Shown here in pieces: positions 1 to 30,561 of a stretch of DNA of 30,561 bases (its first letter is position 1; each line of letters begins with the position of its first letter). Below the pieces are notes generated by a model. The model did not search any database, was not told where the DNA came from, and worked only from the letters and a program-made list of their open reading frames with translations. Both the position numbers and the translations under genes were made by a program. This DNA comes from a virus. The DNA lies in the IMG/VR virus record IMGVR_UViG_3300030090_001003, positions 1 to 30,561 of that record. One strand, written 5' to 3'.

Positions 1-1160
1 TTTTTTAGAAAACCTGCTCTTTGCTTAGGGTTTAAATTAGCTCTGTCTTCTGGGCTAAAGTTGTTAAAAAACCATCCTTTTTTATAAGACCTAGTTTTGC
101 CATCAAATGATTTAAATTGTATTGTGTCTTTACCTTCTGTAACTACATACCCTTTTTGCTTTTCCCCTCTAGCCCATACTTGTTTTAATTTTTCTTTACT
201 TAATTTTTTACTTGCAGAAATATCAGCACTTGCTTTATATACATCATCTCTACCTTGAGTTGATTTAGGTATTGCTTCGTATGTAAACTCTGGCTTTCTA
301 GCATCGTCTACAAATTGCTTAACTTCTTTGTATCCTTTACTAGCTAGTTTGTTTACACCCTTGATACCTGCTACCATACCAGCCGCATGGACAAAATCTT
401 GAGGAGTTGGTGCTCTTCCTTCTAGTACTGGTGCTCCAATACCAACTTCTGCAATTTCAGCTCCAGTTCTAGTTAATAAACTAGCTCCAGCTTGAGTTAG
501 ATATGCGTTTGTAGCTCCTGTCATTCCACCTAAAACAGTGCCTTTAGCACCAGCCTTTACTACATTTCCAACATCTATTGAACCATCTGTTAATTGTTGT
601 TGCAAAGCATCTGAAGCACCAGAGTACAGACCAAAAGCACCAGCTTGAGTTCCAACAGTTTCTACTGCTTTACTAGCAGATGTAGCCGCAACTTTTCTAG
701 AAACACCGCTTTTTAATAATTTACCAAATATATATTTTTTTATAGTAGCTTTACCTGCTGTTTTTGCTACTATCCCACCTATACCACCACCTACTACTGT
801 AGTAGCAAGGTCTACTGGAGCAAAAAAAGATGCAAGACCAGCTCCTAAATCTCCAATAACTCCGGGGTCATATCCAGATAAATCAAACCTCTTGTTACCA
901 GTAGACATTTCATATGCCATTCCTTGCAATGAGTTATTATACCCTTTCTTAATCCAGTCAGGCATGGAGTCCCATATGTTTTCTTCTTTTCTAGTAGCTG
1001 GCTTATATTCCTTTTCTTCTTCATTTAACTTATATTGCGGATATTGCTTTACTATATATCTATAAGCACTGTTAGTGCTCATAGTATTTAAAAATGGAGC
1101 ATTTGTAGAAAATGTATTTACAAGTTCTTCCTTTGACATATTTGGATTAAACTGTGGCAT
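1..1160 (-). CDS. Partial large virion protein, probable internal/ejection protein
   Basis: The frame is open from an ATG at 1158-1160 through the left edge of the window, so only the first 386 codons are visible and the C-terminus is missing. The N-terminal ~85 residues are polar and aromatic. Residues about 95-240 are Gly/Ala-rich with several hydrophobic stretches (for example GAGLASFFAPVDLATTVVGG), followed by a Lys-rich region. This composition, the last position in the late operon and the large open size fit the internal or DNA-ejection proteins of podophages, which leave the capsid and form a channel in the host envelope. No enzymatic motif is visible in this part, although a lytic or polyvalent domain could lie beyond the edge. 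Its ATG shares one base with the stop of the preceding gene (TAATG), so it is probably translated by coupling. Confidence 0.7.
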   Translation of the reverse strand, partial: MPQFNPNMSKEELVNTFSTNAPFLNTMSTNSAYRYIVKQYPQYKLNEEEKEYKPATRKEENIWDSMPDWIKKGYNNSLQGMAYEMSTGNKRFDLSGYDPGVIGDLGAGLASFFAPVDLATTVVGGGIGGIVAKTAGKATIKKYIFGKLLKSGVSRKVAATSASKAVETVGTQAGAFGLYSGASDALQQQLTDGSIDVGNVVKAGAKGTVLGGMTGATNAYLTQAGASLLTRTGAEIAEVGIGAPVLEGRAPTPQDFVHAAGMVAGIKGVNKLASKGYKEVKQFVDDARKPEFTYEAIPKSTQGRDDVYKASADISASKKLSKEKLKQVWARGEKQKGYVVTEGKDTIQFKSFDGKTRSYKKGWFFNNFSPEDRANLNPKQRAGFLK

Positions 1161-2827
1161 TAAATATTAAACTCCATGTTGCTCATTAATATTTGCTTTA
1201 ATTCATTTACAGGTATATTAGTTTTTTTAGAAAGCATTTCATAAAATTTACTGTTATATTCTTTATCTCTAAAATCACCAGATGATGAAAGATATGGATT
1301 TAGTATATCTTTTATCTCTTGCTGTCTACCAGAAAGAGTTCTAGCTAGTATAGTTTTTTTATTAGATGGTGCAGTTTTATTGTATCGTTCTTTTAAATTA
1401 TCTATTCTTTTTAATTCGTTAGCCATTCTGCTAGTTAAAACTTCAACATTAAATTTTTTACCCTTAGACGAACCAGATTTTACCTCAAGAATATTTCCGC
1501 TAGTTAGGCTTTGTCCTGTATCTGGAAATAATTCTTCATCAGCACTATCTCTTCTTTTACTAGTATCTCCTGCTTGAGCAAAATTTAATCCAGCTATTAT
1601 TTTGTCAGATATGCCCAGAGACTTAGCGTCTGCCTTGTCTTTTATTTCTCCAGCATCAATAGCTTCCTGAATACTATTTTTACTATATTCCATTGCTTGG
1701 TCTTGCTCTGTAACTCGCCTGAGTTCTGTTGGGTCTGTATAGTTATTAGCAAATGCGACATCATCAACATTGTCTTCAGCTATATTTTTTGTTGCTGTAT
1801 CTATAGCATTATCTGCTATAACTTGGTCAGCTTCATTATCAGAACCAAATGCTAAATCGTAGCTACCGTCATCTGATAATGTAGGGGGAGCTCCAAGACC
1901 TCTTCTTATTAACTCGTCTCTTTTTGCAAGTATATTGACTTGCTCATCTATACCGTTTTCTTTAGTAGTTATAAACGCATCTGATAAATCACCTCCTCCA
2001 CCTCCTTGACCTTTTGCAATAATTTTAGAAGCCTGTGCTTCAAAGTTAGATATATTTTTATCAAACGTTTCTAGTTGTGCCTTTGTAGTTTCATAAGCTT
2101 CGTCATCTTCAGGCATTAAAGCAAACTGTTCAGCTAGTTTATTTCTTTTTGTTTCTAAACTTGCCAATCTATTTGTATAGTATGATAATGCACTTTTATC
2201 GTCATCAGTTATATTGTTTCTATCTTTTATATAATTACTATATAGATATGATTGATAACTTTTAGGGTCTTTCATAAACATTCTAGCGTCATCCATATCC
2301 ATAGAGTATGCAAGGTTAGGGTTTCTTGCGTTGTACCTATCCTTAAAATCCGTAGCTAACGATTCTTGTCTTAAGGCAAAATCTTTTTTTGCCTGTAAAT
2401 TTTTTCTCAATCTAGGTTTAATTTTATTATCATGTTCAGGATTACCAGTATTTATTTGAGCTAAAACAGCATCAACATCCATGTTGGCTAAAGATTGTGA
2501 GTCAGGATATGAAAACGCTATATTAGCATCTATCTCAGCCTTAGTGGTATTGTATGCATCCTTAAAACTATCTAACTCATATTGCTTTTCCTGTAATCCA
2601 AATTTGTCTCTTGCTAATTGGTCTTGTTCTTGTTCCCTAAGTCTAGTTAGCTTATTTTGTTCAACTGATTCTTTGTACTGGTTTTGACTTAATTCTAATC
2701 TAGCATCTGCACGCTCATTCTCTCTTATCATGTTTTGATATTCAGGACTAGCGTATTTAGAAATCTCCTCAAATAGGACATCTAATCCAGTTGGTGCTTT
2801 TTCTAATACTATTCTTGGTAATGCCAT
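1160..2827 (-). CDS. Coiled-coil virion protein, possible internal protein
   Basis: This 555-residue protein is not recognised by family. It is highly charged and helical: residues about 25-100 and 205-265 read as coiled coils rich in Glu, Lys, Gln and Arg. A Gly run (QGGGGGD) near residue 275 separates an N-terminal helical half from an acidic middle and a basic C-terminal third. There is no signal peptide or membrane helix. The ATG at 2825-2827 has a good AGGAG site eight bases upstream. It sits between two Gly-rich virion proteins and the partial ejection-type protein, so an internal virion or injection role is likely, by position rather than by motif. The stop overlaps the next ATG by one base. 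Confidence 0.7.
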   Translation of the reverse strand: MALPRIVLEKAPTGLDVLFEEISKYASPEYQNMIRENERADARLELSQNQYKESVEQNKLTRLREQEQDQLARDKFGLQEKQYELDSFKDAYNTTKAEIDANIAFSYPDSQSLANMDVDAVLAQINTGNPEHDNKIKPRLRKNLQAKKDFALRQESLATDFKDRYNARNPNLAYSMDMDDARMFMKDPKSYQSYLYSNYIKDRNNITDDDKSALSYYTNRLASLETKRNKLAEQFALMPEDDEAYETTKAQLETFDKNISNFEAQASKIIAKGQGGGGGDLSDAFITTKENGIDEQVNILAKRDELIRRGLGAPPTLSDDGSYDLAFGSDNEADQVIADNAIDTATKNIAEDNVDDVAFANNYTDPTELRRVTEQDQAMEYSKNSIQEAIDAGEIKDKADAKSLGISDKIIAGLNFAQAGDTSKRRDSADEELFPDTGQSLTSGNILEVKSGSSKGKKFNVEVLTSRMANELKRIDNLKERYNKTAPSNKKTILARTLSGRQQEIKDILNPYLSSSGDFRDKEYNSKFYEMLSKKTNIPVNELKQILMSNMEFNI

Positions 2828-2836
2828 TTGTTTCTC

Positions 2837-3976
2837 CTATGATGCTCTAATCCATTGATTTTGTGTAGTATCCCAATTAAATACATTTCCATTTGGAGCT
2901 GTGAATGTATTGTTTTCAGTAAAGGGGTCATATTGAGGAAATGTAAATGAACCATCTGGGCTACTGGCTCCTGCTGAAAAACCTCTTTGCCCTGCTCTTG
3001 GAGCATTAACAGGTTGAGTAGGTTGAGTAGGTTGGGTAGGTGCTGTATATCCCTCATCAAAACTAGCACCTCCAGCTTCAACATCAGCTAAGTAGCTTAA
3101 AGCATCTAACTCAGATTGCTCTAATGCTTGGTCTAAGGCTCTTTGTGTTCCAGTTTCGTAAGACTGGTATGCTTGAGTCGTTGCTGTAGGGTCTTGGAAC
3201 AATGCTCCAGCTTGTTGTTGTCTTATATTTTTTAAGTCTTGTCTTCCTCTAGCACCCATAGTTTCTCTTGCTTCTAAAAAAGAAGATACATCTGGAGTTC
3301 CATATGCTTTCTTAAAATCTTCTCTATCTGCTCCATAAGTAAGTCTACCGCCAAATTGTTCATACAACTGATTTTCTGTCATCCCACCATATTGATAGCC
3401 TTGCCTAGGGTTAGCCATAACATTCATAGTTCCTTGTTGGTGTCTATTCATTATCATTTGCAATGCATCTAAAGCTTCTTGAGTTTCCATAATTTCTCCA
3501 GCTTTTTGAGCCGCTTCTAATATAGCTCTTCTATTAGACCCAGTAGCTCCACCAACAAAGTCACCCATCTTTTCAAACTCGCCTAATGCTTGAGCATAGT
3601 AGTCTTTAACACCAAGAGAATATCCACCTTTACGGTCTCTTTTGTCTTCTACTTCTCCACCTTCTTGCATATACCCCATCTTATTTCTAACGTTTTCAGG
3701 TAACTTAGATAATCCTTTGTTCCCAGTAGGTATTGATTTTAGTTGACCACCTTTTTGCATACCAACTTCAGATAAAAAATTCATAGCTATAGCTTCATCT
3801 ATTGCAGAATGAGCTGTATTTTCGTTATCAAACCTAGGCTCTACTACAAAATTTAAAGTATCTAACATAGGTTTAAATTTTCTAGCCGCATTTCTATTAA
3901 CAACATACTCATCATTCTCAACAAAGATAGGACTTGTTGTGTTATCTCCGGGCTTAGGGTCATTCCCAAAATGCAT
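2837..3976 (-). CDS. Gly-rich virion protein with GG-motif repeats
   Basis: A 379-residue protein of unknown function. The N-terminus holds a segment (EYVVNRNAAR, residues 23-32) that resembles the 'EFVVNR' element found in many phage tail and tape-measure-like proteins. Short aromatic/Gln-x-Gly-Gly modules recur (MQKGG near 73, YMQEGG near 102, YQYGG near 194, YEQFGG near 205) and match modules in the gene upstream. The middle (about 145-300) is helical and Gln/Ala-rich. A Thr-Gln-Pro linker (311-324) leads to an aromatic, Asn-rich C-terminal end. The start overlaps the previous stop by one base (TAATG). Placement among injection-type genes suggests a minor virion or ejection component. The function is inferred from context only. 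Confidence 0.68.
   Translation of the reverse strand: MHFGNDPKPGDNTTSPIFVENDEYVVNRNAARKFKPMLDTLNFVVEPRFDNENTAHSAIDEAIAMNFLSEVGMQKGGQLKSIPTGNKGLSKLPENVRNKMGYMQEGGEVEDKRDRKGGYSLGVKDYYAQALGEFEKMGDFVGGATGSNRRAILEAAQKAGEIMETQEALDALQMIMNRHQQGTMNVMANPRQGYQYGGMTENQLYEQFGGRLTYGADREDFKKAYGTPDVSSFLEARETMGARGRQDLKNIRQQQAGALFQDPTATTQAYQSYETGTQRALDQALEQSELDALSYLADVEAGGASFDEGYTAPTQPTQPTQPVNAPRAGQRGFSAGASSPDGSFTFPQYDPFTENNTFTAPNGNVFNWDTTQNQWIRAS
3012..3038. repeat. Three-copy 9-bp tandem repeat
   Basis: Three head-to-tail copies of ggttgagta (the third has one change, a to g) lie inside the preceding gene and encode the Thr-Gln-Pro linker. They are in frame, so copy number could change linker length without breaking the protein. 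Confidence 0.85.
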
Positions 3977-5616
3977 TATACTATCCTCCTGTTAAAAGGC
4001 ATCATACTTATTAAGCCTCCGCCTCTATAGTTTTTTCTTTTAGGTGTCATACCGCCTTTCATATACTTATTCATCATTCCTCCACCCATATATCCATCAA
4101 TCATTCCTCCCATCTGGTTGCCTTCTCCAAGCATATCTAGAATATCCCTTCTTCTTTCCATTGTGTATAGCTCATTACCAAAAGCGTCTGATTCAGGATT
4201 GGTTATTAAATTCTGCCTAAACATTTCAGCTCCACCTCTTTTTTCTTCTAATAATTCTAAAATATCTTTGTATGGATTTCCTAATGTATTCATATTGCCC
4301 ATACCAGAAACAGGAGCTTCTCCCAGCTCTTCTCCTGTAAATGGATTCATCATAGGTTCTAATTTTTCTGGTTGATTCATAAACCGAGACTTCATTTGTC
4401 TTGGGATATCAACTTCTCCTGTATCAGTATAATAATAAGGAGTATCTGGTCTTGCTACATTTTTTACTTGTTTAGTTAATTGTTGAAGACTTTTTAAATC
4501 ACCTTTATCCATATCAACAAGACTTTGTTGATACCTGTCTTCAGCCTCATCAACATTCATTTGGTTAAGTTCTTGTATAGCTTTCAGAATTGAACTGTCT
4601 TGACTAACTCCTTTATCATATATATCACTAAAATCAGCTCCAGATTGAACTAAGTTTTCAGGAGAATAAGAAGGCATATCAACATCTGGTGTCTCTAGTA
4701 TATTTCCCTCTCCACCAAAAGACCTCATAAGTGAACTTAAACCTCCAGTTTGATAACCATTTATCATACCACCTTTTTGTAGATTTAACTTGTCATATTC
4801 ATCCATTAAATCACTCATCGCATAGTTGCCTCCCTCATTATACGTAAATTCTCCAAAAGGTTTTATATTTTCATCCATTAAATTAGCCTGACTTAAGTCT
4901 CCAAATGAAAATCCCTTTGAGTATCCAGCCATACCAGCCGCATTTTTTGGTGTAAATTCACCAAGACCAACAGTTAATCCACCCTCTCCAGACGGATTGA
5001 AACCTAATGCAGATTTAAAACCGCCCTCTGGCAAAGCTCCAGTTACCTCTGCTACGTTAGAAACTTCTTCAGCATCTTTTAATTTTTTTAATTTTGTACC
5101 AATATCAGCCGCTTTTACTCCAGCAGTAACACCAGCAACAGCTCCAGAAGCCAAAGACCTTTCAAGACTATCATCTCTTAAACCTGCTCTATAGTCTTTG
5201 ATTTCATCTAATTGTTTTTGACCCCAAGTTCCCGGGTCTGGAGCATCTGGTGCATCAGACAGTTTTTCACCTAATTTTTCCCCTGTAAACCTACCTAAAG
5301 CTCCCATACCTCCAGCTACTAAACCTTTACCTACTGCACCAGCAAGTAATCCAGAGCCGGGAAGAATTGCATTTGCTACTAAAGGAGCCGCAAGACCAGC
5401 TAAAGACGCAAGTCCTTTTCCATATCCTAATATTTTATTTTTTGCGGATTGAGCAGAAGCAGTTGCATCAGCTATTGCATCTTGACCAGCTCTCTGTTTT
5501 CTCATTGCACTAATTCTAGCCATAAGCTGATTAGTTCTTCCACCTCTTTGATAGCCAAGAGGTTGAACATACCCACCTCCTAGGTATCCTTGTATTGTGT
5601 TCTTTTTCATCATCAT
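3976..5616 (-). CDS. Gly-rich virion protein with nine GG modules, possible injection protein
   Basis: A 546-residue protein of unknown family. Residues about 60-115 form a Gly/Ala/Leu hydrophobic region with two possible membrane-interacting helices (GLASLAGLAAPLVANAILPG and following). A second Ala/Gly-rich stretch lies at 155-175. Short modules of the form aromatic or Leu, two residues, Gly-Gly, then usually a hydrophobic residue occur at about 11, 22, 259, 279, 288, 500, 509, 518 and 530, clustered at both ends. The ATG at 5614-5616 is the first of three consecutive Met codons and has GAGGT upstream at good spacing. Hydrophobic Gly-rich segments in a soluble-looking late protein fit a podovirus ejection protein that inserts in the host envelope. 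That role is inference. Confidence 0.68.
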   Translation of the reverse strand: MMMKKNTIQGYLGGGYVQPLGYQRGGRTNQLMARISAMRKQRAGQDAIADATASAQSAKNKILGYGKGLASLAGLAAPLVANAILPGSGLLAGAVGKGLVAGGMGALGRFTGEKLGEKLSDAPDAPDPGTWGQKQLDEIKDYRAGLRDDSLERSLASGAVAGVTAGVKAADIGTKLKKLKDAEEVSNVAEVTGALPEGGFKSALGFNPSGEGGLTVGLGEFTPKNAAGMAGYSKGFSFGDLSQANLMDENIKPFGEFTYNEGGNYAMSDLMDEYDKLNLQKGGMINGYQTGGLSSLMRSFGGEGNILETPDVDMPSYSPENLVQSGADFSDIYDKGVSQDSSILKAIQELNQMNVDEAEDRYQQSLVDMDKGDLKSLQQLTKQVKNVARPDTPYYYTDTGEVDIPRQMKSRFMNQPEKLEPMMNPFTGEELGEAPVSGMGNMNTLGNPYKDILELLEEKRGGAEMFRQNLITNPESDAFGNELYTMERRRDILDMLGEGNQMGGMIDGYMGGGMMNKYMKGGMTPKRKNYRGGGLISMMPFNRRIV

Positions 5617-5627
5617 AATTTAACCTC

Positions 5628-6302
5628 TTAAGCTATTACGTTTGTTTTCCATACGGATGTCATAAAAAAATGTTTTTCAGAAGTTACTATGTTAGTATTA
5701 TCTGCTTGTAAACTTATTCCAGCTAACTCTCCAGTAGCTATTTTAGGTTCTGCACTCCAATCATTTATACCTATCTCAATATAACTATTATTTGACCAGT
5801 CTGCAGTGGCATCGTGGGTCGCTACTTCTCTTACTGTTGTACTACCGTTTGTTATTTTTTCTATTTTAAAAACTATATCTGTTCCGGCTGTGGTAATTGG
5901 TGGAACTCTAAAAAATATTTTAGTACAAATCATATCATAAGGAGACAGATAACCACTTCTAGCTTCTAATAAAGCAGTTTGCTCTCCGGAACCTTGCCAA
6001 GGAACATATATTTTTGTGTCTGGTAAATCATCTGTAAGGTTATGATTAAATGTTCTATAGTCTGTAAATTTATGAGTGTATTTTAAATCTCTTGTAGTAA
6101 GAACTCTATCAACATATTGGTTTCCGTCTGCAGATAAGTACATTTTCCATAACTTACCTTGCTGTTTCCTAACCATTGCCAACTGCCTGTTATTACTTAG
6201 TGTAAAATTTGTTACGCCATTTGGAGAATCTTTAGTTATAATAGAATCTGTTTCTAAAGACCTAGTAGAATTTTGTATTTTTCTTATGTTTCTTTCTGAC
6301 AT
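5628..6302 (-). CDS. Hypothetical tail-associated virion protein
   Basis: A 224-residue protein not recognised by family. It starts with a short basic/polar arm (about 1-30) and then reads as a beta-rich domain with many Thr, Asn and aromatic residues and no membrane segment or Cys motif. It follows the beta-propeller tail protein with a one-base TAATG overlap, so the two are likely made together. Candidates are a tail needle, a small receptor-binding subunit or a tail accessory protein, but no sequence motif decides between them. Confidence 0.62.
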   Translation of the reverse strand: MSERNIRKIQNSTRSLETDSIITKDSPNGVTNFTLSNNRQLAMVRKQQGKLWKMYLSADGNQYVDRVLTTRDLKYTHKFTDYRTFNHNLTDDLPDTKIYVPWQGSGEQTALLEARSGYLSPYDMICTKIFFRVPPITTAGTDIVFKIEKITNGSTTVREVATHDATADWSNNSYIEIGINDWSAEPKIATGELAGISLQADNTNIVTSEKHFFMTSVWKTNVIA

Positions 6303-8971
6303 TATGCCGCCTTAGCGGATAGAACTCTGTATTCTACCGTAATATCATTAATGGAAAATTTAGAATCTTCAGCTAAGTTATCAAAATTAAACCTAAACAT
6401 TATACTTTGACAAGGTGTTAAGTCTTTAGCTGAATCAACTAAAGGTAATTTTAATGTGCTGTAATACTTATTACTAGAGTGTGTTTGAGGTATAGTAGAT
6501 GATGATGCGTTCAAAGAAACCCAAGTTCCACTTTGGTTTATCATAAATTCAATTTCAGAATCATTGATAGCGGTAGAGCCACTATGCCTGTAGTTAATAT
6601 ACAATGCGTAAATTTTCTTTTTATTTCCGGGCTTACCAAAATCTAAATCTGGAGTTTGCAATCTATAATACTTATGACCTTGCTCTGCAGTTTGGTGTTG
6701 AGTTACTATAACCTTACCTGTTCCAGCACCATTAACATCAACATCATCAGTATCATAAGCAACAATCAGCCTACCACTACTATCATTTACCATGTTAGAT
6801 ATATGAGCATCGTAAGTTGTACCAGAGCTAAGTGCCGCATTATTTGCATTTGGAGCCGCATCTTTTCCAAAATACCAACTCCTGTATCTGAAGTCGTAAT
6901 AGAATGCGTCTTCTGCGTCTTGAGCTTGGTCAATAAAAATAGCTTGTTTAATTTCTGCTATATAACCAACAACTGGATTGGTAAAATTAGACCATTCAGT
7001 TCCAGACAAAACAGACTGACCAGTATCTGCGATTCTTCCATCAGTGATATTAACTACATCTGTTCCATTAAATAAGTAAGCTCCATTTTTATTACCCCAA
7101 ACAACTCCAAATTCTGTATTAGCTACACTATAAGTATATTCAACACCAGCATACGGAACTGTTTTTTCTAAAAACCAACCACTTGGAGATGGTGATGCTA
7201 TGTTTAATATTTGCAAAGTTCTTTGCTTAAAAGCTAATAACCTATCTGAGTAATAAGCTAAACAAGTATAATCCTCTCCGTCTCCTTTAGTCACATCAAG
7301 TTTATTAAACTCTGGGAATGTGTCATACTTACCAATTTGACTAAACATTATCCTATCACCAAAGTGAGGAAAGATTGTATTTACATCAGTGGCTCCAGCT
7401 GAACCATCGTCATACTTAACATTAGCCACAAACGCTCTATTTCCCCCTATTACGGCTGTTTTATAACCAGAGCCTAGTTGACCAAAGGCTATCTGTTTTG
7501 TGGACGGAGCAAAGCCATTTAAAGACTCGTATGAATCTAGGTTTGGTTTTGATGATTGCAGGTCAAAATCTCCATGAGTTGTTGTTGCAGATATTCTAAA
7601 CTCTCCAGTTCCATCTGCGTTCCAATTAGAAAAGATATCATTTAAGCTAGCCCTAGCTCCATTTTTAATATCTATATCTATAAATAAAATCCACTCTTCA
7701 TTACTCCCAGATTCTCTTATGTATATTCTGCCACCGCTAACTCTTTTAGGATAGTCACCATTAGCAGAACTACCAACTGTGTTAGCGTAGACATTTACAT
7801 TAAACTTCTTACCTTCGCTATGATTAAATGCTCCACCAGAAAACAACGTTATTAAAGATTCTTGGTTTCCATCATATATAAAGGTTCCTCCAAACTCATA
7901 ACTCTTACCTTCCCACTCACCATCTTCTGTGCTTGTTTCAACGCATAAACCCCATCCTGTTCCACCTGTTGGTAAGTACTCATCAGCACCATCTAATGAA
8001 CTAGAAGCTGTTCTATCACAATCACTTGGTGGAGAAAGTGTGTTGTCTTCTGCGTACATATTAGCAGATACAGTAGTTCCAACTGTGTCGCCAACAACAA
8101 ACTGTTCTCTTTCTATATGACCAAACCATTTAGGAGTTGAAAGATTACTATGGTTCCCATCAGCTACTCTTAAAACTCCACCAGTGTAGTAATAAACAAA
8201 CTGAGGAGCACTATCAGTATCTGTTACTATTGTGATAGCATCTGTTGTCCAGCTTCCATTACTGTCTATAAACACATCAACTTTTCCATCGTCTGTATTT
8301 CCTATTGCCAACATATAATCACCAACAAAACCCGGTCTTTTAAAGTTGACATCTGTATCAGCTGAAACACTTTCATTAGTTATATTTTCAGCTAATTGCA
8401 ATGTGTTTAAAACATAGGCTCCGTTCATTGTGTGGTCGTTACTGCTAGCAATAGATGCGTTAGCAGTTGTAGCTTGTGATAATATTCCTACAATAGTTTT
8501 TACTCCATTGTTTCCAGATTGATTTGCTCCAGAAATTACAATTTTTTGAGGTAAGTCTCCAACGGCAGATATTAAATTATTTGCAGTCCAAAAATTATCA
8601 TCATTAATCCAAACTTTATTTGTATCGTGAAATAGTATTGCGTAATTACCAGAACTATGTTGAGATATACTTGTAGCACCACTGGCTCTTGCTGTCACAC
8701 CACCAACACCAACAGGGTCATCAGCTTCAAAATAAAATAAACCATATCCGGGATTTATTGATGCCGTTGCTACATCAACTGTGTTATTGGCTAATGTCAA
8801 TGCACTGCCATTTGTTGCAGTATTCCATTCTGACCTAGGTATTAACTCTCCGTTTTTAGATACATTAAAATTAATGCATTCAGCCATTTCTCCAACACTT
8901 AAATCTCTAGGATTTTTAACATTGTTAATTCCTTGACCAAAGTTATTTATAGAAAAGTATTGTTTAGGCAC
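6302..8971 (-). CDS. Tail hub / tubular protein, beta-propeller type (P22 gp10 / T7 gp12-like)
   Basis: An 889-residue protein. Its N-terminus has the typical opening of podovirus tail hub proteins: a Phe-Gly-x-Gly-Ile-Asn element, then DP/NPRDL, a GEMAECINF segment and GELIPR (residues about 8-46). A second diagnostic region at about 570-632 has DRLLAFKQRTLQIL, then 'TVPYAGVEYTYSVANTEFGVVW' type residues ending in GAYLFNG, the pattern seen around the central propeller of this family, where it marks the plug of the tail tube. The remainder is Thr/Asn/Gly-rich beta structure. The start codon is GTG, not ATG (8969-8971), and shares one base with the TAG stop of the endolysin gene. I am fairly sure it is a tail tube/hub protein. 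Assignment to gp10 or gp12 specifically is by pattern memory, not alignment. Confidence 0.7.
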   Translation of the reverse strand: MPKQYFSINNFGQGINNVKNPRDLSVGEMAECINFNVSKNGELIPRSEWNTATNGSALTLANNTVDVATASINPGYGLFYFEADDPVGVGGVTARASGATSISQHSSGNYAILFHDTNKVWINDDNFWTANNLISAVGDLPQKIVISGANQSGNNGVKTIVGILSQATTANASIASSNDHTMNGAYVLNTLQLAENITNESVSADTDVNFKRPGFVGDYMLAIGNTDDGKVDVFIDSNGSWTTDAITIVTDTDSAPQFVYYYTGGVLRVADGNHSNLSTPKWFGHIEREQFVVGDTVGTTVSANMYAEDNTLSPPSDCDRTASSSLDGADEYLPTGGTGWGLCVETSTEDGEWEGKSYEFGGTFIYDGNQESLITLFSGGAFNHSEGKKFNVNVYANTVGSSANGDYPKRVSGGRIYIRESGSNEEWILFIDIDIKNGARASLNDIFSNWNADGTGEFRISATTTHGDFDLQSSKPNLDSYESLNGFAPSTKQIAFGQLGSGYKTAVIGGNRAFVANVKYDDGSAGATDVNTIFPHFGDRIMFSQIGKYDTFPEFNKLDVTKGDGEDYTCLAYYSDRLLAFKQRTLQILNIASPSPSGWFLEKTVPYAGVEYTYSVANTEFGVVWGNKNGAYLFNGTDVVNITDGRIADTGQSVLSGTEWSNFTNPVVGYIAEIKQAIFIDQAQDAEDAFYYDFRYRSWYFGKDAAPNANNAALSSGTTYDAHISNMVNDSSGRLIVAYDTDDVDVNGAGTGKVIVTQHQTAEQGHKYYRLQTPDLDFGKPGNKKKIYALYINYRHSGSTAINDSEIEFMINQSGTWVSLNASSSTIPQTHSSNKYYSTLKLPLVDSAKDLTPCQSIMFRFNFDNLAEDSKFSINDITVEYRVLSAKAA

Positions 8972-9351
8972 TAGTCTCGTAACTCCACATGAACTAAGTC
9001 ATCGAAACCATTATCTTTTACATCTCCATCACTATCCCAGTCTCCACCCCAGCGTATATTAATTCCAAGTTGTTTACCTATACCACGAATCATTCCACCC
9101 ATATAGTGAAACCCGTCTCTGTTTTCCCAGTCTATTGGGTAGGGGGCTAAGTCTACCGCTTTGCCTTCCATGTGTTTAGAGTACTTTACTTTCGTCGCCC
9201 CCTTAGCCAACAGCTCTTTCTGACGTTCTTCACTTCGCAATCCTTCTATAATGGTAACATCCATAATTTTAATTAACTCATTAAGCACGTTAACTAATCT
9301 AGCGTCAACACCCTTAAGTCGTTTTTTGCTTTTTTTACCAAACTTATACAT
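8971..9351 (-). CDS. M15-family peptidoglycan endopeptidase (endolysin)
   Basis: A 126-residue zinc peptidase of the phage T5-type L-alanyl-D-glutamate endopeptidase group, which cuts the stem peptide of the cell wall at lysis. The expected landmarks are present in order: KGVDARLV at 13-20, EGLRSEERQ at 36-44, the zinc-binding SKHMEGKAVDLAP (His60, Asp67), WGGDWD at 101-106, and DLVHVEL with the catalytic Asp118 and zinc ligand His121 spaced as in T5 endolysin. An upstream ATG at 9423 would add 24 residues but overlaps another gene. The ATG at 9349-9351 gives the family-typical MYKF start, has a purine-rich ribosome site, and begins one base after the stop of the 54-residue gene. There is no signal peptide, so export needs a holin. 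Confidence 0.93.
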   Translation of the reverse strand: MYKFGKKSKKRLKGVDARLVNVLNELIKIMDVTIIEGLRSEERQKELLAKGATKVKYSKHMEGKAVDLAPYPIDWENRDGFHYMGGMIRGIGKQLGINIRWGGDWDSDGDVKDNGFDDLVHVELRD

Positions 9352-9352
9352 A

Positions 9353-9517
9353 TTATCTTTTTCTTTTCTTTGCTGTTTTAGCGGCTCTTTTAAATGCACC
9401 AGCTTTAGGTGCACCTTTAGCACCTTTCTTTCTCATTTTTTCACCACTGCCAGCTTTTATTCTTTTTCTTTTAGCGTGTATGTTGGCGTACAAACCTTTT
9501 TTCTTTTTCTTTGGCAT
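9353..9517 (-). CDS. Small very basic protein (54 aa)
   Basis: A 54-residue protein with an N-terminal PKKKKKGLYANIHAKRKRI segment, a GSGEKMRKKGAKGAP centre and an AFKRAAKTAKKRKR tail. I recall near-identical small proteins in many marine phage contigs, where they are annotated as hypothetical. The function is unknown; the charge suggests nucleic-acid binding. The ATG overlaps the stop of the preceding gene by one base (TAATG) and the stop sits one base before the endolysin start, so the triple is a tightly coupled set. Confidence 0.85.
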   Translation of the reverse strand: MPKKKKKGLYANIHAKRKRIKAGSGEKMRKKGAKGAPKAGAFKRAAKTAKKRKR

Positions 9518-9696
9518 TACTTACCTACCTTTTTTTGTGCTATTTTATGAGACTGGGTAAAAGTTTTACCATTCTTCATAGCAGTAACCATAGACTTTAA
9601 ATGCTTAACAGTATGGTGTTTTGCGTGTTTCTTCATAGCGTTTGCCTGCCTAGTTGTTAAGCTTGCTACAGATACTCCTTTTACTTTTTTAACCAT
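9517..9696 (-). CDS. Small basic helical protein (59 aa)
   Basis: A 59-residue, Lys/His-rich protein: VKKVKGVSVASLTTRQANAM at the start, then KKHAKHH, a helical LKSMVTAMKNGKTF segment and a HKIAQKKVGK end. The regular spacing of hydrophobic residues suggests two amphipathic helices with basic faces. I recall similar proteins beside the 54-residue family in marine phages, with no known role. The start lies one base after the TAG stop of the 100-residue gene and the stop overlaps the next start by one base. DNA or RNA binding is the simplest guess from charge alone. Confidence 0.8.
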   Translation of the reverse strand: MVKKVKGVSVASLTTRQANAMKKHAKHHTVKHLKSMVTAMKNGKTFTQSHKIAQKKVGK

Positions 9697-9697
9697 T

Positions 9698-10000
9698 CTA
9701 TCTACACTTCCACCTTCTACGTGCTTGCCTTATTCTAGAATTGGGATTGTTTCTAGTTTTAGCAGAACTTCTTTTTAATTGACCTAAAGACCTAGCACAA
9801 TAAGACTTACGTCTTTTGGCGGCTTTACTTCCCTTTTTAACTTTGCCTGTAACTGCTGTTTTTAACTTAGAACCGGGGTTGGCTTTTCTATAAGCCCTAA
9901 CCCCTTTCTTAGTCATACCAGCTCCTGACTTAGTAGGTCTGTAATTACCACCTTTGCCAGTAGTTCTTCTTATTGGTTTCTGTCTTTTTCTTGAAGCCAC
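9698..10000 (-). CDS. Small Arg/Lys-rich protein with conserved Cys, marine-phage family
   Basis: A 100-residue, strongly basic protein. Conserved-looking blocks are MTKKGVRAYRKANPGSKLKTAVTG (here residues about 29-52), GSKAAKRRKSYCARSLGQL (about 57-75) and a C-terminal RRWKCR. I recognise this as a family common in aquatic phages and some algal viruses, listed as a domain of unknown function (I believe DUF6321, not checked). The two Cys residues may matter structurally. It starts with GTG at 9998-10000, which shares its first base with the TAG stop of the preceding gene. Virion DNA binding or host takeover are both possible. Confidence 0.82.
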   Translation of the reverse strand: MASRKRQKPIRRTTGKGGNYRPTKSGAGMTKKGVRAYRKANPGSKLKTAVTGKVKKGSKAAKRRKSYCARSLGQLKRSSAKTRNNPNSRIRQARRRWKCR

Positions 10001-10230
10001 TATTTAGAACCAAAAGCTTTAGAAAAAAACCCTTTCTTTTTTTTCTTGCCTTTTTCAGCTAGCTTTTTTTTCTTTTTTCTTTTCTTCTTAATGTCATCTC
10101 CATACATTAAAGTATACGATGCATTACCAAGATGTAAATATTCTTCTACATTGTGATTATTAATTTTCATCTTATCGGAAGAAGATAAGGCACAAGAAAT
10201 AACTATAGTGTATACAACATTCATATCCAT
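10000..10230 (-). CDS. Hypothetical protein with poly-lysine tail (76 aa)
   Basis: A 76-residue protein with a short hydrophobic N-terminus (about 4-16, too short for a firm membrane helix), a polar middle with several His and Tyr, and a C-terminal third made almost only of Lys and Arg, ending GFFSKAFGSK. The lysine codons produce two runs of eight A on the coding strand, near 10,062-10,069 and 10,037-10,044. Two ATGs are possible (10230 or 10224); the first is chosen since it lies just past the stop of the upstream gene. Not recognised by family. It may bind nucleic acid or acidic membrane surfaces. Confidence 0.6.
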   Translation of the reverse strand: MDMNVVYTIVISCALSSSDKMKINNHNVEEYLHLGNASYTLMYGDDIKKKRKKKKKLAEKGKKKKKGFFSKAFGSK

Positions 10231-10231
10231 T

Positions 10232-10408
10232 CTATATACCCATCTTTTTTATTAACACTGCTTTGATTAATTTCCAAATAGCTTCCATTATAGCTTTTTC
10301 TGTTTTCTCTGATAATATAGGTATATCAACAGATTTATTAATCTCGTCAATAAGCTCATCTCTAGTTTCATCTGAAAATAATTCATCAGCTACCATTTTC
10401 ATTAACAT
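10232..10408 (-). CDS. Small helical protein (58 aa)
   Basis: A 58-residue protein, acidic in the first half (ADELFSDETRDELIDEINK) and basic/hydrophobic in the second (EAIWKLIKAVLIKKMGI), which reads as an amphipathic helix able to sit on a membrane. The ATG at 10406-10408 has AGGAG nine bases upstream and shares one base with the TAA stop of the one-helix membrane gene before it. The link to that gene suggests a part in the lysis or membrane cassette, for example as a regulator of the holin-like protein, but nothing more direct is seen. Confidence 0.75.
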   Translation of the reverse strand: MLMKMVADELFSDETRDELIDEINKSVDIPILSEKTEKAIMEAIWKLIKAVLIKKMGI

Positions 10409-10554
10409 TATTTATTTCTCCTAACTGTTTTTATTTTATAACCAAGATACACAATAGTCATAATACCTATTATGCATTGTAATATCAAATTTATATTTGC
10501 TAAATGTATTCCATAATTAGCAAAAGATAATGCTGAAACCTTTAAACTATCCAT
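10408..10554 (-). CDS. One-helix membrane protein, holin candidate (48 aa)
   Basis: A 48-residue protein with one clear membrane helix at about residues 21-40 (INLILQCIIGIMTIVYLGY) followed by a basic tail (KIKTVRRNK). The charge pattern suggests the tail stays in the cytoplasm. Size and layout fit small phage holins or pinholins, which let the signal-less endolysin downstream reach the wall. The start lies one base after the TAG of the previous gene, and the stop overlaps the next ATG by one base. Other single-helix phage membrane proteins would look the same, so holin is a candidate call. Confidence 0.68.
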   Translation of the reverse strand: MDSLKVSALSFANYGIHLANINLILQCIIGIMTIVYLGYKIKTVRRNK

Positions 10555-10555
10555 A

Positions 10556-10873
10556 CTAGTGTTTTCCATTTATTCTTGATAAAGAACCTTTTATTTCTGA
10601 TACTTGATTATCAAGGTCATTAACTTCTTTTGTTAATGCGTCAAACTTTCTATCAAGTTTATCATCGGATTGGTTCCACCTATTAATTAATTTTATAATC
10701 ATACCTTCCATATTCTGCAACGTTTCAGATTGACCAGCATTCTCTACTTTTAAAGCTTCTAATGTTTCTTGTTGCTTCGCAGACTTGTTGGATAACGAAA
10801 CTACTAAATAAACAAACATAGCTCCAACTACTCCTATCATTCCAGCTTCGCCATATATTTGCATAAAATCCAT
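10556..10873 (-). CDS. Membrane-anchored coiled coil, holin-like (105 aa)
   Basis: A 105-residue protein with a membrane helix at about 11-28 (GMIGVVGAMFVYLVVSL), a basic patch just after it, then a long coiled coil (about 35-100, with heptad-like LDRKFDALTKEVNDLDNQV). The layout resembles BhlA/XhlA-type holin-associated proteins with a cytoplasmic coiled coil. The ATG shares one base with the stop of the upstream membrane gene (TAATG). Together with its neighbours it makes three consecutive one-helix membrane genes, which is common for phage lysis cassettes that split pore and regulator roles. Confidence 0.68.
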   Translation of the reverse strand: MDFMQIYGEAGMIGVVGAMFVYLVVSLSNKSAKQQETLEALKVENAGQSETLQNMEGMIIKLINRWNQSDDKLDRKFDALTKEVNDLDNQVSEIKGSLSRINGKH

Positions 10874-11193
10874 TATTTTCTCTTTTTCTTTCCCCAGCTA
10901 AGTGGGTTAATGTTAAATTCTTTTTCATAAAAAGCTACTTTCTCTGCCAGCTCTTCTCGCTCAATCCTTTCTTCCACGATATGTTTATTAAGTAAATCCC
11001 CAATTTGTTTATTTGCTGTAGTAATGTTATCTTCAAGGTTTGAAATTCTTGTTTCAATTTGCCAATAGCCATACACCAGCATTCCGATAAGTACTCCAAT
11101 TTGACCAAGCCACTTAAGATTAATACTAACAATGGCGTTGTCATCAAGAATAGTAGTGCGATAACTTCTGGCGGTATTTGGTTTCTCATTCAT
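10873..11193 (-). CDS. Membrane coiled-coil protein, candidate inner spanin or holin partner (106 aa)
   Basis: A 106-residue protein with a polar N-terminus, one membrane helix at about 30-46 (GQIGVLIGMLVYGYW), a coiled coil (about 48-92) and a short end NPLSWGKKKRK. The helix-plus-coil layout matches an inner-membrane spanin, and a small lipoprotein gene overlaps its start, as expected for an outer spanin partner. Against this, the very basic C-terminus would favour a cytoplasmic tail. The ATG at 11191-11193 lies eight bases inside the end of the lipoprotein gene. I recall similar proteins in marine phages, annotated only as hypothetical. Confidence 0.65.
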   Translation of the reverse strand: MNEKPNTARSYRTTILDDNAIVSINLKWLGQIGVLIGMLVYGYWQIETRISNLEDNITTANKQIGDLLNKHIVEERIEREELAEKVAFYEKEFNINPLSWGKKKRK

Positions 11194-11347
11194 TTATCTC
11201 TTCAATTATTACTTGTGTACTATCTTGTGATTTATCAAGAGCATACCCCATAACAGACCAACCTTCGCACCCTACTGTACTAACCAACATAAGTATACAC
11301 AACAGGAATATTATAAGATGTACTGATGTATTCATATATAATTTCAT
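11186..11347 (-). CDS. Small lipoprotein, candidate outer spanin (53 aa)
   Basis: A 53-residue protein with a signal peptide: short N-terminal region with Lys2, hydrophobic core VHLIIFLLCILMLVS, then a lipobox-like STVGC with the lipidation Cys at residue 27. The mature part is only 27 residues. Thr at -3 is unusual for a lipobox, while Gly at -1 is standard. Outer-membrane lipoproteins this small are typical of two-gene spanins, which fuse the membranes in the last step of lysis. The gene ends eight bases inside the membrane coiled-coil gene. A second ATG at 11335 could be the true start. The ribosome site at either is weak. Confidence 0.62.
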   Translation of the reverse strand: MKLYMNTSVHLIIFLLCILMLVSTVGCEGWSVMGYALDKSQDSTQVIIEEINE

Positions 11348-11482
11348 TTACTTCATTCTCAAAATTTTTGTTTTTATCCAATTTAAAACCCTTTTAAATA
11401 TACTTAGTTGTTCTTGTTTTTTTAAATGCCCAAATCTTCTTTTGAGTCTATCTGTTCTCCTTATCCTCTGTAAGCTATGCAC
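11348..11482 (-). CDS. Possible small basic protein (44 aa), start uncertain
   Basis: An open frame of 44 codons from a GTG at 11480-11482, ending directly before the lipoprotein ATG (TAA-ATG). The protein is basic with a helical, Trp-containing end (FKRVLNWIKTKILRMK). An AAGGAG site sits at the end of the upstream gene, but no ATG, GTG or TTG lies at the right distance from it in this frame, so either translation begins at the GTG inside the upstream gene or the frame is not real. Filling of an otherwise empty 110-base gap and the adjacent stop/start support it. Confidence 0.35.
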   Translation of the reverse strand: MHSLQRIRRTDRLKRRFGHLKKQEQLSIFKRVLNWIKTKILRMK

Positions 11483-11778
11483 GTTGCTGTAGAATCTGTA
11501 TGATTAATAATGCCATTAAAATTTCCATATAATATTTCTCCGGGTATCATGTAAAAAAAACTAGTTATGTCGTCACCAATATTTGTTGTAACTTTTAACT
11601 TTAAAAATTCAACAGCCGCATCACCCCCACCCCTACCAAGAGCTTGAATAGCTATCCAAGAACCTGTGTCTGGATTAACAGTATTAGTGTCGTGCTCTGC
11701 TATTAAATCAAAACCATTCTGACCTAATAATAAATTAGATGCTTCTTTAGCTGTGTATTTGTATAATCCAGTAGCCAT
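11461..11778 (-). CDS. Small virion-like beta protein (105 aa)
   Basis: A 105-residue protein of unknown family: an N-terminal GLYKYTAKEASNLLLGQ segment followed by beta-rich sequence with GSWIAIQALGRGGG and a closing Thr/Ala/Tyr strand. No membrane or metal motif. Similar in size and tone to the 111-residue protein at 16,001-16,336 although not obviously related in sequence. It sits downstream of the fibre operon, so a small fibre, capsid or tail accessory protein is plausible. The ATG has a purine-rich upstream region (AAAGGAATAAAA). Confidence 0.65.
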   Translation of the reverse strand: MATGLYKYTAKEASNLLLGQNGFDLIAEHDTNTVNPDTGSWIAIQALGRGGGDAAVEFLKLKVTTNIGDDITSFFYMIPGEILYGNFNGIINHTDSTATCIAYRG

Positions 11779-11789
11779 TTTTTATTCCT

Positions 11790-12080
11790 TTATAGTTTTG
11801 TAGCTACACCGTCTACTAATTTATGCTTTCCAATAATAAGCCTACCATGACCATCACTATGTTTTTTAGCACATTCCTTAACATATTCTTCTTCTATTAC
11901 TTTAAAGCTATTACTTTTTTTTATTATTTCGCCATCAACATCAAGAAAATAGTTATACGCAGAAGGGTAGGTCAAGGTTTCAACAGTTCCATCTTTGTAA
12001 GTTTTAGTGCGTTTTACACCCTTAGTTGTATTTCTATGGAGTCTTATATGATGACCTTGACTACACTTCCTGACAATCAT
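11790..12080 (-). CDS. Hypothetical basic protein (96 aa)
   Basis: A 96-residue, His/Lys-rich protein that begins IVRKCSQGHHIRLHRNTTKG and ends HKLVDGVATKL. It has two Cys (6 and 71) too far apart for a standard zinc knuckle, though the cluster of His near the N-terminus could bind metal. The ATG shares one base with the TAA of the gene before it. Not recognised; the position between the fibre and the small virion-like protein suggests a late function. Confidence 0.6.
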   Translation of the reverse strand: MIVRKCSQGHHIRLHRNTTKGVKRTKTYKDGTVETLTYPSAYNYFLDVDGEIIKKSNSFKVIEEEYVKECAKKHSDGHGRLIIGKHKLVDGVATKL

Positions 12081-12298
12081 TAGCTATCTTCTTCCTTATT
12101 TAATGAATCTCTAAGCATATTAATAAATGCTTCCTTTCCAACTTGTAATTGGTCAGCTATAAAAGCATTGTTATTTTGCTTGTTTTGTATATCATTAATA
12201 TGGTTCACCATCATCTTCTGCTCATCAGTCATATCCTCAATAACATATTCTTTGTCATCAAGATTAAGAACTGGCTTTTCTTTTTTTTCTTTAGCCAT
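12080..12298 (-). CDS. Small helical phage protein, DUF6447-like
   Basis: A 72-residue acidic helical protein: Lys-rich start, then PVLNLDDKEYVIEDMTDEQKMMVNHIND and a C-terminal helix that ends in acidic residues. The LNLDDKEY...IEDMTDEQ order resembles a short family found in T4-like cyanophages and other aquatic phages (I believe DUF6447, not checked). There is a clear AAGGAG ribosome site in the gap after the fibre gene stop. The family often lies beside tail fibre genes, so a fibre assembly or chaperone role is possible. Confidence 0.62.
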   Translation of the reverse strand: MAKEKKEKPVLNLDDKEYVIEDMTDEQKMMVNHINDIQNKQNNNAFIADQLQVGKEAFINMLRDSLNKEEDS

Positions 12299-12317
12299 TA
12301 TTGACTCCTTGTATTAT

Positions 12318-15300
12318 TTAAAGTTTCGATTCTAATTCTTTAACTCTTGCGGTTAATTCTTGTATTGCCTTCACTAATGGAGTGATTAATGCTGATTCTG
12401 CAAGCATTTGCATTGTATCTTCACCCTCACTCCATGCTGTAAAATCTGAATGCCCAGCTTTATCCATAGCTTCTTTCACTTCTTGAGCAATAAAACCATA
12501 GCTAACTTTATCTGGATTGTTTCTTTCTGTTTTTGTTTCATTATGGGTATTAAATTCTTTTGGATATTCGCTTGGTGCTTTTTTCTTAAAAGTTACAGTT
12601 CGTAAATCGTTGATAAAATCAAGACCTAATGTGTTGTCTTTTATGTCTTTTTTAATACGTTCATCTGATGAATGAGCCCAGTTAGCATCTGTTCCAAAAA
12701 CATTTTCAATATAATCAGAATCGACACCTATTCTTATTGACTCAGTTACGCCTCCTTGAAGAGCGTCTGTTCCCGCACTTATAACGATTGAATCATCTAT
12801 ATTTACTGCGTGTGAAGGTACAGCCCCAGTTCCAATTAGAACATTACCCTGTCCCTCGGTAATAATGTTTCCAGCTTGATAACCTATACAAATATTATGA
12901 ATACCTGAAGTGATTGCGGTACCAGCTTGATACCCTATGCAAACACTACCATTAGCAGTGGTAATTCCCTTAGCCGCTTCAAAACCAATTCCAACATTGT
13001 TGTTATTGCTATTTCCATCAACTCCAGTCCCAGCTTTATACCCTAACCATACATTATAAACTCCAGTATCATTGTGGTAACCAGCTTCTACTCCGATTCC
13101 AATATTTGCTGTTACTACGGCACTTCCTTTGTTTTGAGAATATAATGCTTGGTATCCCAAAGCTACATTATGACTTCCCTGTATTTCAGAATTTAATGCT
13201 TGATGTCCAACTACTGTATTATAGCCAGAAACTGTAACTTGCTCACAAGCTCTATAACCTAAAGCCGTATTCCCAACTCCTGTTGTCATATCTTCAAGTG
13301 CTAAGTAACCTAATCCAGTTCCTATAACAGCTTGAGATGCACTTAAAGCGTTATGCCCAATGGCAACTGCTCCTATTATTTCTCCATTAGATGTGGCATC
13401 CAAAGCATTATGCCCAATGGCTATATTCTTTTGGACTTGTCTATTGTTACTTCCTAAATCACCACCTATTAAAGCATTTTCTCCTATCGCTATATTGTAA
13501 TCAATATCTCCCCCAGCAGTACCTTCATCCATTGAACCCATTGCTTGATTACCAATCGCAATATTGTAACTTTCTTCACCAGCCACAGAACTTAAAGCCG
13601 TTCTTCCGATTGCTACATTAGAACTTCCTGTTGTCAAACTTGCAAGTGAAGACCTACCAACTGCTGTGTTATATGAGCCTGTAGTAATATCATCAGAACT
13701 GAATGACCCTACGGCAGTATTTTGTTGTCCACTTGTCTGTGATTTTAAAGCGTAGTATCCAACAGCCGTAGTACCATCTCCATTACTGCTATTAATTGAA
13801 CCACACGCCAACGCACCAATCGCTGTTACTTGAGAACTATTAAAGGCGTTTCCTGCCGACTTCCCAATGTGTACATTGCTTGAGCCCGTAGTCGTATTTA
13901 TACCCGCATACGCCCCTATTGCCACATTATCTATGCCTGTCGCAACTAATTTTAAAGCTGAAAACCCAACTGAAGTATTATCACTATTGCTTTGATTAAG
14001 AGAATTGCCCCATCCAGCTCCATATCCAACATAAGTATTACGACTGCCTGTTACATTGTAAAAACCAGCAAAGTTTCCTACGCCTACATTATAGTCGCCT
14101 GTTGTAAGTTTATTTCCAGCAGCGTGTCCAAAAAAATTATTATCTACACCCCCATCTGCTATTGCTAAACCAGCGTATGCACCAAATAAAGTATTCCCTG
14201 TCGTACTATCTGAGCCACCCGAGCCACCTGAGTCATTATTACTAAGTGAAAATCTAGAATTAGCATCTAATTTTAAATGATTTACCCAACTTCCTGTGCT
14301 GTAGCTTCCTATGGCTAAAGCACCTGCTGTATTCGCAGTCATTCTCCATTTGTCAGCATTATCATCACCATCATCTGCATGAATTTCTATTGTAGCATTG
14401 TTTCCATCTGAGCCTATAAATGTTGCAATAGTAGCATCTGCTGTTTGTTCAACTCTCATATCACCAGAAACGTCTAATTTGTAACTTGGCTGAACACCGA
14501 AACCAATATTTCCACCGCTTGTAATTATCATTCTTTCAGTTTCAACAGCATTTCCATCTGTGGTAAAAAACCTTAAAGATGCTCCATTTTCTGTGGCACT
14601 CCAACCAGCATCGCAAATAGCATCAATTCTAGCACCCTCAGTCATTGTACCAGCACCATCTTCTGAACCTCTAAAGCTAATTACACCTAATCTGTGGTCA
14701 TCTCCCATTGCTCCACCATCATTAGAACCTAGTCTTAAAGATGCACCTTGTGAGGATGAACTTGTATTTGTATCCACTATATCTAGAGCGTTTGCTCCAG
14801 CGGCACTTGATGGTGAAGAAGTCCCAATTCCTACGTTCCCATTCGCATCTACGACTAATTTTTTAGTGGTACTATGGTTTGTTAATACATAAAATTTAGA
14901 AGTAGCTTGGTCATATCCAACTACCCCATCATCATTTTGCCCACTATCCCCAAAGTGTATTTGTCCGTGACTTGAAGTACCACTTAAAATAGTCATGTAA
15001 GTATGACCACTATTTTCAAGTGTCAAAAGAGAATCAGAATGAGCAGTTTGACTTGCATCTGCTTTAAAAATGTGCAATAAAGTGTCTGGAGTTTCTGTTC
15101 CTATACCAGCCTTTTGGTTGTCATCCAAGACTAATGCAGTTCCTTCTGAGCCGCCAGCAAGTTTTGTAACAAAGTGAAGTTCAGTTCCCATCGCTCCACT
15201 TGCACCAGCTTTTGCTTGTATTCTTGCAACTGCCCCATCATGTCTCCTGTCAAATGTTAGTTCAGAATCTCCAGCACCACCACTATCTTGGTGAATTAAA

Positions 15301-15992
15301 ATTTTATCATTGACCATTAATGGAACATCAGTTGTATTACTTGCAGTTCCTATTTGTACTTTACCAGAACTGCTAATAGACATTCTTGAATCGCCTTTAT
15401 TAATTGTATCTGTTCCCGATACAGAGCTGGTGCAAAAATGCAATGTTCCACTTCCATTTGCACTTGTAAATTCGTGTACTATTCCAGATTTTACATAATT
15501 ATCAGCAGAGCCATAACCGAATCCAAGACCGATAGAGTCTCCTGTTGGGTCAAGGTCTGCATTACCACCTCTAATTAATAATTGTAAATCTTCATTTGAT
15601 GAACCACCTGTACTGTAAATGTCTACAATGTCTACTTTTTTTTGCGGTGAGGTTGTGCCAATTCCAATGCCCGTTGTAGTCATTCGCATCATTTCAGTTG
15701 TACCAGCTTCAAATGCTAATTTTGTTGCTCCCTCTGGTGCAAAAATTCTTGCATCTTGAGTTGAGCCATCATCTTGATAAAATTTAATTTGAGAAGATTG
15801 ACTTGCAGTTGGAACAAATTCTAATGTAGTTGCTACTGAACCGGGTGTATCAAGCCTGAGATTACCATTTACTATTTCATCATATGCACCAGCACCATCG
15901 CCATTTACTGTCAAATCTCCTTCAATAGTAATGTCTCCATTAATTGTACCACCAGAAGATATTGAATTTGCTGTTGTTGTAATAAAAGCCAT
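12318..15992 (-). CDS. Tail fibre/spike with YadA-like head repeats and S74 self-cleaving chaperone
   Basis: A 1224-residue trimeric fibre. The first half (about 1-590) is Thr/Ser/Gly-rich with recurring 'GIGTxxP...LDI' elements near residues 108, 300, 390 and 500. Residues about 595-1047 are a long run of YadA-head-like units (TGxxNxAxGxxAL pattern), which form left-handed beta rolls in trimeric adhesins. The last 116 residues are a peptidase S74 intramolecular chaperone: SDERIKKDI begins at Ser1109 with Lys1114, the same Ser-to-Lys spacing as the catalytic pair of endosialidase (Ser911/Lys916), so cleavage is predicted just before Ser1109. The domain ends in a coiled coil (ELTARVKELESKL). 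The ATG has a GGGGG-type ribosome site. It probably binds the host surface. Confidence 0.9.
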   Translation of the reverse strand: MAFITTTANSISSGGTINGDITIEGDLTVNGDGAGAYDEIVNGNLRLDTPGSVATTLEFVPTASQSSQIKFYQDDGSTQDARIFAPEGATKLAFEAGTTEMMRMTTTGIGIGTTSPQKKVDIVDIYSTGGSSNEDLQLLIRGGNADLDPTGDSIGLGFGYGSADNYVKSGIVHEFTSANGSGTLHFCTSSVSGTDTINKGDSRMSISSSGKVQIGTASNTTDVPLMVNDKILIHQDSGGAGDSELTFDRRHDGAVARIQAKAGASGAMGTELHFVTKLAGGSEGTALVLDDNQKAGIGTETPDTLLHIFKADASQTAHSDSLLTLENSGHTYMTILSGTSSHGQIHFGDSGQNDDGVVGYDQATSKFYVLTNHSTTKKLVVDANGNVGIGTSSPSSAAGANALDIVDTNTSSSSQGASLRLGSNDGGAMGDDHRLGVISFRGSEDGAGTMTEGARIDAICDAGWSATENGASLRFFTTDGNAVETERMIITSGGNIGFGVQPSYKLDVSGDMRVEQTADATIATFIGSDGNNATIEIHADDGDDNADKWRMTANTAGALAIGSYSTGSWVNHLKLDANSRFSLSNNDSGGSGGSDSTTGNTLFGAYAGLAIADGGVDNNFFGHAAGNKLTTGDYNVGVGNFAGFYNVTGSRNTYVGYGAGWGNSLNQSNSDNTSVGFSALKLVATGIDNVAIGAYAGINTTTGSSNVHIGKSAGNAFNSSQVTAIGALACGSINSSNGDGTTAVGYYALKSQTSGQQNTAVGSFSSDDITTGSYNTAVGRSSLASLTTGSSNVAIGRTALSSVAGEESYNIAIGNQAMGSMDEGTAGGDIDYNIAIGENALIGGDLGSNNRQVQKNIAIGHNALDATSNGEIIGAVAIGHNALSASQAVIGTGLGYLALEDMTTGVGNTALGYRACEQVTVSGYNTVVGHQALNSEIQGSHNVALGYQALYSQNKGSAVVTANIGIGVEAGYHNDTGVYNVWLGYKAGTGVDGNSNNNNVGIGFEAAKGITTANGSVCIGYQAGTAITSGIHNICIGYQAGNIITEGQGNVLIGTGAVPSHAVNIDDSIVISAGTDALQGGVTESIRIGVDSDYIENVFGTDANWAHSSDERIKKDIKDNTLGLDFINDLRTVTFKKKAPSEYPKEFNTHNETKTERNNPDKVSYGFIAQEVKEAMDKAGHSDFTAWSEGEDTMQMLAESALITPLVKAIQELTARVKELESKL

Positions 15993-16000
15993 ATATCCCC

Positions 16001-16336
16001 CTAAGCTAAGATAACTCTAACTGTTGCGTCAGAACTACCCTTTCTTTCCATTATCAAGTAAACGCCATTACCTAAACCATTAGGTACTTTTAATGTGTAT
16101 ATTGTATCGCCACCTTTTAGGTATAAATCATTAGATGTGTTAACATCTGAGTCTGTTCCTGTTGTATTAAATGTAAAATAAAAATCATTATCAGACATTA
16201 AGTGAACTTGGTGGTATCCAGTGCAATTAACAGCTACACCATCTGCATCAGCAGTAACGGCAGACTGTACTTGCCAGTCTCCAGCTGACTCTATTGCCAA
16301 CGATTCGTGTGCTCTAAATTTTTGTATATTTGCCAT
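16001..16336 (-). CDS. Small virion-like beta protein (111 aa)
   Basis: A 111-residue protein that reads as a beta sandwich: an N-terminal FRAHESLAIESAGDW segment, alternating hydrophobic strands, FYFTFNTTGTD, and a closing strand VYLIMERKGSSDATVRVIL. No Cys, membrane helix or enzyme motif. It has a strong TAGGAG ribosome site and is preceded by a gap with a hairpin. Located between connector proteins and the fibre, it may be a fibre-attachment or decoration subunit. Not recognised by family. Confidence 0.65.
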   Translation of the reverse strand: MANIQKFRAHESLAIESAGDWQVQSAVTADADGVAVNCTGYHQVHLMSDNDFYFTFNTTGTDSDVNTSNDLYLKGGDTIYTLKVPNGLGNGVYLIMERKGSSDATVRVILA

Positions 16337-16354
16337 AGTATTCTCCTATTATGT

Positions 16355-16394
16355 ATCTCAGCTTGCGAGGCGAGAATGTCTCCTTATCTGAGAT
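16355..16394 (-). other. Intergenic stem-loop
   Basis: The 61-base gap between two genes contains a perfect 7-bp inverted repeat (atctcag at 16355-16361, ctgagat at 16388-16394) around a 26-base loop. On the transcript the loop exposes an AAGGAG sequence that no start codon uses. There is no U-run after it, so RNA processing or translation control is more likely than termination. Confidence 0.45.
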
Positions 16395-16397
16395 TGT

Positions 16398-16829
16398 TTA
16401 AACTAAATTTGGTACCTTAACAACACGGCTACCGCCAGTCTTGTCTTTCTTTCTTACGCCATATCTTTGTATAGCTTCCTTAAATTTTCTTTCGTGATTC
16501 ATACCCATAGACATAGATAGTTGAGAAATGTTTGGGTCTTGAGAAGTTCCAGCTCTGTCCATATATAAACATTTCTTAACATAGTCAACAACTGCTAGCT
16601 CTAAAGTATTATCTATATCTAAGCTATCTGTTATAGCTGATACGCTATTTGGTTCAGCGTAATAATGTATTAATATACCATCTGTTACAGCTTCAGATAT
16701 AGCTTTCCATTGTTTTCTAGCTGAAGTTCTATTAGCTCCAGACGAATCTACTTTTGTTATTAAACCTAGCTTGTCTCCTTCTATAAAGTACATTGCTTGG
16801 TTTTCTGGATATTTAATACTACTTGCCAT
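16398..16829 (-). CDS. Probable head-tail connector protein (143 aa)
   Basis: A 143-residue mixed helical protein. Middle residues hold LDIDNTLELAVVDYVKKCLYMDRAG, a helix pattern I associate with head-tail adaptor/completion proteins of podophages, preceded by a beta region with GILIHYYAEP. The C-terminal tail is Lys-rich (VRKKDKTGGSRVVKVPN), which could reach the DNA channel. It follows the 116-residue candidate connector closely, in the normal connector position between capsid and tail genes. Assignment is by position and pattern only. Confidence 0.6.
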   Translation of the reverse strand: MASSIKYPENQAMYFIEGDKLGLITKVDSSGANRTSARKQWKAISEAVTDGILIHYYAEPNSVSAITDSLDIDNTLELAVVDYVKKCLYMDRAGTSQDPNISQLSMSMGMNHERKFKEAIQRYGVRKKDKTGGSRVVKVPNLV

Positions 16830-16831
16830 AA

Positions 16832-17182
16832 TTAATCCGGTGCGTTTAAGTTTGACTCACTTGTTATATCAGCTAGTAATAAGTTTTTATCTACTAATCT
16901 AGGTATCTGTATATAGTCACCATCATTATCCATAAGATATACTCTAAAAACTTGATTAGCTTCTAATCTATTACTACTTGAATCTGTTGCTCCATCAGCT
17001 AAGTTATAGTACATTCTATCAGCAACTGTAGTTATTTTAGCATGAACTACTTTTACTTTGTGAGTACCTATCTCAACTAATGCATCATTAATTAAATTTA
17101 TTATATAATTTTCAGGAGCGTCTGGAAATACCTGACGAACTCTACTAATTAATTTTTTAACAGTTATTGAATGAACAGCCAT
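16832..17182 (-). CDS. Probable head-tail adaptor (116 aa)
   Basis: A 116-residue protein with two N-terminal helices (VKKLISRVRQVFP and ENYIINLINDALVEIG) followed by beta strands (VVHAKITTVADRMYYNL, FRVYLMDNDGDYIQIPRL). This helix-then-strand layout matches the gp4/adaptor family of podophages, which extends the portal ring. The ATG shares one base with the previous stop. No metal or catalytic motif. Adaptor role is likely but unproven. Confidence 0.6.
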   Translation of the reverse strand: MAVHSITVKKLISRVRQVFPDAPENYIINLINDALVEIGTHKVKVVHAKITTVADRMYYNLADGATDSSSNRLEANQVFRVYLMDNDGDYIQIPRLVDKNLLLADITSESNLNAPD

Positions 17183-17667
17183 TACACCCCACCATCGTCA
17201 CATACTGCAAATACCATAGCTTGTATATTTCCAGATGATGAATCAGCATTAACGTCATTTATTTCTGTATTACCAAGTCTGGCAAAAAAACATTCATTTG
17301 GTTTTAAAACAATATCGCCAACAGCACTACCTGTAGCGGCTCCACCACTCAGGTTTAAATGAAGAGTGGATGTAGTTTCTGTGCTACCATCTGTAGTTCC
17401 AGTATGCTTTACAAAAAGAAACACAATGTCGTCTGCACTATTAGAACTAGCAGTATCGCCTTGCTCTGCTGTCCCTTGACCTAGGTATGGAACAGCCGCT
17501 ACTAAAGCATCTGAAGAACTAGCTCCAACTATTCTTAGAGAATAAGTCCATTTATTATTATCGCCTAAGTCATTTAAATCATAGATTGTAGTTCCACCAA
17601 CTGCTGTTTTAATTTCATCCGGTAATAAAGAAGCTGTTACACTTACCGTTGCTCTGTCTGCCGCCAT
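17182..17667 (-). CDS. Hypothetical beta-rich virion protein (161 aa)
   Basis: A 161-residue, Thr/Ser/Gly/Asp-rich protein with alternating strands (WTYSLRIVGASSSD, DDIVFLFVKHTG, TLHLNLSGGAATG, DIVLKPNECFFARLG). The acidic, low-lysine composition and lack of enzyme motifs fit a virion surface or tail-completion subunit. It begins two bases after the stop of the 785-residue connector-like gene. Not recognised; the role is inferred only from the structural cluster. Confidence 0.62.
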   Translation of the reverse strand: MAADRATVSVTASLLPDEIKTAVGGTTIYDLNDLGDNNKWTYSLRIVGASSSDALVAAVPYLGQGTAEQGDTASSNSADDIVFLFVKHTGTTDGSTETTSTLHLNLSGGAATGSAVGDIVLKPNECFFARLGNTEINDVNADSSSGNIQAMVFAVCDDGGV

Positions 17668-17668
17668 T

Positions 17669-20026
17669 CTAATTTCCTCCTAGTAATAATTGCAAACCCT
17701 TATCATAGTCTGCTTGTAATTTTGCTTGTTGTTTTTCATACCAAGAATAATATGCACTATCAACTGTTAATCTAGCCTGCACTTCATTTGCATATGCTTG
17801 AGCTGATTGTACATAAGAATTTGCTGTGGATATATAAGACTGGACTGCTTGCACTTTAGCTGATGTAAAATTACTTCTAGCTGAAACTTCTTGAGCATAT
17901 CCATTTGCTTGAGCAATCGTTGATTGAGCTTGCTGAAGAAAAGCACTGCCAGCATTTACTCTAGCTTGAGCTTCTTGATAATAAGATGATTGTATTTTTA
18001 TACTAGACTCAACTTCTTGAATTTTTTGCTGTATGTTAGCTTGATACTCTTGCACCTCTTTATTTACTTGGGCACTGTATTTATTTAATTCAGCACTAAA
18101 TTTTGCAATTAAATCGTCATTATTAGAAATACTAGCCTCTAATGCTTTAGCTTTATTTGCTAAGTCAAGAGCTTGGTCTTGAGCTTTATTAAATTTATCT
18201 ATATCTACGGTTTGAGCCGCTTCTTGTTGGGCATCTTCAGCGTCTATTCTTGCCTGAGTTAAAGCTTTTTGTAAGTCTGAATTATGTTTAGCTAATTCTG
18301 CTTGAACATTGGCTTGGTACCTTACATTTTCTTTATTAAATTCATTTAGTTCGTTTTGTATGTCTAGTTGAAATACTTGCAAGTTATCAGATTCTGTTTT
18401 AGACCAAGCTTGAAAAGCTAAATTAATTTCTGTTTTATACCTGTCTATTTTTTGAGAATAACTTTGAACATCTGAATTTACCTGAGCTTGATATTGAGAA
18501 ATTTTAGCTTGATACTCTTGAGTTTCCTTTTGTAATTTCAAAGAAGCTTCTTGCTGTGCATCTTGAGAATCTAATCTAGATTGCTCTATTTGTTTTTGAA
18601 TTGTTGCTTGGTATTCTACATTGGCATCATTAAAAACATTTAACTGATTTTGTAAAGCCGCTTGATATGCACTTATATAAGCACTTATCTTTTGCAACTG
18701 AACGTTTGCTAATTCTATATCTTCAGAATCTTCTATATATTCACCAACAACTGTAAACCATTTTGAAAAATCTAAAAAATCTGCATCTGTTCCCGGCTCA
18801 TTGCTTGTTAAAGCAGTTAAAGACGCAGTTAATTCTTCAGTTGCACCGCCAACAGTTGGTGCTGTGTAAGCTGGAGCTGTTCCAAAACTTCCTATTGTAA
18901 TAGGAGAAACTTCAGGGTTAGAAAAAATTGGTGGAGGAACAGGTGGAGCAACAGTAGAAAACTCTAATGGGTCATTATCTCCAAATGGGTTACCATCTTC
19001 ACTTAGATTAAAAAAATCCTCAAAAGAAACTTGAGTAGGATGACCCGGCTTTGTATATGCTGGAACATTTCCAGACATATCAGCCGTAGAAACACTGGCA
19101 ACTGTTATAGCTCCAACAGCTGAAGTTGATGCATCTGCGTTAGAAGCATCGCTATATGATACAGTTGCTAATGATGGAGCCTGTGGGGCTGGGGATGTTA
19201 TATTTAAATCATTTATTGAAATTGCACTAGGAACAGCCGACCTTGCTTGTGTGATTGGAGAGGTTGCAGTTGAACTTACTTCAGCCGCAACTTCGTCAAA
19301 CTCTTCATGTGCTAATAATATTATTTCATCTACCTTGTCTAGCTCTGCTTTCATAGCGTCGCAAGCTGTTTCAAATTCTCCGCTGTTATCTGTTTGTGAT
19401 GCTATCTCAGCGGCTTCTATTTTAGCTAATGCTATTTCAGACAATGAAGCGTCTATGTTATCATTTGTGGCTGTTAATGCTGTTGTTATAGTTGAACTAG
19501 CAGTTTTACTTCCTAATACATTTTGTAAAGCTTTTACAGATGCGTACAATGGAACCAAGTACTCTGCCTCATCTGGAAACCTAGTAATGGAGCTATCTCC
19601 ATAAGCTACAGATGGGTATGCCAATGTTTGAATTTGAGCATTGTTTGAATTAGTTGGTTCAGGTATGACACTCAATATATTGTTAGTTATGTAATATACT
19701 GGGTCTGTTGCTGAAGCCGCATTCATATCATCTGAATCACTGGCTCTGCCACTCATATTTGCAGGTATCAATCTGCAAGGTTGGTTAATTGTTCCATCAT
19801 CTCTTGTAACGCTAAATATCTCAGAACCACCTATGGTTAAGTTAGCACTACTTGAATTTAATGAAGTAGCTGTTGTGTATAAAGCTTTTTTTGCCGATGG
19901 AAGAACATTTAAAATTTCTTTTGCCCCATCAGTAAGAAACTGAGTTAGTTCAGTTTGCGTTGGAGCACTGCTTCCATCTATACTTAGGCTAGTTAAGCCT
20001 TCTACTTGTGCTTCAAAAGTAGCCAT
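17669..20026 (-). CDS. Adaptor-like domain fused to long repeat coiled coil
   Basis: A 785-residue protein. Residues 1-175 resemble a head-tail adaptor (helix TELTQFLTDGAKEILNVLP, beta segment, and SITRFPDEAEYLVPLYASVKAL, typical of connector proteins). A Ser/Ala/Pro-rich linker with PPVPPP follows (about 255-400). Residues about 435-770 are an almost unbroken Gln/Ala-rich helix with internal repeats: an LNxFNxxNVxYQAxxQ element at 462 and again at 560, each followed by an IDxxDAQQEA or LDxxDAQQEA element. The C-terminus is LLLGGN. This suggests a connector protein that carries a long helical fibre or whisker on the neck or tail. I know of no named family that combines the two. Confidence 0.68.
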   Translation of the reverse strand: MATFEAQVEGLTSLSIDGSSAPTQTELTQFLTDGAKEILNVLPSAKKALYTTATSLNSSSANLTIGGSEIFSVTRDDGTINQPCRLIPANMSGRASDSDDMNAASATDPVYYITNNILSVIPEPTNSNNAQIQTLAYPSVAYGDSSITRFPDEAEYLVPLYASVKALQNVLGSKTASSTITTALTATNDNIDASLSEIALAKIEAAEIASQTDNSGEFETACDAMKAELDKVDEIILLAHEEFDEVAAEVSSTATSPITQARSAVPSAISINDLNITSPAPQAPSLATVSYSDASNADASTSAVGAITVASVSTADMSGNVPAYTKPGHPTQVSFEDFFNLSEDGNPFGDNDPLEFSTVAPPVPPPIFSNPEVSPITIGSFGTAPAYTAPTVGGATEELTASLTALTSNEPGTDADFLDFSKWFTVVGEYIEDSEDIELANVQLQKISAYISAYQAALQNQLNVFNDANVEYQATIQKQIEQSRLDSQDAQQEASLKLQKETQEYQAKISQYQAQVNSDVQSYSQKIDRYKTEINLAFQAWSKTESDNLQVFQLDIQNELNEFNKENVRYQANVQAELAKHNSDLQKALTQARIDAEDAQQEAAQTVDIDKFNKAQDQALDLANKAKALEASISNNDDLIAKFSAELNKYSAQVNKEVQEYQANIQQKIQEVESSIKIQSSYYQEAQARVNAGSAFLQQAQSTIAQANGYAQEVSARSNFTSAKVQAVQSYISTANSYVQSAQAYANEVQARLTVDSAYYSWYEKQQAKLQADYDKGLQLLLGGN

Positions 20027-20271
20027 TAGCTAATCCCCGCTTGTTTTACTCTGTCTTTCCAAATTTTATTCTGTCTCTCTTTTTTCTCTTTATTTACTTT
20101 GGCTATATGCTTATCCATGCTAATTGAAGAAAACTCCATATCAGTTCTCTTACCAGCTTCACTCATCATAAACAAGTTTGTAGTGTACACAGCTTCAGAT
20201 GCTTTTTTTCCACAAGCTCTGCAGTAGAACCATCTTTCTGGGTTTGGGTTTTTACAATGTACGCAATTCAT
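20026..20271 (-). CDS. Small zinc-ribbon protein (81 aa)
   Basis: An 81-residue protein with an N-terminal zinc ribbon: two CxxC knuckles at Cys3/Cys6 and Cys17/Cys20, separated by NPNPERWFY, then a Lys-rich helical tail (KVNKEKKERQNKIWKDRVKQ). Such ribbons are common in phages next to structural genes, with roles from nucleic-acid binding to assembly. The ATG has AAGGA six bases upstream, just after the strong hairpin, and the stop overlaps the next ATG by one base. Confidence 0.78.
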   Translation of the reverse strand: MNCVHCKNPNPERWFYCRACGKKASEAVYTTNLFMMSEAGKRTDMEFSSISMDKHIAKVNKEKKERQNKIWKDRVKQAGIS

Positions 20272-20291
20272 ATAATTCCTTTTTTAGATTC

Positions 20292-20318
20292 GGGGGCTAT
20301 CTTTTATTGATAACCCCC
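20292..20318 (-). terminator. Strong hairpin after capsid/decoration genes
   Basis: A 10-bp stem (GGGGGTTATC / GATAGCCCCC on the minus strand) with a 7-base loop lies between the decoration and zinc-ribbon genes. One pair is G-U on the minus transcript but would be a C-A mismatch on the plus strand, so the structure fits the leftward RNA. No U-run follows, so it may be a partial terminator or an RNA-stabilising 3' end that raises capsid mRNA over downstream mRNA. Confidence 0.6.
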
Positions 20319-20353
20319 ACAGTTCTAATTACTGCTTAACTTTATTGATTCAG

Positions 20354-20782
20354 TTATGATGTTTGGATACCGTTATTAATACCACTCATTGACTCAGCTA
20401 ACCACTCAGCGTTCCAAGCCATTATATTTACATAGTCACCACGTTGAGCAGTTGTATCTAATATAATATTTGAAACTTGAGTACCAGCAGTAGAAACAGC
20501 CGCATCGCCTCCAGCGTCTTTAGACGCAAGGCTAACGATTGCACTTCCTGCTCCAATAGTAATGTCATTACTTGGGGTTTCTTCCCACACTATAAATTTG
20601 TAATGAACACCATCTACTAAAGTAGTTGGCAAAGTAATAGCTACTGCTCCGCCTGTAGCGGCACAAACAAATACCTTACCACTATCTTCGCTTGTTAGCG
20701 TTCTATCTGCATTGATGTATTCTATTTTCTTCTTGTATCCGTCGGTTTTTCCACTATTTTCATTTAGATAATCAGCTCTCAT
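20354..20782 (-). CDS. Probable head decoration protein (142 aa)
   Basis: A 142-residue protein with a polar N-terminal arm (about 1-22), then IEYINADRTLTSEDSGKVFV and an ITLPTTLVDGVHYKFIV segment. This 'LTxxDSGKVF...ITLP...G..YKF' order recurs in small beta-barrel proteins beside major capsid genes of aquatic phages, where they are thought to decorate the head. Two bases separate the major capsid stop from its ATG, which has a GGAG site. An N-terminal arm that reaches across capsomers is typical of decoration proteins. The alternative is a head fibre subunit. Confidence 0.65.
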   Translation of the reverse strand: MRADYLNENSGKTDGYKKKIEYINADRTLTSEDSGKVFVCAATGGAVAITLPTTLVDGVHYKFIVWEETPSNDITIGAGSAIVSLASKDAGGDAAVSTAGTQVSNIILDTTAQRGDYVNIMAWNAEWLAESMSGINNGIQTS

Positions 20783-20784
20783 TA

Positions 20785-22116
20785 TTAAACTCCTTCTAAG
20801 TTAAGTAGATAGTGAGTCTCTGGAAGAGAAACTTCTAAACCAGCCTCTGTAAGAATCATATCCTTACGAAGGTCTTCATCAGCAGACTGTACATTAGTTT
20901 GCACTTGAGTATCACGATTAACACCGTTACCAACTAGTGGACGATATGCCACATGGTCTAAGTCAACCATCATCAAGAAACCGGAAGAGAATCCTCTAAA
21001 TAGAGGTTCTTTTACCATGTTCATTGCACCGTGAATAGTGTCAATGGTTAAAACTTTATGACCAAACCTGCCATCTTTCTGACTTACATCGTATTTGTAA
21101 ACATTGTTTGAATGTCCCATAGATGCGTCAAGAAATAAGCCGTCACCAAGTTTGTTAAAGAATGTTAATACTGGCAAACTAGCAAGAGCTAATTTACTAT
21201 CAGTACCTCCACGAGCAGGGTCATATACAACTTCAAAATCAGATAAGATTCTGTCGTATGTTAATTCTGCCGCAGTTGAACTACGAAAGTATGGAGCACC
21301 AGAACTGTAAGATAACGCACTGTCATCTACAACTGCTGTTCCATTTTTAATAACGTGTCCAGCAATACCTTCTGTGTACTGAATACCGCCAGTGCTTGCA
21401 CGTTGTCCGAAAAGCATAGCACGTTCAATGTCTACTTTATGCTCACGAAGCTTAAGATTCCAAATTCTTTGGAACTCATCTGCGTATCCACGATATTTCG
21501 TAGCACGAGCAGTGTTAGACATTTCACAAGCTGTTTTAAAGATTTGGGTATATCCAAAATCATTATCTAGCTCTTCAGCAAAAACGTCTGGAGCACCAGT
21601 TCCTTCAGCAAATGAAGTACCGATTACCTGACATTTTGCGTTATCCGCACCAGTTTCAGCTCCGTCAACTGCTGAAATTGTTTTTCCTGTAAAAGTTGTT
21701 GTCGAACCAGCATCAACTGGAGCAGACTCAACTCTCACTATGATTGTTTCAGGTGAGTTATTTTCTTCATAACCAACTGCAAACACCATACCTTTCACAA
21801 GCCAATCAACTGACGCACCGCCAGAAGTATCAACTGTGTATGTTAATGAAGAACCAGCCGCAGGAATCGCATGAGAGCCAGCAAGCAAAAATGCTCTGTC
21901 TGTCATTGAAACCTTTGTTCTGTCTTCTAAGAATCGGAATTGTGGGTCATCCGTAGGGACTTTAGCTACCTTTGAAAGGTACACGAAGAATGGAGATTCC
22001 TCTGGAGCTAAGTCAGCCACACGGTCTGAGAAGTTAAATAACCTACGAGTATGATAGCCAGAAGCGGCTGAACCCGGGTCACCAACCTTCACAATACCTT
22101 GATTGTAAGTGCTCAT
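20785..22116 (-). CDS. Major capsid protein, SU10-type
   Basis: A 443-residue protein following portal and scaffold genes in the standard order. Its N-terminal part (LFNFSDRVADLAPEESPFFVYLSKV, about 26-50) and the long helix (YTQIFKTACEMSNTARATKYRG...ADEFQ...LREHKVDIERAMLFG, about 189-237) match the SU10 major capsid group (DUF5309), a branch of the HK97 fold. It lacks an obvious N-terminal delta domain, in agreement with a separate scaffold. The ATG has GGAG at proper spacing. About 12 of the 21 arginine codons I read are CGT whereas neighbours prefer AGA, a sign of selection for high expression. Confidence 0.85.
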   Translation of the reverse strand: MSTYNQGIVKVGDPGSAASGYHTRRLFNFSDRVADLAPEESPFFVYLSKVAKVPTDDPQFRFLEDRTKVSMTDRAFLLAGSHAIPAAGSSLTYTVDTSGGASVDWLVKGMVFAVGYEENNSPETIIVRVESAPVDAGSTTTFTGKTISAVDGAETGADNAKCQVIGTSFAEGTGAPDVFAEELDNDFGYTQIFKTACEMSNTARATKYRGYADEFQRIWNLKLREHKVDIERAMLFGQRASTGGIQYTEGIAGHVIKNGTAVVDDSALSYSSGAPYFRSSTAAELTYDRILSDFEVVYDPARGGTDSKLALASLPVLTFFNKLGDGLFLDASMGHSNNVYKYDVSQKDGRFGHKVLTIDTIHGAMNMVKEPLFRGFSSGFLMMVDLDHVAYRPLVGNGVNRDTQVQTNVQSADEDLRKDMILTEAGLEVSLPETHYLLNLEGV

Positions 22117-22132
22117 AATTACTCCTTAGAGA

Positions 22133-22903
22133 TTATATATTTGTATTTCTAGACGCACCCATAATACCAGACCAGACATCTTCTATTTCTTTTGGTTTTT
22201 CAGGAGCCGCTCCCTGAACAATACCAGCCGTAGGGGCTATGTTTTTTGTTCTTTGAACTGCTTCTAAATTTTGAGAAACCTTTTGCTCTCCACCTTTATG
22301 CTTTCTATACACATCAACCAATAATTCCAAAGGAAGTTCTTCTCTTGGAGTTGTGGCAAAGTTTATAAAATCATCAGCCATTGCAGGGTCTTCAAATCCA
22401 TATTTATTAGTTAAGTCTTGTCTTAAATTATTGACTGCCATTTGCTGTTGTAAACCACTAAACTGTTGTTGAACAGCTTCGTTTACAAGAGCCTTCTCTT
22501 GGTTAACCCTCATTTCATATGAAGGCGAACCGGGCTTGTAATAAGCTTCCCAAGGGTCAAAAGAATCTTCAGTTAATTCTTGAGCCTTTGGCTCTTGCTG
22601 ATTACTTACCTTGTTACCACTCAAAGTGCTTCTCATAGCTTCAACAACGTCTGGTCTTTTTTCTAAGACCTCTCCTAATTGTTTATACTTGCGAAGTTCC
22701 TCGACTTCGGAATTAAGCTTTTCGTATTCGGCTGTTCTCTTATCATACATTGATTGGAACTTTTTAGCTTCATCAATAGGTTGCTCCTCAGTTCCACTAA
22801 CTTCTGGATTACCTACTTGTTCAGGCTCAACAACTTGTTCTAAAACTTGCCCTTCCACACCTTCTATTGTGTTAACTTCTCCGTTCATAGTGTTATCTTC
22901 CAT
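22133..22903 (-). CDS. Capsid scaffold protein
   Basis: A 256-residue acidic, Glu/Gln-rich protein without membrane or enzyme motif. The N-terminal 45 residues are Val/Glu/Pro-rich and disordered-looking, residues about 46-80 are a coiled coil (MYDKRTAEYEKLNSEVEELRKY), the middle has FDPWEAYYKPGSPSYE, and the end is basic/polar, where scaffolds bind capsid subunits. Position between portal and major capsid genes is diagnostic. GAGGA lies six bases before the ATG. A second Met at residue 6 is possible as start. Confidence 0.8.
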   Translation of the reverse strand: MEDNTMNGEVNTIEGVEGQVLEQVVEPEQVGNPEVSGTEEQPIDEAKKFQSMYDKRTAEYEKLNSEVEELRKYKQLGEVLEKRPDVVEAMRSTLSGNKVSNQQEPKAQELTEDSFDPWEAYYKPGSPSYEMRVNQEKALVNEAVQQQFSGLQQQMAVNNLRQDLTNKYGFEDPAMADDFINFATTPREELPLELLVDVYRKHKGGEQKVSQNLEAVQRTKNIAPTAGIVQGAAPEKPKEIEDVWSGIMGASRNTNI

Positions 22904-22997
22904 TATATTCCTCGATTTCTTTTATTATTAGCATCACCTTCTTACAGATGTCTATAAAAGCAGAACCGTGTAATATGTCCACTACTTCTGTTTTCAT
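22893..22997 (-). CDS. Possible coupled small protein (34 aa)
   Basis: A 34-codon frame whose ATG shares one base with the portal stop (TAATG) and whose end overlaps the scaffold start by eleven bases. The product (KTEVVDILHGSAFIDICKKV, then a Glu-rich helix) is a short amphipathic helix. It fills an otherwise empty 93-base gap and uses the same joint that this phage uses at confirmed genes. It may be a real peptide or only a ribosome carrier into the scaffold gene. Confidence 0.45.
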   Translation of the reverse strand: MKTEVVDILHGSAFIDICKKVMLIIKEIEEYNGR

Positions 22998-24898
22998 TAG
23001 CTTACAGCCTGCGTTTCTGCATCAACAATTCTTTTTAGATTATCAACTTGAACTTTGCTTTTGAACTTAGTATCATTTTGAATTTCATTGAGCCTAGATT
23101 TAAACTTCTCGGTTTCTGCACGCTTACGAGAACTAACTGTTTCACGTTCTGCTGTTTGCAGGTCTCCACTAAGTTTTTTAATCTGCTCTTCTAATTGCTT
23201 GATATATGATTGCATTTGAGCCATTTGACCCTTTCGCTGTAAAACTCCTTCTTTGTCAAAGATTTCAGTTTTCTTTAAAACCTCGACATCGTCTACCAGA
23301 TTCATTTTAAACGCTTCCAAGTACATTTCATATTCAGCTATCCTATTGGAAGGTAAAGTAGAACCGGATATTATTCTCACATCATAATGCCCAATGGTGA
23401 TATCGTTTGTTATGGCATTAACTTCTTGACCTTTATTATCGTACATACTATTTACTGTAAATTCAGTAATATCGTTATTTGGTTGCACAATTCTAAATGT
23501 CTTTTGGTAAGTATAGTGACCTTTAGCTAGATTGTATATACTACGACCTAACCTAGTCAAACTTCCTTCGACATCTCGTAGCTTTGATTTACCACGAGTT
23601 TCACCCATCTCAGCAAGTAAAGCAGTTCCTCTAACTGTTTCAGGAGCCGCTTCTTTAAATCCTTGCATTAATTCAGGTATGCCGAAACTTAAGTCTATAT
23701 AATGTTCTATACGACTTATTAAATTATAAAACTCTCCAGATAATGATTGTGGGGCAGGGAAGTGCGGTGCACCAAACTCAGGGTTATATGGTATGACAGC
23801 ATTGGGTCTTGCCCAATCCTGCTCCAACTGCCCCAAATCATCTACGCTCCCCTCTGGGACTAGTAGTTTTAATCCAGCAGAGGCTTGGGCGTGTGAGAGA
23901 GTAAGAGAGAAAAGTTTGTTCAATAACCTTTGAGAGTCTTGAACTTTTGATATATCTGATTTTGGGTACGGAGTTCCTGTCCATATATTTGGAACTGGTA
24001 CTATTGGGTATATATCAGTATTTAAAATTTGTTCATATAAAAGTAACTCACCAACAGTGCAAGTTATCTTAATTCTTGTTTGGACTACTTCAACAATTTC
24101 AATCATTCCAGCTTTAATAAGCAACTGAGCTTGTTCATTTGCTACAAATTCTTCATATTTTTCTGGACTTAGTATAACTTCAGAACCATCTTGTTTGTTG
24201 AATACCCTATAAAATGGAACTTTTACTTTTGTAAATCTTTCAAGTATTCTATACTTACTAACTCTGTTATACTGAGAGTCGTATGTATTGTCAGGTGTAA
24301 ACGAATTAGAACTATTTCTTTTTAATGACTCTGGGTAATCATCTTCATCATAGTATGTATCAAGTTCTTCTATGTATGGCTCAACTTGAGGATACATATT
24401 AAGAAGTTGGTCTTCTGTAAGTATAGTAGACATAATAATACCAGACGCATCATCAGCATATCTATGTCTTGAAGCTGGGTCTATGTAAATACGAAATGGG
24501 TCAACATATGTAAACTTTACTTCTCCTCTTCCGTAATCAGCTTCTGGGTCTATATATGCATAAAAGTAACCCATGCCTGCTGTGGCATAATCATGAACTG
24601 CTTGTTTAAAATTAACATCTCCATCTGAGATATCCCATATATACTCTAGTATAGTTCTCCACACATTAGATATTCTACTATCAGAGTCTTCCCTACCAAC
24701 TGCACTATACTTTGGTGTCTTAGATGTTAATAATGATTTTAACTTTTCAATAGCGGCATATACACGGTCTATAACAAAATCACCTTGCCCTACTGCTCGT
24801 AAGGCATCTGATTCTTCTTGCGTGTAATGGTTTCCTAAAAAGAAGTCTACTGAGTCTCTTGCTTCTATATCCCAATCTGCTCTGGCATCTTTCCACAT
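22997..24898 (-). CDS. Portal protein, P22-type
   Basis: A 633-residue portal, the dodecameric ring through which DNA is packaged and released. Landmarks of the P22-like group are the N-terminal WDIEARDSVDFFLGNHYTQEE, VDPFRIYIDPASRHRYADDASG (about 130-153), the RLLNKLFSLTLSHAQASAGLKLL helix, the FGIPELMQGFKEAAPETVRGTALLAE segment with its typical PE(L)MxG...ETVRG order, and a coiled coil near the C-terminus (about 560-600). The first ATG (24898) has GGAG only two bases away, and the frame stays open 23 codons further upstream with portal-like sequence, so the real start may be a non-ATG codon at 24965-24967. Confidence 0.87.
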   Translation of the reverse strand: MWKDARADWDIEARDSVDFFLGNHYTQEESDALRAVGQGDFVIDRVYAAIEKLKSLLTSKTPKYSAVGREDSDSRISNVWRTILEYIWDISDGDVNFKQAVHDYATAGMGYFYAYIDPEADYGRGEVKFTYVDPFRIYIDPASRHRYADDASGIIMSTILTEDQLLNMYPQVEPYIEELDTYYDEDDYPESLKRNSSNSFTPDNTYDSQYNRVSKYRILERFTKVKVPFYRVFNKQDGSEVILSPEKYEEFVANEQAQLLIKAGMIEIVEVVQTRIKITCTVGELLLYEQILNTDIYPIVPVPNIWTGTPYPKSDISKVQDSQRLLNKLFSLTLSHAQASAGLKLLVPEGSVDDLGQLEQDWARPNAVIPYNPEFGAPHFPAPQSLSGEFYNLISRIEHYIDLSFGIPELMQGFKEAAPETVRGTALLAEMGETRGKSKLRDVEGSLTRLGRSIYNLAKGHYTYQKTFRIVQPNNDITEFTVNSMYDNKGQEVNAITNDITIGHYDVRIISGSTLPSNRIAEYEMYLEAFKMNLVDDVEVLKKTEIFDKEGVLQRKGQMAQMQSYIKQLEEQIKKLSGDLQTAERETVSSRKRAETEKFKSRLNEIQNDTKFKSKVQVDNLKRIVDAETQAVS

Positions 24899-24994
24899 TC
24901 TCCAGAGTTGTTGGTTGACTTCAGAATGTTTTACTTCGTTTTGTTCTAACTCTCTTATACTAGAAATGGGTACACCTATAAATTTATACTATAT

Positions 24995-25024
24995 AATATA
25001 ATAAAATTATTATAAACTATGCAA
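24995..25024 (-). promoter_or_regulatory. Promoter for portal-to-tail operon
   Basis: On the minus strand TTGCAT (25024-25019), an 18-base AT-rich spacer and TATATT (25000-24995). It is in the only gap between TerL and portal, and matches the three promoter-like sites of the control region in sequence and spacing. Predicted transcription start near 24,988. Confidence 0.62.
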
Positions 25025-25032
25025 GTGTTTTT

Positions 25033-26631
25033 TTATATTTTTTGACCAGTAACCCAAGATATAACTCTTTTAGTTGTGTGAGATACTGTTTTAGGCATAG
25101 TGTTCTCTTCAAACATAGAAGCTTCAAACTTTTTACTTATTGGAGGTCTGGCTTTATTTACAGCATACCATAAACCATCCAATACATCATCGTTCTTTCC
25201 TTTAGGAAACTGAAACATTTCATCTACAAGATGAGTATGCATTCTTTTTATAAACATTTTACCTCTATTTACAAGAGGAGCAAGTAACGATTCTAATCTA
25301 TCTTCTTTTTTTATTCCAGATGGAGGTCTAACACCTAGAGCTATACCCGGAGCGACCTTTCTTTCAGTACCTGACATCTTATTTACAGCATCCTTTATTA
25401 TCCCTTGAGCACCAACCATTTCTACATTTACACGTTTTACAGGAGCATATTCTCTAGCGTACTCCATTATTTGCTCTGGCATATCATATAACGGCATATG
25501 TTCTCTCATATAGTCTATAACGTATATATTCCTATCGCTATCTATGCCTATAACCATAATTACTTGAAAGTCACTTGACTCATTAGCTTCGTATGCTAAA
25601 TCAACTCCTATGTATACATTAATGGGAACTGCGTCTTTAGAGTTTACAAGGTATGCATACCCCTCTCTGCTTTCAAATTCATGGTCATAATACTCAAGTC
25701 TTTCTGTTTTAAACTTAGCATTTTCTAAATCTCTAGCTTCATTTAAATATTCTTGTGCAAATTTATGTGCTAATCCAACATCCTCAAATCTTCTTCGTAT
25801 ATCTGCAAGTTTTTCTTTAGAAAAATAACTAGACCACAACACCTCACCATCTGCATTTATAGCCTTTTTATACATTACATCCCAAGCATAGTTTCTTTTT
25901 TCTCTTTGAGCCTCTAAGTATCCATCATATATACTTTGTAAAAAAGAATCATAGTGGACTATTGTACCTATTAACCACACAGAACCCTCGTTTCCAGCTG
26001 AGTTTTCTAATGCTGGTTCAACTGTTGACATAACCCACTCTTTAATCTCTCGTCTTCTATCTGGAGTTTTGGTGTTTAACTCAGATTCAAAGTCGTCAAG
26101 TATAATTTTTGTATATCTTAATCCTAACTGAGAACGACCACGTAATCTTTGAGATGTTCCTTTAGCTATTACCCTATCACCCTTACTTGTTGTAAATTCT
26201 TTTTCTGTCCACTTTGTACCCCTTAGGTCGCCAAAGTAATAATTTAATGCAGGGTTGACTTCTATATGGTTTTGTAAGTATTTAATATGGTCTATTGCCT
26301 GAGATTGCTCTTCTGCTACCCACGCAATAAACTCTTTCTTACCCTCTGGATTAAAATATAAATGATGCAATAGTGCAGTTTTAGCCAATGTAGACTTACT
26401 ATGACCCCTTGGTAGTATAATGCATATTCTTTTTTTAGTGGGGTCTAATAATAAATTATTTAACTCATAATGATATGGAGCTGGTGATGACTTCATAAAG
26501 TCTTCTGGTAGGAATAACTGACCAAAAGATATAATATCTTTTTTAGCCATTTCAAGCACACGTTCTTTATCTGATACGTTATGCTTATTTATATTTACTT
26601 TCTTAGGTTTAGGCATTCCTTTGACATCCAA
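25033..26631 (-). CDS. terL: Terminase large subunit
   Basis: A 532-residue packaging motor. The ATPase has Walker A PRGHSKST (74-81), Walker B IILDD (176-180) followed by FE, and a LIGTIVHYDS motif III (220-229). The C-terminal RNase H-like nuclease has Asp344 in GVDLAY, Glu404 in NVEMVGAQG, and Asp481/Asp482/Asp485 in KGKNDDVLDG. It moves DNA into the procapsid through the portal and cuts the concatemer. The start overlaps the previous gene by 37 bases; an alternative ATG five codons inside is possible. The ribosome site is weak at both. Confidence 0.95.
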   Translation of the reverse strand: MDVKGMPKPKKVNINKHNVSDKERVLEMAKKDIISFGQLFLPEDFMKSSPAPYHYELNNLLLDPTKKRICIILPRGHSKSTLAKTALLHHLYFNPEGKKEFIAWVAEEQSQAIDHIKYLQNHIEVNPALNYYFGDLRGTKWTEKEFTTSKGDRVIAKGTSQRLRGRSQLGLRYTKIILDDFESELNTKTPDRRREIKEWVMSTVEPALENSAGNEGSVWLIGTIVHYDSFLQSIYDGYLEAQREKRNYAWDVMYKKAINADGEVLWSSYFSKEKLADIRRRFEDVGLAHKFAQEYLNEARDLENAKFKTERLEYYDHEFESREGYAYLVNSKDAVPINVYIGVDLAYEANESSDFQVIMVIGIDSDRNIYVIDYMREHMPLYDMPEQIMEYAREYAPVKRVNVEMVGAQGIIKDAVNKMSGTERKVAPGIALGVRPPSGIKKEDRLESLLAPLVNRGKMFIKRMHTHLVDEMFQFPKGKNDDVLDGLWYAVNKARPPISKKFEASMFEENTMPKTVSHTTKRVISWVTGQKI

Positions 26632-26966
26632 TCTTGCTTTGGAACCATTTCAAAAACTTTTGTACCTTGAAGAAGTGCGGCTCCAATAGTATACATCCAA
26701 GCATCTATAACATCGGACTTATTATGCACCTTAACCATTCTTCTTTCATACAGACCAGTATCTATGCTTTCATACCTGTCATAGTTTGCTAGGTCAAATT
26801 CATCAACATCAATTAATTCAACAACCATATCTTTGGCTTTTCTATCATGCATTGCGGCAGGATAGTGTCTATGCCCCGGAAAAACCAATGAAAACCCATT
26901 AACTTTCCATAGGTCTCGCTTACCGTTTCTTAATGTTCCGTATACTGCTAATTTATTCGTCTTCAT
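26595..26966 (-). CDS. Gamma-glutamylcyclotransferase-like protein
   Basis: A 123-residue protein of the GGCT/AIG2-like fold. The glycine-loop YGTLRNG is at about 9-15 and the expected catalytic Glu lies in DRYESIDTGLYERR (Glu66), followed by the VKV...DAWMYT strand pair. Family members act on gamma-glutamyl amines or glutathione-type substrates, while phage versions have no settled role. An in-frame TTG one codon upstream is less likely than the ATG at 26964-26966. It overlaps the acidic gene before it (14 bases) and TerL after it (37 bases). Seen between the terminase subunits, which is an odd place for an enzyme. Confidence 0.8.
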   Translation of the reverse strand: MKTNKLAVYGTLRNGKRDLWKVNGFSLVFPGHRHYPAAMHDRKAKDMVVELIDVDEFDLANYDRYESIDTGLYERRMVKVHNKSDVIDAWMYTIGAALLQGTKVFEMVPKQDWMSKECLNLRK

Positions 26967-27165
26967 CAAAGTCTCTTCTATACTCCCAATAATCTTTCAA
27001 ATCACCCATATATCCAGAATCGTAATGCTCGGGGTATGATTGGTACTCATAAAACAATTCATACACCTCAGTTGCTATAATCTCACGACATCTTTCATCT
27101 GATAGGTTCATTTCTAAATCATGGGCGTGTTCCAAGACTTCCATGCATATATCAAATAAGTTCAA
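26953..27165 (-). CDS. Small acidic protein (70 aa)
   Basis: A 70-residue, very acidic and Tyr-rich protein (ELFYEYQSYPEHYDSGYMGDLKDYWEYRRDFDEDE at the end). Not recognised. The frame starts at a TTG (27163-27165) that overlaps the TerS stop as TTGA, with AAGGA nine bases upstream. The first ATG is eight codons in and lacks a site. Acidic, aromatic small phage proteins often mimic DNA or inhibit host proteins, which is only speculation here. Confidence 0.6.
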   Translation of the reverse strand: MNLFDICMEVLEHAHDLEMNLSDERCREIIATEVYELFYEYQSYPEHYDSGYMGDLKDYWEYRRDFDEDE

Positions 27166-27926
27166 CTTTCTATTTCCTTTTTAGCACTTGCTAGTTTTTT
27201 AACATTGTTACCACTTATAGCATCAAGTTGTTCGGATGAGAAACCTTGGAATACAGTAACAGATTCTGATTTTTTCTCAGTATCTCTCATACCAGCAATA
27301 GCAACAAGCTCTTTTAGTAAAGAAACCTTATCGCTGTCTCTGGCAACCTCAGACTCAATGATATCTTTCATTTTCTCAAGAATGTACAACGGAGTTATTT
27401 CCGCTTCATTCATTACTTTTTCTATTTCTTCTCTAATCAAACCTTGTATCCTTTTTGTGCTCATAAGCAATTTAGATTCGCTTTTAGCATATTCTTTACT
27501 TTTTGCAGGAAAAGCTTTAAGAAAAGCCTCTACCGTGTCTTCTCCCTTAGCTACGTACTTTGCAAATAAAAATTCTTTATTTGTTGGTTTCTTTCTGTTT
27601 TTTACAATCTGATAAGGTGTTTTATCTGTAGCTCCAAAAGCGTATATATTTTTTCTCATGCCACCATCCATTGTAACAGTTGGGCGACAAACAAAAGAAC
27701 CAATAATTGTTCTTATGTAGTAATTGTATATATTTTCACTAGCACCGTTTTTTAACCCACCTTTCTTAAGAACTTGACATATTTGACCATCGTCACTTAA
27801 TACCCAATCTCCTTCGTTTCCTTTTCTCCAATCTGTAATAATTGGGGTATTTGGCATATATTTATTAAATTCGTCTTCATTATCAAATAACAAATGGTCT
27901 ATGCCCTTTATTGTTCTTGTATTCAT
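27162..27926 (-). CDS. terS: Probable terminase small subunit with extra N-terminal domain
   Basis: A 254-residue protein. Residues about 114-170 have the helix-turn-helix pattern of small terminases (PTNKEFLFAKYVAKGEDTVEAFLKAFP, then SESKLLMSTKRIQGLIREEIEKVM), followed by a long oligomerisation helix (LEKMKDIIESEVARDSDKVSLLKELVAIAG) and a C-terminal VTVFQGFSSEQLDAI segment that could contact TerL. The first ~110 residues look like a small beta domain (EGDWVLSDDGQICQVLKKGG) that is not part of usual small terminases. It lies upstream of TerL and overlaps the phosphoesterase gene by four bases (ATGA). Confidence 0.78.
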   Translation of the reverse strand: MNTRTIKGIDHLLFDNEDEFNKYMPNTPIITDWRKGNEGDWVLSDDGQICQVLKKGGLKNGASENIYNYYIRTIIGSFVCRPTVTMDGGMRKNIYAFGATDKTPYQIVKNRKKPTNKEFLFAKYVAKGEDTVEAFLKAFPAKSKEYAKSESKLLMSTKRIQGLIREEIEKVMNEAEITPLYILEKMKDIIESEVARDSDKVSLLKELVAIAGMRDTEKKSESVTVFQGFSSEQLDAISGNNVKKLASAKKEIES

Positions 27927-28684
27927 TTGTGCGTTAAAACTTTACCATCTACAGTACTAACACCATTTACTATTTGATGCACTGTTACGTTGAAGTTTCC
28001 ACCCTTATGAAAGTCCACAATAGCAAAAGCGTGTTGCCAATTATGCTGTCTATTACCTAACCATTCATTAGCCTCTGCCCTCATGTCTTTGAGACATCCT
28101 ATTGACCACGCTGACTTAACGCCATCAATGTGCGTGATAGAGCTTTGCTGAATATCGTGATGGTGACCATACATAACATTACCACCGAGACGCAACAAGT
28201 GATTACGAGTGTGATTAATTCCTGCAAAGTGATGCCCATGATAAAAATTAATTTTGCCAATCTTAAGCATTTTTCCGATTTTATGGTACTTGTAACCACG
28301 TTCTGCAAGTTTAAGAGCATTCTTAACGAGTATCTCTTTAGCGAGATATGGATTTTCTTCAGCGAATCTATTAAGCCAATCATCATGATTTCCTTCTATG
28401 AAGTGCCTTTCTTTGGTTTTTGCTTTATCTAAAGAGCTGTCAATAATATCCATACCCTTATTAACATTTTCTATTTCCTTATATACAAACGGTAATTGAT
28501 ATTCCAAAGGAGGTCTTTTTTTCTTTTTCCATTGCCAGTGAGACACAGACTCCCATTCACCTGTGTCCCCTAGGTCTATATATATATCTGGCTTAACAAG
28601 TTCTATTGCCTTGCACAGAACCCTTATTGCTTTTTTGTCTTCAAATGGGAAGTGCTTGTCGGGAGTAACAATAGCACGTTTCAT
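27923..28684 (-). CDS. Calcineurin-like metallophosphoesterase
   Basis: A 253-residue enzyme with all the metal-binding motifs of the family in order: Asp9-Lys-His11, GDTGEW (39-44), GNHDDW (98-103), HGHH (149-152) and GHHH (173-176). The family hydrolyses phosphodiester or phosphomonoester bonds; the phage substrate is unknown, with DNA ends or nucleotides as options. The ATG at 28682-28684 has an excellent GGGGGTGAT site and overlaps the previous stop as ATGA. A start at 28747 would add 21 residues but would cover the 36-residue gene. Confidence 0.88.
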   Translation of the reverse strand: MKRAIVTPDKHFPFEDKKAIRVLCKAIELVKPDIYIDLGDTGEWESVSHWQWKKKKRPPLEYQLPFVYKEIENVNKGMDIIDSSLDKAKTKERHFIEGNHDDWLNRFAEENPYLAKEILVKNALKLAERGYKYHKIGKMLKIGKINFYHGHHFAGINHTRNHLLRLGGNVMYGHHHDIQQSSITHIDGVKSAWSIGCLKDMRAEANEWLGNRQHNWQHAFAIVDFHKGGNFNVTVHQIVNGVSTVDGKVLTHK

Positions 28685-28791
28685 TTTATCACCCCCTTGA
28701 GCACTCTTACTAGGCAAATTACAAACAAAGCTTCTAGAAAAAACCATAGCTTTCCAGAAATCATAGTTATTATAACAATAGCTGTCTTCAT
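28681..28791 (-). CDS. One-helix membrane peptide (36 aa)
   Basis: A 36-residue peptide that is nearly all membrane helix (IVIITMISGKLWFFLEALFV) with basic residues at both ends. Its ATG shares one base with the metallopeptidase stop (TAATG) and its stop overlaps the phosphoesterase ATG (ATGA), so it is in frame with a closely coupled row. No family known. Confidence 0.68.
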   Translation of the reverse strand: MKTAIVIITMISGKLWFFLEALFVICLVRVLKGVIK

Positions 28792-29075
28792 TACTTTACT
28801 CCAGACTGCTTCCATAATAAGTCACCAACTCCTAATTGTAGTAACCCATTGGCTATTGTGTCTATATAATGCTCATCTTGCTCTTGAAAACCGGCATTAG
28901 TCAGTATAGCGTGCAGTGTTTCATGTATTAATGTTTCTTTCTTTCTAGATGGTGTTAGGTTCTTATCTATGTTGATATTGCATTTTCTTGCGTCATGTAC
29001 GCCCATTATGCTTCCACCCTCTACTTTCATCTCATTTACAAGGTTAATTTTATATTGATGTCCACCAATTATCAT
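28791..29075 (-). CDS. Small HExxH metallopeptidase-like protein
   Basis: A 94-residue protein with a zinc-binding HETLH (His51, Glu52, His55) in the context KKETLIHETLHAIL, preceded by NINIDKNLTPSRK as in small phage metallopeptidase-like proteins, and an acidic helix after it (EQDEHYIDTIANGL) that can supply a third ligand. The family is related in pattern to ImmA/IrrE-type or WLM-type peptidases, but it is too short to decide. A strong AGGAG site precedes the ATG. It could cleave a host regulator or be inactive. Confidence 0.75.
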   Translation of the reverse strand: MIIGGHQYKINLVNEMKVEGGSIMGVHDARKCNINIDKNLTPSRKKETLIHETLHAILTNAGFQEQDEHYIDTIANGLLQLGVGDLLWKQSGVK

Positions 29076-29297
29076 TTACTCTCCTAGTCTTTTTATTATT
29101 GTTTTATTATCTATTCCCGGTACGACAACATTATCAAAGTATTCACAACCCTCTTCAACACTACAATTTTTACCACTGAGTTTAGAACTGATAAAATATG
29201 TTAGTTTTTCATTTTTTCTTGTAAAAACACAACCAACGCATTTTCCAGCGTTCCAATTACTACAGTACTGCCTAGCAATGTTTAATAATTTAGTCAT
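29076..29297 (-). CDS. Small Cys-rich protein
   Basis: A 73-residue protein with five Cys (12, 20, 23, 45, 51) in the order C-x7-C-x2-C...C-x5-C followed by EYFDNVVVP. This resembles the 'cysteine-rich VLP' group of small phage proteins, which probably bind zinc. First gene of the leftward operon, and its ATG lies only about six bases after the predicted transcription start, so it may be translated nearly leaderless. No role is known. Confidence 0.72.
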   Translation of the reverse strand: MTKLLNIARQYCSNWNAGKCVGCVFTRKNEKLTYFISSKLSGKNCSVEEGCEYFDNVVVPGIDNKTIIKRLGE

Positions 29298-29309
29298 ACA
29301 CTCTGGGTA

Positions 29310-29339
29310 AATTTATCACATAAACAATAAATAAAGCAA
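29310..29339 (-). promoter_or_regulatory. Leftward promoter
   Basis: Minus-strand TTGCTT (29339-29334), 18-base spacer, TAAATT (29315-29310). Start predicted near 29,303, upstream of the Cys-rich gene at 29,297. Same pattern as the other three sites. Confidence 0.62.
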
Positions 29340-29362
29340 GTATTTTATATATATTGATACTT
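29338..29362. promoter_or_regulatory. Inverted repeat between divergent promoters
   Basis: aagtat (29338-29343) and atactt (29357-29362) form a perfect 6-bp inverted repeat with a 13-base AT spacer, centred between the two back-to-back -35 elements. It could be an operator for a repressor dimer that controls both directions. On the plus strand it is followed by a T run, so a terminator of transcription entering from the left is an alternative. Confidence 0.4.
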
Positions 29363-29376
29363 TTTTTAAAAAAGAC

Positions 29377-29406
29377 TTGCATAACTAGGGTATTTGTTAT
29401 TAAATT
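29377..29406 (+). promoter_or_regulatory. Rightward promoter 1
   Basis: TTGCAT (29377-29382), 18-base spacer, TAAATT (29401-29406). Start predicted near 29,413, upstream of the 80-codon gene. Confidence 0.65.
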
Positions 29407-29412
29407 GTATAG

Positions 29413-29493
29413 GGTTTTAGCCCGAGAGTTTATTAGTTTACTAAGTAAAAGAAAGAAATATATTACTAACGTAATATAAAAAGAAAGAAAAGT
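29413..29493 (+). other. Structured 5' leader
   Basis: The 81-base leader of the first rightward gene has no gene but holds inverted repeats: tttact/agtaaa around one base at 29437-29449, and a 7-bp stem atattac/gtaatat with a four-base loop at 29460-29477, just before the purine-rich ribosome site (AAGAAAGAAAAG). The stems may stabilise the mRNA or modulate access. Confidence 0.5.
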
Positions 29494-29736
29494 ATGACAA
29501 CAGTGTTATTTTCATTATTATTACTACAACAAGACAGTTTTAACATAAATAAACTGTTTAAAGATGCTAAATGGGAAGAAATACAAGAAGTCACTACTGA
29601 AGCTTATGAAGTAGAAAAAGTAACTGCTACTGCTGGAGTAAGAGGAGATGAAGCAGAACATGAGATATTACACCACTTATATTACCTAGTTGACACTAGA
29701 ACTAGAGAAAATTCACTAAAGATACCTAAACCTTAA
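29494..29736 (+). CDS. Hypothetical protein, first rightward gene (80 aa)
   Basis: An 80-residue protein with a short hydrophobic start (TTVLFSLLLLQQ), then an acidic helical region (KDAKWEEIQEVTTEAYEVEKV) and a His-containing EAEHEILHHLYYLVDT segment. The N-terminal stretch is too short and uncharged for a firm signal peptide. Not recognised. It has its own promoter and leader, so it is probably an early gene, perhaps aimed at host takeover. Confidence 0.68.
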   Translation: MTTVLFSLLLLQQDSFNINKLFKDAKWEEIQEVTTEAYEVEKVTATAGVRGDEAEHEILHHLYYLVDTRTRENSLKIPKP

Positions 29737-29766
29737 AAAATTTTTTACAATATTTTTGAAAAACCC

Positions 29767-29796
29767 TTGCTTTAATTAACTTTTTACAAGTAAATT
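29767..29796 (+). promoter_or_regulatory. Rightward promoter 2
   Basis: TTGCTT (29767-29772), 18-base spacer, TAAATT (29791-29796), with a start near 29,803 and the next ATG at 29,820 preceded by AAAAGGG. It is the only gene-free gap (83 bases) between two rightward genes. Confidence 0.65.
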
Positions 29797-29819
29797 CAAT
29801 TAACAAAAGGGTTAAAAAA

Positions 29820-30140
29820 ATGAAACTTATAATAAAAGACTTTCCGGGTGATGAGGGAAAACAAAGTTTAACTTATAAAAAGAAGAATAAACTTTTTTCA
29901 ATGGGAAAAGCACTCTATCAACTACTAGATTCTTTCTTCTGGTCAGCAAAGGCATTAGGATGGACAAGGTTACAAATAATAAATGTTGGTTTAAAAGTAA
30001 TGTTAGAGCAATTAGAGATGGTTACTCCAGACAATGACAATAAATTTAGACCAAAAGCTTATGAATTACCACAAGAACTAGGAGATAAGCTATGGAAACT
30101 AAGAAATGATTACTTTAAAAAGAAATCTGATGAAAACTAG
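29820..30140 (+). CDS. Hypothetical helical protein (106 aa)
   Basis: A 106-residue basic, helical protein with many Lys and several aromatic residues (LYQLLDSFFWSAKALGWTRLQIINVGLKVMLEQLEMV). No recognised domain. A helix-turn-helix is conceivable in the Trp-rich middle but no standard pattern is clear. It has its own promoter and a good AAGGG site, so it is likely an early regulator or host-directed protein. Confidence 0.68.
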   Translation: MKLIIKDFPGDEGKQSLTYKKKNKLFSMGKALYQLLDSFFWSAKALGWTRLQIINVGLKVMLEQLEMVTPDNDNKFRPKAYELPQELGDKLWKLRNDYFKKKSDEN

Positions 30141-30363
30141 ACTAGATAGAGCTATGAAAAACGAGTTTAGCAAAGACAGTAGTATGGAAAATATTAACAA
30201 ATCCATAGAAATAGCTAAAAATATGAAAATATTAGACATTATAGACGCAGATACTAAAACTAGGTACGAATTAGCAGAAATAGTCAACAGGCTACAAAAC
30301 GCAGAAACACTAGAAATACTAGATTTTGAAGAATATGCAGGTAATATGTACCCCTGTAGCTAA
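30130..30363 (+). CDS. Hypothetical helical protein (77 aa)
   Basis: A 77-residue charged helical protein with a KSIEIAKNMKILDIIDAD segment and a C-terminal EILDFEEYAGNMYPCS. Start choice is unsure: the ATG at 30130 overlaps the previous gene by 11 bases, an ATG at 30106 would add eight residues, and one at 30154 has a better GAG-type site. Not recognised. Confidence 0.55.
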   Translation: MKTRLDRAMKNEFSKDSSMENINKSIEIAKNMKILDIIDADTKTRYELAEIVNRLQNAETLEILDFEEYAGNMYPCS

Positions 30364-30444
30364 AAATAACACTATATTAAACTCATAAACTATAAAAAAT
30401 AGCCGTACAATGTGCGTAAGCCTTATTTGCGCTATGTGCCCCCC
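30364..30444. other. Non-coding spacer before the repeat array
   Basis: No convincing gene. It begins AT-rich and becomes GC-richer towards the repeats. A 6-bp inverted repeat, cgtaag at 30415-30420 and cttacg at 30444-30449, bridges into the first repeat unit. Confidence 0.5.
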
Positions 30445-30544
30445 TTACGTTTCCGTTAGGAAATTCACGTTTAGGTTAGAAAAGTGACTTTTGGGTTAGT
30501 TATGTTACGTTAACGTCAGATACCTTACCTATACGTCAGTAAAA
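30445..30544. repeat. Five-copy 20-bp degenerate tandem repeat (iteron-like)
   Basis: Five units start at 30445, 30465, 30485, 30505 and 30525, exactly 20 bases apart. Every unit has T at 1, A-C at 3-4, T at 6, G-T at 11-12, A-G at 14-15 and A at 18 (TNACNT, four bases, GTYAG). The fourth unit includes the 10-bp palindrome acgttaacgt (30507-30516). The 20-base period excludes coding origin and places each site on about the same DNA face, as in replication iterons or repressor operator arrays. Confidence 0.75.
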
Positions 30545-30561
30545 CGCCTGGAATGAGAATG

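Follow-up and report, generated by a model that had tools for sequence, protein, structure and literature searches.

Gene layout of the basic block

The window, which is the whole analysed stretch of 30,561 nucleotides, is a 30.6-kb IMG/VR virus record of the HTVC010P-type pelagiphage kind, an assignment made because its P100 protein is 92% identical to the HTVC100P copy and 75% identical to the HTVC010P copy. Four small genes, named here by the lengths of their products, lie on the minus strand in the order P76, P100, P59, P54 and are followed on the same strand by an M15 peptidase endolysin gene. P76 (10000..10230) has a hydrophobic N-terminal stretch and a conserved poly-Lys/GFFSKxFGSK C-terminus, and is a candidate exported lysis accessory. 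P100 (9698..10000), which has a GTG start, is a stand-alone DUF6321 (PF19846) protein; P59 (9517..9696) is a predicted three-helix mini-protein similar to phrog_31838 with five invariant histidines; and P54 (9353..9517), which matches phrog_16028, carries the motif GLYANIHAKRKRI..GSGEKMRK. The endolysin (8971..9351) most likely starts at the ATG at 9351, since a longer GTG reading frame, 8971-9423, would overlap P54. The head and packaging genes of the window (terminase, portal, capsid) run leftward from 26.6 kb.

The first-pass annotation had described four coupled Lys/Arg-rich small reading frames of 54, 59, 100 and 76 residues by the endolysin, and the coordinates, junctions and charges agree with this description. 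One-base overlaps occur at 10000 and 9517, and one-base gaps at 9697, 9352 and 10231. The net charges are +36 for P100, +23 for P54, +15 for P59 and +12 for P76, with Lys plus Arg fractions of 0.36, 0.44, 0.25 and 0.25, respectively, P76 being basic in its C-terminal half only. These adjacent genes are the top four in basicity among the 37 genes called in the window, an adjacency with a chance probability of 5e-4.

Against relatives with pS above zero, pN/pS is 0.06-0.12 for P54 (5 comparisons), 0.13-0.30 for P59 (8 comparisons) and 0.22-0.53 for P76 (8 comparisons). For P100 it is 0.10-0.14 (5 comparisons), besides a value of 0.82 from one unreliable alignment at 20% identity. These values show that all four frames are real genes that encode constrained proteins.

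Conservation of the four genes as a block beside M15 endolysins, which the first-pass annotation had named as a check, did not survive the survey of gene order. Besides the window, just four close relatives show the complete order from P76 to the endolysin, and HTVC010P and HTVC100P keep DUF6321 and lack the arrangement, so that a conserved M15-adjacent block is rejected outside the close relatives. A single functional unit of four proteins is likewise ruled out by the different anatomy and distribution of P76.

DUF6321, phrog_16028 and phrog_31838

The expectation that such proteins represent recurrent marine-phage families held for P100 (DUF6321), P54 (phrog_16028) and P59 (phrog_31838), which are found in many loci. 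All three families are catalogued with no function assigned.

P100 matches DUF6321 with 45 bits against a curated cut-off of 28.5, residues 27-97 aligning to positions 6-72 of the 72-position profile, and carries the RRKSFCAR motif and a C-terminal W.C with a cysteine pair. The DUF6321 alignment has five invariant positions over 42 sequences. Among 82 distinct scored domains, a set that leaves out two hits with no motif and one that is cut, the pair is C/C in 73, L/A in 8 and C/G in 1. The two conserved cysteines disappear jointly, for example in L225, L096 and L094 (L numbers denote the loci compared), which suggests a disulfide or metal pair. The AlphaFold2 model of the domain has a pLDDT of 88.6 and a pTM of 0.71.

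DUF6321 is present in 482 phage records (one query), and scans of IMG/VR with P100 and with P54 each gave at least 600 entries. In T4-like cyanophages it forms the C-terminus of a protein that follows terS and is 134 to about 590 residues long, and the version of about 500 residues sits directly between terS and terL. The GC119 protein of these phages shares the RRKSFCAR...W.C core with P100 and has DUF6321 at its extreme C-terminus, whereas P100 is the domain alone and lacks the N-terminal part of 100-500 residues. No paper was found for DUF6321 by name in the open-licence literature, and a wider search of open-licence papers on T4-GC119, DUF5872 and DUF6496 gave PMC3037559 as the sole match concerning DUF6321/T4-GC119; the accessible part of that paper terms T4-GC119 a hypothetical protein within a mobile cassette. 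Shortly after DUF6321, HTVC100P and HTVC010P encode a different small basic protein, GLYYNIN-KKK (L002:5590-5748 and L003:5585-5722), which may fill the slot of P54.

P59 covers nearly the whole phrog_31838 profile (E 3.9e-6, positions 3-51 of 51). Over 27 sequences from diverse relatives 13 of its 59 positions are invariant, among them H24, H27, H28, H32 and H50 (HxxHHTxxxH and one more), which lie around a short helix-loop-helix and form a possible metal site. Its AlphaFold2 model has a pLDDT of 93.4 and a pTM of 0.78. No Foldseek match in the PDB at E 0.001 or better was obtained for DUF6321 or P59, and VIA-align comparisons of these models with the PDB gave Z below 2 in one case and at most 3.7 in the other. 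The viral library gave only other DUF6321 proteins above noise, and the PDB sequence search gave no significant match, the best E being 0.44 (P54).

P54 covers nearly the whole phrog_16028 profile (E 2.3e-24, positions 2-49 of 50), and of its 54 positions 15 are invariant over the 45 aligned sequences and 10 more are nearly so. The invariant positions of P54 and P59 take in Gly, Glu, Asn, Pro and the five His, and these non-basic residues, with the pN/pS values, exclude a chance similarity of low-complexity sequences. P54 proteins of about 50 residues in S-B28 and CRP-810 (L150:3995-4144 and L149:4995-5153) are labelled 'Ribonucleotide reductase A subunit', which is a mis-annotation.

P54 domains in bacterial contigs

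P54 is also found in genome contigs of several phyla, often beside phage head genes, and some betaproteobacterial stretches that hold it have no match to seven locally built head-gene profiles. Its neighbours in the betaproteobacterial loci L258 and L261 are PLDc_2, SLT and Dus genes. Only scattered genomes carry cellular P54 (4 of 41 in one genus and 4 of 150 across its family), so that it is not a core gene, and a plasmid search with a P54-like query gave no match.

In L272 and L262 the P54 domain precedes Lys/Ala tails of PAKK/AKK repeats, and in L258 a Lys-rich tail. The L272 tail resembles Pfam HC2 (histone H1-like) with E 1.6e-7, which is below the curated cut-off. The pairing with H1-like tails in bacterial proteins suggests a DNA-directed role of P54. 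The HC2 nucleoproteins are highly basic, as P54 is, and the betaproteobacterial protein has P54 N-terminal to its HC2-like tail. The window P54, in contrast, has no AK-repeat tail, and its domain is sequence-specific with Gly and Glu; a Pfam scan of it matched no family, HC2 included.

Two further observations concern P54-containing loci. A P54 domain lies within a 617-residue protein (L268:3552-5402) that had no Pfam match and whose N-terminus presumably resembles a nucleotidyltransferase. Cytidylyltransferase/NMNAT-like proteins are reported from cyanophage virions. In L291 and L297, P54 co-occurs with a RRKSFRARHNCDNPGPK.KARYWSC motif that resembles the DUF6321 core and is possibly a distant variant of it.

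Linkage and genomic neighbourhood

P54, P59 and DUF6321 genes lie close together in many loci. DUF6321 is present in 51 of the 79 P54-seeded IMG/VR loci, within 1 kb in 50 of the 51; 16.4 such pairs were expected and 29 was the maximum in 10,000 simulated placements, the loci being mutually related so that trials are not independent. The median gap is 21 bases, and DUF6321 comes first in 36 cases and second in 15. P59-seeded loci contain DUF6321 in 24 and P54 in 12 of 61, always within 1 kb. The isolates P-SCSP1u, S-B28, HTVC031P and P-SCSP2, which belong to different lineages, have such pairings near scaffold and MCP genes, and coordinates place the genes 16-94 bases apart in HTVC131P, Eistla, HTVC168P and DSL-LC07. 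P54 and DUF6321 are fused in one reading frame in L253 (137 residues) and L284 (205 residues), and are also joined in phrog_11180 and phrog_28131. The cassette is not obligatory, because loci seeded with the closest DUF6321 relatives hold P54 in only 8 of 80 cases and P59 in 1 of 80. DUF6321 lies within 1.5 kb of P54 in 16 of 56 genome-contig loci.

The nearest large proteins that flank P54 (n=123) match TerL phrog_2 (21), scaffold phrog_1052 (14), portal phrog_156 (11) and major head phrog_283 (5), counts which are not additive since one protein may match several families. At distances of over 4 kb from P54 such matches are sparse: of the 82 proteins there, 4 match a head-tail adaptor family and 2 each match major head, scaffold and portal families, and TerL fell outside the 25 best-represented families. 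TerL was again the top neighbour in genome contigs (phrog_2, 9 of 96). Of the 83 neighbours of P59, 8 match a scaffold family, 7 and 5 match portal families and 3 a head protease family, and 7 match an integrase family. T7-like phages have these genes either in the stretch from portal/scaffold to capsid or in that from capsid to tail tube. Outside the HTVC010P-type group, the genes that adjoin P54, P59 and DUF6321 serve the head and packaging rather than lysis.

Cyanopodovirus loci such as L201:2193-3392 have the photosystem gene psbA adjoining P54, with 9 of the 123 flanking proteins matching phrog_182.

Virion evidence

The evidence from virions concerns large DUF6321-tailed proteins, not the small stand-alone P54, P59 and P100. 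Gp137 of S-CREM2 (108049-109521) has DUF6321 at its end and was reported in the proteome of CsCl-purified virions from 4 unique peptides that cover 4.1% of it; Table 3 of PMC10665884, as available, gives no peptide positions, and the DUF6321 part may be absent from the virion or cleaved. The DUF6321 homologue of S-SCSM1 (42662-44215) is labelled 'virion protein' in its record, and the accessible part of PMC9602691 gives 45 virion proteins of this phage by mass spectrometry. The 'structural protein' labels on homologues in S-B43, S-P4, S-E7 and Sf-FS3 may be inherited by similarity. The cryo-EM paper on P-SCSP1u, in its available part, describes a capsid with no decoration proteins and a capsid count of 415, and is silent on the two proteins that lie between MCP and adaptor.

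Possible roles of P100, P59 and P54

The first-pass annotation had proposed that the four proteins condense DNA, neutralise charge in the capsid, or act on the host nucleoid or membrane at lysis. A DNA or capsid role is best supported for P100, P59 and P54, by their families and head-gene neighbours, and a membrane or lysis role is possible for P76. With moderate confidence, P100, P59 and P54 are read as a late set of folded cationic proteins that would bind phage DNA at head assembly or packaging, the DUF6321 module at least being in the particle, with P76 as a separate, probable lysis accessory. The three would be synthesised with the late genes and bind the phage DNA directly at the packaging stage, and their small stand-alone versions may enter the head and be at least partly retained. 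The benefit could be compaction or protection of the DNA, or help with its loading or ejection. The location of the window block in the lysis region counts against this reading, as do the low peptide coverage of S-CREM2 gp137, the few DUF6321-seeded loci with P54 or P59, and the statement of PMC3281028 on basic proteins given below.

Plain charge neutralisation is too simple an account, since 15 of 54 positions in P54 and 13 of 59 in P59 are invariant and many of these are non-basic. As an estimate of scale only, if each of the three were present in 415 copies, the number given for the P-SCSP1u capsid, they would together balance 44% of the phosphate charge of a 35-kb genome. Mere charge padding is disfavoured because of the residue-specific conservation and the confident predicted folds, which argue against protamine-like charge carriers and for small folded proteins with specific surfaces.

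The main rival, a possible but less probable one, is that these proteins are packaging or assembly factors that leave before maturation, acting as DNA-bridging adaptors or chaperones with terminase, portal or scaffold. Such factors would fit the position that the DUF6321 protein has in T4-like cyanophages, directly between terS and terL, as well as the adjacency of P54 to TerL, portal or scaffold and the P-SCSP1u capsid described, in the part of the paper available, with no decoration proteins. A departure before maturation, however, is at odds with the DUF6321-tailed protein reported in S-CREM2 virions and with the 'virion protein' label in S-SCSM1.

A function of the block as lysis accessories, that is, as cationic membrane disturbers like the disruptins, is improbable, and P76 is the one protein for which it is most plausible. 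According to the accessible part of PMC12819732, disruptins are short amphipathic peptides that phages encode and that lysis of the outer membrane requires; P76 is small, cationic and beside an endolysin. P54, P59 and P100, on the other hand, have no hydrophobic segment (maximum 12-mer values of -0.24, 0.73 and -0.06, respectively) and are tied to head genes elsewhere. Still more improbable is that these proteins bind the host nucleoid late in infection and displace the bacterial chromosome or condense it. Such a role would suit their strong positive charge and the presence of the P54 domain, joined to H1-like tails, in proteins of bacterial chromosomes, but not the position of the genes among late head genes in many lineages, as takeover genes are usually early, nor the virion association of large DUF6321 proteins.

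P76 and the upstream lysis region

P76 has no family match at a useful level, and among the loci compared no homologues were found beyond nine close relatives, all HTVC010P-type loci beside M15. In these relatives a hydrophobic 12-mer (Kyte-Doolittle 1.8-2.9) lies in a variable N-terminus, and the poly-Lys GFFSKxFGSK end is near-constant. An exported accessory of lysis is the probable role of P76, which is kept apart from the other three because of its hydrophobic start, its poly-Lys end and its location only beside M15. A strongly amphipathic peptide is not supported, the moment computed from the sequence of the conserved C-terminal helix being low (0.16); this and a signal-like start distinguish P76 from the disruptins. 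A spanin-like pair that possibly lies upstream already also speaks against a lysis accessory.

This possible spanin-like pair lies upstream of the block, at 10556-11347, together with small membrane genes that are possibly holin-like. A coiled-coil protein with one transmembrane segment (10556..10873, minus strand) weakly matches the Rz-like spanin family phrog_739 (E 2e-4), and a 53-residue reading frame (11186..11347, minus strand) has a lipobox-like STVGC motif and is what we take to be a possible o-spanin; both are given as context.

Basic proteins and packaged phage DNA

A bolder proposal, which is doubtful at present, is that P54, P59 and DUF6321 make up a modular, chromatin-like kit of folded cationic domains in abundant tailed phages of aquatic habitats, that one of these domains is common to bacterial H1-like nucleoid proteins, and that this kit is packaged with the genome and condenses it. 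If true, it would contradict the view that tailed phages use no basic proteins on packaged DNA. PMC3281028, in the part available, says that evidence is lacking for any large contribution of basic proteins to the neutralisation of phage DNA, and given that statement the proposal would matter if virion proteomics confirmed it. The linkage, the fusions, the virion link and the link to H1-like tails were not found in print among open-licence papers. Together these findings give uncharacterised genes in the most abundant phages of the ocean a direct test, namely whether such phages package DNA with dedicated basic proteins. The DUF6321 and P54 families are very common.

The chlorovirus virion DNA-binding proteins A278L and A282L are also basic and packaged with dsDNA, as described in the accessible part of PMC3281028. 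The analogy is functional only and drawn by description, since they are large proteins (about 60 kDa), and the algal virus that encodes them has an internal membrane.

Phage DSL-LC04 encodes, near its DUF6321 gene, a small basic protein (L155:6511-6696) similar to DUF5872 (E 1e-3, below cut-off), a family which is also listed for an algal giant virus.
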